Shown piece after piece: positions 1-64,000 of a stretch of DNA of 64,000 nt. Made by a program: the position numbers and the translations under genes. The notes beneath the pieces are model-generated. The model had not been told where the DNA came from, did not search any database, and worked only from the letters and a program-made list of their open reading frames with translations. The stretch is from Hyphococcus sp. (GTDB taxonomy: Bacteria > Pseudomonadota > Alphaproteobacteria > Caulobacterales > Parvularculaceae), in assembly GCA_028284345.1 (NCBI GenBank), contig JANQRY010000008.1:310001-374000 (forward strand), in the 5' to 3' direction. Within the stretch, counting starts at the first letter, position 1, and each line of letters begins with the position of its first letter.

Positions 1-1
1 C

Positions 2-1294
2 ACGCGGATCGGCGAGTTTTTCCGGCTGACGCCGGGCGAAACGGCCTTCCGGCAAATCGCCATGGCTCCACCCGGCGAGGTCGTCCGCGACAACGTGTTC
101 TACTCGCGCGCGAAGGACTTTTCGAGCCTCGGTTATAAGGACCTGAAGCTTCGGGCGGTGGGCGACGATGTGGAGATCACCGTTTCCGAAGCGCGGGTTG
201 ATCGAGAGAACGTCTGCGTCGCCGCGGTCATTTCGCAGGCGATGGTTTCGCACGATGCCTTAAACAAGGGCGCCGCCGCGCCCGACTGGCGCGAGGTCTG
301 GCGCAGCAAGCCGTGCATCACCTCGGCCGGTGGGTCGTTTCCGTTGCAGTCCGGCGGCGACATGGCGTTTCTCGACGACGGACGCCTCGCCATCTTCGTC
401 GGCGATTTCGGCGTTGACGGCCACAATCGCAAAACGACCGGCGTCGATCCGCAAACCCTCGACAATGACTACGGCAAGGTCGTCGCCATCGACTTGGAGA
501 CCGGCGCGTCGGAGATCCTCTCCCGCGGCCACCGCAATCCCGGCGGCCTCGCCATCGGTCCCGACGGAGCCCTTTGGCAGTCAGAGCACGGGGCGCAAGG
601 GGGCGATGAAATCAACCGCATCGTCGCCGGGGCCAATTACGGCTGGCCCCTTGAAACCTATGGCGTTCACTATGGAACGCGAAGCTGGCCGCTCGATGAA
701 ACCACCGGCGACCACGACCGGTTCGTCCGGCCCGTCTATGCGTTTGTGCCGTCCATGGCGATGTCGTCGCTGGCCCTGATGGCGGGGGACGAGTTTCCGT
801 TATGGAGCGACGATCTCATCCTCGGCACGCTGAAATACAAGCGGCTCATGCGGCTTCATATCCGCGAGGGCCGGGTCATCTTCGCTGAACCCTTGCGCCT
901 CGGCGCCCGCGTGCGCGACCTGACGGTCGATGATCGCGGCGCAATTTATGTGAAAGACGACGTCCGGCCTTTCGTCTATCGCCTGACCAATGGCGCCGGC
1001 GCGGCGCCGGTCGCGGGAACGCCGGAGGCCCTCTTCGCCGCCGCCAGCTGCGCCGCTTGTCACGATGATTCTGGCCTGGCGCCGCCGCTGACAGATCTGA
1101 TGGGCCGCAACATCGCATCGACCCGCGGGTTTCCCTATTCGGCCGCGCTCTCGCAAAAGCACGGGCGCTGGGACCGGGAGGCTTTGCGCGCCTTTCTCCT
1201 CGACCCCCAAGGTTTCGCGCCGGGCAGTACGATGCCCGCGCCCGACTTGACCGAGGCGCAGATCGACGAGCTGGTGGACGCCCTCGAAGGCTAG
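2..1294 (+). CDS. PQQ-type sugar dehydrogenase fused to C-terminal cytochrome c (5' partial)
   Basis: The frame is open from base 2 through the left edge with no stop, so the ATG at 62 is probably internal and the N-terminus lies outside the window. The body matches the glucose/sorbosone dehydrogenase beta-propeller family: it has GHRNPGGLAIGPDG, then EHGAQGGDEIN and NYGWP, the usual signature of soluble PQQ sugar dehydrogenases. About 330 residues after the ATG at 62 a heme c motif CAACH appears, followed by a short class I cytochrome c domain with a plausible axial Met in GSTMPAP. The fusion suggests a periplasmic quinohemoprotein that passes electrons from a sugar or alcohol to the respiratory chain. 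The substrate cannot be read from the sequence. Confidence 0.8.
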   Translation, partial: TRIGEFFRLTPGETAFRQIAMAPPGEVVRDNVFYSRAKDFSSLGYKDLKLRAVGDDVEITVSEARVDRENVCVAAVISQAMVSHDALNKGAAAPDWREVWRSKPCITSAGGSFPLQSGGDMAFLDDGRLAIFVGDFGVDGHNRKTTGVDPQTLDNDYGKVVAIDLETGASEILSRGHRNPGGLAIGPDGALWQSEHGAQGGDEINRIVAGANYGWPLETYGVHYGTRSWPLDETTGDHDRFVRPVYAFVPSMAMSSLALMAGDEFPLWSDDLILGTLKYKRLMRLHIREGRVIFAEPLRLGARVRDLTVDDRGAIYVKDDVRPFVYRLTNGAGAAPVAGTPEALFAAASCAACHDDSGLAPPLTDLMGRNIASTRGFPYSAALSQKHGRWDREALRAFLLDPQGFAPGSTMPAPDLTEAQIDELVDALEG

Positions 1295-1387
1295 CGCCGG
1301 TCGCCCATCACCCAGCGCCCCGGCCTGTCGAAAGCGCCGCAACGCACCCGTCTTTGTGATAAGCAAGCGACATTGCGGGAGGCGCAG

Positions 1388-1870
1388 ATGAGAGTATTCG
1401 CATTTTTGGTTTCCATCCTGACGGCGGCGCCGGCGTTCGCCGAGCCGAAGCTCGAAGATCTTGCGTTTCTTGAGGGCCACTGGCGCGGCGGCGAGGATTT
1501 TGTGTTCGAGGAAATATGGTCGGCGCCCGAAGGCGGGGTCATGACCGGCATGGCCCGCGGCGTCTCGTCCGGCGCATTGCGCGTTCTCGAATACATTGTC
1601 ATTGCGGAAGAAGATGACGGGGCGATCGTCATGCGCTTCAAACATTTCAACGCCGACTATTCGACCTGGGCCGGCGAGGACGAGCCGCTGACCCTGATCC
1701 TCAAAGATCTCGACAGCGCCGACGCGACCTTCGCCGCCGATCCGCCGACCCACACGGTCAAGTCTATTCGCTACTGGATGCCCGAGGACAACACGCTGCG
1801 GGTCGATGTGGCGCAGATCGAAAACGGCGAAGAAGGCGGCTTCTCATTGGTCTTTAAACGGATGGACTAA
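1388..1870 (+). CDS. Small secreted DUF6265-like protein
   Basis: A 160-residue protein with a signal peptide: hydrophobic MRVFAFLVSILTAAPAFA, with cleavage expected after AFA. The mature part opens with LEDLAFLEGHWRG and continues to WSAPEGG and MTGMARG, the pattern of DUF6265, a lipocalin-like domain of unknown function. ATG 1388 is preferred over the in-frame TTG at 1373 because GGGAGG (1377-1382) sits at Shine-Dalgarno distance from it and the signal peptide then begins cleanly. It follows the PQQ dehydrogenase by about 90 bases on the same strand. No catalytic motif is visible. Confidence 0.75.
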   Translation: MRVFAFLVSILTAAPAFAEPKLEDLAFLEGHWRGGEDFVFEEIWSAPEGGVMTGMARGVSSGALRVLEYIVIAEEDDGAIVMRFKHFNADYSTWAGEDEPLTLILKDLDSADATFAADPPTHTVKSIRYWMPEDNTLRVDVAQIENGEEGGFSLVFKRMD

Positions 1871-1882
1871 GCCGCCGCGCGC

Positions 1883-2218
1883 TTATTCGCGCCTGTCGGA
1901 CGAAGCGGTCTCGCCGCGGGCTGTCCAGGCCCAGTCGCCAAGGCGCCAGAACCGCCAGCCCACCTCGGGCGCGTCGTCCGGTACGGGATCGAAGCCGTGC
2001 GACCCGAACGGGTGACAGCGCAGGAGGCGCGACAGCGTTAACCAGAAGGCGCGCGGCGCCCGATGCTTGCGGAACGCCTCGGCGGCGTAGTCCGAACAGG
2101 TCGGCTCATGACGGCAGCGCGCGCCGAGAAAATAAAATACCGGCGAAAAAAGAGTCTTGTATATCTTGAGCGCGCCGAGCGCCGCGCCATTGATGAGCCG
2201 CTGAGCCATGACTGTCAT
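1883..2218 (-). CDS. yidD: Membrane protein insertion efficiency factor YidD
   Basis: A 111-residue YidD family protein. It shows IYKTLFSPVFYFLGARCRHEPTCSDYAAEAF and then a RLLRCHPFGSHGFDPVP block (here given as family landmarks: the Cys cluster near C-R-H-E-P-T-C-S-D-Y and the RCHPFG...GFDPVP tail). Members assist YidC/Sec insertion of inner-membrane proteins and lie at the membrane through an amphipathic N-terminal helix. ATG 2218 is chosen because GGAG lies about 8 bases upstream. The gene usually sits with rnpA-yidC but here follows modC by 16 bases, perhaps read through from the mod operon. Confidence 0.88.
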   Translation of the reverse strand: MTVMAQRLINGAALGALKIYKTLFSPVFYFLGARCRHEPTCSDYAAEAFRKHRAPRAFWLTLSRLLRCHPFGSHGFDPVPDDAPEVGWRFWRLGDWAWTARGETASSDRRE

Positions 2219-2234
2219 TTTATAGGCTCCCGGT

Positions 2235-3326
2235 TCAAATCTCGAAACTCGCCGTTTTGACAAGGGCGTAAACAGACCCGCCCGGCGCGAGGGACAGATC
2301 GTCGCTGGCGGCTTTTGTCACCTGCGCCTGCAATGTCGCGTCGCCCGCGCGCAACACAATGTCGACGAAAGGCGAGTCCGGCCGGCGCTTCATCGTCGTA
2401 ATCACCGCCGGCAGGACATTCCGGATGCTGATGTCCTGGGGCGCGCTCGCCGCGATGGCGACATTGCGCGCGTCGATGCGGATATTGACCGCTTCGCCGA
2501 CGGATTTCTGTTTGTTGATCGGCAGCGAGATCACGCCGTCGCCAAGGGCGACGCGCGTTAAATGATACGCTTCGTCATGATCCGCGACGACGCCGGTGAC
2601 GACGGCGCCCATGTCGAAAGCCTCTGTGCTTGCGTCAACGCCGTAAGCGTTCAACACGGCCGCGGTTGCGCCGACGGCCTCAACCCGGCCCGCTTTCAAA
2701 ATCACGGTCTCATCGGCGAGGCGCACGATTTCGTCCACATTGTGACTGACATAAAGGGCGGGGACGCCGAAGCGGCCGGCGAGATTGTCGAGGTAAGGCA
2801 TGATCTCCGCCTTGCGCCCGCGATCAAGGGCCGAGAGCGGCTCGTCAAGGAGCAGCAATTTGGGCCGCGTTAACATCGTGCGCGCCAGCGCCGCGCGCTG
2901 ACGCTCGCCGCCGGACAAGGTGTCCGGGCGCCGGTCAAGGAGCGGCTTCAGATCAAACGCTTCGACAATATCAGAAACCGTATAGGGCGCGTCGCCCGCA
3001 TTGCTGCGGCGGTCCGCATAGAGGAGGTTTTTTTCAACGCTGAGATGCGGGAACAGACGCCCGTCCTGAAACATATATCCGACCGGGCGCTGATGCGCCG
3101 GCGTAAAGACGCTAGCGCTCATATCGCACCAAAGCGCGTCGCCGAAGGCGATCCGGCCGGCGTCGGGGCGATCAAAACCGGCGATCAAGCGCAACAGCGT
3201 CGACTTGCCGGCGCCGCTCGGACCAAAAATCGCGGTGCAACCGGAAAGCGGAATTTTCCGGTCGACGTCAAGCGCGAAGCCGGAGAGGTCGCGGCGCGCC
3301 GCAATGTCAATGCCGTCAATGAACAT
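2235..3326 (-). CDS. modC: Molybdate ABC transporter ATP-binding protein ModC
   Basis: A 363-residue ABC ATPase, cytoplasmic partner of ModB. Walker A is GPSGAGKST, the signature is LSGGERQR and Walker B is LLLLDEP. The C-terminal 130 residues form a TOBE/Mop-type domain, which separates ModC from other import ATPases. ATG 3326 overlaps the end of modB by 11 bases, typical of translational coupling; an in-frame TTG at 3359 lies deeper inside modB and is less likely. Last of modA-modB-modC, all on the minus strand. Confidence 0.93.
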   Translation of the reverse strand: MFIDGIDIAARRDLSGFALDVDRKIPLSGCTAIFGPSGAGKSTLLRLIAGFDRPDAGRIAFGDALWCDMSASVFTPAHQRPVGYMFQDGRLFPHLSVEKNLLYADRRSNAGDAPYTVSDIVEAFDLKPLLDRRPDTLSGGERQRAALARTMLTRPKLLLLDEPLSALDRGRKAEIMPYLDNLAGRFGVPALYVSHNVDEIVRLADETVILKAGRVEAVGATAAVLNAYGVDASTEAFDMGAVVTGVVADHDEAYHLTRVALGDGVISLPINKQKSVGEAVNIRIDARNVAIAASAPQDISIRNVLPAVITTMKRRPDSPFVDIVLRAGDATLQAQVTKAASDDLSLAPGGSVYALVKTASFEI

Positions 3327-3993
3327 GGACGCGATGCCGGCGGTTAAAGACGTAGACAACCATCAACACGACAAACGAAAAGGCGAGCAGAATGAGCGAC
3401 AGCGCATGGGCCTCGCCATAGCGCAGCGTTTCCACATGCTCGTAGATCGCGATGGAGACGACCCGCGTTTCGCCGGGAATGGCGCCGCCGACCATCAGGA
3501 CAACGCCAAATTCGCCGAGCGTGTGGGCGAAACTCAACACAGCGGCGGTCAGGAACCCGCGCGCCGACAGCGGCGCCGCCACGGTAAAAAACGCATCAAG
3601 AGGCGCGGCGCGCAAACTCGCCGCCGCTTCCATCAGGTTTTTACCGACCGACTCAAACGCCGCTTGCAGAGGCTGCACGGCGAAGGGCAGGGAATAAATC
3701 ACCGACGCGATAACAAGTCCCGCAAAAGAAAAGCCCAGCGTGTCGCCGGTGACGCTCAGCCAGAAACCGCCAAGGCCCGAATTCGGATTAAAGAGGATCA
3801 GAAGATAAAACCCCAGCACCGTCGGCGGCAGGACGAGGGGCAGGGCGACAATCGCTTCGACCGCCGGTTTAAGACGCGTGCGCGTGTTGGCGAGCCACCA
3901 GGCGAGCGGCGTTCCGATAACGAGCAGAATGACCGTGACAAGAAACGCCAGCCGGAAGGTCAGCCACAGCGCTGAAAAATCCGGCGGGGTCAT
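3316..3993 (-). CDS. modB: Molybdate ABC transporter permease ModB
   Basis: A 225-residue inner-membrane permease with about five hydrophobic segments. The binding-protein-dependent permease loop (EAA motif) reads EAAASLRAAPLDAFFTVAAP and contacts the ModC ATPase. LPLVLPPTVLGFYLL is characteristic of the ModB/CysT group. Its ATG overlaps the modA stop by four bases (ATGA), so the two are translationally coupled. It imports molybdate, or tungstate, delivered by ModA. Confidence 0.93.
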   Translation of the reverse strand: MTPPDFSALWLTFRLAFLVTVILLVIGTPLAWWLANTRTRLKPAVEAIVALPLVLPPTVLGFYLLILFNPNSGLGGFWLSVTGDTLGFSFAGLVIASVIYSLPFAVQPLQAAFESVGKNLMEAAASLRAAPLDAFFTVAAPLSARGFLTAAVLSFAHTLGEFGVVLMVGGAIPGETRVVSIAIYEHVETLRYGEAHALSLILLAFSFVVLMVVYVFNRRHRVHVH

Positions 3994-4757
3994 TCCGTTC
4001 CGTATCCGTGTCGCTCGATCACCGACGCGGCGTCATCGCTGTTCAGGAAAGCGACGAAGGCGCGCGCGGCGTCGTTTTCCGCCCCGCGCGCAAGAAGGAC
4101 GGCGTCCTGCCGGATCGGATCGTACATGTCCTGCGGCGGCGCCCAATAAGCGCCGCGCCGCGCCGCCGGCGCCGCGAGCACCTGCGACAGCGCGACAAAG
4201 CCAAGCTCCGCATTCCGTGTACGGATAAAGGCGAATGTCTGACCGATATTTTCGCCGAAAACGAGTTTGTCTCGCGTTGCGTCAGACAGGTTGAGCGCCG
4301 CGATCACCTGACGCGCCGCGGCGCCATAGGGCGCAAGGTCCGGATTGGCCATGGCGAGGCGCCGGTCGTCGCCGCGGCTGAGACGTTCGGGGCCGACCGC
4401 GACGCCGTCCGGATCCCAGAGCGCCAGCCGCCCGACGGCGTAGGTAAAGCGCGACCCGACGACAGCGGCGCCCTCCGCCTCAAGACGCATGGGACGCGCC
4501 TGATCCGCGGCAAGGAACACGTCGAACGGCGCGCCATTGACGATCTGCGCATAGAGCTTTCCGGTCGACCCGCTCGTTACGATGACATCGTGACCGGACT
4601 GCGCTTCGAAAGCCGCCTCCAGTTCGTCCAGCGTCGATTTGAAATTGGCCGCAACGGCGATGCGCGCCTCCCCCGCGAAAGCCGGCGCCACGGAAAAGGC
4701 CATCGCAAGAAGGCAGGAAAGCGCCCTATGCGCTTTGACTCCAAACACTGAAAGCAA
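3990..4757 (-). CDS. modA: Molybdate-binding periplasmic protein ModA
   Basis: A 255-residue solute-binding protein with a signal peptide (hydrophobic core LSCLLAMAFSVAPAFAG). The mature start ARIAVAANFKSTLDEL and then SGSTGKLYAQI are the family's oxyanion-binding segments. The first possible start is TTG 4757 with GGGAGG four bases upstream; GTG 4748 is an alternative with a longer spacer. First gene of modABC. I find no recognisable molybdenum-cofactor riboswitch in the 69 bases upstream. Confidence 0.92.
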   Translation of the reverse strand: MLSVFGVKAHRALSCLLAMAFSVAPAFAGEARIAVAANFKSTLDELEAAFEAQSGHDVIVTSGSTGKLYAQIVNGAPFDVFLAADQARPMRLEAEGAAVVGSRFTYAVGRLALWDPDGVAVGPERLSRGDDRRLAMANPDLAPYGAAARQVIAALNLSDATRDKLVFGENIGQTFAFIRTRNAELGFVALSQVLAAPAARRGAYWAPPQDMYDPIRQDAVLLARGAENDAARAFVAFLNSDDAASVIERHGYGTE

Positions 4758-4826
4758 GACGCCTCCCTTGAAACGCGGTCCGCGCTTCCCTAGCAGAATT
4801 TTTTCAGGATTGGGAAAGGCGCACGG

Positions 4827-5801
4827 CTATTGCGGCGTCAGGCACTTATCCAGCGAGGGCTGAGCGACGGGCGCGGCCACTCCCGGATTGGCGTCGATGA
4901 GGTCGAGATAGGATTCGACAAGGCTCGTATAAGGCGGCAGCGCGCCGTTATGGAGCGCGCCGTCAACCTCGGCCGCGCCGTGGATCTCAAAATGCACATG
5001 CACGGTCGTCGCCCGGGAGGACGCGGTCAGGAGATCGGAGACTTGCGCGAAGGGCTGGCCTTGCGTCACCGGCGCGCCGGTTTTGACCCAGTCGGGGACG
5101 GGCATCTGCACATGGAGGAATTTGTATTTCATGCCGCTTTCCGCCCCCATGATGTTGACCGAGATCGAGCCCACATGGCTGATCCACCCCGATTCCGGCG
5201 CGACCATCCAGTGAACGGCGTTCTCGCAAGTTTTGGGACGAAAATCCTGTCCCTTATGGGCCTTGCCGCCGGGGCAAAGATCGGTCGCGTGCTTGGCGTC
5301 GAGGCGAACTTCGCAGAAATTATCCCTCCACGGATAATCGAAATTGCGCGGGTCGTTTTCAGACCCGCCCGGCCCCGGCCACTGGCCGCTCGCATAACCG
5401 CCGCCGCCCTGGCCGAAAATCTGTGAATTGAGGAAAGCCGGCGCTTCGGCCAGCGGAAAGACCATTTCCGGGACGATCACCGACGGGTCGGTGACGCCGG
5501 TCGATCCTTTCACCGTCGACGAACCGGGCAGAAGGTCGCCCGGCGGCGCATGCCAGTCAAGCGGCAATTCAAAAACCGGCGCCGGCGGTTCAGGATCGTC
5601 ATCGTCTTCAATCGGCGGCGGGTCCGGCGCGTCATCGTCTTCGTCAACTGGCGGCGGCGTCTCATCCTCAACCGGCGGCGTATTGTCGGCCGGCGGCAGG
5701 TTGTCGGGCCGCGGCGGGCCTTCGCGCCCGCACGCGCTTATGGAAACCGCCAACACGGACATGGCGACGAGACGCAACAATTTCAGCTTCAGGGAGATCA
5801 T
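4827..5801 (-). CDS. LytM/M23-family lipoprotein with an acidic Pro-rich linker
   Basis: A 324-residue predicted outer-membrane or periplasmic lipoprotein: signal segment ending SISAC (lipid Cys 24), then a low-complexity Pro/Asp/Glu linker at about residues 28-75. The C-terminal half contains HKGQD (His 182, Asp 186) and HVHFE (His 268, His 270), which are the HxxxD and HxH zinc-ligand motifs of M23 endopeptidases, so it may be an active peptidoglycan hydrolase. Four Cys around residues 163-192 may form disulfides. Its ATG overlaps the stop of the upstream secreted protein gene (ATGA), so the two are made together. The start is fixed by that overlap. Confidence 0.8.
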   Translation of the reverse strand: MISLKLKLLRLVAMSVLAVSISACGREGPPRPDNLPPADNTPPVEDETPPPVDEDDDAPDPPPIEDDDDPEPPAPVFELPLDWHAPPGDLLPGSSTVKGSTGVTDPSVIVPEMVFPLAEAPAFLNSQIFGQGGGGYASGQWPGPGGSENDPRNFDYPWRDNFCEVRLDAKHATDLCPGGKAHKGQDFRPKTCENAVHWMVAPESGWISHVGSISVNIMGAESGMKYKFLHVQMPVPDWVKTGAPVTQGQPFAQVSDLLTASSRATTVHVHFEIHGAAEVDGALHNGALPPYTSLVESYLDLIDANPGVAAPVAQPSLDKCLTPQ

Positions 5802-7129
5802 GGCCGCGTCCTCCCCGTTTCGCCGACCACGACGACTAGGGTTTCCGCAACCCTGCCAAGGGCGTCGCGGTCAAAACAGCCCGGGTCGGCGTCCGCGCCG
5901 CCATTGCAATACTGCGTAAGCGCATAGGAGGCGCCATAGAGGGAAAAGCTCGCGGTCAGTTCATCGTCGGTTCCCGAGAAAGTAACGGCTGAGCGGACGC
6001 CGCTCGCCCCTTGCGCCTTTTCAATCACCGTGACGAGGCGCGAGCCGTATACGGAATAGTCGCGGCCGTTTGCGCGCCAGACCGCGTTCACCGTGTCGGC
6101 GTTGCCGAAGACCTGCAAGGTTCCGGCGTCCGCCGATTGCGGCAGCAGCACCGGCAATTCGGCGATGTCCACATATTTCTGACCGGCGCCAGCCGGCGCG
6201 GCCGCCGTCATGCCAAGGGTCGCCTGATCGGCGAGCGCGGCGTCGACCGCGTTCCAGTCAATGGCGAGACGCTTGCGCACCGCCGCGGGATAAATCCGCA
6301 AGGTCGATTGCGCGGGACCGACATCGGGCGACTGCACGATCACGGTGCGGCCGGCTTGCGGCGGGCCGTCCTGGGCGGCGATCGCAGCGGCGACCGGCGG
6401 CGCTGCGTTCGCAGACGCCGGCGCAAAAGCAAGGTCATCAATCAGAAACCGGACGGGCTGATTATTCGCCGCAACCCGGCGCAGCGAGATATCGACGCGG
6501 GAAAAGCCTGCGCCTCCGTCGGCCTCGATGGCGACGCTTGTGGGCCATGTGAACGCGTCCTGATACCAGTTGAAGCGCAGATCGCTGGCGCCGGCGCGAT
6601 TTCCGTTAGCGTCAAAGCCAATGATGCGGGCGACGAATGCTTCATCAAGCTGGCCGCCAGTGGGGTTGATGCGCATGCTGACCGACGAAACCGGGTCGTC
6701 GAAAAAGACCTGCATCGCCGGCCCGCCCGTTTCAGTATCGTGCAGCGCGGCGCGCTGGCCGCTGGCGCCGCGCGGATAGGGGCACAGACTGACCCTGAAC
6801 TCGTCGTAATCGTCCGTGCAGAACTGGATTGACGCGCCCTTGCCGAAGCTGACCCCGTGGGATTGACGGTATTGGGTGGTCAGCGACGACGCGGCGGCGG
6901 CCGTGGTCCCGGGCGTGGTGATTTCAAAATCGATAAGGCGCGGCTCGTCGCTGCGCTCCGCATCGTTCGGCTCCGCCCGGTCGACCCGCTCAAGCTGCCG
7001 CGCGATGCGATCGCGCACGGCGTCAAGAATGCGCCGGCCCTCGCCGTCCTGCGCCGCAGCCATGGGCGTGAAAGCAGGCGCGGTCAGCGCCGCCGCCGCC
7101 AAAACCAACATCCACCGGCCAGAACTCAT
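5798..7129 (-). CDS. Secreted protein of unknown function with a jelly-roll-like domain
   Basis: A 443-residue secreted protein with signal sequence LVLAAAALTAPAFTPMAAA. Residues about 60-240 follow a pattern of acidic and aromatic beta strands ending in FLIDDLAF, resembling carbohydrate-binding-like jelly rolls in which an IDD(L/I) strand closes the sheet. The second half has further beta-rich sequence with a Cys pair near the C-terminus (QYCNGG, PGCFD). No enzyme motif is visible. ATG 7129 is chosen because the signal peptide starts there; the frame stays open further upstream without recognisable protein. It is coupled by a 4-base overlap to the M23 lipoprotein, which hints at a joint envelope role. 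Confidence 0.65.
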   Translation of the reverse strand: MSSGRWMLVLAAAALTAPAFTPMAAAQDGEGRRILDAVRDRIARQLERVDRAEPNDAERSDEPRLIDFEITTPGTTAAAASSLTTQYRQSHGVSFGKGASIQFCTDDYDEFRVSLCPYPRGASGQRAALHDTETGGPAMQVFFDDPVSSVSMRINPTGGQLDEAFVARIIGFDANGNRAGASDLRFNWYQDAFTWPTSVAIEADGGAGFSRVDISLRRVAANNQPVRFLIDDLAFAPASANAAPPVAAAIAAQDGPPQAGRTVIVQSPDVGPAQSTLRIYPAAVRKRLAIDWNAVDAALADQATLGMTAAAPAGAGQKYVDIAELPVLLPQSADAGTLQVFGNADTVNAVWRANGRDYSVYGSRLVTVIEKAQGASGVRSAVTFSGTDDELTASFSLYGASYALTQYCNGGADADPGCFDRDALGRVAETLVVVVGETGRTRP

Positions 7130-7251
7130 GAACCAAACCCCCGACGCCGGAAAGCTTAGGAAATACGCGCCGCCGCGGCAAGCGCAGGACAAAAACGGCG
7201 CAATCCGGGCCGAGACACCTGCCCGACAACGCCTGGGCGCGGTAATCTTGC

Positions 7252-7294
7252 ATAAAAACAAACAGCGGGCCGGGGGAAGGACCGGCCCGCTGTT
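7252..7294 (-). terminator. Rho-independent terminator for the minus-strand lipoprotein gene
   Basis: A 13-bp perfect stem, AACAGCGGGCCGG at 7261-7273 with its complement at 7282-7294, encloses an 8-base loop. On the minus strand the stem is followed by TTTGTTTTTATG. This lies about 75 bases beyond the stop of the gene at 7369-7758 and upstream of the next minus-strand gene. Confidence 0.85.
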
Positions 7295-7368
7295 CGCCTT
7301 TCGAACCGCCGCGGGGGAGCCCAAAAGGGGCTTTGGGGGGCGCAAGAAGCGGCGTTCGATCGGACTTT

Positions 7369-7758
7369 CTAAAGACGGATGTGAATATGCGTGCGCCGCG
7401 GCCCGTAGCGGTAATAATGACGTGCGCGCGCATCGTAATAAACGGCGACCGCCGCAGGGCGCGCCGCGCGATAGCGCCGCGGCCCGCCCCACACCCAGGC
7501 GCTCGCCGGGCAAACCGTGACGCGCTCGTCGCGGCGGGATTCGCGCCGGTCGAGCCGGTCTTCCAGACGATCAAGGGGCCCGTGATCGTATCGTTCGTCC
7601 CGGCGGCTTTCGCGCCGGTCGCGCACATCCTCAACGAGATCCGGACAGCGCGACGGCACAAACCGCCATTCGCCGGCGTAGGCGGCGGGCGCCGACGCAC
7701 AGCCGGCAATTGTCGCAAACGCCGCGGCGGCGGCCGTCGATCCAAGATTAAAACGCAT
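7369..7758 (-). CDS. Small basic lipoprotein with a duplicated Arg/Glu/Asp motif
   Basis: A 129-residue predicted lipoprotein; the signal segment AAAAAFATIAGC supplies the lipobox. The mature chain holds two exact copies of DRRESRRDER separated by a DLDR-type spacer, and a C-terminus rich in Tyr, Arg and His (YYRYGPRRTHIHIRL). This is loosely like small periplasmic RcnB/YXWGXW-type proteins, but I cannot assign it. ATG 7758 is chosen because GAGGAG lies 8 bases upstream and the lipobox then falls at residue 20. It is followed by a strong terminator. Confidence 0.65.
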   Translation of the reverse strand: MRFNLGSTAAAAAFATIAGCASAPAAYAGEWRFVPSRCPDLVEDVRDRRESRRDERYDHGPLDRLEDRLDRRESRRDERVTVCPASAWVWGGPRRYRAARPAAVAVYYDARARHYYRYGPRRTHIHIRL

Positions 7759-7936
7759 CTTTTCTCTCCTCAGGTCTTTATGCGGCGGCTTCCCCGCCCC
7801 CGCGTCCTCTCCATCGCCAACCGACAAACGGGCGAGCGCCGGCGAATCCGTCGCAAAATTCTGCAATAATAATTTCGACGGATTTCGCGCGGGCCCGCGT
7901 ATAAGAAGGTTTCAGACCGCAAGGAGCGTTAACGGG

Positions 7937-8614
7937 ATGCCCATCGCCAGAACCGCCGCCTTCGCCCTCATCGCCGCCTCACTCACCGCCTGTGCGAGCG
8001 GCCCGCAAAGGAGCGGCGGCGCGACCATCAAAATCGACATCGCGTCGCAATCGGAACGCATTCTCGCCGACGCGCGAAAGAAAAGAAGCGAGGCGGACTG
8101 CGCCGCGGCGATCCCGAGCTATCGGGTTGTCGCCAGTTTCGGCAAGGGCCACGACACGGCGCAGTATGAACTCGGCGCCTGCCTTCTGGAAGCAAAGGCG
8201 GACGGGCCGGCGGCGACGGCCCTCTTGCGCGAGGAGGCCGTCTTCTGGCTGCGCCGCGCCGCCTATGCCGGCAATGCCCGCGCGCAACTGGCGCTCGCCG
8301 GCGCCCTTTCCGGCGCCGACGGCCACGTCGTCGCGGGGCTCCGCCCAGATCTCGTTGAGGGCTATGGCTGGGCGTTGATCTACGCCGACAACGCCGCCCA
8401 CAACCTCTACGGCCTACCGGACCTCCACCCTATCGCCGCCGATCATTTCCGCGCCCGGATGACGGACGCGATGATCGACGAAGCGGAGACCTTCGCCGCC
8501 GCGTTTCGACAAATTGAAATGGCGGTCTTCACCCCGCCGGCGTTCGAACGCGGCGAAGCCGGCCAACGCCCCGGCGGCCCGGGCGGCGAAGATCAAAGGC
8601 ACCGTCCCCGCTGA
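7937..8614 (+). CDS. Lipoprotein with Sel1-like helical repeats
   Basis: A 225-residue protein with lipobox SLTAC, then a region with the Sel1/TPR-type alternation of small residues (AQYELGACLLEA, FWLRRAAYAGNARAQLALAGAL). Such solenoid proteins act as protein-protein scaffolds in the envelope. ATG 7937 has AAGGAG 11 bases upstream. It diverges from the small lipoprotein at 7369-7758; the 178 bases between them hold both promoters. The last 30 residues are Gly/Pro-rich and probably disordered. Confidence 0.7.
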   Translation: MPIARTAAFALIAASLTACASGPQRSGGATIKIDIASQSERILADARKKRSEADCAAAIPSYRVVASFGKGHDTAQYELGACLLEAKADGPAATALLREEAVFWLRRAAYAGNARAQLALAGALSGADGHVVAGLRPDLVEGYGWALIYADNAAHNLYGLPDLHPIAADHFRARMTDAMIDEAETFAAAFRQIEMAVFTPPAFERGEAGQRPGGPGGEDQRHRPR

Positions 8615-8756
8615 CCTGTCGCTAACGCCGCTATATGGCGGCTTTCTCCGCCGTCCATTCGCTGCAACGTTGGTTTGCTCGACAACTCACTGCGCGATAA
8701 GATTGCTCTTGGACGCGATTTTTTTTGGGCAGTATCGAGTTCGAAGGGGACATTCC

Positions 8757-10739
8757 GTGATTAAATATTGGGCGACGGCTGCAATGGCCGTATGCGTCGC
8801 GATGGCGGCGTCTGTTTTTGCGAAAGAACCATCCACCTTGGCGCTGGTCGGACCGGCGACGACGCCGGCGGTGGAGATGTCGCCGGGAGGGCGTTACTTC
8901 GCTATTATCAACCGCAGCCTCGACCCGGACGAAGAGCCCAAGCTCTTGTTCGTCGATTCCACCGGTGAAGAACAACCGATCACCGTGCCCCTTGGCAAGG
9001 ACACCGATTACCTCGGCATGGCTTGGGTCAACGATGATCGTTTGATTTTTCTTGGCAGCCAGTTTCGCAAAGTGCGCGTATCGACAGGCGGCCGCGTCGA
9101 GATCAATGTCGTGCGCATGTTCTCCATCGACCGCACGGGAAAGGACACGGTTATACTGTTTGAAGATTCGGAATCGGTCGCTGCCGCGTTCTCGCCGCCG
9201 GACGTCTTGAACATCCTTCCCGACGATCCTGAACACATCATCATGTCCGCGGTAGGCAACACCCGCGACACTCTCGATTTGTGGAAAGTGAACATTTTCA
9301 CCGGCGATACTAAACTCCTGTACAAGGGGTTCGACAACACGTTCAGCTGGTTTCTGGACGCCAACGGCACCCCGGTGTTCCGCACCGTGATCAATGATCG
9401 CCAAACCTTCATCAAGACGTATGTCAGTCCGGATAAAGGAGAAACTTGGGAGCAGGTTCACGAACAGGTCGTTCGTAACATTGGAAACGAGCCCTTGCGA
9501 TTTCAGCCGCTCGGGCCAGCGGCCACACCGGGACGCTACACGATCATTGCGCAACGACCCGGCGCTGATCGCATGGCCGTTCATGAATACGATCTTAGAA
9601 CGAAGGAATTCGTCCGTACGCTCTACGAGCACCCAACAGTCGACGTGACGGCTGCACTGGAGGATCCGATGACGGGCGAGTACCTTGGCGCGCGCTACGC
9701 CGTCGATAAGTTTGAATACGCTGTCGCGGATCCGGAGTTGAAACCAGCGATCGAAGCTCTCGAACAAGCGCTCGGCCCCGATGTCAGCTTTGGCGTCTCC
9801 AGCATGAGCAGCGACCGTCAGCGCATGTTGCTGCGCACTGACGGACCCCAGGCGCCCGGCGATTACTACCTTTTTGACCGATCGAAGATGTCGCTGGATT
9901 TCCTTCTCTCCAGCCGGCCGGAATTAGACCCGGCGCAGCTTCACCCGGTTGAAATCATGCGCGAGACGATGAGCGACGGCGTAGAGATCACCTCCTACGT
10001 AACGCACCCAGGCGGAGACCGAACCGGCGTTTATCCGCTGATCGTCGTGCCCCATGGCGGCCCGCAGTCGCGCGACTATTACGCCTACGATCTCTTCGGC
10101 CAGTTCTTCGCCAGCCGCGGCTACCGTGTTATTCAGACGAATTTCCGCGGCTCGGCCGGCTACGGCGAAGATTTTGTCGAGGCGGGCCATCGCGAGTGGG
10201 GCAAGCGCATGCAAGCGGACGTCATGGAGAGCGCCGAAGCGCTCATCGGACGCGGCATAGCACAGAAGAAAAACATGTGCGTCTATGGCTGGAGCTACGG
10301 CGGCTATGTCGCCATGACGGCCTCCTACAAAAATACCGATCTATTTTCAGCGTCAATCAGCACGGCCGGGGTTTCGCATTTGCGCGACAGCCTCGTCTGG
10401 GAGCGCGTCAATTTCGGATTGAATAGCCCCGCCTATCAGTACTGGAAGAAAGCCATCGGTGATGAATCCGACGATCGCGCGGATCTCAACGAAAACTCAG
10501 CGGCGGAAAATGCTGACAGAGTCACAATGCCAGTGCTGCTGTTTCACGGCAAAGATGATTTTATTGTTGATGTGGATCAATCGCGAAAGTTCCGGGGAGC
10601 TCTCAAACGCGCCGGCAAATCGGTCGAATATCACGAATTCGCAGAGACCGGCCACGGCATCGTCACATTCGAAAATGACGATCTTGAGTTTATGTTCGAC
10701 CGTATCGATGCTTTCTGCAAGGAGCACCTGCCGAACTAA
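8757..10739 (+). CDS. Secreted S9-family prolyl-oligopeptidase-type serine peptidase
   Basis: A 660-residue peptidase: signal peptide ending SVFAK, an N-terminal seven-bladed propeller region (to about residue 390) and a C-terminal alpha/beta-hydrolase. The catalytic triad is visible: Ser 513 in GWSYGG, Asp 601 in GKDDFIVD and His 633 in TGHGIV. HGGPQSRDYYAYD precedes it as the oxyanion-side segment. Members (acylaminoacyl/dipeptidyl peptidases) cut short peptides in the periplasm. GTG 8757 is chosen over earlier in-frame ATGs because AAGGGGA lies 7 bases upstream and the signal peptide begins there. Its base composition is slightly less GC-rich than its neighbours. Confidence 0.88.
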   Translation: MIKYWATAAMAVCVAMAASVFAKEPSTLALVGPATTPAVEMSPGGRYFAIINRSLDPDEEPKLLFVDSTGEEQPITVPLGKDTDYLGMAWVNDDRLIFLGSQFRKVRVSTGGRVEINVVRMFSIDRTGKDTVILFEDSESVAAAFSPPDVLNILPDDPEHIIMSAVGNTRDTLDLWKVNIFTGDTKLLYKGFDNTFSWFLDANGTPVFRTVINDRQTFIKTYVSPDKGETWEQVHEQVVRNIGNEPLRFQPLGPAATPGRYTIIAQRPGADRMAVHEYDLRTKEFVRTLYEHPTVDVTAALEDPMTGEYLGARYAVDKFEYAVADPELKPAIEALEQALGPDVSFGVSSMSSDRQRMLLRTDGPQAPGDYYLFDRSKMSLDFLLSSRPELDPAQLHPVEIMRETMSDGVEITSYVTHPGGDRTGVYPLIVVPHGGPQSRDYYAYDLFGQFFASRGYRVIQTNFRGSAGYGEDFVEAGHREWGKRMQADVMESAEALIGRGIAQKKNMCVYGWSYGGYVAMTASYKNTDLFSASISTAGVSHLRDSLVWERVNFGLNSPAYQYWKKAIGDESDDRADLNENSAAENADRVTMPVLLFHGKDDFIVDVDQSRKFRGALKRAGKSVEYHEFAETGHGIVTFENDDLEFMFDRIDAFCKEHLPN

Positions 10740-10796
10740 AAGAACGCATTCGCGCCTTGCTCCCTAGGTGCGGCGCGGGGTAGGCATTGCTGCATC

Positions 10797-11585
10797 ATGC
10801 CCGAACCGCGCCCGCCGCTTTCCGTCTATATCCGCACGCTGAACGAGGCGCGGATGATTGCTGATGTGGTGCGGGCGGCGCAGCGGGTTGCGGATGACGT
10901 TGTCGTTGTCGATTCCGGTTCGACCGATGACACCATCGCGCTCGCAACGGACGCCGGCGCGCGGGTGATCGAACAGCCCTGGCTCGGCAACGGGCGACAG
11001 AAGCGCGCTGCGGAAGAGGCGTGCCGCCATGACTGGCTGCTTGATCTTGATGCGGATGAAATCGTGACACCGGCGCTCGCGGCGGAAATCGCCGCACTGT
11101 TCGCCGCCGGCGAACCAGCGGCGCGGATCTATCGCACCGATCTCGCCCTCGTCCCGCCGGTCGGCGAGCCATGGCTCAATTTCGGCCGGCAGAAACGCCA
11201 CAAGCTTTATGATCGCCGGGTGGTGCGCCAGCCGGACCATGACGCCTGGGACCAGTTCGAAATCCCGGCCGGCGCGAGCATCGGGCGCCTTGAAAACCCG
11301 GTCCTCCATCACGCCTTCGAAGGCGTCGCGGGCTTTCAGGGCAAGCTCAACAAACACTCATCGACGCGCGCCGAGACCCTGCCGCCGAAATCCGCGCCGG
11401 CGCTCGCCCTGCGCATTGTCGCCGGCTTTCCGTTTTACTTCGCCAAGAAATATTTTCTGCAACAGTATTTTCGCGGCGGCGTTTACGGCTTCGCCCTCGC
11501 TTTCCTGTCGGCCGAGGGGCGTTGGCTCAAAGACGTGAAAATGTGGGAACGGCTGAAACGGGCGCGCCCGGAACAGGCGGAATAG
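10797..11585 (+). CDS. Family 2 glycosyltransferase (WaaE/KdtX-like)
   Basis: A 262-residue cytoplasmic or membrane-associated GT-A enzyme. [16 protein letters not shown] and [10 protein letters not shown] form the nucleotide-binding half, DLDADEIVT supplies the DxD metal site and [14 protein letters not shown] is shared with lipopolysaccharide-core beta-1,4-glucosyltransferases of the WaaE group. The C-terminal segment with [16 protein letters not shown] is amphipathic. It is followed by trpA after 38 bases. The donor and acceptor are not known; a role in lipopolysaccharide core or lipid glycosylation is an inference. Confidence 0.82.
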
Positions 11586-11623
11586 CGCTTGCAATTGCCG
11601 GCCGCCGCGCTAAGGCCGTTGTC

Positions 11624-12451
11624 ATGTCCCGCATCAGCGCCCGCTTTGAGAAACTGAGCGCCGAAAACCGCGCCGCCTTTGTGCCCTTCATCATGGCGGG
11701 CGATCCGGACGGAGCGACGTCCCTCGACATCCTGAAGCGCCTGCCCGCGGCGGGCGCCGACATCATCGAGCTGGGCGTCGCGTTCACCGATCCCATGGCC
11801 GACGGCCCGGCCATTCAGGCGGCGGGCCTGCGCGCCCTTCACGCCGGGCAGACGCTGAAAAAGACCCTCGCCATGGTCCGCGCCTTTCGCAAGGACGACA
11901 AGGAAACGCCCATTGTCCTGATGGGCTATTACAATCCGTTCTACGCCTATGGGGTCGACGCGTTTTTGAAAGACGCGAAAGCCGCGGGCGTCGACGGGCT
12001 GATCATCGTAGACCTGCCGCCGGAAGAGGATGCGGAAATGTGCCTGCCGGCGCGCGCGGGCGGCGTCGATTTCATTCGCCTCGCCACGCCGACCACGGAC
12101 GATGAACGCCTCCCGAGCGTCGTCAAAAACACCTCCGGCTTCGTCTATTATGTCTCGGTCGCCGGGATCACGGGCAAGCGCGCCGGCGAAAACGAGGCCG
12201 TTTCGGCGGCGCTCGCGCGCCTCAAAGCGGCGTCCGGCCTGCCCGCCGCGGTCGGTTTCGGCATCAAAACGCCGGAAAAAGCCGCCCAATTCGCCAAATT
12301 CGCCGACGCCGTCGTGGTCGGCTCGGCTCTTGTCGACGCCCTCGCCCGCGCTCTTGAAGAGACGGGCGGCGAGACCGATAATGCGGTTAACGCCGTGTTG
12401 AACCTCGCGGGCGATATTGCGGGCGCTGTGCACGCCGCGCGAGAGGAGTAA
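11624..12451 (+). CDS. trpA: Tryptophan synthase alpha subunit
   Basis: A 275-residue TIM-barrel enzyme that cleaves indole-3-glycerol phosphate to indole and glyceraldehyde 3-phosphate. The catalytic Glu is in IIELGV and the Asp in FTDPMADG; the residue before FTDP is Ala where most homologues have Pro. The phosphate-binding end reads [10 protein letters not shown] and VVGSALVD. The trpB partner is expected upstream in many alphaproteobacteria but is absent here; instead a glycosyltransferase precedes it. accD follows after 5 bases, a trp-accD-folC order common in this class. Confidence 0.95.
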
Positions 12452-12456
12452 TCATC

Positions 12457-13398
12457 GTGAGCTGGCTTTCAAACATTCCGCCGGGGATCAAAAACATATT
12501 CAAACGCGAAGATGACGGATCGGACAAACTCTGGACGAAGTGTCCGAACTGCGGGGAAATGATCTTCCAGCGCGACCTCGACGCCTCCCACCAGGTCTGC
12601 ACGTCCTGCTCATATCATCTGCCGATCGAAGCGGCGGAACGATTCGCCCTCGTTTTTGACAACGGCGCTTTTGAAGACATCACGGTCCCGGATCCGGTTC
12701 AGGACCCCCTCAAGTTCAAGGACGAAAAACGCTACACGGACCGCCTCAAAGAGAACCGGCGCAAAACCGGCCAGCAGGACGCCCTGCGCGTCGCCGCGGG
12801 CAAGATCGACGGCGCGGAAGCGGTCGTCGCCGTGCAGAATTTCAAGTTTATGGGCGGCTCCATGGGCATGGCCCTTGGCGAAGCCATGGTGCGCGCGGCC
12901 GAAGAAGCGGTCAGACGGCAAACGCCCCTCATTGTGTTCGCCGCATCGGGCGGCGCGCGCATGCAGGAAGGCATCCTGTCGCTGATGCAGATGCCGCGCA
13001 CCACCATCGCCGTTGAAATGGTCAAGGAGGCGGGCCTTCCCTATATCGTCGTGCTGACCCATCCGACGACCGGCGGCGTCACCGCGTCATTCGCCATGCT
13101 CGGCGACGTCCATCTCGCCGAACCGGGCGCCCTCATTGGCTTCGCCGGCCCGCGCGTCATTGAACAGACGATCCGCGAAAAACTGCCCGAAGGGTTCCAG
13201 CGCGCCGAATTCCTCGAAGAAAAAGGCATGGTCGATCTTGTCGTCCATCGCTCTGAGATGAAATCGGTGCTTTCGAAATTGATGCGGACGCTGGTGAACA
13301 ACCCGAAGCGCGCCGCGACGCCGAAACCAGCGCCCATCGCGGAAATTCCGCGCTCCGAGCCCGCCGCGCCGATCCATCTCGACAAGGCGGCGGAATAA
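12457..13398 (+). CDS. accD: Acetyl-CoA carboxylase carboxyltransferase beta subunit
   Basis: A 313-residue subunit that, with AccA, transfers the carboxyl group from carboxybiotin to acetyl-CoA to make malonyl-CoA for fatty-acid synthesis. An N-terminal four-Cys zinc ribbon (CPNC about 20 residues before CTSC) precedes the crotonase-type fold with GGSMGMALGEAM and ASGGARMQEG. GTG 12457 is supported by GAGGAG 10 bases upstream. The Pro/Ala-rich tail after residue 285 is probably flexible. Confidence 0.96.
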   Translation: MSWLSNIPPGIKNIFKREDDGSDKLWTKCPNCGEMIFQRDLDASHQVCTSCSYHLPIEAAERFALVFDNGAFEDITVPDPVQDPLKFKDEKRYTDRLKENRRKTGQQDALRVAAGKIDGAEAVVAVQNFKFMGGSMGMALGEAMVRAAEEAVRRQTPLIVFAASGGARMQEGILSLMQMPRTTIAVEMVKEAGLPYIVVLTHPTTGGVTASFAMLGDVHLAEPGALIGFAGPRVIEQTIREKLPEGFQRAEFLEEKGMVDLVVHRSEMKSVLSKLMRTLVNNPKRAATPKPAPIAEIPRSEPAAPIHLDKAAE

Positions 13399-13420
13399 CC
13401 TCCGGACAGGCGCGACCCCC

Positions 13421-14719
13421 GTGACCGACATTCAGGCGGCGCTCGACCGCATCGCCCAGCGGCGGCCGCGCATTATCGATCTTTCCCTTGATCGCGTATA
13501 CGCGGCGCTCTCGCGCCTCGGCGACCCGCACCGCGCGGCGCCGCCGGTTTTTCATGTGGCCGGCACCAATGGCAAAGGATCGACGATTGCGTTTCTGCGC
13601 GCCATGCTGGAGGCCGCAGGAAAATCCGTACACGTCTATACGTCGCCCCATCTCGTGCGGTTCAATGAACGCATCGTGCTCGCCGGCGCGGAGATTGACG
13701 ACGACGAACTGATCGACGCCCTCAATGCCGTCGACCGAGCCGTCGGCGATGAAAAGCTCACCTATTTCGAAACCGTCACCTGCGCCGCGTTTATCGCTTT
13801 CGCGCAAACGTCCGCGGATTATCTGTTGCTCGAAGTGGGGCTCGGCGGCCGTCTTGATGCGACGAATGTACTCGATAAACCGCTTGTCGCCGCCGTCGCG
13901 CCGGTCGACCGGGATCATGAAAAGTTTCTCGGAAACACGATCGGCGCCATCGCCGCGGAAAAGGCCGGCATTTTTCGCGAAGGCGTCCCGGCCGTTATCG
14001 GGCGACAGAACGCCGATGCCATGGCCGTATTGCTTCAGCATGCGGAGGAATGCGGCGCCGTTCCCTACGCCATGGGCCGGGACTGGGACGCTTACCTCGA
14101 ACGGGGACGGCTGGTTTTTCAGGACGAGGCGGGGCTTCTCGATCTCGACCCGCCGCGCCTTCCCGGCGCACACCAGGCAGACAATGCCGGCCTCGCCGTC
14201 GCCGCGCTCCGCGCCGCCAATATCGACATCGAGCAGAACGCCATGTCCCGCGGCGTCGCCGCGGCGGTCTGGCCCGGACGATTGCAGCGCCTAACGCGCG
14301 GGCCGCTTATTGATCTTGCAGCGGGATTATTGAACGAAGCGCCGGAGATATGGCTCGACGGCGGACACAACCCCCATGCGGGACGCGCCGTCGCCGCCGC
14401 CATGGCGGATATGGAGGCGCGCGCGCCGCGCCCGCTGCTCCTGATCGCCGGCATGCAGGCGAACAAGGACGCACGCGGCTATTTCGTTAATTTCGAGGGG
14501 GTCGCCCATCGCGCGCTGATCGTCGCCGCCGATCAGAAAGACGCCGCTGCCGCTGAGGATGTCGCCGCCGCCGCAACCGCGGCCGGCCTTGACGCCGCCG
14601 CCTTTGATACGCTGGATGACGCGGTGCGCGCCGCCTGTGCAACCGACGGTGCAGCGCCGAGACTTCTGATCTGCGGGTCGCTTTATCTCGCCGGCGACGT
14701 CCTGCGCGACAACGCTTAA
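13421..14719 (+). CDS. folC: Bifunctional folylpolyglutamate / dihydrofolate synthase
   Basis: A 432-residue Mur-ligase-fold enzyme that adds glutamate to dihydropteroate and tetrahydrofolates. The ATP loop is [11 protein letters not shown], with folate-binding [12 protein letters not shown], then [12 protein letters not shown], and the C-terminal domain carries [14 protein letters not shown] 13421 starts 22 bases after accD. Its stop codon shares three bases with the stop of the convergent trxA (TTAA at 14716-14719). Confidence 0.95.
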
Positions 14720-15051
14720 GCGGCCGCTTCCTTCAGGACGTCGTCGATCCATGCGGTGATCTGGCCCTTCGGCTTGGCGCCGACCGCTGTGGCCGCGAGT
14801 TCGCCGTCATGAAAGATCATCAGCGTCGGGATGCCGCGCACGCCATATTTGCCCGGCGTCTGCGGATTGTCGTCAATGTTGATCTTGGCAATGGTGATCT
14901 TGCCGGCGTATTCGCCGGCGATTTCTTCTAGCGCGGGACCGATCTGTTTACAGGGGCCGCACCATTCCGCCCAGAAATCGACGAGCACGGGGCCGTCCGC
15001 GCCAAGAACGTCCGTATCGAAACTGCCGTCGGTGATTTCTTTCGTGTCCAT
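14716..15051 (-). CDS. trxA: Thioredoxin
   Basis: A 111-residue thioredoxin with the redox centre WCGPC in [14 protein letters not shown] and the cis-Pro loop GIPTLMIF. It reduces disulfides of cytoplasmic proteins such as ribonucleotide reductase. AAGGAG lies 8-9 bases before ATG 15051. It follows addA by 69 bases at the end of the leftward repair operon and probably also has its own promoter there. Confidence 0.96.
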
Positions 15052-15120
15052 TGGGTGTCGCTCCTTAAAAACAATCCGGTTGCGTCTCGGCTGGGGAAGA
15101 TAATGGCTGGCGATATAAGT

Positions 15121-18100
15121 TCAACCCGCCGCCACCCAGCGCGCATACGCCTCATCCAGTAACAGTTTCGGGAGCGGCGTCAGGCGCGGGGCGAATGTCC
15201 AGAGAAGCGCGCACTCAACCTGATGACCGGGATAGATTTTCTGCAAGAGCGCCCGATAGGCGGCCATCTGCGCGAGGTAGGCTGGCGCCGTATCGGCGAC
15301 ACGCGCCGGCGGCGGGCGATTGGTTTTGTAATCGACAATGAGAATTTCCCCGTCGCCGACGATAAGCCGGTCGATCTGTCCCGATACGATCCTGCCGCCG
15401 ACTTCGCCGGCGACCGCAACTTCAGCGCGCGAACCGGGCGCGAAGACGCGCGCGAATTGCGGCGCGTCCAGCACCGCTAGACATTCATCGCGCCAGCGAA
15501 CGCGTTCGGTTTCGTCAATCTCGGACGCAAGGCGCGCCAGCAGCCGGTCAGCCGCGACGGCGCGCATAGGAAGATCGACTTCCGGCAGCAGTTCCAGGAG
15601 CCGGTGTAATATCCGACCACGGAAATATCGATCACGCGCCACTGGAGAGTAGGCCGGGCCGGACGGCGGAACAGTTTCGCTTTCCGCTTCTTCTTCCTCG
15701 GCCAGCCGCGACGGCGACAGGCGCGGCGGCGCCGGGTCCGGCGCCGCAATCTGCATCATCCAGGACGGGACCTCGACATCCGGTCGTTCGGCCGCCGTTG
15801 TATCCGCCGCAATGTCGGCGGTCTGCGCGCATGTGAGCCGGCGAAGCGGCGCGTCAGACTCCGGCCAGAACGGCGCCGGGTCCGTTTCAACGCGCGCGCC
15901 CATGGCGTCAAACGCATCCATTGCCAGCGCGTGCCAGGATTTTTCGACGATGGGCCGCGCCCGCGGATCGCCGCCGCGGCCGCTTTCAACGCCTGCGATA
16001 TAGAGGCGGTCGCGGGCCCGGGTCGCGGCCACGTAAAACAGCCGGCGATATTCCTCAAAATGTCGGGCGCGAACGCGCGAACGCGCCGCCGCCGTTATCG
16101 CCGAATCGCGGGTCCCGCCGCCGACAATGGCGCGCAGGCGCCCCGTTCGCAGCGCGGCGTCGCCGGCGCCCAAAAGTTCCAACGGCGCGCCGATATTTTT
16201 CATCGGCGGATCGCGATGGGCGTCGATCAAAAAGACAATGTTCGCCTCAAGACCCTTCGCGCCGTGCACCGTCATTACGCGAACGGCGCTGTCGCTGCGC
16301 TCCAGCTCCCGTTTGATCTCCGCGGCGTTCTCTTCAAACCAGCCGATGAAGGCGCGCGTTGAACGCGGATGAGCGCGCTCAAAAACCAGCGCCTGACGCA
16401 GCATTTCATCAACGCCGTCGCGGGAGGCTTTTGACAAGCGCCCGTTGAAGAGACGCCGGCCCGACGCATGGCCTTTCGCGAGCCGGGTTTCGAGGACATG
16501 GGCGAGAAAAGCGTAGGCGCCGCCAGCGAGCGCAACGGACCGCGCTTCGGCCAGCCTTTCCAATGCGTCCCGCCAGGGTTCGCGTTCGCCCGCCCGGCGG
16601 CCAAGGGAGTCCCAAAGACTTTCCTCATCCCCGCGCTCATGGGCGAGCGGGAAAAGATCCCCGTCGTCGTCGAAATCAAACAGCGGGCTTTTGAGCGTTT
16701 CCGCGAGCGAGAGATCGTCGCGGGGCTGCACGCAGAATTTCATGTATGACAGGAGATCCTCGACCGCCGGGTCTTCCAGCAGTTTGAGCCGATCGGCGCC
16801 GGCGACGGGAACACCGTGCATCGCCAGCGCCCGCAACACGCCGTCAAAAAGCGGACCACGGCTCTGCACCAGAATCAAAATGTCGTCGGGCCGGACGCGG
16901 CGCCCCTGCGACGACAGCATCTCGCGGCGCGTCAGCCATTGATCGATAGTCTCTGCAACACGCCGGCAAAGACGCTGAGCGGGGTGATCGGGCGCCGGCG
17001 CGTCCACCGGCGCGTCCCAGGCGTTCGCTCTTTCAATGTCGCGCTTCGGCGTCAGCGGCCAGACTTCGACGAGCCCCGCCTCGCCGACACGGTTGACGAG
17101 ATGGGGCGGCGCGCCGTCTTTGCCGAGGCCGATGCGCGCCTCTTCGTCGCTGAAGACCTGATCGACAAACGCCAGCACCGGCGCCGTGGTGCGAAACGAC
17201 ATCTGCATGTCAATGGTCGCATAATCGCCGCCGACCCGCCCGTGATAGGCGGCGAGCGCCTTGCCGAGATCGGTTTCCTGTTCCTCGAACACTTCGGCGT
17301 CGGCGCCCTGAAACGAGTAAATCGATTGCTTGACGTCGCCCACGGCGAAAAACGTTCGATTGACGCTGCGTGCGCCGGCGCCGCTCAGATAATCGTCGAC
17401 CAGCGCCCGGATGACGCTCCATTGTTCGGGGCTCGTATCCTGGGTTTCGTCGACAAGAATGTGATCGATGCCGAAATCCAGCTTGTACCGAACCCAGGCG
17501 GCGGCTTCGGTTTGCAGAAGCCGGCGCGCGCACATGATGAGATCATCAAAGTCGAGCGCGGCGTTCGCGGCTTTCGACGCTTCATATCGGTCGCGCAGGG
17601 CCGCGATCAGCCGGAAATAGGCAGCCGAGTCTGCAAATATCGACGCCGATTTGCGCCGTTCGTCGGCGGCGACGAACCGGTCTTCGAGATCGAGAAGAAA
17701 CGGCGCCAGCCAAGCGTGGGCGTCGTGAATTTTCTTGTCGCCATACCGCCCCCGCGGCGCACCGTCCGTTTTCAGGAACAGTTTGCGAAGCGCGGTCCAG
17801 CGCGCGTCGTTGTCACCGGCGTCGAGATAGGCGCCGATGGGTTTGGCGTTGCGGTCTTTTACATTTTTGCCGCCCTCAAGAAGCGCCTCGCGGGCGGCGT
17901 TCATCTTTTCCGGATCGATTGCGCTGAGAAAGTCGTTGACGATGTCCTCTTCGGAACAGGACGCATCGACGCCGAGGGCGTCGGCGAGCGCGCTAAGGAC
18001 GCCGTCGAAACCGTCATAGCGTTCGAGCATGGCGTTGTATTGAAGGCCGCTCCCGGCGCCGCGCGTGAGCAAGGCGCGCAACTCCGCTTCCGCCGCATTG

Positions 18101-18666
18101 CGGGACAGGCGCGCGATGTCGCGCTGCACGGCGGGCGCGCCGTCGGCATCGCTGGCGAGCCCATCAATCGCATCGGTCAGCATACGGCGCGATTCGCCCT
18201 CCTCAATCACGGAAAACCCCGGCGGGACCCCGGCCTCAAGGGGAAAGCGCTTCAGCATGCTTTCGCAAAACGCATGGATGGTTTGGATTTTGAGCCCGCC
18301 GGGCGTTTCGAGCGCCCGGGCGAAGAGCCGGCGCACCTCCGACAGCGCCGCCGCGCTTCGTTCCGGCGCCGCCGCGCCCTCAATCTCCGAGAGCCGGCCG
18401 CGCAGTTCGGCGTCGTCCGCGAGCGCCCATTGGCCCAGGGTCTCGAACAACCGTTCGGACATCTCCGCCGCCGCCGCCTTGGTAAAGGTAATGCAGAGAA
18501 TTTGCTGCGGATCGACCCGTTGCAACAGCATCCGGGCGACCCGTTCAATCAGCACCCGGGTCTTGCCCGACCCGGCGTTCGCCATCACGAAAGCGGAGTT
18601 CGCCGGGTCGGCGCCGGACCGTTGCCGCGTCCGGGCTTCGTCAAGTCTTTCTGCGGCGGCGGTCAT
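15121..18666 (-). CDS. addA: Double-strand-break repair helicase AddA
   Basis: A 1181-residue UvrD/Rep-type superfamily 1A helicase with a C-terminal RecB-like nuclease. Walker A is ANAGSGKT (residues 29-36), the DEAD-like motif II is LVDETQDTSPEQW, motif VI lies in YVAATRARDRLYIAG, and the nuclease carries ILIVDYKTNRPP. With AddB it resects double-strand ends and loads RecA, the alphaproteobacterial counterpart of RecBCD. It overlaps addB by 4 bases. Confidence 0.96.
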   Translation of the reverse strand: MTAAAERLDEARTRQRSGADPANSAFVMANAGSGKTRVLIERVARMLLQRVDPQQILCITFTKAAAAEMSERLFETLGQWALADDAELRGRLSEIEGAAAPERSAAALSEVRRLFARALETPGGLKIQTIHAFCESMLKRFPLEAGVPPGFSVIEEGESRRMLTDAIDGLASDADGAPAVQRDIARLSRNAAEAELRALLTRGAGSGLQYNAMLERYDGFDGVLSALADALGVDASCSEEDIVNDFLSAIDPEKMNAAREALLEGGKNVKDRNAKPIGAYLDAGDNDARWTALRKLFLKTDGAPRGRYGDKKIHDAHAWLAPFLLDLEDRFVAADERRKSASIFADSAAYFRLIAALRDRYEASKAANAALDFDDLIMCARRLLQTEAAAWVRYKLDFGIDHILVDETQDTSPEQWSVIRALVDDYLSGAGARSVNRTFFAVGDVKQSIYSFQGADAEVFEEQETDLGKALAAYHGRVGGDYATIDMQMSFRTTAPVLAFVDQVFSDEEARIGLGKDGAPPHLVNRVGEAGLVEVWPLTPKRDIERANAWDAPVDAPAPDHPAQRLCRRVAETIDQWLTRREMLSSQGRRVRPDDILILVQSRGPLFDGVLRALAMHGVPVAGADRLKLLEDPAVEDLLSYMKFCVQPRDDLSLAETLKSPLFDFDDDGDLFPLAHERGDEESLWDSLGRRAGEREPWRDALERLAEARSVALAGGAYAFLAHVLETRLAKGHASGRRLFNGRLSKASRDGVDEMLRQALVFERAHPRSTRAFIGWFEENAAEIKRELERSDSAVRVMTVHGAKGLEANIVFLIDAHRDPPMKNIGAPLELLGAGDAALRTGRLRAIVGGGTRDSAITAAARSRVRARHFEEYRRLFYVAATRARDRLYIAGVESGRGGDPRARPIVEKSWHALAMDAFDAMGARVETDPAPFWPESDAPLRRLTCAQTADIAADTTAAERPDVEVPSWMMQIAAPDPAPPRLSPSRLAEEEEAESETVPPSGPAYSPVARDRYFRGRILHRLLELLPEVDLPMRAVAADRLLARLASEIDETERVRWRDECLAVLDAPQFARVFAPGSRAEVAVAGEVGGRIVSGQIDRLIVGDGEILIVDYKTNRPPPARVADTAPAYLAQMAAYRALLQKIYPGHQVECALLWTFAPRLTPLPKLLLDEAYARWVAAG

Positions 18667-21662
18667 TCGGCGCCGTCCATGGCGCGTCGTTCGCGCCGCC
18701 GGGCCAGATGATCGTAGTCGCCGAATTCCGCCATATATTGCGGACGCGGCTGCGACGGATAGGCCGTGTCCGGATTATTGAAATGCGTGATGAGGTCCTT
18801 GAGCCCGCGCTCGGCCTCGTCAATCTTGGCGGCGCAGTCCGCGCCGGCGGCACCGCTTTCGTTCCTCGAGCCGGGCTTCCTGTTCTGCACCCGCAGATAG
18901 GCAAAGCGATCGACCGGGACGGCGCCAAGGCCCGCAAAACCGCCGGCGCGAACGATCGCCGCCGTCAGCGGCAATTGCGGGCTGAATGTCTTCTGTTGCT
19001 TGTCCGTCGGCGGCGGCGCGCCGGTCTTGTAGTCGAAAACCGCCGCGGCGCCTGTCTTGAGCAGATCGATGCGATCGGCCTTTGCAACCAACGCATACTG
19101 ACGACCCTCATGTTCAAAACGCCATTCGCCGCGCTCCTCGATAATCGCCGGGGCGCCTTCCTCGCGACGGGCGGCGTCCCAGTCCGCGAACCATTCAAAC
19201 GCCGCGCGCGCCCGTGCGCGCCAGAACGGCGCATGGGCCGCGCCGAAACCGCTGTCTGCGGCGCAACGCTCGAACAGCGCCTCAAGACGCGCGACCCTGG
19301 CGTCATGGGTCCCGGGCGGCGCTTCGCCGGCGTAGCGTTCAAAGATCCGGTGAAACAGATTGCCGACGTGACGCGGATCAATCGGCTCGTTGAATGCGTC
19401 CAGCCGGTCAAGGCCCAGCACCGATTTCGCATAAACCGCGTAAGGATCGCGCAGCAGCGTTTCAACGCGGGTAACGGAAAAATGCGTCGGTCTTGAAGCG
19501 ACAGGCGGGCGCGGCGCCGGCGCCTTGCCGGCGGACAAGGGCGCATCGTCGAGACGTTCGGACAGGATGCCGTACTCATAAGTGCGGTCGATCGCGGCGA
19601 GCGCGCCGGCGCCGCCCAGAATGTTCTTAAGGCGCACGATCCAGCGCGACGGCGTCGCCGGCTTGCCGCCGGTTTTTTTTGATCGCGTCAGCAGCACTTC
19701 GGACGCGGCGCTCAACTGCGCAAAGTCATGGGCGGAAAGACCGATGCGCCGTTCCGGCGACGGCAGTCCGGCGGATTTGCGCATACCCCGGGACAGAAAT
19801 CCGTCAATCGCCGCATCCCGCGGCCAGACCCCTTCATTGAGGCCGCCGAGGATAACGACGTCCGCCGATTGCAGGCGCGCCTCTAGCGGCCCGAATATCG
19901 CGACGCGCCGATGCGCCGGCGAGCGGCGGCGGATCGCGATATCGCCGATCAATTGATCAAAAATGTCATGATAGTCGGACGGCGCCCAGTCCCGGATCGT
20001 CGCCGTCGCGTCGATCAGCGCCGCAATCCGCGCGGCGCCCGCCTCGCCGTCCTCGCCGCGCCACAGGCGATCGGCGCCGCTCGCTTTGTCCGTCGCCGCA
20101 AACGCCTCGGCAAGGGCGATATGCGCGGTCAAACAGGCTTGCAACGAAGGGGCGTCGGTTTTGTCCGCGCGCAATCGCTCGACCAGCGGCGCCAGCGCCT
20201 CAGCCCGCGGCCCGGCGCGCGACAAACGGGCGATGACGCTATCGAGGGCATCCGGCTTGAGCCCGCGCAGGGCAAGATCGGCGGCATTGACCATGCCGGC
20301 CCGGCGCTCGTCGGCAACGCCGCCGCCGAACAGCGGGTGGCGCATCACCGAAGCGAGCGCGGCCGGGTCCGCCGGGTTGCTGATGAGGCGCGCCATGAGC
20401 CGCAGAAAGCCGCCGCACCGGGTCTGCCCGAAAGGCGCGCCGGCGCTGTCGTCCACATGAATGTCCCAGCGCTGTAATTTCGCCGCAACCCGTCGCGACA
20501 GGTCGCGGTCCGGGGTCGCCAGAAATACGGTGCGTTCGGCTTCGCTGACGACCGCGCGGATTTTCAGCGCGATGGCGTCGGCCTCGCGTTCGTCGTCCTC
20601 CGCTTCGACGAGCGACAGGCCCGCAAGCGAATGAGTCAAGTCCGCCGCGTCGGCCTTGAAGGCTTCGGCCCAGTCCCGCCAGCTATCGGTGACGGCGGCG
20701 GGACGTAGGGCGACACTGACGATATCGCTGCGCAGCGCGTTTTCCGGCTGATCCGTATCGGGACGATCTGCACCGGGCCAGACCTTCACGGCGCGCCGGT
20801 CAAGATCGAGACCTGTTTCCAGAAGATGCTTTAGACCGCTTTGCGGATGCGGGTCGTCGATTGCGCCCCATGCGGCCTCGTCCATGGAAAGGTCGACGCC
20901 CGGCAACACAACGCAGCCCTTCGGCAAGTTGGCGACGACGCCGATCAGGCGCGCGACCGCCGGGGTCGATCCGGTCGTGCCGGCGATAATGACCGGATGC
21001 GCCGGGGGCGACTTTTCATAGGCGTCGGCGAGCCGGTTGATCAGGCGGACCCGGCGCGCGGCCGGGTCCATGCGGCCGATTTCGCGCAAATGCGCCGGCC
21101 ATGACCGGGTGACAATATCGAGAAACTCAAGGCTCCGCGCCCAATGTTCGGCGAGATCGTCCGGCGCAATGGCCCCAAGGACGCCCGGATCGATTTCCTC
21201 CGTATAGAACGCGTCAATGAGCGATGCGAGTTCATCGGCGGCCGCGAGCGCGCTCGTCCAATGCGCCTCGCCCGCCGGCGCGTGGTCTTTCGCCGCGACA
21301 AGGCGCGCCAGCGTGATGCGCCGCTCCACATCCGACACAGCCGGCGGCAGCTCCATCTCGTCGGCCGGCGCGCCCCTGAACGGGGTGATCTCGTCTTCAT
21401 CGACGTCGCCGACAGCGCGGATTTTCGGGATAAACGTCGCTGCATCGTCGCCGGCAAGGGCGAGAAAGGCGTCGGCGAGAGCGCGCGCCGCGCGCCGCGT
21501 CGGCAGGTAAATCTCAACATCAGCCAGCGCCGCGCCCTGATCGCCGCCGACAGAAGCAACAATCGCCGCCGCAAGTTCGTCGAGGAATTTCAGATGCGGG
21601 CCAATCGAGAAAATGCGCGGGGGCCGCGCATCAAAGAGGGACGACGCCGGCCGGGCGTTCAT
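18663..21662 (-). CDS. addB: Double-strand-break repair protein AddB
   Basis: A 999-residue partner of AddA. The N-terminal half has a degenerate helicase fold with VIIAGTTGSTPAVARL at the nucleotide-loop position, and the C-terminal nuclease carries AAVFDYKTGAPP with the PD-(D/E)XK Asp and Lys. I see no clear Fe-S Cys cluster, in line with the alphaproteobacterial type. The start overlaps the end of the murU-like gene by 4 bases. Confidence 0.94.
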   Translation of the reverse strand: MNARPASSLFDARPPRIFSIGPHLKFLDELAAAIVASVGGDQGAALADVEIYLPTRRAARALADAFLALAGDDAATFIPKIRAVGDVDEDEITPFRGAPADEMELPPAVSDVERRITLARLVAAKDHAPAGEAHWTSALAAADELASLIDAFYTEEIDPGVLGAIAPDDLAEHWARSLEFLDIVTRSWPAHLREIGRMDPAARRVRLINRLADAYEKSPPAHPVIIAGTTGSTPAVARLIGVVANLPKGCVVLPGVDLSMDEAAWGAIDDPHPQSGLKHLLETGLDLDRRAVKVWPGADRPDTDQPENALRSDIVSVALRPAAVTDSWRDWAEAFKADAADLTHSLAGLSLVEAEDDEREADAIALKIRAVVSEAERTVFLATPDRDLSRRVAAKLQRWDIHVDDSAGAPFGQTRCGGFLRLMARLISNPADPAALASVMRHPLFGGGVADERRAGMVNAADLALRGLKPDALDSVIARLSRAGPRAEALAPLVERLRADKTDAPSLQACLTAHIALAEAFAATDKASGADRLWRGEDGEAGAARIAALIDATATIRDWAPSDYHDIFDQLIGDIAIRRRSPAHRRVAIFGPLEARLQSADVVILGGLNEGVWPRDAAIDGFLSRGMRKSAGLPSPERRIGLSAHDFAQLSAASEVLLTRSKKTGGKPATPSRWIVRLKNILGGAGALAAIDRTYEYGILSERLDDAPLSAGKAPAPRPPVASRPTHFSVTRVETLLRDPYAVYAKSVLGLDRLDAFNEPIDPRHVGNLFHRIFERYAGEAPPGTHDARVARLEALFERCAADSGFGAAHAPFWRARARAAFEWFADWDAARREEGAPAIIEERGEWRFEHEGRQYALVAKADRIDLLKTGAAAVFDYKTGAPPPTDKQQKTFSPQLPLTAAIVRAGGFAGLGAVPVDRFAYLRVQNRKPGSRNESGAAGADCAAKIDEAERGLKDLITHFNNPDTAYPSQPRPQYMAEFGDYDHLARRRERRAMDGAE

Positions 21663-22381
21663 GGGTCCCCGCCGGCCAATCGCCGTTCGGCCGCCGCAAG
21701 ACCTTCGGGATCGCCCACATGCAGCCAGTCGCCCTCATGCACGGCGCCGAAGAGGCGGCCCCGCGCGGCGGCGATATCCCACAAGCGCTTGGTCGAGAAC
21801 GCGCCCACCGGCCCCTCGTCGATCAATCGCGGCGCGATGATCTGAAGCCCGGTAAAAACGAACGGCGCTGTTTGCTCCGTGCGGAAAGCGATGCGCCCAT
21901 CGTCATTGCGCATAAAGTCGCCGGTGCCGTCATAACCGCTCGCCCGTTCCAGCGGCGCTAGCAACAACAGCGCATCCATGTCGTCGTCGGCCCACTTCTC
22001 GCGCAACAAGGCGCACGGCTCGACCACGCCGTCGTCGATTAGGATCGCATCGGTGTTTGTGCAGAATATGGGCGCATCGCTGAAATGCGGCCGGGCCTTT
22101 TTTAGGCCGCCGCCGGTTTCGAGAAGCGCGCCGCGCTCATCGGATATGGTGATGCGCGGCGCGGCGCGGGGCCCCACATGGCGCTCCACCTGTTCGGCCA
22201 GGTAGTGGACATTGACCACGGCCTTTTCGACGCCCGCATCGGCAAACCGGTCAAGGGCGTGGTCGATCAGCGCCTTGCCCGCTACCGGGATCAGCGGCTT
22301 GGGCCGCGTATCGGTCAACGGCGCCATGCGCGTGCCCAGTCCCGCGGCCAGCACCATGGCCTCCGTCGGCGCGCGGCTCAC
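21659..22381 (-). CDS. murU: N-acetylmuramate-1-phosphate uridylyltransferase (MurU type)
   Basis: A 240-residue sugar nucleotidyltransferase: AAGLGTRMAPLTDTRPKPL is the UTP-binding signature, followed by PVAGK, with CTNTDAIL for the metal site and DWLHVGDPEGL at the end. In the anhydro-recycling bypass of Pseudomonas and Caulobacter, AmgK phosphorylates MurNAc and MurU makes UDP-MurNAc. The AmgK-type kinase lies immediately upstream with a 4-base overlap, which supports this substrate over other sugars. Confidence 0.85.
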   Translation of the reverse strand: MSRAPTEAMVLAAGLGTRMAPLTDTRPKPLIPVAGKALIDHALDRFADAGVEKAVVNVHYLAEQVERHVGPRAAPRITISDERGALLETGGGLKKARPHFSDAPIFCTNTDAILIDDGVVEPCALLREKWADDDMDALLLLAPLERASGYDGTGDFMRNDDGRIAFRTEQTAPFVFTGLQIIAPRLIDEGPVGAFSTKRLWDIAAARGRLFGAVHEGDWLHVGDPEGLAAAERRLAGGDP

Positions 22382-23469
22382 GCCGTCAACTCCGGAAAAT
22401 GCGTCTTGAAAAACGCACGGGGGCCCGCCGCCGGCGGACGGGCGAGATCGCGGCGGAAATGCGCTTCGACGCGGGGCAGAAAATCGAGATAGCGCGGCTT
22501 GCCGTCACGCTCGGCGAGCCGGGCGAAGACGCCGAGAATTTTCGCATTCCGCTGGACGGCGAGGACAGCGTAGTCGTTGAGGAAACGGTCCCGGTCGAAC
22601 TCTTCACGGCCGCGCCGTGCATCCGTGTACCGATCAATCATGGCCTGGGTCAGATCTTCATCGACATCGCGGCGCGCATCCTCAAGCAGCGAGACAAGAT
22701 CGTAAGCCGGGGAGCCGACAAGCCCGTCCTGAAAATCAATGACCCCGACCCGCGCCGGCCCTTTCCGGTCGGGCAGCCACAAAAGATTTTCCGCATGATA
22801 GTCCCGAAGGACAATCGTGTTCGGCGCATCGAGACCGGCGAGCATCGCATCGAATACATCGCGGAACTCTTCTTTCACGCTGTCTTCCGGCGGCGCGCCT
22901 TTTTTTAAGCGCCAGTACCAGTCGATCAGCAGTTCCGCCTCGGTCATCAGCGCCAGATGGTCATAGGCGAGCATTTCATAGCCGGCGCCGCGCGGCGGCG
23001 GCGGCGCGGCGGCGTGGAGGCGAAGCAACGCGTCGATGGCGTTTTCGTAAAGCGCGTTCTCGTTGCCGGGCTCGACCACAGCGGCAAAAAGACCGTCGCC
23101 CAGATCCTCAATCAGCGCGAGACCGGCCTCGGCGTCGGCGGCGAACACCTCAGGCGCGGAGAGCCCCGCCGCGCGCAGCGTTTCGGCAATGGCGACAAAC
23201 GCGTTGAGGTTTGGCCCGGCGAGACGCGCGGAAGCGTTGTAGCCGAGACGGCACCGTTCGGCGGGCGTCGCTGCGGGCGGACAGGACGGCGTTTCCGCCG
23301 CCGGCGGCGCCGACATCAACACCGCGCCCCGGGCGCCGTCCGCAACGCGGAAATAGGACCGCGACGATGCATCGCCCGCCAGCGGCGTCACCGCGGCGCC
23401 GGCCCATCCGGCGGCGTTCAGGAAATCATCAAAAGCAGGATTGGTCATCTGCACGGCGTTACCGGTCAC
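22378..23469 (-). CDS. amgK: Anomeric MurNAc/GlcNAc kinase (AmgK type)
   Basis: A 363-residue kinase of the aminoglycoside-phosphotransferase fold. The catalytic loop is LRDYHAENLLWL and the metal-binding Asp sits in VIDFQDGLVG. AmgK makes MurNAc-alpha-1-phosphate for MurU, bypassing de novo MurA-dependent synthesis, a known route to intrinsic fosfomycin tolerance. GTG 23469 overlaps the tsaE stop (GTGA) and is preferred; ATG 23448 is the alternative. The tsaE-amgK-murU order is a familiar alphaproteobacterial arrangement. Confidence 0.86.
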   Translation of the reverse strand: MTGNAVQMTNPAFDDFLNAAGWAGAAVTPLAGDASSRSYFRVADGARGAVLMSAPPAAETPSCPPAATPAERCRLGYNASARLAGPNLNAFVAIAETLRAAGLSAPEVFAADAEAGLALIEDLGDGLFAAVVEPGNENALYENAIDALLRLHAAAPPPPRGAGYEMLAYDHLALMTEAELLIDWYWRLKKGAPPEDSVKEEFRDVFDAMLAGLDAPNTIVLRDYHAENLLWLPDRKGPARVGVIDFQDGLVGSPAYDLVSLLEDARRDVDEDLTQAMIDRYTDARRGREEFDRDRFLNDYAVLAVQRNAKILGVFARLAERDGKPRYLDFLPRVEAHFRRDLARPPAAGPRAFFKTHFPELTA

Positions 23470-23951
23470 GAAGCGTCTCTAGGTTGATTCTTGAGGCCGT
23501 CGGCGATCTTCTCAAGCCTTTCCGCCCAAGCCGGCGGCGCCGTCAGGACCGCGCGCCGGACGCCGCCATTGACCGACAGCATAACGGACAGCGCCTGCTC
23601 GGGAAGCGCCGCGGGCGCGCGCTCCGGCCACTCGATCAGGGACGCCCCGTCGGCAAAGGCCTCTTCAACGCCCAGCTCCCACGCCTCCTCGGCCCGCTCA
23701 AGGCGGTAAAAATCAAAATGCCAGATCGTGATGTCGTCGCCCGGATAGGTCTCGACCAGCGTGAAGGTCGGGCTTGGCGCGTCGGCGACCCCGCATCGCC
23801 GATGGATGATCGCGCGCGCCAGGGTCGTTTTGCCGGCGCCGAGCGGCCCGGCAAGCAACACCGCGTCGCCGACCCGCAACGCATCCCCAAGCGCGGCGCC
23901 GAGCGCGGCGGTTTCCCGCTCCGTGGGCAAAAGAAAAGTCGCTTCCTGCAT
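23466..23951 (-). CDS. tsaE: tRNA t6A-modification ATPase TsaE
   Basis: A 161-residue P-loop protein of the TsaBDE complex that makes threonylcarbamoyladenosine at position 37 of ANN-decoding tRNAs. Walker A is GPLGAGKTT, and SPTFTLVETY, then HFDFYRL and LIEWPER are the conserved family blocks. It is the first gene of the leftward run through amgK, murU, addB and addA. The promoter must lie in the 165 bases between it and the divergent ferredoxin gene. Confidence 0.94.
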   Translation of the reverse strand: MQEATFLLPTERETAALGAALGDALRVGDAVLLAGPLGAGKTTLARAIIHRRCGVADAPSPTFTLVETYPGDDITIWHFDFYRLERAEEAWELGVEEAFADGASLIEWPERAPAALPEQALSVMLSVNGGVRRAVLTAPPAWAERLEKIADGLKNQPRDAS

Positions 23952-24059
23952 GCACCGTTCATATCGCCGCCCCGGGCCGCACCCGCAATAGGAGGAAAAC
24001 TTTGCGGCATAATCGCGAAATCTCCGTCTAGGGCTTGTCGTCGCCGATGCGGGCGCTAA

Positions 24060-24437
<378 letters not shown>

Positions 24438-24486
24438 GATCCCGCCGGCGCTTGACGGCCCGGCTCCCGCGCGCTTTCATGAACAT

Positions 24487-24924
24487 ATGGAGAACATAAG
24501 CGCCGTCCCCCTCGCCCGGCCGGATCAGACTGCGATCCTCACCCGCGGGGTGATGCGGCTTTTTCTCGAACTCGGCATGTCGCCGCTCGCCGAGTTCAAG
24601 CTGGCCAATGGCCGGCGCGCCGATGTCGCCGGCATGGACCGCGCCGGCAAGATCACGATCGCGGAGATCAAATCCTGCCGGGCCGATTTCGACTGCGATC
24701 AGAAATGGCCCGATTATCTCGACTATTGCGACCGGTATTTCTTTGCCGTGGATCCGGATTTCCCCGTCGACGTTTTACCGGCGGAGGAAGGGCTGATCCT
24801 CGCCGACGCCTTTGGCGCGGCGATCAAGCGGCCGTCCGTCGAACGATCCCTGGCGCCGGCGCGGCGCAAGGCCGTGACCTTGCGGTTTGCCCGGCAGGCG
24901 GCGTTACGGCTCTCAGCGCTCTAA
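24487..24924 (+). CDS. mmcB: MmcB-family DNA repair protein
   Basis: A 145-residue protein of the family named for the mitomycin-C-induced Caulobacter gene. LAEFKLANGRRADVAG, then ITIAEIKSCRADF and KWPDYLDYCDRYFFAV fit a small PD-(D/E)XK-like nuclease fold, with Asp in RADV, Glu in IAEIK and Lys next to it. Damage-inducible in Caulobacter; no LexA-type box is obvious in the 50 bases upstream here. It converges tail to tail with the PQQ dehydrogenase at 24927. Confidence 0.85.
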   Translation: MENISAVPLARPDQTAILTRGVMRLFLELGMSPLAEFKLANGRRADVAGMDRAGKITIAEIKSCRADFDCDQKWPDYLDYCDRYFFAVDPDFPVDVLPAEEGLILADAFGAAIKRPSVERSLAPARRKAVTLRFARQAALRLSAL

Positions 24925-24926
24925 CC

Positions 24927-26150
24927 TTATCCGGGCGTTAAGCGCAGGATCTTCCCGACCGGATCGCCGTTGCGAAATTCCGTGGCGACGTAAATCGCGC
25001 CGTCGGGCCCTACCCGGACGTCGCGAATGCGCTCGCCGACAAGATAGCGCTCCTCGCCGACAATGGCGTCGCCGTCCATGATCATCCGATGCAGCGCCGT
25101 GCTGGCGAGTCCGCCGACGAGAAGATCGCCGTCCCAGTCCGTGAACGCATCGCCGCGCACCACCGCAAGGCCCGACGGCGCCATGGACGGCGTCCAGTAA
25201 TGGACCGGTTGCGTCGCGCCTTCATATTCCGTGAACGGCGTAATGCGGGCGCCGTTATAATCAATGCCGAAACTGGCCGCCGGCCAGCCATAATTGGCGC
25301 CCGCTTCGATGATGTTGATTTCATCCCCGCCGCGCGGCCCGTGCTCGTTCGACCACAGGACGCCGCGTTCGGCGTCATAGGCGAGACCCTGCGCATTGCG
25401 GTGGCCCTTGGTGTAAAGTTCCGGCAAAGCGCCGTCGCCAAAATCAGGATTGTCGTCCGGAATTGAGCCGTCTTCATTGATGCGGATGACAGCGCCGAAG
25501 CTCGACGTCATGTCCTGCGCCTTTTCCTTGTAGCGGGACCCTTCTCCGATAGTCACATAAAGCTTGTCGTCAGGCCCCCAGACAATGCGCCCGCCGAAAT
25601 GATGGCCCGTGTCTTTTACCGGCCGGGCGTCATAGATCGGCTGCAGGTCGCGGATTTCATCTCCGTCGTAGACGGCGCGCGCGACACGCAGGGCATTCTC
25701 CTGTCTTGTCCCGTGGGCATAGGCGATAAAAATCACCCTGTTTTCCATAAAATCCGGATGCGGAAGAATATCGAAGAGACCGCCCTGATTGAACGCCAGC
25801 ACCGCGGGCGCGCCCGGCACGGGATCCGGCGCCATGACGCCGTCGCGGATCAGGCGCACGCGGCCCGACCGTTCCGCCACCAGCATGTCGCCGTCCGGCA
25901 GGAAGGCAATCGACCAGGGATTGGAAAGACCCTCGGCAATCGTCTCCACAACGAGCGCCTGCGTTCCTTCCGGCGCCGGATCGGCGAGCTTTTTCTGCAG
26001 GGACTTGTCCCCGCCGCCGCCGCCGGGCGGCAACGATCCGGCCGCAGCCGCGGCGTCAGCGGATTCGGCGTTTGTCGATTGCCCGCAACCAACGGAAAGG
26101 ATAGCGATCAGCGTTGCGGTGAATATCGGTTTGACGAATGCAGGCGTCAC
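24927..26150 (-). CDS. PQQ-dependent sugar dehydrogenase lipoprotein
   Basis: A 407-residue soluble-type aldose/sorbosone dehydrogenase. The signal segment ends LSVGC, so the protein is probably lipid-anchored. NPWSIAFLPDGDMLVAER opens the propeller, and GHRNAQGLAYD, EHGPRGGDEIN and GANYGWP follow as PQQ/calcium-site landmarks. GTG 26150 has GGAG 9-12 bases upstream and places the lipobox at residue 20. A second family member lies at the left edge of the window, but that one carries a cytochrome c domain and this one does not. Confidence 0.88.
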   Translation of the reverse strand: MTPAFVKPIFTATLIAILSVGCGQSTNAESADAAAAAGSLPPGGGGGDKSLQKKLADPAPEGTQALVVETIAEGLSNPWSIAFLPDGDMLVAERSGRVRLIRDGVMAPDPVPGAPAVLAFNQGGLFDILPHPDFMENRVIFIAYAHGTRQENALRVARAVYDGDEIRDLQPIYDARPVKDTGHHFGGRIVWGPDDKLYVTIGEGSRYKEKAQDMTSSFGAVIRINEDGSIPDDNPDFGDGALPELYTKGHRNAQGLAYDAERGVLWSNEHGPRGGDEINIIEAGANYGWPAASFGIDYNGARITPFTEYEGATQPVHYWTPSMAPSGLAVVRGDAFTDWDGDLLVGGLASTALHRMIMDGDAIVGEERYLVGERIRDVRVGPDGAIYVATEFRNGDPVGKILRLTPG

Positions 26151-26258
26151 GAGGCAAGCTCCATTGTCAGATCCGCCCAAGGGGTCGCATGTTTTTGCGT
26201 GTTGCGCAAAAGCGATTGGCATATGCGCGGTCGGCCAAAAGACGCCAGGAGCGTTGAC

Positions 26259-26699
26259 ATGAAGATTGCAAAAACGGTCATCGCCTTTATCGCCGCGGTT
26301 GCGGTCGCCTACAGTCTGGCGTCCGTGTTTTATACGATGCGAACCCTTGCCGCGCACAGTGCGGTCGGCATCCAGTATACGCAGGCGCAACAGATTGAGA
26401 CCTATCTCGCCAATTTTACCGGGCTTTGGATTTACGGCGCGCTGATCGCCATCGCCTTGCTCGCAGGCTTTGTCGTCGCTTTCGCCGTCAAAAAGCTGCT
26501 GCCCGCCCTCGCCCCCGTCGCCTACCCCGTCGCCGGCGGCGCGGCGATCTATGTGCTGCTGACGCTGGTTGAAACCCAGCTTGGCGGCGGCGCCGGGATT
26601 ATTGGCGGCGCGCGCACGGGCCTCGGCGTGGCGCTGCAATGCCTCGCCGGGCTCGCCGGCGGGCTTGTCTTCGCCGTCTTAAGACCCCGCGGGCGCTGA
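26259..26699 (+). CDS. Four-helix membrane protein of unknown function
   Basis: A 146-residue protein with four hydrophobic stretches (roughly residues 5-27, 53-75, 85-107 and 118-140), so a small integral membrane protein. ATG 26259 has CAGGAG 8 bases upstream. It diverges from the PQQ dehydrogenase with 108 bases between and ends 49 bases before phoR. I recognise no motif. Confidence 0.6.
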   Translation: MKIAKTVIAFIAAVAVAYSLASVFYTMRTLAAHSAVGIQYTQAQQIETYLANFTGLWIYGALIAIALLAGFVVAFAVKKLLPALAPVAYPVAGGAAIYVLLTLVETQLGGGAGIIGGARTGLGVALQCLAGLAGGLVFAVLRPRGR

Positions 26700-26748
26700 C
26701 CGGCGGCGCGGTTTGAAATCCGCCGGCCCGGCGCGTAGGAATGCGCCG

Positions 26749-28161
26749 ATGCAGGAAGAAATCGCCGCCATGATCAAGAACACCGCCGCCCAGGTGCGGG
26801 CGCGGGATTTCCTTTGGGCGGCCGGCATCAGCGCCGGGGTCGGGGTCGTCGTCCTGATCGGCGCGGGCGCCGACTGGCGCGTCGCCCTGTTCGCCTGGGC
26901 CGCTTTTCTCGCCGCCCTCGCCGTTCGATACCGGCTCTCATCCGGGCGCGCCTGGGCGCAGCCGGTGCAGCGCGTGGTCGATATGGAACTCGGCGCGCAG
27001 CAGGCGGAACTCGCCAATCTGCGCATCGCCCGCGGCGTCGCCATGGCGCTGCCGGAACCGTTGTTTATCCTCGACAGCAACGGCGTCGTCGAACACGCCA
27101 ACCCGGCCGCCGAAGCGCTGGCGGGGGCGACAAACCTCGAAGGACGCCATTTCGCCTCGGTGATCCGGGCGCCCGATGTCTTCGAAGCAGCCGAAGCGGT
27201 GATCGAAACGCGGGATACAAAAACCGTTGATTTTGTCACCACCGGCTCCGTCGAACTCTCCTGCCGGGCCTTTGTCGCGCCCCTGTGGACCGACGAGGCC
27301 GAGCCGCCGGCGCCGGCGCGCCGGTCGCTGATCTTTATTCGCGATCTCACCAGCGAACGCCGTCTCGAACAGATGCGCGCCGACTTTATCGCCAGCGCCA
27401 GCCATGAGCTGAGAACGCCGCTCGCCTCTCTTCTCGGTTTTATCGAGACGCTGCGCGGCCATGCGCGGACCGACCCGGAGGCGCAGGAGAAGTTCCTGTC
27501 GATCATGCAGTCCCAGGCCGAACGCATGCAGCGGCTCGTTGCCGATCTGATGTCCCTGTCGCGCATCGAGTTGAACGAACATGTGCCGCCCAAAGACATT
27601 GTCGACCTGCGCAAGATCGCCGGCGACGTAGTCGACAGCTTCGCGCCGCTTTTTGAACGGCGCGGCGCCATCGTTGATCTGGTTGCTGACGAAACCATGA
27701 GCGCGCGCATCGCCGGCGATCATGACGAGATGTTTCAGGCGATCCAGAATCTACTCGATAACGCCATCAAATATGGCGGCGACCCGGCCATGATCAAACT
27801 GCGCATCGGCGCCGGCGCCGCGCCAGCGGTCGCCGGCGACGGGGAGCCCGGCCAGCGCGCCGGCGATACGGCGAGCCAGATCGCCGCCCGTCTCGGATTA
27901 TCCGTAGACGACCTGATTTATGTACAGATCCGGGATTTCGGCCCGGGCATCGCCCGCGCAGACCTGCCGCGCCTGACCGAGCGGTTTTATCGGGTCAATG
28001 TGGAGCGAAGCCGCAAAAGCGGCGGCACCGGTCTCGGCCTCGCCATCGTCAAACACATCATCAACCGCCATAAAGGCGGCTTTCAGATCGAAAGCGTGAT
28101 GGCGGGCGGCACCGCGTTCAACTGCTATTTCGCCCCCGCGCAGGCCCGCGCCGCGGCGTAA
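26749..28161 (+). CDS. phoR: Phosphate-regulon sensor histidine kinase PhoR
   Basis: A 470-residue membrane kinase. Two N-terminal transmembrane segments (about residues 14-55) and a PAS region (about 90-190) precede the kinase core. The phosphorylated His 219 is in SASHELRTPL, the N box is NLLDNAIKYG, and the G boxes are RDFGPGIA and GGTGLGLAI. It responds to phosphate through the Pst transporter and PhoU and controls PhoB. ATG 26749 is preferred because GTAGGA lies 9 bases upstream. The usual pstSCAB genes are not between phoR and phoU. Confidence 0.92.
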   Translation: MQEEIAAMIKNTAAQVRARDFLWAAGISAGVGVVVLIGAGADWRVALFAWAAFLAALAVRYRLSSGRAWAQPVQRVVDMELGAQQAELANLRIARGVAMALPEPLFILDSNGVVEHANPAAEALAGATNLEGRHFASVIRAPDVFEAAEAVIETRDTKTVDFVTTGSVELSCRAFVAPLWTDEAEPPAPARRSLIFIRDLTSERRLEQMRADFIASASHELRTPLASLLGFIETLRGHARTDPEAQEKFLSIMQSQAERMQRLVADLMSLSRIELNEHVPPKDIVDLRKIAGDVVDSFAPLFERRGAIVDLVADETMSARIAGDHDEMFQAIQNLLDNAIKYGGDPAMIKLRIGAGAAPAVAGDGEPGQRAGDTASQIAARLGLSVDDLIYVQIRDFGPGIARADLPRLTERFYRVNVERSRKSGGTGLGLAIVKHIINRHKGGFQIESVMAGGTAFNCYFAPAQARAAA

Positions 28162-28219
28162 ATCAAGGCCGCGCACGGCAGCGCACAAAATGCGCAATAT
28201 TTTTGCATCGGACAAGAAA

Positions 28220-28256
28220 CTGTCACACAATGACAGCATGTAGCTGTCGTTTGACG
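28220..28256. promoter_or_regulatory. Candidate Pho box (PhoB site) before phoU
   Basis: CTGTCAC at 28220, TGACAGC at 28231, AGCTGTC at 28242 and GACG at 28253 fall on an 11-base register, which is the spacing of PhoB half-sites. CTGTCA and TGACAG (28220-28236) also form a perfect 6-5-6 inverted repeat. The first half-site matches the CTGTCA consensus; the later ones match less well or in opposite orientation. It lies in the phoR-phoU gap and could drive autoregulated transcription of phoU-phoB. Confidence 0.5.
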
Positions 28257-28279
28257 TCCCGGTGACAATACAGGTTTTT

Positions 28280-29008
28280 ATGGCCGCGCCCGCGCCGATA
28301 CCCCCTAAAACGCAGTTTCCGCTTCTTGAGGCGGAACTGTCCCGCATGGCTGCGCTTGTGGAAAGCCAGCTTCAGGGGGCGATCACGGCGTTTGAGCGGC
28401 GCGACGTGACGACGGCGGAAAGCCTGATCGCCAATGACGCGCGCATCGACGTCTTCGATCGCGACATTGAAACGAAAGTCATGGCGGCGCTGGCGAGCCA
28501 GACCCTGTCGATCGAGGCCGTGCGCGAGGCGACGACGATCATGAAGCTCTCCGGCGAACTGGAGCGGGTCGGCGATCTGGCGAAGAACGTGGCCAAGCGC
28601 ACGCTGGTCATCAGCCGCGAAGCGCCGGCCCGGCCGACCCTCGGCGTTGTCCGCATGGGGCGGGCGAGCCTGCGCCAGTTTTCCGACATTCTGAACGCCT
28701 ATTCGGCGCGCAATCTCGATGCGGCCTTCGCCGTATGGGGCGCCGACGACGAACTCGACGAATTATACAATTCCGTCTTTCAGGAAATCCTCGCCGCGAT
28801 GATGGAAGATTCGATGCAAGTGAACGCCTGCACCCATCTCGTGTTCACGGCGAAAAATTTCGAGCGCGTCGGCGATCACGCCACCAACATCGCCGAGGCC
28901 ATCCATTTCCTTGTAACCGGGTCGCCGATTATGGAAGAACGGCCCAAGGGCGACGAAACGGCGACGACGGTCGTCGCGCCGCCGCGGCCTTCCGGTTCCG
29001 CGAACTGA
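28280..29008 (+). CDS. phoU: Phosphate-signalling protein PhoU
   Basis: A 242-residue cytoplasmic protein of two three-helix PhoU domains. The paired metal-binding segments are visible: MKLSGELERVGDLAKNVAKR in the first domain and FERVGDHATNIAEA in the second. It links the Pst transporter to PhoR and keeps the regulon off when phosphate is plentiful. ATG 28280 is chosen; GTG 28262 in the same frame is possible but sits almost inside the candidate Pho box. Confidence 0.92.
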   Translation: MAAPAPIPPKTQFPLLEAELSRMAALVESQLQGAITAFERRDVTTAESLIANDARIDVFDRDIETKVMAALASQTLSIEAVREATTIMKLSGELERVGDLAKNVAKRTLVISREAPARPTLGVVRMGRASLRQFSDILNAYSARNLDAAFAVWGADDELDELYNSVFQEILAAMMEDSMQVNACTHLVFTAKNFERVGDHATNIAEAIHFLVTGSPIMEERPKGDETATTVVAPPRPSGSAN

Positions 29009-29025
29009 CCATTCGGAGCGCTTTG

Positions 29026-29718
29026 ATGGCGGAAACCAGAATATTGATCGTCGAGGACGAAGAGGCCCTGGCGACGCTGCTTGAATATAATCTCGGCAAG
29101 GAAAGTTTCGACGTGGCGCTTGCTTCCGACGGCGAGGAAGCGATGCTGAAGATCGAGGAAGAAGCGCCCGATCTCGTCATCCTCGACTGGATGCTGCCGA
29201 AAGTCTCCGGCATTGAGGTCTGCCGCCGCCTGCGCGCCAGGCCCGATACGCGCAACCTGCCGATCATCATGCTGACGGCGCGGTCTGAGGAGGCGGACCG
29301 CATTCGCGGGCTCGAAACCGGCGCCGATGATTATCTCACCAAGCCGTTTTCAACCAACGAGCTGATCGCCCGGGTGCGCGCCGTCCTACGGCGCATCCGC
29401 CCCGGGCTCGCCGAAGACAAGGTGACGGTCGGCGACTTGCTGGTCGATCGCGTTTCCCACAAGGTGATGCGGGGCGACAAGGAAATTCATCTCGGCCCGA
29501 CGGAGTTCCGCCTGCTTGACCACCTCATTCAGCATCCCGGGCGCGTCTTCTCCCGCGAACAGCTCTTGAACGCCGTATGGGGCTCGGACGTCTTCGTCGA
29601 AGTGCGCACGGTCGACGTCCATATCGGCCGGCTGCGCAAGGCCCTCAACAAGCACAAACAAGGCGACCCGATCCGCACGGTACGCTCCGCCGGTTACGCC
29701 CTCGAAACGGTACGATAG
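29026..29718 (+). CDS. phoB: Phosphate response regulator PhoB
   Basis: A 230-residue OmpR-type regulator. The receiver domain has Asp 54 in VILDWMLP and the switch Lys in YLTKPFS; the C-terminal winged helix has [12 protein letters not shown] and ends with VRTVRSAGYAL. PhoR phosphorylates it and it binds Pho boxes. ATG 29026 has GGAG upstream and starts 17 bases after phoU, so the two are co-transcribed. Confidence 0.94.
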   Translation: MAETRILIVEDEEALATLLEYNLGKESFDVALASDGEEAMLKIEEEAPDLVILDWMLPKVSGIEVCRRLRARPDTRNLPIIMLTARSEEADRIRGLETGADDYLTKPFSTNELIARVRAVLRRIRPGLAEDKVTVGDLLVDRVSHKVMRGDKEIHLGPTEFRLLDHLIQHPGRVFSREQLLNAVWGSDVFVEVRTVDVHIGRLRKALNKHKQGDPIRTVRSAGYALETVR

Positions 29719-29777
29719 CCGTCCGCTGATTGCATCCGTATGAGGATGAAGCGCCGGCCGGGTTGCGAACGCGCGGC

Positions 29778-30929
29778 TTATCCGAGCAGTTCGTAGATCA
29801 ACCGGTTTAAGACCGGCCGTCCCGTATCCGTTGCGCGCAGCGTTCCGCAGTCGAGGGTGAGATAGCCCTCGTCCATAAGGCGGCGCAGCCGTTGCGCGCG
29901 GGCGTCGTTGCGGTAGAAATAATCATCCGCATAAAGCGGCGCGCCTTCGGTGAGGCGCAGCCCCATGGAGAGGCGTTCGATCAACTGCGCTTCCGCATCG
30001 AGCGTTTCTTCCGTTTCTACGCCATTTCCGCATTCGCCGACCTGCTTCAGATAAGCGTCGGGACGATCAAGCGCCTTTGTCGCGATGCGTTCGCCGGCAA
30101 TGGCGAGGCGGCCATGAGCGCCGGGGCCGATTCCAATGTAGTCCTGATATCGCCAATAGATGAGATTGTGCCGGGACTCGCGGCCCGGCTTGGCGTGGTT
30201 GGAAATTTCATAGGCGCTAAGGCCCGCCGCCTTTGTCATGTCCTGCGCGATCTCATAATGGCGCGCCTGTCGCGCGTCGTCCGCCGGGGCCCAGCGGCCC
30301 TGCGCAACCTGTCTGGCGAAGGCCGTGCCCGGTTCGATGGTCAACTGGTAGAGCGACAGATGCGCCGGCGCGAAACGCAGTCCTTCTGAAAGTTCCGCAC
30401 GCCAATCATCGTCGCTCTGGCCCGGCCGGCCGTAAATGAGGTCGAAGGTCGACGTGGCGAATATATCCTGAACCCTGGCGATGGCGCGCCGCGCCGACGC
30501 GGCGTCATGATCCCGGCCCAGAAATTTCAGCGCATCATCGTCAAAGGACTGCACGCCGAGAGATAGCCGGTTAACGCCGGCGGCGGCGATTTCGCGCAAA
30601 CGTTTTTCATCCGCGTCATTGGGATTGGCTTCGAGAGTGATCTCAACATTCTCATCGAGACCGAACAGGCGCGCCGCTGCTTCAACGACGTCCGCGATGA
30701 TGGAGACCGGCGCCAGCGACGGCGTGCCGCCGCCGAAATAGAGGCTGGCGAGGGGCCGTCGCGCAATGCGCGCCGCCCAATATTCAAGATCGGCGACAAG
30801 CGCCGCCGACCACGCATCCGCATCGACGCCGCGGTCGCGGTAAACATTGAAATCGCAATAGGGGCAGATGGCCGCGCAGAACGGCCAATGCACGTAGAGG
30901 CCAAGGGGCGTTACGGGCGCGAAAGACAT
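29778..30929 (-). CDS. hemW: Radical SAM heme chaperone HemW
   Basis: A 383-residue radical SAM protein; the [4Fe-4S] ligands are in CAAICPYC (CxxxCxxC), followed by YFGGGTPS and GVQSFDD. HemW delivers heme to respiratory proteins and was formerly annotated as an oxygen-independent coproporphyrinogen oxidase. The absence of a fourth Cys in the CxxxCxxCxC position (FN instead) favours HemW over HemN. It overlaps the end of rdgB by 19 bases. Confidence 0.93.
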
Positions 30930-31528
30930 GCGGCGGTGAATTTCTCAAAAGCCCGCGCCCGGTGGGAGAGGGCCTGTTTTTCATCCGGGCGCATTTCCGC
31001 AAAGGTCCGGTCGAACCCGTCGGGAACGAAGATCGGATCATAGCCGAAGCCCTGATCGCCGCGCGGGGGGAAGGAAAGCGTCCCGTTGACCTCGCCGGCA
31101 AAGAACGCCTCATCGCCATCGGGCCAGGCAAGACACAAGACGCAGACGAATTTGGCCGAGAAATCCGCCGCGCCTGCGTCTTTAAGGGCTTTTTCCACCT
31201 TGGCCATTGCGGCGCCGAAATCTCTTGGGGTCCCGGCCCAGCGGGCCGAATAAACCCCCGGCGCGCCGTCGAGCGCCGTGACGGCCAGACCGGAATCGTC
31301 GGCCAAGGCGGGCAGGCCGGACGCATTCGCCGCCGCCTGCGCCTTGATGGCGGCGTTCTCGGCGAAGGTTTTTCCGGTCTCTTCCGGGTCGTCGAGGCCG
31401 AGTTCGCCGGCCGAGCTTGCCCTGATCCCGTAGGGATCCATCAAAGCATTGATTTCTTTTACTTTTCCGGCGTTATGGGTGGCGATAATCAGGCGGTTTG
31501 AGGCCAGTTTGCGCACATTTTCGCCCAT
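30911..31528 (-). CDS. rdgB: XTP/dITP diphosphatase (RdgB/HAM1)
   Basis: A 205-residue nucleotide-pool sanitiser that removes inosine and xanthosine triphosphates. [30 protein letters not shown] and GFGYDPIF are the substrate and metal site blocks. ATG 31528 is chosen over an upstream in-frame ATG at 31570 because the family begins near it and the extra residues are unconserved. It is transcribed away from the micro-gene operon at 31748. Confidence 0.93.
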
Positions 31529-31747
31529 GTTTTTATCCCTTATCGAAAAAAAATTATCGTTTTTCGGCAAAAAAAGCTTGCATCGTTTTTCAATAAGTGT
31601 ATATCGATAATCAACAAGACGACGGAACTACCGACGCACCTCAAAAGCCCGCAAAGAGGCAAAAAAAAGCGGCCGGACAAACCGACCGCTTAAGAAATCA
31701 GAATGAGTTGCGTCAATTCAACACGGGAAAAGAAAAGGAGAAACCCC
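31529..31747. promoter_or_regulatory. AT-rich divergent control region with TATCGATA palindrome
   Basis: This 219-base gap between rdgB and the micro-gene operon is strikingly AT-rich for the window. The perfect palindrome TATCGATA lies at 31602-31609, and half-site-like TATCG occurs at 31541 and 31555. A possible rightward promoter is TTGCAT (31578-31583), a 16-base spacer and TATATC (31600-31605), so the palindrome would overlap the -10 box. Binding by the HTH protein encoded at the end of the operon is an inference. Confidence 0.45.
31661..31691 (-). terminator. Terminator-like hairpin reading leftward inside the control region
   Basis: A stem of ten positions with one mismatch, AAGCGGCCGG (31667-31676) against CCGACCGCTT (31682-31691), has a five-base loop. 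Read on the minus strand it is followed by eight T residues (A run at 31661-31668). No minus-strand gene ends here, so it could stop an antisense transcript or shield rdgB from leftward read-through. Confidence 0.5.
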
Positions 31748-31882
31748 ATGTCACGCAAAAGCTCAACAGCGAACTTCGGCGGAATCGGCGGCATTGTCAA
31801 TGGTCTCGCGATCGTGATCACGATCACGCTGGTCGGCGCCGGCTATGTGACGGCGGTCGGTTCGTTCGCCGGGCTGGCCTGA
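31748..31882 (+). CDS. 44-residue single-pass membrane micro-protein
   Basis: Reads MSRKSSTANFGGIGG followed by a hydrophobic Gly-rich stretch (about residues 16-36) ending GSFAGLA. The shape is a basic, polar N-terminus plus one transmembrane helix. The ribosome site is unusually good: AAAAGGAG at 31733-31740 with a 7-base spacer to ATG 31748. Its stop shares one base with the next start (TGATG), so the two are coupled. I recognise no family. Confidence 0.6.
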   Translation: MSRKSSTANFGGIGGIVNGLAIVITITLVGAGYVTAVGSFAGLA

Positions 31883-32046
31883 TGGCCAGAATCGCCCATG
31901 CTGCGGCGGCGCTGGGGCTGATCGCTCTCGCCGCCGCCTGCCTGGTCGCCCTCGCCGCGCCCGGGCCGGGCGCCGCCGCGGACGGCGCGCCCATGACGGC
32001 GGTCGAGCCATGCGAGAGCCTTCTGTGCATGTTTGCGATCAGCTAA
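31882..32046 (+). CDS. 54-residue putative secreted peptide precursor with two Cys
   Basis: The N-terminus MARIAHAAAALGLIALAAAC and the hydrophobic run after it form a signal peptide with a likely cut near the GAAADG junction. The remaining 20 or so residues end VEPCESLLCMFAIS, with two Cys four residues apart that could pair. An alternative reading is a lipoprotein using the Cys at about residue 20. It is translationally coupled to the micro-gene before it and lies 39 bases before the first DUF2975 gene. No family is recognised. Confidence 0.55.
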   Translation: MARIAHAAAALGLIALAAACLVALAAPGPGAAADGAPMTAVEPCESLLCMFAIS

Positions 32047-32085
32047 GCGGCCGGACCCTGGATCGGCACATCGGAGGATAGAATT

Positions 32086-32604
32086 ATGCGTGCGATCGGA
32101 AAGGGCTCGCTGTCGTCGATCCTGGCGGTCGGCCTGCATGTAACACGCATTGTTTTGTTCATCGCGCTTTTCGGCCTCACCATGGCGATGATCTTTATGC
32201 CGCTCGCCTCCGGCGTCGGCGACATGGTCGCCGGCATGGAAAACGTCGACATTGACGGCGACGTTTCCGTCAGCCGCGGCGACTATTTTGACGTCGCCTA
32301 TAATTTTATCGCCGTCCTGGTGATGCTTTTCGTCGTCACCCGTCTGCTTGAGATTTTGAAGACGCTGCGTTTCGGCTCGCCCTTCGTGAAGGAAAACGCC
32401 GATCGTTTCCGCCAGGTCGGATACGCGCTGTTGATCGGCGAAGGCGCCAAATTCGTGTTCAATTTTCTGTCCCTCATCTTCGGCGCCGATCTCGATATCG
32501 ACATCGAACTGATCGCCTGGCTCGCCATTATCGCCGTCTTCGTCCTCAGCGAAGTCTTCCGCGAGGGCGCCCGCATGAAAGAAGAACAGGACCTGACCGT
32601 ATGA
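32086..32604 (+). CDS. DUF2975 membrane protein (first copy)
   Basis: A 172-residue protein with four predicted transmembrane segments (about residues 12-40, 68-90, 105-130 and 140-160). RFGSPFVKENADRFRQVGYALL and the C-terminal SEVFREGARMKEEQDLTV are the DUF2975 landmarks. GGAGG about 10 bases upstream supports ATG 32086. It overlaps the second copy by four bases. DUF2975 genes are commonly paired with a small Cro/CI-type regulator, as in Bacillus yoaS-yozG; their function is unknown. Confidence 0.82.
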   Translation: MRAIGKGSLSSILAVGLHVTRIVLFIALFGLTMAMIFMPLASGVGDMVAGMENVDIDGDVSVSRGDYFDVAYNFIAVLVMLFVVTRLLEILKTLRFGSPFVKENADRFRQVGYALLIGEGAKFVFNFLSLIFGADLDIDIELIAWLAIIAVFVLSEVFREGARMKEEQDLTV

Positions 32605-33194
32605 CCGCGCCGACGGCCGATACGCCTCATGCGGCGCAAGGCGCGGGCGATCGCTCGGTTGCGGTGCTGATAAAGGTCCTGCGCTACACGCGCATCGCGC
32701 TGGTATTTGTTCTCTTCACCGTGCTCGGAACGGCGGCGCGCCTGCCGTTTTTTCCGCTCCGTTTTGGCGGCGATCCCGCCGATCCGGAGGCGCGCTGGCC
32801 CACCGTCCATATTGGCGCGGCGGTCGATCCGGACATGACGGCGGCCGCGATCTATACGCAGTCGGCCGTCGAGGTCATTTTGATTGCGGCGGGCTTCTTC
32901 ATCATTTCTGAGATGCTTCAGCTGTTGCGAAACGTCGCCGGGGGCCATGCGTTCATTCGCGAAAACGGCGCGCGTCTTCGGCGCATGGGCTACGCCGGCG
33001 TCGTTGCGCAATTGTCCATTTACGCCGTGTGGATTGTGTCGCGGACCGTCGACGCCGCCGGCGTTGCGGCGGTTGACGGCCTCACCGTGGAAATCAGCCC
33101 GGCGCCGTGGATCATCATTCTCTGCGCATTCGCGCTCTCGACAGTGTTCAACGACGCCGCAGCGTTGAAAGAAGAACAGGATTTGACGGTTTAG
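32601..33194 (+). CDS. DUF2975 membrane protein (second copy)
   Basis: A 197-residue paralogue of the preceding gene with the same layout: four membrane segments, a loop GHAFIRENGARLRRMGYA matching the first copy's equivalent, and the same seven-residue ending EEQDLTV. It differs by a longer N-terminus and a larger periplasmic loop (about residues 55-85). The 4-base ATGA overlap points to equimolar production, so the two copies may form a heteromer. Confidence 0.82.
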   Translation: MTAPTADTPHAAQGAGDRSVAVLIKVLRYTRIALVFVLFTVLGTAARLPFFPLRFGGDPADPEARWPTVHIGAAVDPDMTAAAIYTQSAVEVILIAAGFFIISEMLQLLRNVAGGHAFIRENGARLRRMGYAGVVAQLSIYAVWIVSRTVDAAGVAAVDGLTVEISPAPWIIILCAFALSTVFNDAAALKEEQDLTV

Positions 33195-33195
33195 G

Positions 33196-33426
33196 ATGAC
33201 GATTTCGGTCAAATTGGATCGCGTGCTGCTCGATCGCGGCATGTCGCTGACGGAGCTCTCCGAGCGCGTCGGCGTGACGATCGCCAATTTGTCCATCCTG
33301 AAGACCGGCAAGGCCAAGGCTATTCGCTTTTCAACCCTTGAGGCGATCTGCAAGGAGCTGAACTGTCAGCCCGGCGACATCCTTTTTTTCGATGATGAAG
33401 ACGCCGTCGTCGAAGCGGCGGAATAG
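33196..33426 (+). CDS. Small Cro/CI-type HTH regulator (YozG-like)
   Basis: A 76-residue protein that is almost entirely one helix-turn-helix: RGMSLTELSERVGVTIANLS then RFSTLEAICKELNCQPGDIL, the pattern of the HTH_26/YozG group that accompanies DUF2975. It begins one base after the second DUF2975 stop. It is likely the operon's own DNA-binding switch, perhaps on the TATCGATA site upstream. The acidic tail DDEDAVVEAAE is free for protein contact. Confidence 0.85.
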   Translation: MTISVKLDRVLLDRGMSLTELSERVGVTIANLSILKTGKAKAIRFSTLEAICKELNCQPGDILFFDDEDAVVEAAE

Positions 33427-33429
33427 CCG

Positions 33430-34719
33430 TTAGCGGTACGGCGCCGAGGCGGGGCGTTCATCGCCAATGTCGTCGACCCGGGCGCGCGCTGCACCGATGG
33501 TTTGACTGCGCCAGGCGAAAACGCCGGCGCAGATCGCCAGCGTCATCGTGAACATATAAGGGGCCTGCGGCGCGAGGCCGTAAAGGGTCATCCCGATAAA
33601 GGGTGAAATGATGAAGCCGAAGGCGCCCGACGAATAGACCAGCCCCATCGCCGCGCCCTGTTCGTCTTCTTTCACGGCGAGCGACGCCGCCGTGTCGACG
33701 CCCGGCTGGGCGAGGCCGGCGCCGAACCCGGCGATGACCAGCCCGAATATGACCATACTAGCGACGGGCACGGACCAGATGAGAAGGTGGCCGGCGCAAA
33801 AAAATGCCGGCGCAAGGCGGATCAGCAATCGCGGTTCAATGCGGAAACGCCGGACCACCACAAGCTGGGAAAACAGCGACGCCATGGCGCCGCCCATCAG
33901 TCCAACGCCGACAATCTGCGGCGCCTCAGCCGTCGAATAGCCAAGCCGGTCGATGAAATAAAATCCGATCGTCTGCATGGGGATCGAAACCATGACGCCG
34001 TTCATCGCGGCGAAGCCCATGATGGGGGTCAGGCGCGGGTCGAAGACCTTGACCCGCGGGCGCGCGGCGCGCGCGGTCGGCGGCGTGTTTTCAGGCAGAA
34101 AGAGGAACACCGATGCGGCCATGACTGCGGACAGCGTCGCCATGGCGTAAAACGGCGCGACGGGACCGAGCACCGCCGCCGCCGCGCCAAAGCCAGGGCC
34201 GAGCATGGCGCCGAGACCGAAAGCGGCGGCGAAGCCCGCCATGCCGGAGGTTCGGTCGCCGGCGCCGGTGCGGTCGGCGATATAGGCCTGCGCCGCCGGC
34301 GGGCCCGCCGATCCGATCATGCCGTAAAGACTGCGCGTCGCCACGATCAGGATGAACAGCGGCGCGCCGGAAAGCGCCCCGACAAGACCGAGCCGGATGC
34401 TCGTGGCGAAGAGCGTCATGGACAGGGCGAAGCCGATCAGTCCGAGGATGACAAAAAGCTTGCGTCCGCGCCGATCGCTGGTCCGCCCCCAGATCGGTCC
34501 CATGATCACCCAGAAACAGGCGGACACCATGAAGATGAAACCGGTCTGCAGGTTGCTGAGGCCGATTTCCCGCGCCAGCGGCGGCAGCACCGAAAAGACA
34601 ATGGTCTGGCCCATGCCCGCGCATAGGGCGCCGACGAGCAACAGCGCGAACGCCGCGCGCCGCGGCGGGCGCGCGGCGTTTCCGGCCTCCATAGGGTTGT
34701 CGGCGGGGCTTGCGTCCAT
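33430..34719 (-). CDS. MFS transporter (tetracycline-efflux-like DHA1 group)
   Basis: A 429-residue permease with about twelve hydrophobic segments. The MFS motif between helices 2 and 3 reads GPIWGRTSDRRGRKLF, and the antiporter motif C-like segment is GLGAMLGPGFG. The drug:H+ antiporter 1 family fits best; the substrate is unknown. It converges with the HTH gene, ending three bases from it, and no terminator separates them. Confidence 0.85.
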   Translation of the reverse strand: MDASPADNPMEAGNAARPPRRAAFALLLVGALCAGMGQTIVFSVLPPLAREIGLSNLQTGFIFMVSACFWVIMGPIWGRTSDRRGRKLFVILGLIGFALSMTLFATSIRLGLVGALSGAPLFILIVATRSLYGMIGSAGPPAAQAYIADRTGAGDRTSGMAGFAAAFGLGAMLGPGFGAAAAVLGPVAPFYAMATLSAVMAASVFLFLPENTPPTARAARPRVKVFDPRLTPIMGFAAMNGVMVSIPMQTIGFYFIDRLGYSTAEAPQIVGVGLMGGAMASLFSQLVVVRRFRIEPRLLIRLAPAFFCAGHLLIWSVPVASMVIFGLVIAGFGAGLAQPGVDTAASLAVKEDEQGAAMGLVYSSGAFGFIISPFIGMTLYGLAPQAPYMFTMTLAICAGVFAWRSQTIGAARARVDDIGDERPASAPYR

Positions 34720-34833
34720 CTTGCGCGACTTCCATCACGGCGTGCGGTTTCGCGCAATGTCCGATTGCCTCAATCTTGCCGACCGCGCCTATTCGTCGCT
34801 AAATTGTCGTCACGCACAGGAAAGGCGTCGCGC

Positions 34834-35316
34834 ATGGATACAAGCGACCTTCCCGCAACCGGCGGCTGCGCATGCGGTGCGGTGCGTTATGCGCTGACCG
34901 CGACGCCGTTATTCGTCCATTGCTGTCATTGCCGCTGGTGCCAGCGAGAGACGGGGTCCGCCTTTGTTATCAACGCCATCGTTGAAACCGACGCTGTCGA
35001 GTTGCGCGAAGGCGAGCCCGCGCCAATCGCCACGCCGTCGGAAAGCGGCAAGGGCCAGACGATTATGCGGTGTCCGAATTGTTGGGTCGCCCTGTGGAGC
35101 CACTATGCCGGCATCGGACCAAAGGTTGCGTTCCTGCGCGCCGCGACGCTGGACGAGCCTGACGCCGTCGCGCCGGACATTCACATTTACACGGCGTCGA
35201 AACAACCATGGGTGACGCTTTCCCACGACATACCGGTGGTGAAGGAATATTACCGCCGGTCGGAATACTGGCCGGCGGAGTCGATTGAGCGGTTGAAGCT
35301 TGCGCGGGAGCGCTAG
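34834..35316 (+). CDS. GFA-family zinc protein (glutathione-dependent formaldehyde-activating type)
   Basis: A 160-residue Mss4-like zinc protein. GGCACGAVRYAL begins the fold, HCCHCRWCQRETGSAF provides the central Cys group and MRCPNCWV the last pair. Most members have no proven formaldehyde role, so the specific reaction is uncertain. ATG 34834 is chosen because AGGAAAGG precedes it and the family starts here; the upstream in-frame ATG at 34765 adds unconserved sequence. Confidence 0.85.
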   Translation: MDTSDLPATGGCACGAVRYALTATPLFVHCCHCRWCQRETGSAFVINAIVETDAVELREGEPAPIATPSESGKGQTIMRCPNCWVALWSHYAGIGPKVAFLRAATLDEPDAVAPDIHIYTASKQPWVTLSHDIPVVKEYYRRSEYWPAESIERLKLARER

Positions 35317-35338
35317 AGACCGGAATGAGGGGAACGAG

Positions 35339-36661
35339 TCACGGCGCCTTGTAGGCGACGCCTTCTTTCATGACGAAATCGACGTCCATGAGTTCTGCAA
35401 CGTCCTCAAGCGGATCGCCGTCGACGGCGATGATGTCGGCGAACTTGCCGGCCTCAATGGAGCCGAATTTGTCATAGCGGCCGAGATGCTGCGCGGCGAC
35501 GACGGTGGCCGAGCGGATCGCCTCCATGGGCGTCATTCCCGCTTCGATTAAAAGCGAAAACTCCCGCGCATTATCCCCGTGTTTCGAAACGCCGGTGTCG
35601 GTGCCGAAGGCGATCTTGACGCCCGCGGCGTGGGCGGCCCGCGTCATTCCAATACTGAGCGGGCCCACCTGTTTTGCTTTTGCGCGCACCGGCGGCGGCA
35701 GAAAACTGTCCGGGTCGTCGGCGAGTTCTGCCACCGTAAGGCCGGCGAGAAGGGTCGGAACGAGATAGGCGTCGTTGCGTTTGAAAAGCCGAAAGGACTC
35801 GCTGTTCGAAAACGTGCCGTGCTCGATGGCGTCGACGCCGGCGCGCAAGGCTGCGTTGACGCCGTCGGCGCCGTGGGCGTGGGCGGTGACCTTGCGGCCG
35901 AGGGCGTGCGCCGTTTCCACGATGGCTTTCAACTCGTCGTCGAAAAACTGCTGGCCCGTGCCTGCGTCGGTCTCCGACAGGACGCCGCCCGTTGAGACAA
36001 GCTTGATGTGGTCGGCGGTGCGGCGCACCTGATCGCGCACGGATTTGCGGCATTCGGCGACGCCGTCGCACACGCCGCTGGATTTGATGACATTGAAGAC
36101 GTCATTGCGGTAGCCGTGCGTTTGGCCGTGACCGCCGGTCGGCGAAATCGTGTGGCCGGACGCGAAGATGCGCGGCCCGACAACGTCGCCGCGGGCGATG
36201 GCGTCGCGCAGGGCGAAGATGGCGTCGTCCCCGCGCGCGCCGACATCGCGCACAGTCGTGAAGCCCGCCATGAGGTTCTTTTTGGCGTATCCGGCCGCTG
36301 CCATGGCGGTGTCCGCGTCGGAGTTTTCGACGACGGATATCTTGCCGCGGGGGCCCAGTTCGCTGGTGAGATGGACATGGCTGTCGATCAGCCCCGGCAG
36401 GACAAAATGGTTTTTCAGGTCGTGAACGACGACACGATCGTCCGGTCCGGCGGTCGGCGGATCAGCATATCCCGGCGCGACCGACTGAATGACGCCGTCG
36501 CGAACGATAATGGTCTGCTCCGATGCGACGGCGCCGCCGGGCGTTGCAAGGAGGCGCCCGGCGTGAATGACCGCGATGTCGGCGGCCTGCGCGGCGCCGA
36601 TGAACGCCATGCAGGCTGTCGCCGCGCCGCAAATATGCTTGCTCAACGTTTTTCTCACCAT
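35339..36661 (-). CDS. Secreted amidohydrolase (prolidase/imidazolonepropionase-like)
   Basis: A 440-residue metal-dependent hydrolase with a signal peptide ending GAAQAA. The metal ligands are recognisable: HxH in DSHVHLTS, Lys in IKLVSTGG, His in AHAHG and EHGTFSN, and Asp in AFGTDTG. Secreted relatives cleave dipeptides ending in Pro or small amides. It lies 24 bases downstream of the retropepsin-like gene on the same strand and may be co-transcribed. Confidence 0.85.
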   Translation of the reverse strand: MVRKTLSKHICGAATACMAFIGAAQAADIAVIHAGRLLATPGGAVASEQTIIVRDGVIQSVAPGYADPPTAGPDDRVVVHDLKNHFVLPGLIDSHVHLTSELGPRGKISVVENSDADTAMAAAGYAKKNLMAGFTTVRDVGARGDDAIFALRDAIARGDVVGPRIFASGHTISPTGGHGQTHGYRNDVFNVIKSSGVCDGVAECRKSVRDQVRRTADHIKLVSTGGVLSETDAGTGQQFFDDELKAIVETAHALGRKVTAHAHGADGVNAALRAGVDAIEHGTFSNSESFRLFKRNDAYLVPTLLAGLTVAELADDPDSFLPPPVRAKAKQVGPLSIGMTRAAHAAGVKIAFGTDTGVSKHGDNAREFSLLIEAGMTPMEAIRSATVVAAQHLGRYDKFGSIEAGKFADIIAVDGDPLEDVAELMDVDFVMKEGVAYKAP

Positions 36662-36685
36662 ACATCCCTGTCGCTGATACGGCGT

Positions 36686-37681
36686 TTAGTTGCTCGGCGC
36701 TGTTCGCTTCTCGACCCTGGGGCCGATATGCAGCCGGTTATTCTGAAAGTCGATGACAATGCGCCGATCGCGGATCATGTCAGCGCCGAGCAGCCCATAA
36801 GGAACATCGCCGACACCCAGCTCATTGAAAACTTTGGAATTATAGACGCTGACAATTTTGTTTCGCCAAATGGCGCGGCCGATTTTCATTCTCTGGATGC
36901 GGACAAGTTGCGACCGCGCTTCATTGCCGAAAAGGTCGTGCACCTGCGGGCTGCGCGAGGCTGTTGCGGAGCTGCGCACGGTGACGCGGCGCATGGCCAG
37001 CATGTTGCGCAGCGCCGGATAATTGATGATCGTCCCGGAGGCGCCGAGGTCGAGGATGAACGGATAGGTCTTGCTGCGAATACGCGCCTTGACCACATAA
37101 AGCGGTCGGGCGCTGTCGCCGAAGGATTGCGGCGCGAGCCGGACTTTCGACCAGCCGCGCGCGTCGACGGCGTCGGGCGGGCCGCTATCGTAAAGTTTGA
37201 TGGTCTGCGTCGCCGGATCGATATGGACAGCGTAGGGGGAGAGGAAATCGAGCCCCAGGACGCCCTGGGGCGTCGGACGCGGCGGCAGCCAGTCGTCGAT
37301 CACGACGCTGACCACGTCTTCCATAACCTGTCCGCCGGACGCGACCGTCCCTATATAACGGGGCGGCAAGTCGTTGGTTTCGATCAGGCCGAGAATGCGG
37401 CGCGGTTCGCCCTCGATATAGGGAAAGTTCTGTTTGGCGTCGAGATTCTTAAAAACGACCGACAAGGTAGCGCCGGTGTCGACGATGAAATCATAGGGCC
37501 CTTCGCCGTTGACGGTGACCGGCACCGTGATCCAGCCGTCATAATCAAAACGATAGGGAATTTCCGCAACCGGGTCCTGGGCCTTGGCGATGGAGAAGAG
37601 CGCCAGCGCGAGGACGACGACGAGCGCCGGCGCCTGCTTCGGCGGCAGGCGTCCCCCGAATATGGCCCGAGTTAAACGCAA
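36686..37681 (-). CDS. Retropepsin-like aspartic protease, double domain
   Basis: A 331-residue secreted or membrane-anchored protein (signal segment ALVVVLALALFSIAKAQ). It carries two aspartic protease motifs, FIVDTGATLS at about residue 66 and FILDLGASGT in the second half, with downstream GVLGLDFLS and GLLGADMI (the hydrophobic-hydrophobic-Gly turns). Bacterial proteins of this layout fold like a single-chain pepsin. DLGAS departs from the canonical DTGAS, so the second site may be altered. Confidence 0.82.
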   Translation of the reverse strand: MRLTRAIFGGRLPPKQAPALVVVLALALFSIAKAQDPVAEIPYRFDYDGWITVPVTVNGEGPYDFIVDTGATLSVVFKNLDAKQNFPYIEGEPRRILGLIETNDLPPRYIGTVASGGQVMEDVVSVVIDDWLPPRPTPQGVLGLDFLSPYAVHIDPATQTIKLYDSGPPDAVDARGWSKVRLAPQSFGDSARPLYVVKARIRSKTYPFILDLGASGTIINYPALRNMLAMRRVTVRSSATASRSPQVHDLFGNEARSQLVRIQRMKIGRAIWRNKIVSVYNSKVFNELGVGDVPYGLLGADMIRDRRIVIDFQNNRLHIGPRVEKRTAPSN

Positions 37682-38116
37682 CCCGTCATCCGATCGTTGT
37701 CCCCCTGGGGGTTGATGATAATTCGCTCCCCCGGGAAATCCAGAACGAAGCGCTGTTGGTCTTTGGCGGTCTTTGTTTTCGCCCTGCGCCTTGCAGGCGC
37801 CGCGGCGCGGTCAACGCGCCGGGCGCTCGCGCGCTGATGCGCGCGGCCCTTGTCGCACCGCATATGACAACACTATTCGGCAAAGCCTCAGGCCGCGCCA
37901 GTCCGCTCGTCGCGCAGGCGCGCCGGTCCGCCGCACGGGGTCGTTTCCATCCCGGCCGTCGCCGCCGTCGCCTTTTTGGGGCGCCGCGGGCGAAAGCCCT
38001 TGAAAAGCCGCCGCGCCCGGGTATAACCCGCCGCTCAAATCCGCTCGCCGGGCCTTAAAGGCATGCCTGGGCGGGCTTTGTTGCGCGCCCGAAAGGGCCC
38101 TTTCAGGAACAGCGAA
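37682..38116. other. Intergenic region before rpmI; no gene recognised
   Basis: This 435-base gap separates the divergent retropepsin-like gene and rpmI. No reading frame in it looks like protein and no tRNA is visible. The clearest structures are a perfect 14-bp palindrome GAAAGGGCCCTTTC (38091-38104) just before rpmI and a shorter CCCCCTGGGGG near 37702. infC, often upstream of rpmI-rplT, is absent. Both promoters, and perhaps a ribosomal-protein leader, must lie here. Confidence 0.6.
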
Positions 38117-38317
38117 ATGCCCAAAATGAAGACCAAAAAGGCTGCGGCCAAGCGGTTCAAGGTGACCGCCAGCGGCAAGATCAAGCACGGCGTCGCCGGC
38201 AAGCGGCACCGGCTCATCAGCCATAACGCCAAATACATCCGGCAGCAGCGCGGCACGGAAGTCCTCTCCAAGCAGGATGAGGTCATCGTCAAGCGCTATC
38301 TGCCCTACGACCGGTAA
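38117..38317 (+). CDS. rpmI: 50S ribosomal protein L35
   Basis: A 66-residue very basic protein: [20 protein letters not shown] and [11 protein letters not shown] are the L35 landmarks. ATG 38117 is chosen because MPKMKTK is the universal start; AGGAAC lies 8 bases upstream. rplT follows after 11 bases. Confidence 0.97.
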
Positions 38318-38328
38318 GGAGAGACGAG

Positions 38329-38685
38329 ATGGCGCGCGTATCCACGGGCCCGGCGTCTCACGCCCGGCACCGCAAAATCATCAAACGGGCGAAAGGCTAT
38401 TACGGCCGGCGCAAAAACACCTTCCGCGTCGCCAATCAGGCGGTGGAGAAGGCGGGCCAGTACGCGTATCGCGACCGGCGCGCCAAGAAGCGGAGTTTCC
38501 GCTCCCTCTGGATCCAGCGCATCAACGCGGCGGCGCGCGACGCCGGGCTGACCTACGCCCGCTTCATCAACGGCCTGACCCGGGCCGGGATCGAGGTGGA
38601 CCGCAAAGTGCTGGCGGATCTCGCCGTGCACGAGCCGGAAGCGTTCAAAGCGCTGGCGGAAAAGGCGAAATCAGCTCTCGCCTGA
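38329..38685 (+). CDS. rplT: 50S ribosomal protein L20
   Basis: A 118-residue basic protein that binds 23S rRNA early in assembly. [17 protein letters not shown], then [15 protein letters not shown] and [17 protein letters not shown] are conserved L20 blocks. In several bacteria L20 represses its own operon by binding a leader; the palindrome before rpmI is a candidate to examine. A terminator follows 25 bases after the stop. Confidence 0.97.
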
Positions 38686-38710
38686 TCCGGCCTGGAATTC
38701 GGAACCTGAA

Positions 38711-38745
38711 AAACCGGCGCCGCTCAGCGGCGCCGGTTTTCGTTT
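38711..38745 (+). terminator. Rho-independent terminator after rplT
   Basis: AAACCGGCGCCGC (38711-38723) pairs perfectly with GCGGCGCCGGTTT (38727-38739) around the loop TCA, followed by TCGTTT. The stem is 13 bp. It ends the rpmI-rplT transcript, so the genes downstream need their own promoter. Confidence 0.85.
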
Positions 38746-38792
38746 GCATGGCGAGAACGGTCCTTCGTCGGCGCCGGCGGGCGCGACATTCC

Positions 38793-38833
38793 ACATTTAA
38801 TGGCCCTTAGTGAACATTTAATGGAATGTTCAC
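38793..38833. promoter_or_regulatory. Operator-like overlapping direct and inverted repeats
   Basis: An 11-bp direct repeat ACATTTAATGG occurs at 38793-38803 and 38814-38824, exactly 21 bases apart (two helical turns). The second copy lies inside a perfect 9-6-9 inverted repeat, GTGAACATT (38810-38818) with AATGTTCAC (38825-38833). CATTCC just upstream of the first copy mirrors GGAATG. This is about 110 bases before the small secreted protein gene and looks like a cooperative repressor or activator site. Confidence 0.5.
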
Positions 38834-38940
38834 TATTGAAAACTGATCAGTTTACGCGTATGTTGCGTATACCCGATAACAATAAAAAACGCCTTCGGGG
38901 AGTGCCCTAAGTAACGTTAGAGCATTGAAAGAAAAGGAAA

Positions 38941-39252
38941 ATGTTGAACCTGATCAGCTTTGCGGCGGTCGCGCTGATAAGCCTGTCCGCCTTTTCGTCC
39001 GACGCCGGCGCGGCGTCGAAGGATACCATTTCGTTAGATAGCGCCGGCGCCGATTTGATTTTTGAGCAAATCGTGGAAAACGCCGTCGCAGATTGCCGAG
39101 CGGAGCTTTCCGGCGATGTTTTCGCCAATTTCCGGCTGCAATCCTGTGTTGAGGCCAAGGTTTCCGAAGGCGTCGCAACGGCGGGCGGCGCGCAGCTCGC
39201 CGATTATGCGGCCGCTTATCCGGACTACCTGCTGACGGCGTCGGCGCCCTAG
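38941..39252 (+). CDS. Small secreted protein of unknown function
   Basis: A 103-residue protein with signal peptide MLNLISFAAVALISLSAFS and a likely cut after GAA. The mature part is acidic and helical with two Cys (VADCRAEL and LQSCVEAK) that could form a disulfide. AAAAGGAAA directly precedes ATG 38941. It is sandwiched between the rplT terminator and the pheST leader, with a complex repeat upstream and phased 13-bp repeats downstream. I recognise no family. Confidence 0.6.
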   Translation: MLNLISFAAVALISLSAFSSDAGAASKDTISLDSAGADLIFEQIVENAVADCRAELSGDVFANFRLQSCVEAKVSEGVATAGGAQLADYAAAYPDYLLTASAP

Positions 39253-39282
39253 GCGGCGCGCGCTCTCGCGCGGGGGAGATTT

Positions 39283-39334
39283 GTTGCGTATCCCGGTTGC
39301 GTATCAGCGTTGCGTAAATCAGTTGCGTTCCCGC
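39283..39334. repeat. Four tandem 13-bp repeats headed GTTGCGT
   Basis: Units start at 39283, 39296, 39309 and 39322: GTTGCGTATCCCG, GTTGCGTATCAGC, GTTGCGTAAATCA, GTTGCGTTCCCGC. The first seven bases are identical in all four and the period is exactly 13, so it is not a codon repeat. A fifth copy, GTTGCGTATACCC, stands alone at 38862-38874. The array runs directly into the hairpin at 39333. Function unknown; iteron-like protein binding or slippage duplication are possible. Confidence 0.75.
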
Positions 39335-39364
39335 GGGCCCTCGACATTGAGGGCCCGCTTTTTT
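39333..39364 (+). terminator. Strong terminator-like hairpin before the Phe leader peptide
   Basis: GCGGGCCCTC (39333-39342) pairs perfectly with GAGGGCCCGC (39349-39358) around the loop GACATT, followed by six T residues (39359-39364). It lies only two bases before the GGAG that serves the leader peptide. It may end the transcript of the gene at 38941, or act as an extra control element on the pheST transcript. Confidence 0.85.
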
Positions 39365-39375
39365 ATGGAGACCTC

Positions 39376-39447
39376 ATGAAAACCGTCTTCGTCGATCCGT
39401 TCCGCGCTTTTGTGGTTTTTGGAGGGTTCTTTACCGGAACCCCGTGA
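39376..39447 (+). CDS. pheST leader peptide (Phe-rich, attenuation)
   Basis: A 23-residue peptide, MKTVFVDPFRAFVVF then GGFFTGTP, with six Phe codons including a FF pair near the end. GGAG (39367-39370) sits 5 bases before ATG 39376. It is followed at once by the two alternative hairpins and pheS. The design matches the enteric pheM leader in principle: ribosome stalling at Phe codons reports shortage of charged Phe-tRNA. The peptide itself probably has no other role. Confidence 0.85.
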   Translation: MKTVFVDPFRAFVVFGGFFTGTP

Positions 39448-39448
39448 C

Positions 39449-39504
39449 CGGATGACGATGGCGAAAAACGCCGGTAAGCGTCATCCGACGGATGGCGCTT
39501 TTTT
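39449..39504 (+). promoter_or_regulatory. Transcription attenuator controlling pheST
   Basis: Segment 1 CGGATGACG (39449-39457) begins one base after the leader stop. Segment 2 CGTCATCCG (39479-39487) is its perfect complement; segment 3 GATGGCGCTT (39491-39500) pairs with AAGCGTCATC (39476-39485, one G-T pair) to form a terminator followed by T residues to 39504. A nested GGCG/CGCC hairpin (39460-39472) stabilises 1:2. A ribosome reaching the stop would mask segment 1 and allow termination; a ribosome stalled at Phe codons would leave 1:2 free and allow read-through. Confidence 0.85.
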
Positions 39505-39542
39505 ATTGGAAGCCTTTTGCTGAAAGATTGGGAGACGGACAA

Positions 39543-40619
39543 ATGTCCGACCTTAAAAGCCTCGAAACGGACCTGATGGCGAAGATCGACGCCGCCGGCG
39601 ACGGCGGCGCCCTTGAAGACATTCGTGTTCACGCCCTCGGCAAGAAGGGCGTTGTCTCCGAGCGCATGAAGACGCTCGGCAAGATGAGCCCGGAAGAGCG
39701 CAAGGAAATGGGCCCGGTCCTGAACGGGCTCAAGACCCGGATCGGCGAGGCCATCGAGGCGAAGAAATCAGCGCTTGAAGAAGCCGCGCTCGACGCGCGC
39801 CTGGCGACGGAAAAGGTCGACGTGACGCTGCCCGTGCGGCCGGAAGCCAAAGGCAAGATTCATCCCGTTTCTCAGGTCACTGAGGAAATCGTCGCCATCT
39901 TCTCCGCCATGGGCTTTGATGTGGCCGAGGGCCCGGACATCGAAGATGATTTCTACAACTTCACCGCGCTCAATTTTCCGGAAGACCATCCCGCGCGGGA
40001 CATGCACGACACGTTTTTCTTCGAGCCGAAGGAAGACGGCTCGCGCCGCCTGTTGCGCACTCATACGAGCCCGGTGCAGATCCGCACCATGATGAGTGAG
40101 AAGCCGCCCATCCGGATCATCATTCCGGGGCGCGTCTATCGCTGCGACTCCGACCAGACCCATACGCCGGTGTTTCATCAGGTCGAGGGTCTCGTCATCG
40201 ATCGCGAAAGCCATATGGGCCACCTGAAAGGAACGCTCGAAGCCTTCGCCAAAACCTATTTCGAAGTCGACAGCGTCAAGACTCGCTTCCGCCCGCATTT
40301 CTTTCCGTTCACGGAGCCTTCGGCGGAGATGGACATCGGCTACGAACGTGTCGGAAACGAGATTCGCATCGGCCAGGGCGACGACTGGATGGAGATTTTG
40401 GGTTGCGGCATGGTCCATCCCAATGTCCTCAAAAACTGCGGTCTTGACCCGGATGAATATCAGGGCTTCGCCTGGGGCATGGGCGTTGATCGCCTCGCCA
40501 TGCTGAAATACGGCATTCCGGATTTGCGCGACTTCTTCGCCGCGGACGCCCGCTGGCTCGAACATTACGGCTTCGACCCGCTCGATCAGCCGAATTTGGC
40601 GGTGGGGCTCAGCCGATGA
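39543..40619 (+). CDS. pheS: Phenylalanyl-tRNA synthetase alpha subunit
   Basis: A 358-residue class II synthetase subunit. An N-terminal coiled coil (about residues 1-90) precedes the catalytic core with motif 2 at [14 protein letters not shown] and motif 3 at [14 protein letters not shown]. It forms the alpha2-beta2 enzyme with PheT. ATG 39543 has GGGAG about 8 bases upstream; an ATG at 39492 would lie in the attenuator stem. It overlaps pheT by four bases. Confidence 0.97.
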
Positions 40620-43030
40620 AATTCACCCTTAGCTGGCTCAAGGAGCATCTCGAAACCGACGCGTCGCTCGACGAGATTGTCGAGACCATGATCGCCGTTG
40701 GCCTCGAAGTGGAGTCCATCGACAACCCGGCTGACCGGCTTGCCGCCTTCACCATTGGCGAGGTGCTGGAAGCGGAAAAACATCCCGATGCGGACAAACT
40801 GAAACTCTGCAAGGTTGCGACAAAAGACGGCGAAATGCAGATCGTCTGCGGCGCGCCCAATGCGCGGAAGGGGATCATGATCGCCTATGCGCCCGTGGGC
40901 GCCTATGTGCCGGGCATCGATCTGACGCTCAAAAAAGCGAAGATCCGCGGCGTTGAGAGTTTCGGTATGATGTGTTCGGCCCGGGAGATGGAACTGGGCG
41001 ACGATCATGACGGCATCATCGAGGCGCCGGCGGAAGCCAAAGTCGGCGATCCCGTCGCCCACTGGCTCGGCGCTGACGATCCGGTGATCGATTTCGAGGT
41101 GACGCCCAATCGTCCGGATACGAACGGCGTTGACGGCGTCGCCCGCGATCTCGCCGCCGCAGGGCTTGGCAAGCTCATCGCGCCGGCGCCGAAAGCGGTC
41201 AAGGGCGCGTTTGAAAGCCCCCAGAAAATCGCCCTTCATTTTCCGAAGGACGCGGAAGACGCGTGTCCCTGCTTTGCCGGGCGCTACGTCAAGGGCGTCA
41301 AAAACGGGCCGAGCCCGGAATGGCTGCAGAAGCGGCTGCGCGCCATTGGCCTGCGCCCTATCAACGCGCTGGTCGATATCACCAACTACATGTCTTACGA
41401 CCGGGCGCGGCCGCTTCATGTTTACGACGCTGACAAGCTCAAGGGTGAAATTCACGCGCGCCTTGGCCGTAAAGACGAACGCTTTCTCGCCCTCGACGGC
41501 AAAACCTATGACGTCGATGAAACCATGACGGTGATCGCCGATGACAACGCCGTTCTCGGTTTCGGCGGCGTCATGGGCGGCGAGGACACGGGCTCCACAG
41601 AGGAGACCGTGAATGTCTTCATCGAATGCGCCTATTTCGATCCGCGGCGAACCGCCAAAACGGGGCGCGCGACCGGCATCAATTCCGATGCGCGCTATCG
41701 CTTCGAGCGCGGCGTTGATCCGAATTTCATCCTGCCGGGCCTTGAGATGGCGACGCGGCTGGTGCTCGATTTCTGCGGCGGAACCCCCAGCGAAATCGAA
41801 CTTGCCGGCGCGATCCCCGCATTTGAAAAAACCGTCCTTTATCCGACGACGGAGGTTCTGCGGCTCACCGGCATGGACGTGAAACCTGAAGGGCAGGAGC
41901 GCATCCTTTCGGCGCTCGGCTTTGACGTGCGCAAATCCGACCCCTGGCAGGTCGACGTTCCAAGCTGGCGCCCCGATATCGAAGGCAAGGCCGATCTCGT
42001 CGAGGAGGTTGCGCGCATTGTCGGTTACGATCACCTGCCAACGGCGACATTGCCGCTCGCCAATGCGGTTGAGGCGCCAAAACTGACCCCGGCGCAGGAA
42101 CGGCGCGGGCGCGTGCGCCGCGCCCTCGCCGCGCGCGGGAGCCTGGAAGCCGTCACCTGGTCGTTCACCGACGAACGCCATGCGGCGCTGTTCCGCAGTT
42201 CCAATGAACTGAAAGCGGCCGGTCTTTATCTCGCCAATCCCATTGCGTCCGATCTCGGCGTCATGCGCCCGTCGATCCTGCCCAACCTGATCGCGGCCTT
42301 GCAGCGCAACGCCGATCGCGGCCGCGCAGATCTCGCGCTGTTTGAGGTTGCGCCGGCCTATGAAAGCGACCAGCCGGAGGGCCACAAAGACGCCGCCGCC
42401 GGCGCGCGGCGCATTGCGCCCGCCCGGCACTGGTCAACTGCATCGCATACGGAGGATGGCGTCTTCTTCGCCAAGGCCGACGCCCTCGCCGCGCTTGAGG
42501 CCGCCGGCGCGCCGGTCGCCAGCCTGCAGACCGCATCCCCGGGGCCGGATTATTTTCATCCCGGCCGGTCCGGTTATCTGCAACTCGGTCCCGGCAAACG
42601 CCTCGCCGCCTTCGGCGAAATCCATCCGCGGGTCCTCAAAGCCATGGATGCGGACGGGCCCGTCTACGGGTTTGAAATCGCCCTCGACGCGATCCCCGCC
42701 GGCCGCCGGAAGGCCGTCAAGACGCGGGCCGCGCTCGATGCGTCGGACCTCCTTCCCGTCAAACGCGACTTCGCGTTCGTCTGCGACGCGGATGTCGCCG
42801 CCGAGGCGCTGATCCGGGCCGTGCGCGCCGGCGACAAGGCGCTGATCGCCGATGTGACGCTGTTTGACGTCTATCAGGGCGAAGGCGTGCCCGACGGCAA
42901 AAAGTCCCTCGCGGTCGAAGTCACGTTGCAGCCGCGCGAAAAAACCCTGACCGATGAAGAAATCGAAACGGTGTCGAAACGGATCATTGCGCAAGCCGAA
43001 AAGACCACCGGCGCGCAACTGCGCCACTAG
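40616..43030 (+). CDS. pheT: Phenylalanyl-tRNA synthetase beta subunit
   Basis: An 804-residue subunit with the full domain set: tRNA-binding OB fold (about 40-150, [12 protein letters not shown]), B3/B4 editing domain (about 210-380), B5 domain (about 400-480), core-like domain and a C-terminal anticodon-binding FDX-ACB domain ([13 protein letters not shown] to the end). It clears mischarged Tyr-tRNA(Phe). Coupled to pheS by an ATGA overlap. Confidence 0.97.
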
Positions 43031-43157
43031 GCTCCTTTCGGTCAAATCTTAATAAAATCTGGACGGCCGCCCAGTGTTTGCCGGCTTCCCGTTTATTTGG
43101 TGTTGATCCCCGGACCCTATACCTATGGTTGTGTAGCGATCAAACCAGAGGTGCAAT

Positions 43158-43763
43158 GTGGGCAAGGAACGGCGCGCCCATCCCCGGATCGACGGGGAGA
43201 TAGCCGCAAACATCCTGATCAACAACGAGGACAACGCCGTCGCGCAAGTGCTCGACGTGTCCGCCGGCGGCATCGGTTTTCTGTTCAAGGGGTCAATCGC
43301 CCTTGGCGATCGGGTCGTCGCGCATCTTGACGGCGGCACGCGGCTCGAAGGCGATGTGGTTCGCCTGTTTGACGGCGGCTTCGCCATCACGCTCGCCATG
43401 AGCGAGCACAAGCGTCAGCGTCTCGCCGAAACCCTCGACCGGGAACGCGCGCGCGGCCGCGCCCTTGAAAAGCTGACGCTCGAACGCCGCATCGCAAAGC
43501 GCGTCACCGCCATGAGCCAGTCGGTGGTCTGCGAAACGGCGGACCGGCGTTTCCCGGTGCGCATTGTCGACATGTCGCTGACGGGCGTCGCCATTGAAAC
43601 GGAAGAGAAACTCGACATGGATGCGCTGGTCGTCATCGGCAAGATGCGCGGAACCGTCATCCGCCGCGAGGGCAACCGCTATGGCGTCCGCCTGCTGGCG
43701 GCCGAGGAATGCCTCGATGTTCCGGAAATGGAAACGGCGGACGGCGCCCAGCGCCGCGCCTGA
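43158..43763 (+). CDS. Tandem PilZ-domain protein
   Basis: A 201-residue cytoplasmic protein with two PilZ-type halves. The first has the c-di-GMP motifs ERRAHPR (residues 4-10) and DVSAGGIG about 28 residues later; the second has RRIAKR and DMSLTGVAIE. The second half keeps the DxSxxG motif but lacks a clean RxxxR, so perhaps only the first binds c-di-GMP. GTG 43158 has AGAGG upstream. No partner gene adjoins it. Confidence 0.8.
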   Translation: MGKERRAHPRIDGEIAANILINNEDNAVAQVLDVSAGGIGFLFKGSIALGDRVVAHLDGGTRLEGDVVRLFDGGFAITLAMSEHKRQRLAETLDRERARGRALEKLTLERRIAKRVTAMSQSVVCETADRRFPVRIVDMSLTGVAIETEEKLDMDALVVIGKMRGTVIRREGNRYGVRLLAAEECLDVPEMETADGAQRRA

Positions 43764-43867
43764 GCCGGCCCGAACCGAGCCCGACCTGACCCTGACGGGG
43801 CCGTCGCCCCATGCTTGCGGTCGAGCGAGGCCCGCGCTAAGACCCGGCGCTCCAATCCTCGTATTGG

Positions 43868-43943
43868 GCCGCTTTAGCTCAGTTGGTAGAGCACATCATT
43901 CGTAATGATGGGGTCGCGTGTTCAAGTCACGCAAGCGGCACCA
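43868..43943 (+). tRNA. tRNA-Thr (anticodon CGU)
   Basis: A 76-base cloverleaf. Acceptor GCCGCTT pairs with AAGCGGC (43933-43939), D stem GCTC/GAGC, anticodon stem CATCA/TGATG enclosing TTCGTAA with the anticodon CGT at 43901-43903, and T stem GCGTG/CACGC with loop TTCAAGT. CCA is encoded at 43941-43943, directly followed by a T run that may serve as terminator. It reads ACG codons. Confidence 0.97.
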
Positions 43944-44037
43944 TTTTTTCAATTGAAACAAATCCCGGTATGTTACGGGTGTTTATTCGCGCGCGCGGCG
44001 ATCACGACGGTCGGCGCCGGAGCCGGGGACGAAGATT

Positions 44038-44901
44038 GTGAATGCTGAAAACGATCAACCCAAATTCATCCTGAAATTTCAATGCCGCAATCGCCCGGGC
44101 ATTGTCGCGGCGGTGGCGAACGAAATTGTCCGACGGAACGGCGACATCGTCGCCGCGGCCCAGTTTGACGATCTTTCTACCGGCGTCTTTTTTTCGCGGA
44201 TTGAAGTTTCCCTGCCGTTTGACGGCGCGAAGTTTCGGGAGAGCTTCCCGGACGTCGCGCGAGCGTTCGGCATGGATTGGTCGATGCGTCCGAAAGCGGA
44301 AAAGCGCAAGGTGCTGATCCTGGTTTCGAAGTTTGACCACTGCCTGGGCGATTTGCTGTACCGGATGCGCTTGGGCGAGTTGCCGATGGAGTGCGTCGGG
44401 ATTGTTTCAAACCATCCTGAATCCGCGCATAGCCTGGTCGGGCATATCGGCCTTCCCTATCATCACTTCCCGATCACCAAGGACACGAAGCCCCAGCAGG
44501 AAGCGCGTATCCGCCAGGTCATCGAGGAAACCGGCGCCGAACTCGTTGTCCTCGCCCGCTATATGCAGATTCTCTCCGATGAATTCGCCGCCTATCTGTC
44601 CGGGCGCTGCATCAATATTCATCACTCCTTTTTGCCCGGCTTCAAGGGCGCCAAACCCTATCACCAGGCCTATGATCGCGGCGTGAAAATGATTGGCGCC
44701 ACGGCGCATTACGTCACGGCCGATCTGGATGAAGGCCCCATCATCGCTCAGGACGTTGAACCGGTGACCCATGCGGATGCGCCGGCGGATCTTGTGCGCA
44801 AAGGGCGCGACATCGAACGCAGGGTGCTGGCGCGCGCTGTTTCCTACCATCTTGAGGACCGTGTCCTGATGAACGGAAAGAAGGCGGTGGTGTTTGCATA
44901 A
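44038..44901 (+). CDS. purU: Formyltetrahydrofolate deformylase
   Basis: A 287-residue enzyme that hydrolyses 10-formyl-THF to formate and THF, supplying formate for purine synthesis and balancing one-carbon pools. An N-terminal ACT domain (LKFQCRNRPGIVAAVANEIV) precedes the formyltransferase fold with the catalytic block NIHHSFLPGFKGAKPY and later TAHYVTADLDEGPII containing the essential Asp. GTG 44038 is the start. No glycine or folate riboswitch was recognised upstream. Confidence 0.95.
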   Translation: MNAENDQPKFILKFQCRNRPGIVAAVANEIVRRNGDIVAAAQFDDLSTGVFFSRIEVSLPFDGAKFRESFPDVARAFGMDWSMRPKAEKRKVLILVSKFDHCLGDLLYRMRLGELPMECVGIVSNHPESAHSLVGHIGLPYHHFPITKDTKPQQEARIRQVIEETGAELVVLARYMQILSDEFAAYLSGRCINIHHSFLPGFKGAKPYHQAYDRGVKMIGATAHYVTADLDEGPIIAQDVEPVTHADAPADLVRKGRDIERRVLARAVSYHLEDRVLMNGKKAVVFA

Positions 44902-45175
44902 GCCGTCGACAACGCCCGACCGGGATGAACGGCGCGATAGCGTCTTTATACGGAATATCTCTGCCTGACCATCGGCGCCGGCTCGCTATGAGTTGAACGC
45001 GCGCCGTTTTTTCGCCCGCCGCGCACAATATTTACTCACGGGTGGCGTTGTTTTGGCGCACAGGCGTTAATATCCGTTTACGAACGGAAAATCCGCGCCG
45101 CTCCCGACGCATCGGATCGGCCTGGGGCTTAACTTTTCGAGAGAATTTTAACATTCGCGAGGGATTATCTCGCCC

Positions 45176-46984
45176 ATGTTCCGGGCGATCTTTATGGATT
45201 CACAGACCAGCGACAAACATCGCGGCGCGCTCCAGGGCGACATCGCCGCGACCCTCGACCTCATGCTCGCCAGAAATACGGCGTCGTCCATGATCATCAG
45301 CGCCGTCAATGTTACGGTGGCGACAATCGTGTTGCTGGGCTCCGTTCACGGCCCAACGCTCGCGGCGTGGTTGTTCCTGATGATGGCCGTTCTGCTGGCG
45401 CGCCGCATCTACTGCCGCCGCCTGCTGGACCGAGGCGGGCCCGTCGGCGAGCGGGCGATTTTGCTGCTGACCGTTGCGTCGGTCTTCGCCGGGGCGGGCT
45501 GGGGCGTGATGCCGTTTCTGGTTGCCGCCGACGCGCCGGAGACCGCAATCCATGTCGCCGTTTTCATGATCGCCGGCATGACCGCCGGCGCATCCCTGTC
45601 CTACGCCTCGCATGTTAAAATCGCCCGCGCCTTCAACCTGTCCGCCATCGGGCCGCTCGCGGTCTATTACGCCGTGGCCGCCGGCGGCGCGCATATGGCG
45701 ATGAGCGGCGTCCTTGCGATGTATTTTCTGGCGACCGACATGCTGGCGCGGCGGAGCAATCAGAATCTGACATCCGCGCTGGAGAGCGAAGCGCGCGCCG
45801 AGGCGCAGCGAAGCCGGATCGTCAATCAGAATACGGCGCTTGAAGCGCTTGCTGAAAACTACAAAGCCGCGGCGGCGCGCGCGGAAACGGCGGACGCAAA
45901 TCTCGGTCGAAGAAGCGCGGAGTTGTCGCTCATCTTTGATAATGTGCCGGTGCAGCTCTGGTTCAAGGACGACCAGAACCGGATCCTCCGCATCAATAAA
46001 GCGGCTGCGGATTTTCTCGGGATTTCAACGCGCGAGGCCGCCGGCGCCGAGGCGGCGGATCTTTTTCCCGAGACAGCTGAAAAATTTCACCAAGACGATC
46101 TTGCCGTCATCAGGAGCGGCAAAGGGCGTTTCGGCGTGATCGAAGAATATGCGCAAGCCTCCGGCGTCCGGGGCTGGGCGCGCATCGACAAAGTTCCGTA
46201 CAAGGATCCGCAGACGGGCAAGGACTATGTGTTCGTCGCGTCGACGGACGTCACCGATCTGCGCAAGATGCAGGAAGAGCTTCAGCGATCGAACGAGGAA
46301 CTGGCGCAATTTGCGCGCGTTGCTTCCCATGATTTGCAGGAGCCGTTGAAAAGGCTTGCCGATATCAGCGGCCGCTTGAAAGAAACCGCCGCAGACGCGT
46401 TGCCGGCGGAGGCGCGACGCGATTTTGAAGAGATGATAAGCACGGCCGATCAGATGCGCCGTCTCGTCGGCAGCGTCCTTGAACTCGCCTGCGTGCAGGG
46501 CGGCGAAATCGATTTGCAGCCGGTCTGTCCGAGTGATTGCATCGATGCGGCGCTCGCACAACTCGGCGTTGACGATACGCAACGAGACCGCGTCTTTTCG
46601 TTCGCGCCCATGCCTGACGTCATGGCGGAGCCGCGGCTCTTGACCCGGATCTATTTCAACCTGATCGCCAATGCGCTGAAGTTTTCGTCGAAAAATCCGC
46701 AACCGGAAATTTTGTTTGGCGCAACGCGCGCTAACGACAACGTCGTTCTTCACGTTCAGGACAATGGCGTCGGCGTCGACCCCGCCTGCGCCGAAGAGAT
46801 TTTCGAACCGCTTGTTCGCGCCCATGATCGTGATGCGTTCGAAGGCGCCGGCATTGGCCTTTCGGTCTGCAAAAGGGGCGTTGAGCGACTGGGCGGGCGG
46901 ATCTGGGTCGAGCCGGCGACGGACGGCGGCGCCGTTTTCAAGGTTGAACTGCCGGCGGCGAACGCCGCTGCGGCGGCGGCCTGA
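45176..46984 (+). CDS. Membrane PAS sensor histidine kinase
   Basis: A 602-residue kinase: about six N-terminal transmembrane segments (residues 40-190), a coiled coil (200-245), a PAS domain (about 250-360) and kinase core. The phosphorylated His 385 is in ASHDLQEPLKRL, the phytochrome-like subfamily H box. N box NLIANALKFS, then DNGVGVD and GAGIGLSVCK. No response regulator gene is next to it, so it is an orphan kinase. ATG 45176 has AGGGAT upstream; ATG 45194 is possible. Confidence 0.9.
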   Translation: MFRAIFMDSQTSDKHRGALQGDIAATLDLMLARNTASSMIISAVNVTVATIVLLGSVHGPTLAAWLFLMMAVLLARRIYCRRLLDRGGPVGERAILLLTVASVFAGAGWGVMPFLVAADAPETAIHVAVFMIAGMTAGASLSYASHVKIARAFNLSAIGPLAVYYAVAAGGAHMAMSGVLAMYFLATDMLARRSNQNLTSALESEARAEAQRSRIVNQNTALEALAENYKAAAARAETADANLGRRSAELSLIFDNVPVQLWFKDDQNRILRINKAAADFLGISTREAAGAEAADLFPETAEKFHQDDLAVIRSGKGRFGVIEEYAQASGVRGWARIDKVPYKDPQTGKDYVFVASTDVTDLRKMQEELQRSNEELAQFARVASHDLQEPLKRLADISGRLKETAADALPAEARRDFEEMISTADQMRRLVGSVLELACVQGGEIDLQPVCPSDCIDAALAQLGVDDTQRDRVFSFAPMPDVMAEPRLLTRIYFNLIANALKFSSKNPQPEILFGATRANDNVVLHVQDNGVGVDPACAEEIFEPLVRAHDRDAFEGAGIGLSVCKRGVERLGGRIWVEPATDGGAVFKVELPAANAAAAAA

Positions 46985-47109
46985 TCAGCGTCCGCCGGCG
47001 CTTACGGGCCTTTCATAAAATTTTACCAAACCCGGCGATATTGCCGTCGACTGGGTTTTGCGCAGGGGGCGGCGCACCCCTGCGCCGGTAAACTGGAAAC
47101 GGCCGACGG

Positions 47110-48237
47110 ATGAATGTGTTGTTCATAACGCGGAAATGGTCGCCGGCGGTCGGCGGCATGGAGACCTATTGCGTCGAACTCGTGCGTGAATTCAGCGCTC
47201 ACGATGCGGTCTCTTCCGTTCGAACCATTGCGCTTCCCGGTCGATCCGACGGCCGCGCGCCGGGGCCGCTTGCCCTCGCCGCTTTCGGCCTTCGCGCCGC
47301 TTTCGCCGCGCTCTTTATGCGCGGCCGTTTTGATGTCCTTCATGGCAGCGACATGGCCATCTGGCCGTTGATATGGCTCGCCCGTCTGAGCCGCCCAACG
47401 GCGAAGGCCGTCCTGTCGGCCCATGGAACCGACATCGCCTATGCAAGCCGCCAGGGCCTGCGCGCCGCGCTGTACCGCGCCTACATCCGGCTTGGCGCGC
47501 GGTTGATGAGCAACGCCGTCATCATCGCCAATTCTAACGCGACGGCGCGCCTGCTCGCCGAGCACGGCTATCACAACGCCGCTGTTGTAACCCTCGGCGC
47601 CCATATCCCGGAACAGACGCCGCCGCGCGCCGGCGACAAGCCTTACCTGTTGTTTGTCGGACGCCTGATCCGTCGCAAGGGCTGCCGATGGTTCGTTGAA
47701 AACGTGTTGCCTATGTTGCCCGACCACATAACGCTGAAAGTCGCCGGCGCCGTTGAGGATCCGTCCGAAGGCGAACGCCTCGATCTGGACAGAGTCGAGC
47801 ATCTCGGCACGGTGACGGGCCCGGCCCTGGCGCGCTTGCGCAAGGATGCGCTGGCCGTCGTTATTCCCAACATCGCCGACTTTCCGGTGAGCTTTGAAGG
47901 GTTTGGACTGACCACGGTGGAGGCCGCGGCCGCGGGCGGCGTTGTCCTCGCCTCCGCCGTCGATGGCGTCGCGGATGCGGTGATCGACGGCGAAACGGGC
48001 TTTCTGCTGCCGCCCGGAGACGCCGACGCCTGGTCGAACAAGATCATCGAAATTGCCGATTGGTCCGGTGACGAACGAAGGCGCTTTGTCGATCGGTCAG
48101 TGGCGCGTATCGGGCGGGATTTTTCCTGGCGCGGCGTCGCCGACGCCACCTTGCGGGCCTATGATTTGGAACGCACGGACGCCGCCGCGACGCCGGCCCC
48201 CGCGCTCGCCGGCCAGTCCGGACGCCGCGATCATTAA
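47110..48237 (+). CDS. Family 4 glycosyltransferase
   Basis: A 375-residue GT-B enzyme. KWSPAVGGMETYCVEL is the acceptor-side N-terminal loop, LFVGRLIRRKGCRWFV starts the nucleotide-binding domain, and the EX7E motif is SFEGFGLTTVEAAAAGG. It transfers a sugar from a nucleotide donor to a lipid or polysaccharide. No other polysaccharide gene adjoins it, so the product is unknown. Confidence 0.88.
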   Translation: MNVLFITRKWSPAVGGMETYCVELVREFSAHDAVSSVRTIALPGRSDGRAPGPLALAAFGLRAAFAALFMRGRFDVLHGSDMAIWPLIWLARLSRPTAKAVLSAHGTDIAYASRQGLRAALYRAYIRLGARLMSNAVIIANSNATARLLAEHGYHNAAVVTLGAHIPEQTPPRAGDKPYLLFVGRLIRRKGCRWFVENVLPMLPDHITLKVAGAVEDPSEGERLDLDRVEHLGTVTGPALARLRKDALAVVIPNIADFPVSFEGFGLTTVEAAAAGGVVLASAVDGVADAVIDGETGFLLPPGDADAWSNKIIEIADWSGDERRRFVDRSVARIGRDFSWRGVADATLRAYDLERTDAAATPAPALAGQSGRRDH

Positions 48238-48318
48238 TTCGTAGGCGTTGTAATCGGTAGGCGCCGTCCCGGCGATTTGGCGCTTGCGGTCGTTTGCGCT
48301 ATTCCGAACAGCCCTTTC

Positions 48319-48526
48319 GTGACTGAGACGGAGCCGGCTGATCCTTAAAACGCTTCGCGATCGCACAAGACCGCTGGTTTTCTGGCCGCCTGCCGGCCTT
48401 CTTCTCGCTGCGCTTGTCTTTTCCGTCGTCGATTATGCGGGGTTTCACGCCGCCGTCTCCGCCGCCAATGCATGGCTCCTGAGCCGGTTTGACTGGCTCT
48501 ATTCTTTCGCCTCCTTCGCCGCCGTC
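48319..48526 (+). other. Displaced 5' end of the BCCT gene (apparent one-base frameshift)
   Basis: From 48347 the frame of the BCCT gene reads KTLRDRTRPLVFWPPAGLLL and on through SVVDYAGF to FDWLYSF, which is a normal first transmembrane helix for BCCT carriers, but no ATG, GTG or TTG lies in that frame before ATG 48527. A GTG at 48319 in the neighbouring frame reads MTETEPADP and stops at 48346. Removing one C around 48343-48344 would join them into one 533-residue protein. The alternatives are a sequence error or a non-standard CTG start at 48338, which has GGAG nearby. Confidence 0.6.
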
Positions 48527-49924
48527 ATGCTTGTGGCGTGGGTCGCATGGTCGCCGCTCGGCGCCGTGCGCATTGGCGGGCCCGACGCCAAGCCGATTTT
48601 GAGCCGCTGGAACTGGTTTGCGATCACCCTGTGTACGACCGTGGCGATCGGCATCCTGTTCTGGGGCGCGGCCGAGCCGATGTTTCACGTCAACGACCCG
48701 CCGGCCTTTTCCGGCGCCGAACCGAAATCGGACGCGGCGGCGCGGTTCGCCATCTCCACCCTGTTCATGCATTGGACGATTACGCCTTACGCGCTTTATT
48801 CCGTGCCGGCGCTCGCCTTTGCGCTCGCTCATTTCAATCTCGGCCGGCCATATTCCTTAAGCGGGCCCTTATCGCTTGTCTTTGGCAGCGCGGCGACGGG
48901 ACGGGGCGGCGCGCTGATTGATGCGGTCGGGCTTTACGCCCTCATCGCCGGCGTGGCCGCCTCTCTTGCCGTCGGCGTGATGACGCTCGCCGGCGGGCTG
49001 GAGCGCCTGGCGGGCGTCAATGACAGCGCCTGGCTGCGTTTCGCCATTACCCTCGCGATTGTCGGCGTTTTCGTCGCCTCATCGATCACCGGCATTCAAC
49101 GGGGCATCAAATATCTTTCCGACGTCAACGTGAAATTCTTTTTCGCCCTGGCGCTGTTCCTGCTGGTCGCAGGACCGACCGGCGCCATCCTGTCGCTCGG
49201 CGGCGCGGCGCTTGGCGATTACATCGTGACCTTCGTGCCGGCGAGCCTTGCCTTCGGCGCGCGCGCCGGCAGCGACTGGATGCACGCCTGGACGGTTTTT
49301 TATTTCGCCAACTGGCTCGCCTGGGCGCCGATCACGGCGTTGTTTCTCGGGCGCATCGCCGTCGGTTACACCGTGCGCGAATTCCTGCTATTCAACCTGA
49401 TCGCGCCGGCGGCGTTCGGCGCCTTGTGGATGACGATCCTCGGCGGCGCGGCGATCCATGTGGACGCAAACACAAGCGGCGCCCTCACCGCCGCCCTCAA
49501 CGAACGGGGCCCCGATGCGGTCATCTACGCCCTGTTCGACGCTTTTCCGCTCGCCATATTGATTGCCGGCGCCTTTGTGGGGTTGACGTTTATTTCTTTT
49601 GTCACCGCGATGGATTCAAACACTCATTCGATTGCGGCGGTGTGTCTGAAACCGGCGACATCGCACGCGGAAGAACGACGCTCGGCCATGCCGGTGAAGA
49701 TTTTCTGGGGCGCGCTTGTCGGCGCCGTCGCCTGGGTGATGACGTCGACGACCGGGATCGACGGCGTGCGCATGTTGTCCAATCTCGGCGGCGCGCCGGG
49801 GCTGATGATCCTGCTCGCCATGGGCGCCGTGATTATCGTCATGCGCGCGCAGTGGATGGATGAAATTCGCGCCGGCGCCCAGCCCGCGCCGTCACCCGAA
49901 ACGGAAGCCGGGCATATAGGCTGA
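48527..49924 (+). CDS. BCCT-family betaine/carnitine/choline transporter
   Basis: A 465-residue stretch from the first standard start codon, lacking the first helix coded just upstream. GAAEPMFH and WTVFYFANWLAWAP hold the aromatic box of the substrate site; GYTVREFLLFN follows. The family takes up quaternary amines such as glycine betaine by sodium or proton coupling. The last 33 bases overlap the convergent pxpC end. Whether the protein is made at full length depends on the frameshift upstream. Confidence 0.82.
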   Translation: MLVAWVAWSPLGAVRIGGPDAKPILSRWNWFAITLCTTVAIGILFWGAAEPMFHVNDPPAFSGAEPKSDAAARFAISTLFMHWTITPYALYSVPALAFALAHFNLGRPYSLSGPLSLVFGSAATGRGGALIDAVGLYALIAGVAASLAVGVMTLAGGLERLAGVNDSAWLRFAITLAIVGVFVASSITGIQRGIKYLSDVNVKFFFALALFLLVAGPTGAILSLGGAALGDYIVTFVPASLAFGARAGSDWMHAWTVFYFANWLAWAPITALFLGRIAVGYTVREFLLFNLIAPAAFGALWMTILGGAAIHVDANTSGALTAALNERGPDAVIYALFDAFPLAILIAGAFVGLTFISFVTAMDSNTHSIAAVCLKPATSHAEERRSAMPVKIFWGALVGAVAWVMTSTTGIDGVRMLSNLGGAPGLMILLAMGAVIIVMRAQWMDEIRAGAQPAPSPETEAGHIG

Positions 49925-50839
49925 ATAGAATGCGGTCTGCTGCACAGCGATATCGCGCGCTTCGTCGGCCGTCGTTTCCTTGAACCAGACTTTTGCCCCG
50001 GGACGGATCTGGCCGGCGAGGTGGAGATCTGGATCGATCACCTGGGCGATGCGGGGGTAGCCGCCGACGGTCTGCGCGTCGGCGAGCAACAGGAACGGAT
50101 CGCCCGATCGCGGGCATTGCACCGTACCCGGAAAAACCGGGCTTGAACGCATGGAAAACCCATCCGGCGGACGAACGGCGCCGCCGTTCAGTTCGACGCC
50201 CATGCGATTGGCGCGCCGCGAGGCGACAAAGGGACCGGAAAGAAATGATTTTTGCGCGTCGGCGTCGACAAGCGGAAATTCCGGGCCGCGCGTGACGCGC
50301 AGAAAGACATCGCCGGACATCGCTGGCGCTGCTGAGGCCGGAATGTCCGCTGCTTGCATCGTCGGCGCCTCGCCGCAGTTGATGACGTCGCCGGTTTTCA
50401 GGGCGCGCCCGTCAACGCCGCCGAGGCCCGCCGGCGCATAGGTTGCGGCGCTTCCGAACGCGACCCCCGCGGCGACGCCGCCGGCGATGGCGATATAGGC
50501 GCGCAGGCCCCTTGGCGCGGGTCCGAGCTTGAGGATGTCGCCGGGCGTTGCGCGATGCGCCGCATACGCGCTGATGGGCGCGCCGTTGAGCGTTGCGCCC
50601 ATATCCGCGCCGCCAAGGGCAAATTTCGCCGCCGCCTCGAACCTCATCTCGGGACCCGTCGCCGCGCATTCGAGCGCCGGCGCGTCCCACCGATTGCCCG
50701 CGGCGGCGTTAGCGAGGGCGAAGGAAAGACGGTCCGCCGCGCCCGATTCCGGCACGCCGAGATGACGGAACGCGGCGCGCCCGGCGTCCTGAACCGTCGT
50801 CTCCGCGCCGGGGCGCAGGATTGTTGCGAGCGCCGTCAC
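49892..50839 (-). CDS. pxpC: 5-oxoprolinase subunit C (biotin-dependent carboxyltransferase fold)
   Basis: A 315-residue protein of the KipA/AHS2 family. TILRPGAETTVQDAGRAAF begins it, then RHLGVPESGAADRLSFALAN, GVAFGSAATYAPAGLGG and GGYPRIAQVIDPDL. With PxpA and PxpB it forms the ATP-dependent bacterial 5-oxoprolinase that opens pyroglutamate to glutamate. GTG 50839 overlaps the pxpB stop (GTGA). Confidence 0.92.
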   Translation of the reverse strand: MTALATILRPGAETTVQDAGRAAFRHLGVPESGAADRLSFALANAAAGNRWDAPALECAATGPEMRFEAAAKFALGGADMGATLNGAPISAYAAHRATPGDILKLGPAPRGLRAYIAIAGGVAAGVAFGSAATYAPAGLGGVDGRALKTGDVINCGEAPTMQAADIPASAAPAMSGDVFLRVTRGPEFPLVDADAQKSFLSGPFVASRRANRMGVELNGGAVRPPDGFSMRSSPVFPGTVQCPRSGDPFLLLADAQTVGGYPRIAQVIDPDLHLAGQIRPGAKVWFKETTADEARDIAVQQTAFYSAYMPGFRFG

Positions 50840-51525
50840 GGGGATGCTCCGGACAAAAAGACATCTTCGCTGACCGGCTGGAACTGCACCGTCGCGCCGG
50901 GCGTCAGCAGGAAGAGATGATCCGTAGACGGATCGAAAAGGCGTAAGGACGTGCGCCCGATCAGGCGCCAGCCGCCGGGCGACGACAGAGGATAGATGCA
51001 GGTAAAGCCGCCGGCGATCCCGACCGAACCGGCGGGGACATGAGCCCGGGGATGCGCGAGGCGCGGAACGCGCAAGGTTTCGTCGAGCATGCCGAGATAG
51101 GCAAAGCCCGGCGCGAAGCCGAGCGTCGCGACGCGATAGGGTTTTGACGCATGGGCGGCGATAACGGCGTCCGCCGGCAATTTTGTCTGCGCGCTGATGT
51201 CGGCGAGATCCGGGCCGGCCTCGCCCCCATACCAAACCGGGATGGTGATCGGCTCGCCCGTCGGCGCCGGCGCCTGCAGCGGTGTATCGCTTATTTCCTT
51301 TTCCAGCATCATGCGCGCCGTTTCGGGATGAAGCCGTGAAGGATCAAAACGCATCACGACGGAATCAATACCCGCGACGGCGTCATTGACGCCGTCGGCG
51401 CCGCGCAATGCGTCGGCGATGCGGTTGGCTGCGAGACCGGATGCAATCGGATCCTCCGCGTCGCTCAGCGTCGCCAGCCACCCGCGCTCGCCAAACGGGA
51501 CGATATTGGCGCTGAGAACGGTCAT
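50836..51525 (-). CDS. pxpB: 5-oxoprolinase subunit B (KipI family)
   Basis: A 229-residue AHS1/KipI protein: YGGEAGPDLADIS, GFAPGFAYLG and then PRLAHPRAHVPAGSVGI are its landmarks. In Bacillus its homologue also inhibits the sporulation kinase KinA, but in this setting the oxoprolinase role is expected. It overlaps pxpA by four bases. Confidence 0.93.
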   Translation of the reverse strand: MTVLSANIVPFGERGWLATLSDAEDPIASGLAANRIADALRGADGVNDAVAGIDSVVMRFDPSRLHPETARMMLEKEISDTPLQAPAPTGEPITIPVWYGGEAGPDLADISAQTKLPADAVIAAHASKPYRVATLGFAPGFAYLGMLDETLRVPRLAHPRAHVPAGSVGIAGGFTCIYPLSSPGGWRLIGRTSLRLFDPSTDHLFLLTPGATVQFQPVSEDVFLSGASP

Positions 51526-52280
51526 GACCCGCCCAGCGCGAACGCGGCGACGGAGACGCCAGCGGCTTCAAGCGCGCGTCGCACGGCGCGCGCGGTTTCG
51601 ACGGCGCCCGGCGAATCGCTGTGGATGCATAGCGTGTCGGCGTTGAGCGTCAGGCGGCCATCGGCGGCGGCGAATTCTGCGCCCGTTGCAATCGCTGCGG
51701 CCTGGGCGGCGCGGGCGTTGATATCGGCAATCACGGCGCCCGGCGTCGATCGCGGGGTGAGCGTTCTGTCGCGGCGATAGAGCCGGTCCACAAACCCCTC
51801 GGCAATGAACGGGGCGCCGGCCTTTTGCGCGGCCGCTTCAAGCGCCGAACCCGGCGGACCGACAATGGCCGTGTCCGGCGCCACGTCGACGACAAGTTGC
51901 GCAAGGGCGTCGTTGCGCGCCGCGTCATTGTAAAGCGCGCCATGTGGTTTCATATGGCGCAGCGGAACGTCTTCACTCTTGAGGACGGCGCGCAAGGCAT
52001 TGATCTGTTCACGGAGCGATGTGTAGAGATCGGCGGGATTGATGTCGATGCTGCGGCGCCCGAAGCCTTCCCGATCCGGATAGGACGGATGCGCGCCGAC
52101 GCTCACCTGATGCGCTTTCGCAAGCTGTACGGTGCGGCGCATGGTCTCTTCATCGCCCGCATGGCCGCCACAGGCGACGGAGCATGACGTGATCAACGCC
52201 ATCAAGGCCGCTTCGATCTGCGCGCCGCCCGCATCCGCGTATTCGCCCATATCGGCGTTGAGGTCGATGGATCGGGTCAT
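51522..52280 (-). CDS. pxpA: 5-oxoprolinase subunit A (LamB/YcsF family)
   Basis: A 252-residue subunit with SIDLNADMGEY near the start, then VACGGHAGDEETM, VSVGAHPSYPDREGFGRR and MKPHGALYN, the family's metal and active-site segments. ATG 52280 is preferred to GTG 52286 because it overlaps the Nramp stop as ATGA, the coupling used through this operon. Confidence 0.93.
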   Translation of the reverse strand: MTRSIDLNADMGEYADAGGAQIEAALMALITSCSVACGGHAGDEETMRRTVQLAKAHQVSVGAHPSYPDREGFGRRSIDINPADLYTSLREQINALRAVLKSEDVPLRHMKPHGALYNDAARNDALAQLVVDVAPDTAIVGPPGSALEAAAQKAGAPFIAEGFVDRLYRRDRTLTPRSTPGAVIADINARAAQAAAIATGAEFAAADGRLTLNADTLCIHSDSPGAVETARAVRRALEAAGVSVAAFALGGS

Positions 52281-53491
52281 TGCCACACCCCCGCGGCGCT
52301 GAGGATCGCGCGCAGTCCGAGCCCCGCTGTAACGGCCAGCGCAACGGCGCCGGCGATGTTGGCGACGGGGCCGTTCACATGATCGCCGAGAAGAGCGCGG
52401 CGATTGGCGGCGAAGAGAAGAAACCCGGCGACAATGGGCAACAGCAATCCGTTGGCGAACTGGGCGAACAGAATGATTTCTATCGGACGCGCGCCGGTAA
52501 TGGCGACGAAGGCGCCGGCGAGGAGAACGCCGCCGGCGACAATGCGGAATTTCGTCGCTTTCGGATCGCTCTCAAAACCGAAGAGTTCCGCGGCGGCGAA
52601 CCCCGTCGCGAGCGGCGCGGTGATCGCCGAGGAAAGCCCCGCTGCGAAAAGGCCAAGCCCCAGCAGCCAGACCGCGCCGGCGCCAAAGGCCGGCTCAAGC
52701 TGACGCGCCATGTCCGCCGCATTTGCGATGACCTCGCCGGACCCGAAGAGACTTGCGGCGGCCGTCGACAGGACAAGAATAGAAACGACGCCGCCAAGAC
52801 CGATGGAAAGGCGGGCGTCAAAACGGGCGTCTGGCAAATCCTCGGCGCCCGCCCAGCGTTTGCGCGCGGCCGCGGCGTGGAGAAAGAGGTTATAGGGAAC
52901 AATCGTCGTGCCGATCAGGCCGATGGCAACGGGCAGCGCCGCCGGCGGCAGCGTCGGCGCAGCGACGCCGCGGGCAAGCGCCCCCCAGTCTGGGCCGACC
53001 ATGACCAGCGCCGCGGCGAAGGCAACCGTCATTAAAAGAACTGCGCCGATCAGCACCCGTTCGATCAGCCTGTAGCCGCCGAAGAAAAGAATGGCGCCGG
53101 CAAGGGCTGCGATCGTTGCGGCGACGCCGGCCCGGGGCGCGTCCGACAGAGCCGCCTGAACGCCGAGAACAGCGCCGGCGAGATTACCGCCCTCATAGGC
53201 GGCGTTGCCGATGACAAGAGCGGCGATGATGAGCGCGACGGCGGCCCATTTGACCGGTCCCGTTCCCGCGGCCTTCGTGATCGCCTCGCCGAGACCCAGC
53301 CGGCCGGCGACGCCGAGACGCGCCGCCATCTCCTGCAGGACGATGGCGGCAAGCGTTGCGAAGACAAGCGCCCAGGCGAGCGCGTAGCCATAGCTTGCGC
53401 CGGCGACCGTTGCGGTGGTCACCGTGCCCGGCCCGATAAAGGCGGCGGCCGTCAGCGCGCCCGGTCCGATTGCGCGCAGGCGGCTCAACAT
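52277..53491 (-). CDS. Atypical Nramp-family permease in the oxoprolinase operon
   Basis: A 404-residue permease with about eleven membrane segments, first gene of the pxp operon. The Nramp fold is clear (LIGTTIVPYNLFLHAAAAR), but the metal-binding motif of helix 1, DPGN in true Mn/Fe transporters, is GPGT here (residues 20-23), and the helix 6 MPHN-type motif is VPYN. These changes remove the Asp and Met ligands, so it may carry another substrate such as Mg or an organic solute. Bacillus has a similar pairing, ycsG with ycsF-kipIA. Confidence 0.82.
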   Translation of the reverse strand: MLSRLRAIGPGALTAAAFIGPGTVTTATVAGASYGYALAWALVFATLAAIVLQEMAARLGVAGRLGLGEAITKAAGTGPVKWAAVALIIAALVIGNAAYEGGNLAGAVLGVQAALSDAPRAGVAATIAALAGAILFFGGYRLIERVLIGAVLLMTVAFAAALVMVGPDWGALARGVAAPTLPPAALPVAIGLIGTTIVPYNLFLHAAAARKRWAGAEDLPDARFDARLSIGLGGVVSILVLSTAAASLFGSGEVIANAADMARQLEPAFGAGAVWLLGLGLFAAGLSSAITAPLATGFAAAELFGFESDPKATKFRIVAGGVLLAGAFVAITGARPIEIILFAQFANGLLLPIVAGFLLFAANRRALLGDHVNGPVANIAGAVALAVTAGLGLRAILSAAGVWQ

Positions 53492-53540
53492 GGCGTTTCA
53501 CGACCTGTCATTTGCGCGAAACTATCGCGGCTTTTGCAAA

Positions 53541-53576
53541 AAGAAAAACCGCCGCGGGAGGGGACCCCCGCGGCGG
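53541..53576 (-). terminator. Rho-independent terminator for the TPR lipoprotein gene
   Basis: CCGCCGCGGG (53549-53558) pairs with CCCGCGGCGG (53567-53576). On the minus strand the stem is followed by TTTTTCTTTTT. It lies 30 bases past the TPR lipoprotein stop and separates it from the pxp operon. Confidence 0.88.
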
Positions 53577-53604
53577 CTTTCTACGCAACAGGCCCCCGAG
53601 AGGG

Positions 53605-54621
53605 CTATTCTTCGTTTTCGGGCGCCGCTTCGGCGTCGGTTTCAGCCGATGTGTTGGTGACGGCGTCCGCGCCCATCAGGGCGACGGGCGCGCCGTCGTC
53701 TTTTTCTTCTTCTTCCGGCTTCGGCTCCTCGCGCAACTCAGGCAGGGGCTGCGGTTTCAACGGCGCCGCCGGCGCGTCGTCGAAATCAGGCGTCTCGACG
53801 TCGGTTGCAGCGTATTCGCCCCAGTAAGCCGGCTGGTTCATCAGTTGACGGAAGAAATCAATATTGTTGTTGGCGACTTTCGGCGGCAGGTCGGAACGGG
53901 CGAGCCGTTCGGCGCCGGTCATGTCGCCGGAAAGGGCGAGCACCAGCGCAAGGTTCTGACGCACGCGGGCGTCGCTGCCGGCGCGGGCCGCCGCCTGGCG
54001 CAGGGTCATGCGCGCCATGCCGAGATCGCCGTCAAGAGCGTAGGAAAGCCCCTTATTGTTCAGGATCGAAATGGCGCCTGGCGCATAGGTCAGGGCGCGG
54101 TCATATTTCTGACGGGCTTCTTCGTGCTCGCCGATCTGGTCAAGAGCGACGCCGTAAGCCGACAGCGCGTTCCAGTCGGTGGGTTTCGCCGCGACGGCGT
54201 TTTCAAGGTGACGCACCGCTTCGAAGGCGCGGCCCGTTTCCACCAGCACCTTGCCATATTCGAGGCTGACATCAGCGTTGGCGGGAGAAACGCCGACCGC
54301 CTTTTGCATGACGCCGACGGCTTCGTTCGTTGAATTAATCTTGCGCAGGGCCCGGCTGAACTTCACCGCGACGTCCGGGTCGGCCTGATTGGTGTTGTAG
54401 CGCGTGCCCCAGAAAGCCGCGGCCGCGATCGGGTCCATGCCCTGATCCGGCGTCGCTGAGGAATAGACGCCGAGGGCGTCGCGATATTTGTCTTTGCCGC
54501 CGCTGGCGCTGGCGTCGCCGACATTGTCGGCGGTCGGGGTGCTGCCGCAGGCGGCAAGGCCGAACGCCGCAAGCGAGATGCTCGCCAGCTTCGCCGCGGA
54601 CGGAAGGGTGCGATGGACCAT
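53605..54621 (-). CDS. TPR lipoprotein (TadD-like)
   Basis: A 338-residue lipoprotein, lipobox GLAAC at about residue 25. Residues 80-270 form about five TPR-type repeats (for example ALSAYGVALDQIGEHEEARQ and ILNNKGLSYALDGDLGMAR). The C-terminal 70 residues are acidic, Pro-rich and disordered. TadD pilotins of Flp pili have this plan, but no tad genes adjoin it, so the pilus role is unproven. ATG 54621 is preferred because the lipobox then falls correctly. Confidence 0.82.
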   Translation of the reverse strand: MVHRTLPSAAKLASISLAAFGLAACGSTPTADNVGDASASGGKDKYRDALGVYSSATPDQGMDPIAAAAFWGTRYNTNQADPDVAVKFSRALRKINSTNEAVGVMQKAVGVSPANADVSLEYGKVLVETGRAFEAVRHLENAVAAKPTDWNALSAYGVALDQIGEHEEARQKYDRALTYAPGAISILNNKGLSYALDGDLGMARMTLRQAAARAGSDARVRQNLALVLALSGDMTGAERLARSDLPPKVANNNIDFFRQLMNQPAYWGEYAATDVETPDFDDAPAAPLKPQPLPELREEPKPEEEEKDDGAPVALMGADAVTNTSAETDAEAAPENEE

Positions 54622-54733
54622 GGAATTGCCTCTATCGAGCTGAATTTCGCTGAGAACCATGGGACAAGGAGTTCAAAAAAGGCTTAAGCTCATGCTTAAT
54701 GTCCAATCGAATTCATCCATTAACAGGTCATTG

Positions 54734-56116
54734 ATGAACCTTTCCGTTTTGAAACCGTATGACGAAAGCGCCGCCGCAAACGCCAAACCCGTTTACGTCG
54801 TCAAGGACGGCGCGGTTGAAACGGCGGACATCCCGGACGCCTTGCAATCCCTGGCGGCGGCGAACAATTTCACCGGCGAGGCGGGCGCGGTGCTGGCCGG
54901 CGCGGGCGGCGTTCTGTTGGGTGCGGGCGACGGATCGGATGCGCTCGTCGCCGCCGCGCTTTCGGAAAAATTGCCCGCCGGCGTTTACGCATTCGCAACA
55001 CCTATGGCGGCGCGGGAAGCAACGCTTGCTGCATTTGCGTGGATGATCGGCGCCTATCGTTTCGATCGCTACAAGAACGCCAGTCGCGCTGAGGCGGTAC
55101 TGATCGCGCCTGAGGGCGTTGACGCCGACGCGGTGAAAAGCGCCGGCGCCGCGAATGCGCTGGTGCGCGATCTCGTCAACACGCCCGGCGGCGACATGAC
55201 GCCCGCGGCCATTGAGGATGCGGCGCGCGCCCTCGCCAATGCGCATGAAGCCGATATCACCGTGACGACCGGCGATGATCTCCTCACGGAGAATTTTCCC
55301 ATGGTCCATGCGGTCGGGCGCGCGGCGGCGATTGCGCCGCGTCTCATCGACCTTGTCTGGGGCCGCGCCGACGCGCCGAAACTGACCCTCGTGGGCAAGG
55401 GCGTTTCGTTTGATTCCGGCGGGCTCAACATCAAGGGCGCCGGCGGCATGGCGCTGATGAAAAAGGATATGGGCGGCGCGGCCCACGCCTTGGGGCTGGC
55501 GCAGATGATCATGGACGCGAAACTCGACGTCCGCTTGCGAGTCATTACGCCGGCGGTTGAAAACGCTATCGCCGGCAACGCCTTTCGCCCGGGCGACGTG
55601 CTGCCCTCGCGCAAGGGGCTGACGGTGGAAATCGGCAATACCGATGCGGAAGGCCGGCTCATCCTTGGCGACGGCCTCGCCCTCGGGGCGGAGGAAAAGC
55701 CCGACCTGATGATTTCGCTGGCGACGCTTACCGGCGCGGCGCGCGTTGCGTTGGGGCCGGAGGTTGTGCCGTTCTACACCGACGATGACGGGCTGGCGGC
55801 GGCGCTCGATGAGGCCTCGGCGGCGACGGCCGATCCGATCTGGCGCATGCCCTTGTGGCGCGGCTATGATTCGATGCTGTCGTCGAGCGTTGCCGATCTC
55901 AATCATATTTCCGGCAACGCCTTCGCCGGCTCGGTCATCGCCGCCCTGTTTCTCAGACGCTTTGTCGGCGAGACGCCCTATCTGCATTTCGACCTTTACG
56001 CCTGGCGGCCCAAGCGCGCGCCCGGCCGGCCGGCGGGGGCCGAGGCCCAGGCGATTCGCGCCCTGTTCGCCGTCCTTGCCGACCGCTATGGCAGCCGCTC
56101 GGTTCCGGAACATTAA
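54734..56116 (+). CDS. Leucyl aminopeptidase (M17 family)
   Basis: A 460-residue zinc/manganese aminopeptidase. GKGVSFDSGGLNIKGAGG supplies the Lys and Asp ligands and VEIGNTDAEGRLILGDGL the Asp and Glu ligands and the catalytic Arg. It trims N-terminal residues of cytoplasmic peptides. ATG 54734 is chosen; ATG 54692 in the same frame adds a Ser/Asn-rich segment that does not look conserved. It diverges from the TPR lipoprotein. Confidence 0.93.
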   Translation: MNLSVLKPYDESAAANAKPVYVVKDGAVETADIPDALQSLAAANNFTGEAGAVLAGAGGVLLGAGDGSDALVAAALSEKLPAGVYAFATPMAAREATLAAFAWMIGAYRFDRYKNASRAEAVLIAPEGVDADAVKSAGAANALVRDLVNTPGGDMTPAAIEDAARALANAHEADITVTTGDDLLTENFPMVHAVGRAAAIAPRLIDLVWGRADAPKLTLVGKGVSFDSGGLNIKGAGGMALMKKDMGGAAHALGLAQMIMDAKLDVRLRVITPAVENAIAGNAFRPGDVLPSRKGLTVEIGNTDAEGRLILGDGLALGAEEKPDLMISLATLTGAARVALGPEVVPFYTDDDGLAAALDEASAATADPIWRMPLWRGYDSMLSSSVADLNHISGNAFAGSVIAALFLRRFVGETPYLHFDLYAWRPKRAPGRPAGAEAQAIRALFAVLADRYGSRSVPEH

Positions 56117-56212
56117 TTCGGCCGCCCGCGCCGCAGCGGGCCTTGCCCTCAACGGGCGAACAGTTGCAAGGATGTCTCTTACAGCGCGTATGAGGCGAGT
56201 TCGTTCGGTCCG

Positions 56213-56569
56213 ATGGCTTCGATCGACATTTTGACAGGTTGGCGAGAGGTCATGTGCGACGCCGTGCGCGCCGACGGGCCCGATCTTTCCATGCGTCAAT
56301 GGGCGATTTTACTCACCGTCTATCTCAATCCCGGCCCCCACACGGTCCGGGCGCTTGCCCGGGATCTCAACGTGCCGAAGCCGGCCATCTCGCGCGCGCT
56401 CGATGCGCTGTCGATCCTCGGTTTCGTAAAGCGCGTGCGCGACATGCGCGACAAGCGGATCGTCCTTGTACAGAAGACAACCGAAGGCGCGATCTATGTC
56501 GATGAGTTCGCGCGCATCGTCGCCCTGCACAATGAAGAGCCCGCGCCCATGAAAGCGCTATACGGCTAA
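56213..56569 (+). CDS. MarR-type winged-helix regulator
   Basis: A 118-residue regulator. LSMRQWAILLTVY, then HTVRALARDLNVPKPAISRA (recognition helix) and the wing FVKRVRDMRDKRIVLV show the MarR fold. It is shorter than usual at both ends. It lies 97 bases after the aminopeptidase and converges with the DUF1428 gene, ending three bases from it. A target cannot be named. Confidence 0.85.
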   Translation: MASIDILTGWREVMCDAVRADGPDLSMRQWAILLTVYLNPGPHTVRALARDLNVPKPAISRALDALSILGFVKRVRDMRDKRIVLVQKTTEGAIYVDEFARIVALHNEEPAPMKALYG

Positions 56570-56572
56570 GGC

Positions 56573-56932
56573 CTATTCTTCGTAGATCATTTCGAACCCG
56601 CCCCACATCATGCGCATGCCGTCAAAGGGCATGGCGTTGGCGGGATCGTCGCCGGCGAGGTCAGGGTCTTCCATGGCGCTCTTGATCCCCTTGTCGGCGA
56701 CCTCTTTTGATGGCCATTCCATCCAGGAAAAGACGATGGTTTCGCCCTCCTCGGCCTTGGCCGCCATGGGAAACGACGTCACCTTGCCGTCGGGCACGTC
56801 AACGCCCCAGTTCTCGACAACGCGCGTGGCGCCGTATTTTTTGAACACCGGGCCGGCCTTGCGGGCCAGCGCGAGATAGGCGTCCTTGTTGGCGGTCGGG
56901 ACCGCCAGCAGATATCCGCTCACATAGGTCAT
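56573..56932 (-). CDS. DUF1428 protein
   Basis: A 119-residue protein of the ferredoxin-like dimeric alpha/beta-barrel superfamily. MTYVSGYLLAVPTANKDAY and FSWMEWPSKEVAD and MPFDGMRMMWGGFE are the DUF1428 blocks. Members resemble monooxygenase-fold stress proteins but have no defined reaction. Alone on its strand with 66 bases to the next gene. Confidence 0.88.
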   Translation of the reverse strand: MTYVSGYLLAVPTANKDAYLALARKAGPVFKKYGATRVVENWGVDVPDGKVTSFPMAAKAEEGETIVFSWMEWPSKEVADKGIKSAMEDPDLAGDDPANAMPFDGMRMMWGGFEMIYEE

Positions 56933-56998
56933 GGACGAGGTTCCTTGTTCGTTGCGATTGCCGTCATTGTGACCGCGCGTTGCGGCCGCGGCAACGGC

Positions 56999-57988
56999 TT
57001 ACGGCGCCGCCGGCAAGTCGGCGATCTTGAACCCGGCGATGGTCGCGGCGCCGGCGTGGAGTTCGATCGGCGCCTCGATGCGGCCCCCTTGCGCCATGGC
57101 GGCAAGCGCGAGACCCGCCATCGCCGCGTCGGCCTCCTCGGCGTCCAGCGCGCCGCTGGCGGCAAGCAACGCGGCAAGGCCGGCAGGTTTTTCAAGGGTC
57201 GTCGTCAGCGCGCCCCGGGGCCGGTTTTCGTCGTCCAGGGAAATTACTCCGGAAACGGATAGTCTTGCATCGTCTACAGCAGCGTTGAGGCCGTGAATTT
57301 GAACGGCGCCGCCGGCGTTGCGCCAGTTGCTCGCCGCATCATATCCGGTGATGAATTGCGTCTCGCTGACGGAGATGGAGCTTTCCATCGTATCGACGGC
57401 TATTTCTCTTTGTCCGTCGCGAAAGGAAAACCCCGCGCCCACGCTGTTCAGGGTGAGCGTTGTCGGGGCGTCGGCGGCCGGCGCGAGATCATAGATCAGG
57501 CTGGCGAGACGCGCCTCGGCCCCGTCGGCGCCGGCGGCGACGGCGTTCTCTATGTTCATGGAAAACACCCAGCCGCGAGTTTTGTCATTGGCGACGGAGG
57601 CGCGGATGTCGTCGGCGGAATAGCGCCATTCTCCGAGCCTGTCGGCGGAAAAGCGTTGCTGTCCGGACGGCGAAAAAATCAGACGGTTTAGATCATAAGG
57701 CAGCGCGTCAAGGCTGAGCCTCTCCGCGTTCCACGAAAACACTCCCGGCTGTTCAATATGCGGCGCGTCGATATGCACGCGCAGGAAGAACGGAAAGCCG
57801 TCGCGTTCGACGGCGCCGTGTTCCACGACAAGGCCGGCGGCGCGCTGGTCGTTGACCCAGTCCGCCACGGCGGTTTCCATGGCGCCAGCGCCGGCGCGCC
57901 ACAGGGCGTAATACGCCGCGACGATGATCGCGCCGGCGATCCACAGACCCACGACCCATCGGGTTCCCCAGCGCCGTTTATCCGACAT
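56999..57988 (-). CDS. DUF2125 envelope protein
   Basis: A 329-residue protein with one N-terminal transmembrane segment (WVVGLWIAGAIIVAAYYALW) and a large periplasmic beta-rich part of the AsmA/YdgA-like DUF2125 type (FPFFLRVHIDAPHI and NAERLSLDALPYDLNRLIF). ATG 57988 overlaps the plsC end by 11 bases, implying co-translation. A link to lipid or outer-membrane handling is inferred from the plsC neighbour. Confidence 0.85.
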   Translation of the reverse strand: MSDKRRWGTRWVVGLWIAGAIIVAAYYALWRAGAGAMETAVADWVNDQRAAGLVVEHGAVERDGFPFFLRVHIDAPHIEQPGVFSWNAERLSLDALPYDLNRLIFSPSGQQRFSADRLGEWRYSADDIRASVANDKTRGWVFSMNIENAVAAGADGAEARLASLIYDLAPAADAPTTLTLNSVGAGFSFRDGQREIAVDTMESSISVSETQFITGYDAASNWRNAGGAVQIHGLNAAVDDARLSVSGVISLDDENRPRGALTTTLEKPAGLAALLAASGALDAEEADAAMAGLALAAMAQGGRIEAPIELHAGAATIAGFKIADLPAAP

Positions 57989-58733
57989 CGGACAATTCCG
58001 GCGATGGCGCGGGCGCTGCGCGATTGGGATTGCCGTCAAGGTCCGGCCGCGCGGCGTTGATGCGGGCCTCGATCAATTGCTGGAATTCGCGGCGCTCAAG
58101 ACCCGGCGGGATTGGGTCGAGAATGCGCACGGTGATGACGCCGGGGGTCAGCGCCCCGCCGAGCTTGCGCCAGAAGCGGCCGCTGTCATGGGCGACGGGG
58201 ACGCAAGGGGCGCCCGCGGCGAGATAGATGCCGGCGACCCCCGGCTGATAAGGCGCCGTTTCGCCCGGCGCGACGCGGGTGCCCTCCGGAAACACGACAA
58301 TCTGCGCGCCGTCGGCGATGCGCGCGGCCGCTTCGTTGCGGAGGCGCCGCAGTTCCCTTGCGCCGCCCTGGCGGTCGATGACGATATTACCGGAGCGCTT
58401 GGCCCACCAGCCATAGACCGGAATGCGCAGGAGTTCTTTCTTCAGGATCACGCTCGGATGGGAGAACAGAATATGCAGTGCGAAGGTTTCCCAGAGCGAC
58501 TGATGATTGGAAACGATGAGGGCGCCCCCTTCGGGGATGTTTTCGCGCCCCTCGACGCGATAGCGGACGCCGGTCAGCACGGGCATCGCCCACATGGCGA
58601 AGCGCGCCCAGATTTTTATCGTGTTGCGCGCCGTCTTTTCGCCGAGGAAGAGCGTCGGCAGAAAGACAATCGTCAGCACAATTGCGACGAGCGCAATGAC
58701 GGTGGTGTAGACGATAGACCGTATACGGTTCAT
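57978..58733 (-). CDS. plsC: 1-acylglycerol-3-phosphate acyltransferase
   Basis: A 251-residue membrane enzyme that makes phosphatidic acid. The N-terminal helix is followed by SNHQSLWETF: the catalytic HX4D site reads HX4E here, a change seen in some alphaproteobacterial members. VVFPEGTRVAPG is the glycerol-phosphate-binding motif. ATG 58733 is preferred to an earlier start at 58808 because the membrane helix begins there and the earlier start would lie inside the YdcF gene. Confidence 0.92.
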   Translation of the reverse strand: MNRIRSIVYTTVIALVAIVLTIVFLPTLFLGEKTARNTIKIWARFAMWAMPVLTGVRYRVEGRENIPEGGALIVSNHQSLWETFALHILFSHPSVILKKELLRIPVYGWWAKRSGNIVIDRQGGARELRRLRNEAAARIADGAQIVVFPEGTRVAPGETAPYQPGVAGIYLAAGAPCVPVAHDSGRFWRKLGGALTPGVITVRILDPIPPGLERREFQQLIEARINAARPDLDGNPNRAAPAPSPELSDVG

Positions 58734-58740
58734 CAGGACG

Positions 58741-59394
58741 CTAATTTCGGGCGAACGCAAACAGCGCTTTGGTCCTGGCGAGTATAAACTTGTTGTATTC
58801 GCCGGCAAGTTTCTCCCATGCTTTCATCGAGGCCGGCTTACCGTCGCCATCGAGATAGCCGGACGCGACCGGGTGCGGCGTGATCTCCACATCGGGCATG
58901 GTGATACGCGTTTCCGCAAGCGCGCGGGGCATGTGGTATTCCGACGTTACGAGGAGAATGCGCGTTGCGTCGTGTTGCGCCGCCCAGCGCGCCGCTTCCC
59001 CGGCGTTGCCGATGGTCGAGCGCGCCTCCCAGCCGAGATCGACGCAGCACTCGAAAAGCTCCGGCGCGCCGGCCCACAGTTCGGCGACGTTGTCGCGCGT
59101 GGTGTCGGGATGAACGCCCGATATCAGCAAACGCTCCGCGGCGCCGTCGGCGAGCAGGGTCATGCCGGCGCTGATGCGCGCGCCGCCGCCGCCCGTATAG
59201 ACAATGACAGCGTCGCTGCGCAGAGGCGCGCCGTCGCCCACGCCGGCGGCCGGGCGGGGCAGCGTCGTGATGAACGCAGCGAGACCCACCAGCCATGCGA
59301 GGCTGACGAGAATGAGGCCGAAGACCAGTCGTCTCAAAGGGACACTCCCTGCCGGGCGCGAAACATGCGCCGATGAACTTATCCGGCGCGCCAT
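58741..59394 (-). CDS. YdcF/SanA-family membrane protein (DUF218)
   Basis: A 217-residue protein with one N-terminal membrane segment (LVFGLILVSLAWLVGLAAFI). The DUF218 domain shows DAVIVYTGGGGARISAG, then LISGVHP, NAGEAARWA and LLVTSEYHMPRA. Relatives bind S-adenosylmethionine or influence envelope permeability (SanA, vancomycin). Eight bases separate it from plsC, so these form one operon with DUF2125. Confidence 0.87.
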   Translation of the reverse strand: MARRISSSAHVSRPAGSVPLRRLVFGLILVSLAWLVGLAAFITTLPRPAAGVGDGAPLRSDAVIVYTGGGGARISAGMTLLADGAAERLLISGVHPDTTRDNVAELWAGAPELFECCVDLGWEARSTIGNAGEAARWAAQHDATRILLVTSEYHMPRALAETRITMPDVEITPHPVASGYLDGDGKPASMKAWEKLAGEYNKFILARTKALFAFARN

Positions 59395-59437
59395 TTCCGG
59401 TCCAGTCGCGCCGATCCAGTTAGGCCTCCCGGGCTGG

Positions 59438-60391
59438 TCAATATTGGCTGCGCAAGGCTTTCAAAACCGTAAGCCGGGCGGTGTAGGCGGTCACGAGGCA
59501 GGTCGCGAGGGGCACGGTGAAGAGCCACAGGGCGTGCCAGCCGCCAATCGTAAATTGCGGCAGGAAGCTGTCAGCGCCGACGCCGCGCTCAAGCAGGAAC
59601 GCCGCCCCCGCCAGAGCGGTGAGCGCCGCGGCCATGCCGGCGAGGGCGCCCCGCAAGCCGAGCACGAAAAACCGGCGCTGCACTTCGGCCGCGATAAACT
59701 CGTCCGTCGCGCCGACAAGATGCAGCACCGAAACAATCTCGTGATTGGCGGCGAGACCGGCCCGCGCGGCGAACATGGAAACGGCGCAGGCCGCGCCCAT
59801 GACCAAGAGGAAAACAAGAACGGCGAGGGCCTGGCCCGACTGCGCCGCCATGGCGAGGCGGTTATGCCAGGTCGCATGATCGTCGAGGGTTGCGCCGGGC
59901 GCCGCCGCCGCGAGGCTTTCGCGCAAGGGGTCGAGATCGGCGCGCAGGGCCGGCGTCACCTTGACGTCGATCAGCGCCGGAATGGTCAGGAACGCCTCGG
60001 CGTTGCCCTTGCCGAGCCATGGCTCCAGCAGCGCGGCGGTTTCTTCATCGCTTTTGAGGACCGCTTCCTCGACCCCTTCCGTTTCGTTGAGCACCCGGAT
60101 TGCAGCCGACGCGCCGGCAGCGATTTCGGCGGCGTCGACGCCTTTGATCTGCACCGTGATTTCCGATTGCAGTTCCGCCGTCCACCGTCCGGCCGATTGA
60201 TGAATGATTAACACCGCGGCCATGGCGAGCACCGCGAGAAACGACATGACGGCGATCACGGCGGTGAGCGGCGCGCCGCCGGCGCCGGCCTCCGGCAATA
60301 GCGGGTCGCGGCGCCAGCGGGAGAAAACCCCGCGTTTCGGCGTCGCGGCGCCGCGCGCCGGCGCGGTTTCGCTGGCGGCCGTTTCGCTCAT
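59438..60391 (-). CDS. ftsX: Cell division protein FtsX
   Basis: A 317-residue permease-like protein with four membrane segments (about residues 43-66, 190-215, 240-262 and 283-305) and a large periplasmic loop between the first two. It forms the FtsEX complex that activates septal murein hydrolases through an EnvC-type factor. Overlaps ftsE by four bases. Confidence 0.92.
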
Positions 60392-61080
60392 GCGCCGCCC
60401 GCCGCCGCCGACCGCGTGACGCGTCCGTCGGCAATTCTTAACACAGGCTTACCAAGCGACTGCACGAGATGGAGATCATGGGTCGCGACAATCACGGCGG
60501 CGCCCAATTTATTCAGTTCAACGAACAATTTCATAATGCGTTCGCTCATGGCCGGGTCCACATTGCCGGTGGGTTCATCAGCGAGGATAAGGTCTGGCTT
60601 CGAAACGAGCGCCCGCGCCAGCGCCACGCGCTGTTGTTCGCCCCCGGACAATGTGGGCGGTTTTGCCTCCATACGATCGCCCAATCCGACCCAATTTAAG
60701 AGTTCGCTTACGTCTTCCCGATATTGATTTACGTTAACGCCCGCGACCTTCATGGGCAGGGCGACATTGTCGAAAGCGGTCAGATGGTCGAGCAGACGAA
60801 ACTCCTGGAAGACGACGCCAATGCGCCGGCGCAACAGCGGCAGCGCGTCGCGCGGCGCCGCGCTTGCGTCTTCGCCGAACAGGAACAACCGTCCGCGCGT
60901 CGGCCGCATCGCCAGATAAATCATTTTCAGGAGCGACGTTTTCCCGGCACCCGACGGTCCGGTCAGAAAACGGAACTCGCCTTCGCCCAGGGTGATGTTG
61001 ATGTCGCTCAGGGTTTCCCCGGCCTCGCTATAGGCGAGACCGGCGCTTTCAAACCGAATGATCTGCTGCTTGGCCGTCAT
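60388..61080 (-). CDS. ftsE: Cell division ATP-binding protein FtsE
   Basis: A 230-residue ABC ATPase: Walker [10 protein letters not shown], signature [10 protein letters not shown], Walker [37 protein letters not shown] is an FtsE landmark and separates it from LolD. It powers FtsX at the septum. Divergent from the zinc-ribbon gene with 75 bases between. Confidence 0.95.
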
Positions 61081-61155
61081 GGCGGCAGGTTTATCTCTTT
61101 TCGCGGCAAGGTCGAGGGGCGAACCCTTCTTTCGTAACAGGATTCTCTTGGGGCC

Positions 61156-62925
61156 ATGATTATTACCTGTCCAGCATGCGCGACGCGCTATGATCTCGAA
61201 GACGAACGGTTTTTACCCAACGGCCGGTCGGTCCGTTGCACAGCCTGCGGGGAAAGCTGGTTCGTGCCCGCGCCGGAGCCGATCGAGGGGCTGTCGCGCC
61301 GCGAGCCCGCCCATCGCCATGGCGATATCCTGCGCCACGAGCACGAGCCGCGCCCAGAATCGCGCCGAGAGCCGAGTCCGGAACCGCGTCCTGCGCCTCC
61401 GTATGACGACTATCCCCATGATCGTTTCGCGGAGGAAGACGACCGGCGCTTTGCACCGCGCGAAGACGATCGGCCGTTGCGCGCCGAACGCCCCGAGCCG
61501 GCCGCGGCCTTCCACGCCGAAAACGATGGCCGCAACGACGGCGGCCAGCCCGAGGAAGCCGAGGTTTCGATCCTTTCGGAAGAAAAGGACTTGCTGCCCC
61601 CGCGCGATGAAAAAGGCCGCTTCATGCCGCGCGAGGCGTCGAAGGCGGACAACGCCGACAGTTTCGACGATGGCGAGGACGACATTCTTTTTGAAACGCC
61701 GGCCCAGGCGACATCGAACAGGACAGAACGCCATGACCGCGATTTCGCGGCCCGCGACGCCAATGACGCTGCGCCGCCCAAGGGCTGGCGCCAGGGCAAG
61801 CAATTCTATGTCAAAGACGAGGACGACGAGCCGGCGGAAGATCCGCGCCCGTTCTTCGCCAAGCATTTTTCGAAAAACAAACGGGACGACGAGGCGCCGC
61901 GATCTGTTCGCCGCGACCGCGACGAAGACGCTCACAGGGACGCGCGCCATGAGCGCAACGCCATGCGCTTCGGTGATGAGGACGATGCGCGCCGCGAGCG
62001 CGCGGATCGAGACGTCAAACGGGACGCCCCACGCGAGGCTGAAGCGGACGCGCAAGAGACTTACGCCGATTACGCCGACGACCGTCGGGGCCGCGAAACG
62101 CGCGATGACTATGAGCGCGATCGCGACCGGGACTACGCCCGTGACTATGATCGGGCGCGCGATTACGACCGCGATCACTATGATGCGCGCGCGCGCGACG
62201 AACGCGATTATGATGACGAGTTGATCCCGGGCGAGGCGACCGTTCTCGACGCCGACTGGGAAGACGTGGACGACGGAACGGGGCCGCGCTTCGGCCGGCG
62301 CATCCGCGAGGAACGCCGCCGGGCGACGGCGCTGGCGCGTCTTGAGGACGTGCGCCGCTACGAGCCCGATATGCTCGATGAAGAATTCTTCCGCTCCTTG
62401 CGCGTCACGCCGCACGAACTGGAAAAAGCCGTGCGCAAGGCGCGCCGCCGGGCCGAAGCCCGCGACAAAAACCGCCTGACGCCGTGGCGCGCTTTCGGCT
62501 GGTCAGCCTGGGTCGCCGCTGTCGCCGGCGCGGCCTATGCGGTCGTCGCCTATCGCGACGAGATTGTGAAAGCCGCGCCCAACGCAGCCGAAGCCTACGC
62601 CGTCGTCGGCATCGAGACCGATCCGTTCGGGCTCAAGATCGAGAATGTCAGCCATCGCCTCGCCATGTCCACGGGCGGGCCGATGATCGAAATCTCCGGC
62701 GCCCTGCGCAATCGCGGCGAGGAGGCGCTCGACGCGCCCCTCCTCCAGGCCGAAGCGCTCGGCCCCCGGGGCGAGCTGCTCGCCCGCTGGACCTTCAAGC
62801 CGGAGCAGGCGAGCGTTGACGGCAACGGCGTCGTCGCGTTCACGACGCGCAACGCCGCGCCGGAAGGGGTGGCGGAAGTCGCCCTCTCCTTCGCCCCCGG
62901 ACAAAGCGTCGCCGCGCCGCAGTAA
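61156..62925 (+). CDS. Zinc-ribbon protein with long charged disordered region and one membrane helix
   Basis: A 589-residue protein. An MJ0042-type zinc ribbon (ITCPACATRYDLEDE then VRCTACGESW, four Cys) opens it. Residues about 50-350 are highly charged and disordered, ending in Asp/Tyr/Arg-rich near-repeats (YDRARDYDRDHYD). A conserved segment (EEFFRSLRVTPHELEKAVRKA), one transmembrane helix (about 460-480) and a C-terminal FxLYD/DUF3426-like beta domain follow. Proteins with this plan in alphaproteobacteria occur beside ftsEX and can be polarity or division factors; the role here is inference. Confidence 0.75.
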   Translation: MIITCPACATRYDLEDERFLPNGRSVRCTACGESWFVPAPEPIEGLSRREPAHRHGDILRHEHEPRPESRREPSPEPRPAPPYDDYPHDRFAEEDDRRFAPREDDRPLRAERPEPAAAFHAENDGRNDGGQPEEAEVSILSEEKDLLPPRDEKGRFMPREASKADNADSFDDGEDDILFETPAQATSNRTERHDRDFAARDANDAAPPKGWRQGKQFYVKDEDDEPAEDPRPFFAKHFSKNKRDDEAPRSVRRDRDEDAHRDARHERNAMRFGDEDDARRERADRDVKRDAPREAEADAQETYADYADDRRGRETRDDYERDRDRDYARDYDRARDYDRDHYDARARDERDYDDELIPGEATVLDADWEDVDDGTGPRFGRRIREERRRATALARLEDVRRYEPDMLDEEFFRSLRVTPHELEKAVRKARRRAEARDKNRLTPWRAFGWSAWVAAVAGAAYAVVAYRDEIVKAAPNAAEAYAVVGIETDPFGLKIENVSHRLAMSTGGPMIEISGALRNRGEEALDAPLLQAEALGPRGELLARWTFKPEQASVDGNGVVAFTTRNAAPEGVAEVALSFAPGQSVAAPQ

Positions 62926-62931
62926 TTTTCT

Positions 62932-62963
62932 CCGCTTATCCCGGCTTGCGCCGGAATGAGCGG
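62932..62963. repeat. REP-like dispersed palindrome
   Basis: CCGCTTATCCCGGC (62932-62945) pairs with GCCGGAATGAGCGG (62950-62963) around TTGC, 13 of 14 positions including one G-T. The core CCGGCTTGCGCCGGAAT is typical of the short extragenic palindromes scattered through proteobacterial genomes. Only this copy was noticed in the window. It sits in the 54-base gap before hpt and could also serve as a bidirectional terminator. Confidence 0.65.
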
Positions 62964-62979
62964 GATATTACACCGCCCC

Positions 62980-63492
62980 ATGCGCACTCTTTACGACGAA
63001 GCGGCCATCGCCAACCGCATTGACGAAATGGCGCGGCAGATGAGAGAAGATCTGCCTGCGGACTTTTTGATGGCGCCGGTGCTCACCGGCGCCTTTATTT
63101 TCGCCGCAGACTTGTTGCGCCGCCTTTACGCCCACGGCGCCGATCCGCTGGTCGATTTCGTGCAGCTTTCCTCTTACGGCGGCGCGCGGTCATCCTCGGG
63201 CGTCGTCACGCTGCTCAAGGACTTTTCCGTCGACGTCAAGGACCGGCACGTCTTGCTCGTCGACGACGTCCTCGACACCGGACGGTCCTTGCATTTCGGC
63301 AAAGGCATGATCGAGGATCGCGGCGCCGCGTCGGTGAAACTCTGCGTCCTCGTCAAAAAACTGACCGGCCACGCCGACGACCTCCACTGCGACTATATCG
63401 GCTTCGAAGCCGGCCCCGACGACTTCCTCGTCGGCTACGGCATGGACGACGGCGCAAAAAAACGCGGGGTTCCGTTTATCGGGGCCGGGTGA
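62980..63492 (+). CDS. hpt: Hypoxanthine phosphoribosyltransferase
   Basis: A 170-residue purine-salvage enzyme making IMP or GMP from hypoxanthine or guanine and PRPP. The PRPP motif is VLLVDDVLDTG, the pyrophosphate loop is APVLTGAFIFAADL and the flexible loop region is SSYGGARSS. ATG 62980 (MRTLYDEAAIA) is chosen because the earlier ATG at 62956 lies inside the palindromic repeat. Confidence 0.93.
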   Translation: MRTLYDEAAIANRIDEMARQMREDLPADFLMAPVLTGAFIFAADLLRRLYAHGADPLVDFVQLSSYGGARSSSGVVTLLKDFSVDVKDRHVLLVDDVLDTGRSLHFGKGMIEDRGAASVKLCVLVKKLTGHADDLHCDYIGFEAGPDDFLVGYGMDDGAKKRGVPFIGAG

Positions 63493-63550
63493 GGGCGGAG
63501 ACGGCGTTCATCTGAAACGCGCGGTTGAACAGCGCCGCCGAATAAGACCT

Positions 63551-63568
63551 ATTTGTATCAATACAAAT
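63551..63568. promoter_or_regulatory. Operator-like palindrome before the ABC membrane gene
   Basis: ATTTGTAT (63551-63558), CA, ATACAAAT (63561-63568): a perfect 8-2-8 inverted repeat, very AT-rich in a GC-rich window and only 17 bases before the ATG. The length and centre fit a TetR- or MarR-type dimer site. The cognate regulator is not in the window. Confidence 0.6.
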
Positions 63569-63584
63569 CAGGCTTGGCAGGGCG

Positions 63585-64000
63585 ATGTTTCGAGACAAAA
63601 AACTATCCATTGGTTCGCTTATCCGCACGTTTTGGCTCCAGGTTGGCGTGACCTGGGGGCTGACGCTGTTCGAGACCTTTATTTTGGTGTCTTTGCCGCT
63701 CCTGATCGGCCACGCGATTGACGGCCTGTTGAACGAGAACTGGACGCCTTTTCTTTGGCTCGCAATCGCAATGGCGGTGTTGCTAGCCGCCAGTGTTGGA
63801 CGACGGCTCTACGATACGCGCGCCTATGGCCGGATGCGGGTTGAATTGGGCGCGGCGGTTGTGGAGAAGGCGCAAAACGGGCCCGTCTCAACGGCGAATG
63901 CAAGACTCGAGATGAGCCGCGAACTGGTCTCGTTTTTAGAAACAGAGGCGCCCGTTGTCATTATGGCCGTCCTGCAAGTCGTGGTTTCGGTCGCCATTCT
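63585..64000 (+). CDS. ABC six-transmembrane-domain protein (3' partial)
   Basis: The first 138 codons of a membrane protein that runs off the right edge. It starts MFRDKKLSIGSLIRTFW, with membrane segments at about residues 16-45, 55-72 and 122 onward, matching the ABC_membrane_3 type of six-helix domain. RRLYDTRAYGRMRVELGAAVV is the first coupling-helix-like region. No ATPase domain is visible in this part. The palindrome just upstream suggests tight regulation; substrate unknown. Confidence 0.7.
   Translation, partial: MFRDKKLSIGSLIRTFWLQVGVTWGLTLFETFILVSLPLLIGHAIDGLLNENWTPFLWLAIAMAVLLAASVGRRLYDTRAYGRMRVELGAAVVEKAQNGPVSTANARLEMSRELVSFLETEAPVVIMAVLQVVVSVAI

Follow-up and report, generated by a model that had tools for sequence, protein, structure and literature searches.

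The window, by which we mean the whole 64-kb stretch of Hyphococcus DNA analysed, contains a rightward cluster of two microprotein genes, two DUF2975 membrane protein genes and a small helix-turn-helix (HTH) gene, preceded by a predicted promoter. The features of this locus are, from left to right:

31541-31554, minus strand: operator-like site with two mismatches, conserved
31556-31569, plus strand: second operator-like site with two mismatches, conserved
31579-31619, plus strand: predicted promoter TTGCAT-CGTTTTTCAATAAGTG-TATATC, with the putative operator ATCGTTTTTCAATA (31582-31595) within the -35/-10 spacer
31667-31691, minus strand: conserved hairpin with an A-run, in the shape of an intrinsic terminator reading leftwards, towards rdgB
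31748-31882, plus strand: p44, a 44-aa microprotein with a single transmembrane (TM) segment, MSRKSSTANFGGIGGIVNGLAIVITITLVGAGYVTAVGSFAGLA
31882-32046, plus strand: p54, a 54-aa microprotein with a signal-peptide-like N-terminus (by eye) and C-x4-C close to its C-terminus
32086-32604, plus strand: DUF2975-A, the core four-helix membrane protein (Pfam PF11188)
32601-33194, plus strand: DUF2975-B, an optional second DUF2975 protein (Pfam PF11188)
33196-33426, plus strand: HTH, a 76-aa HTH_26 (YozG-like) protein and proposed autorepressor

The p44 stop codon and p54 start codon overlap as TGATG, with the A common to both. DUF2975-A follows p54 after 39 nt, the two DUF2975 genes overlap by 4 nt and a single nucleotide separates DUF2975-B from the HTH gene, so that a DUF2975 gene is followed directly by an HTH_26 gene. 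All five linked frames lie in the places and order given by the original prediction. This had also described the 54-residue peptide as ending in CESLLC; the Cys pair is indeed close to the end, but the protein in the window finishes with CESLLCMFAIS. Both DUF2975 assignments hold, as each protein exceeds the Pfam gathering cut-off of 27 bits (A, 47.3 bits, E = 2.4e-12; B, 55.1 bits, E = 9.4e-15) and four helices are predicted for A, while the proposed YozG-like HTH is borne out by a Pfam HTH_26 match (E = 2.4e-21).

The DNA upstream of DUF2975-A was read in 30 loci (L003-L032), and an overlapping p44-p54 pair was present in 28 of them. Of the other two, L031 has p44-like and p54-like frames with no overlap between them, and L032 has a p54-like frame (CARALCGPLFY) with no p44 seen. 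Across the 28 aligned loci, p44 is always 44 aa long and p54 always starts inside the p44 stop codon (junction TAATG or TGATG), with p54 itself ranging from 47 to 55 aa. Eight p44 columns are invariant in these sequences (M1, V17, N18, G32, Y33, F40, A41 and G42), as are M1 and both Cys residues of C-x4-C in p54. The pN/pS ratio was 0.36 for p44 and 0.52 for p54, and for both genes pN was lower than pS in 378 of 378 pairs, these pairs being of related sequences and not independent. Both ratios come from uncorrected proportions and probably overstate the true values. The shifted-frame control, made for p44 only, gave 1.08 and 2.24 for the two frames. At the genome level, p44, p54 and DUF2975-A were each found in 27 of 28 own-genus genomes, the exception (G005) being an assembly of 830 contigs that also has no DUF2975-A match. 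Of 62 genomes in a family-wide profile search, 45 gave a p44 match and 33 a p54 match, the 33 including two (G029 and G075) with weak matches elsewhere in the genome, off the locus. The p54 counts are based on the profile, an overlap search and reading by eye; tblastn with the window p54 and default statistics reported it in just two of the 34 named loci introduced below (L094 and L120). Genus g6, which includes Amphiplicatus, was read at eight loci (L159-L166), all with both kinds of frame and a Cys spacing of 3-5 by eye, and the p54 profile matches three of nine genomes at E ≤ 0.01.

On this comparative evidence, p44 and p54 are conserved genes that travel with the DUF2975-HTH genes. Lack of conservation or non-coding substitution patterns had been named beforehand as grounds for rejecting the module, and these grounds therefore fall away. 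Neither window peptide matches a Pfam family at E ≤ 0.1, a Pfam scan of all 28 members of each gave stray matches only (one or two members, E 0.015-0.089), and p44 and p54 have no profile match to each other. The same substitution data bear on the idea that p44 and p54 act in cis as leader peptides, whose translation would control DUF2975 and whose products would be immaterial. Their first place in the operon, the stop/start overlap in 28 of 28 loci and a long leader with two conserved hairpins would suit such a role, but both peptides are conserved at the residue level with low pN/pS, a constraint that is absent from the shifted p44 frames, and we consider a purely cis-acting role very unlikely.

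The locus has a stable chromosomal setting. The order hemW-rdgB (leftward), p44-p54-A-(B)-HTH (rightward) and MFS (leftward) recurs in 34 named Parvularculaceae loci (Marinicaulis, Parvularcula and Amphiplicatus), which came from a scan with KEEQDLTV as one of two motifs and are therefore biased towards that protein ending. Among these 34, rdgB was found in 32, p44 in 32 (E ≤ 1e-3), HTH in 34 and MFS in 28. The two rdgB misses (L095 and L109) are stretches that begin too late on their contigs, and MFS is absent from the stretch in L118, L121, L122, L123, L125 and L126. The p44 search missed L124 and L126, which lie on contigs of the same lengths as those of L166 and L165, and a p44-like frame is visible by eye in these last two. 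In 46 further stretches (L134-L166 and L213-L225), rdgB is present in 41 and divergent to HTH in 40; in L156, rdgB is present and the stretch is cut before HTH. No rdgB was found in L139, L152, L222 (contig end), L223 or L224, the last two having only distant HTHs. Among these 46, the divergent rdgB is seen in 9 of 9 stretches of genus g2 and in 15 of 17 from other families of the order. A type II toxin-antitoxin system would be a mobile, patchy two-gene cassette; here, the cluster stands divergent to rdgB in 32 of 34 named loci and 40 of 46 further stretches.

DUF2975-A was found in 52 of the 60 relatives searched. Its structural model (mean pLDDT 85.8, built from 44 sequences) predicts helices at residues 9-49, 64-95, 102-132 and 142-171, and has no PDB match at E ≤ 0.001; the sequence profile likewise has no PDB match at E ≤ 1. 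The N-terminus and the 86-110 loop are positively charged, and the 50-63 and 132-141 loops are acidic. Taken with the model helices and the positive-inside rule, this suggests that both ends of the protein and a conserved G-x-PF-x3-N loop are cytosolic, so that the most conserved stretches would lie where a partner of the HTH protein would need them. DUF2975-A and DUF2975-B both end in KEEQDLTV. The common EEQDLTV ending had been noted as a feature of the pair, and it is present, yet it is not special to these two proteins: the same tail closes DUF2975 proteins of other phyla, in loci found partly by that motif, and loci found without it show looser endings such as ENELTI, ESELTI and EDLEGTV. 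EEQDLTV is a tail of the DUF2975 family. The notion of a DUF2975 pair as a unit is not supported, as DUF2975-B was found in just 6 of 34 named Parvularculaceae loci, arranged A-B-HTH. A tree of DUF2975-A and DUF2975-B did not place B (two changes, long branches). Separately, a Bacteroides locus (L131, approximately 4059-5243) has adjacent DUF2975-like genes ending in KEEQDLTI and KEEQDLTV, which are followed by an 83-aa hydrophobic frame and HTH.

The sole solved relatives of the HTH protein at E ≤ 0.01 are the VanU regulators 3tyr and 3tys in the PDB, which we take to be VanUg (E = 6.4e-07, residues 6-63). The protein nevertheless falls below the NCBIfam cut-off for VanU, with 38.3 of 150 bits, and all its other NCBIfam matches are also below cut-off.

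The promoter at 31579-31619 is predicted from conservation: most loci of the family show a recognisable TTGCAT-CGTTTTTCGATAAGTG-TATATC whose spacer contains a palindrome, and a generic sigma-70 scan found no promoter here. Four operator-like matches were counted in the 64-kb window, against a mean of 0.71 in shuffles, none of 100 of which had four. The motif TATCG-N5-CGRTA, with up to one mismatch, occurs in the 750 bases upstream in 39 of 45 Parvularculaceae loci (25/30 and 14/15), against 1.7 expected from Markov shuffles (1.2 and 0.5) and 3 of 45 in equal-length downstream controls (3 and 0); loci from one family are relatives rather than independent cases (L136 and L137, for example). The motif was derived from Parvularculaceae sequences. 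In other families of the order it is present in 11 of 17 loci, 10 of them exact (0.3 expected, control 0), the upstream DNA of 10 of these 17, including L153, having been seen beforehand. Outside the order, 32 loci were scored; three without an HTH motif (L183, L185 and L186) were set aside to leave 29, and six that belong to the order itself (L175, L178, L179, L182, L188 and L189) and one repeat of L181 (L190) were dropped to leave 22, whose upstream DNA had not been seen before scoring. The scanned stretch covered 60-1500 bases before the HTH motif and includes the DUF2975 gene. A site was found in 14 of these 22 loci, 8 of them exact, where shuffles expect 1.7 per 29 rows and six control palindromes occur in 6, 2, 2, 1, 1 and 0 of 29.

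The exact or near sites outside the order include those of Bacteroidota (L128 and L132), Bacillota (L129, with three sites at 21-base intervals) and Fidelibacterota (L127). In 13 of the 14 loci, a site precedes the earliest DUF2975 start allowed, L177 being the remaining one; in L129, just a distant fourth site does so, and the three clustered sites lie between the starts that would give 235-aa and 211-aa proteins. At up to one mismatch, no site was found in 6 of 45 loci of the family, 6 of 17 from other families of the order and 8 of 22 outside the order (L130, L131, L133, L169, L176, L181, L184 and L187, of which L131 and L133 are Bacteroidota). Allowing up to two mismatches, ATCGTTTTTCGATA matches 34 times in its own genome, versus 4 for the reversed control, and three of the 34 lie within 55 bases of each other, all in this promoter. 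The original suggestion that the HTH protein controls the operon is backed by this conserved palindrome, a predicted operator, in the promoter. Two other operator-like sites near C4:260-262 kb are inside long frames and were dropped, and a search for a regulon with TATCG-N5-CGATA at one mismatch (93 matches versus 47 per strand in the control) was unusable.

The leader was aligned in 23 of the 28 loci (L008, L022, L024, L025 and L026 were omitted, L024 having no promoter match). The core pairs of the hairpin at 31667-31691 are kept in 23 of 23 aligned leaders; by number, terminator shapes in the window stretch do not exceed chance (2, against a shuffle mean of 1.3). A short hairpin at 31619-31640, close to where the transcript is predicted to start, shows a few both-sided changes in other loci. 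The RNA alignment has 12 consensus pairs, 3 of which are changed on both sides, with a covariation term of 0.05, and this weak covariation led us not to claim the leader as an RNA element. A small hydrophobic peptide behind a structured leader and a leftward terminator shape would also be the outline of a type I toxin-antitoxin system, in which p44 would be a membrane toxin and a leftward antisense RNA would end at 31691-31667. The tandem p44-like copies in two loci of genus g7 (L155 and L157) would fit such a system as well. However, a promoter scan found no leftward promoter, the three Rfam matches are all far below gathering scores and p44 stays within a single operon at a single place in the chromosome; we consider a type I system highly improbable.

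The peptides vary between lineages more than the regulator does. In genus g7, 43-aa p44-like genes precede DUF2975 and no p54 was seen; L155 and L157 have two of these genes in tandem, with a terminator-like hairpin before DUF2975. Genera g8 and g4 have one p44-like gene, and p44 matches the peptides of g4, g7 and g8 by profile (probability 97.5, E = 8e-12). A hairpin with a T-rich tail lies between the p44-like gene and DUF2975 in five of seven g4/g7/g8 loci; a sixth match (L158) overlaps the end of the peptide gene itself and L135 has none. The hairpins of g4 and g7 would favour the peptide over DUF2975 there. Among loci of the window's own type, a hairpin follows p54 in 4 of 28 and is weaker; none was found in the other 24 p54-A gaps, so an excess of peptide would not be general.

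Beyond these genera, family f3 has a 38-aa TM peptide in 12 of 80 genomes (counting that of the query), with 13 matches, of which 12 are followed by a DUF2975-type frame and an HTH motif; by profile, the f3 peptides do not match p44. The remaining match, at 1501-1617 of L205, is an f3-type 38-aa peptide that DUF2975 does not follow; its genome carries a linked copy as well (L203). Family f9 has 41-46-aa peptides in 3 of 79 genomes (own included), all three followed by a DUF2975-type frame and HTH motif, and in family f5 a 40-aa peptide lies upstream in L148. No peptide was found before DUF2975 in six loci of family f2 (L136-L138, L140, L141 and L147), nor, by eye, any convincing one in seven distant loci (Bacteroidota, Bacillota, Ignavibacteriota and Fidelibacterota); in L133, a hydrophobic frame of 38 codons begins with TTG and overlaps DUF2975. 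A search for upstream peptides with a C-terminal Cys pair in alphaproteobacteria had been proposed; such peptides were seen in Parvularculaceae only, and those seen upstream in f3, f5 and f9 have no Cys pair.

Genus g2 provides the strongest constraint on the mechanism. The DUF2975-A profile matches none of its 10 genomes, while the HTH is found in nine at 70-81% identity (not in G075). In four of the nine g2 loci (L213, L214, L217 and L218), a 37-41-aa TM micropeptide lies 77-167 bases before HTH; in the other five (L215, L216, L219, L220 and L225), HTH was found with no peptide. A micro-ORF control (ATG, Shine-Dalgarno-like triplet and hydropathy) passes three of the four peptides, L217 failing, and nothing in the five remaining loci, with a pass rate of 0-0.5% in shuffles. 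At one mismatch, an operator-like site was found in L213, L217, L218, L215, L220 and L225, and none in L214, L216 and L219. The g2 peptides are only suggestively related to those of g7 (probability 50.7, E = 1.6e-4). Peptide and DUF2975 may thus each be absent from a locus that keeps HTH.

This pattern weighs on two further accounts of the peptides. In the first, p44 and p54 would be small subunits of a DUF2975 membrane complex, much as CydX is a small subunit of cytochrome bd in the relevant passage of PMC4325964. The constant 44-aa length, the constant order p44-p54-DUF2975 and the position of p44 matches beside DUF2975 in the loci read, except for L156 (contig end) and L167 (a weak second match inside a 436-aa frame), all agree with this. 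However, the four g2 loci keep a TM micropeptide beside HTH where DUF2975 was not found, with homology to p44 that is only suggestive, and DUF2975-HTH genes occur with no peptide found in f2 and distant phyla; we regard a subunit role as unlikely.

The second account, close to the original suggestion of a peptide signalling or export/immunity module, has p54 (or p44) exported and DUF2975 as a receptor or immunity protein relaying to HTH. The signal-peptide-like N-terminus and invariant Cys pair of p54 would suit an exported peptide, and the logic resembles the SdpC-SdpI-SdpR circuit of Bacillus subtilis, which in the passage of PMC1626106 on this circuit likewise combines a polytopic membrane protein, an autorepressor and a small peptide. 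The syntenic neighbours here are hemW, rdgB and MFS, with no exporter, protease or other maturation gene among them of the kind that would adjoin the peptide gene in an Sdp-like system. The regulators differ too, SdpR being of the ArsR type and the protein here an HTH_26 protein. PADLOC gave matches to HTH only (best HTH_VI, E = 1.2e-6, others weak), and p44 and p54 show a purifying substitution pattern. A bacteriocin would be expected only alongside its immunity gene; in four of nine g2 loci, a micropeptide, only suggestively homologous to p44, stays with HTH where DUF2975 was not found, which disfavours both receptor-ligand and toxin-immunity readings. An export or immunity module is not supported, and signalling or immunity of this kind seems to us quite improbable.

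The account we tentatively prefer, with a little less than even confidence in it as a whole, is a vertically inherited, autoregulated membrane operon in which HTH is an autorepressor, DUF2975 its membrane partner and the microproteins co-regulated outputs. HTH would repress its own promoter through the TATCG-N5-CGRTA palindromes, to which it is predicted to bind; the autorepressor role is suggested by the position of one of them between -35 and -10, and the operator by its conservation across species. Upon a membrane or envelope signal, the acidic EEQDLTV-type tail of DUF2975 may hold HTH at the membrane, and repression would then be lifted, a logic proposed by analogy with SdpI-SdpR; the conserved tail could, however, do something other than hold HTH. 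As the first operon product, p44 would be a peptide with one helix in the inner membrane; p54, whose translation is probably coupled to that of p44, may be membrane-anchored or secreted and could carry a CX4C disulfide. Both would act in the envelope, an output role suggested by their first place in the operon and by gain and loss that are independent of DUF2975, with microproteins swapped or lost between lineages while HTH and operator stay. A broader and more doubtful proposal sees the YozG-type HTHs as a single ancient autorepressor family shared across phyla, with TATCG-N5-CGATA as its fixed operator. The family would read the membrane via DUF2975, and lineages would plug different membrane microproteins (p44, p54, the 38-aa and the 41-46-aa peptides) into that one promoter as interchangeable outputs, even without DUF2975.

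The gene pair itself has been catalogued before. YoaS is presumably a DUF2975 protein, and the Pfam DUF2975 model has matches in B. subtilis. In the passages of Makarova et al. 2009 (PMC2701414) that treat it, YoaS-like membrane proteins and Xre repressors form a conserved gene pair, listed with 32 cases, described as a 'likely permease' and left out of the toxin-antitoxin candidates since membrane components were unknown among type II systems at the time. Another DUF2975/HTH neighbour pair, cppC-cppD of Streptomyces cacaoi, appears in a passage of PMC7827011. The YoaS/Xre pairs resemble the present locus in joining a conserved membrane protein to a small HTH; the locus differs from both in its two leading microprotein genes, a DUF2975 gene that is at times doubled and a predicted operator, whereas the passages on YoaS/Xre and cppC-cppD mention neither microproteins nor an operator. 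The relevant passages of PMC2701414, PMC4326333 and PMC9239279 name YozG or YoaS in tables or annotations only. The original description of DUF2975 with a small HTH as widespread and uncharacterised agrees with our results, as the combination occurs in several phyla and our literature search found no functional account of it, mentions of DUF2975 being incidental. Among the matches listed for small proteins in Marinicaulis or Parvularculaceae, no title concerned these bacteria. Within the reach of these searches, the two microprotein families and the operator are undescribed. As the operator is predicted in Parvularculaceae and also in some Bacteroidota and Bacillota, gel shifts could be used to test the regulator, and two microprotein families of constant length, which show a stop/start overlap and an invariant Cys pair, offer a handle on the products of the module. 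A named strain, Marinicaulis flavus SY-3-19 (L104), carries this locus.
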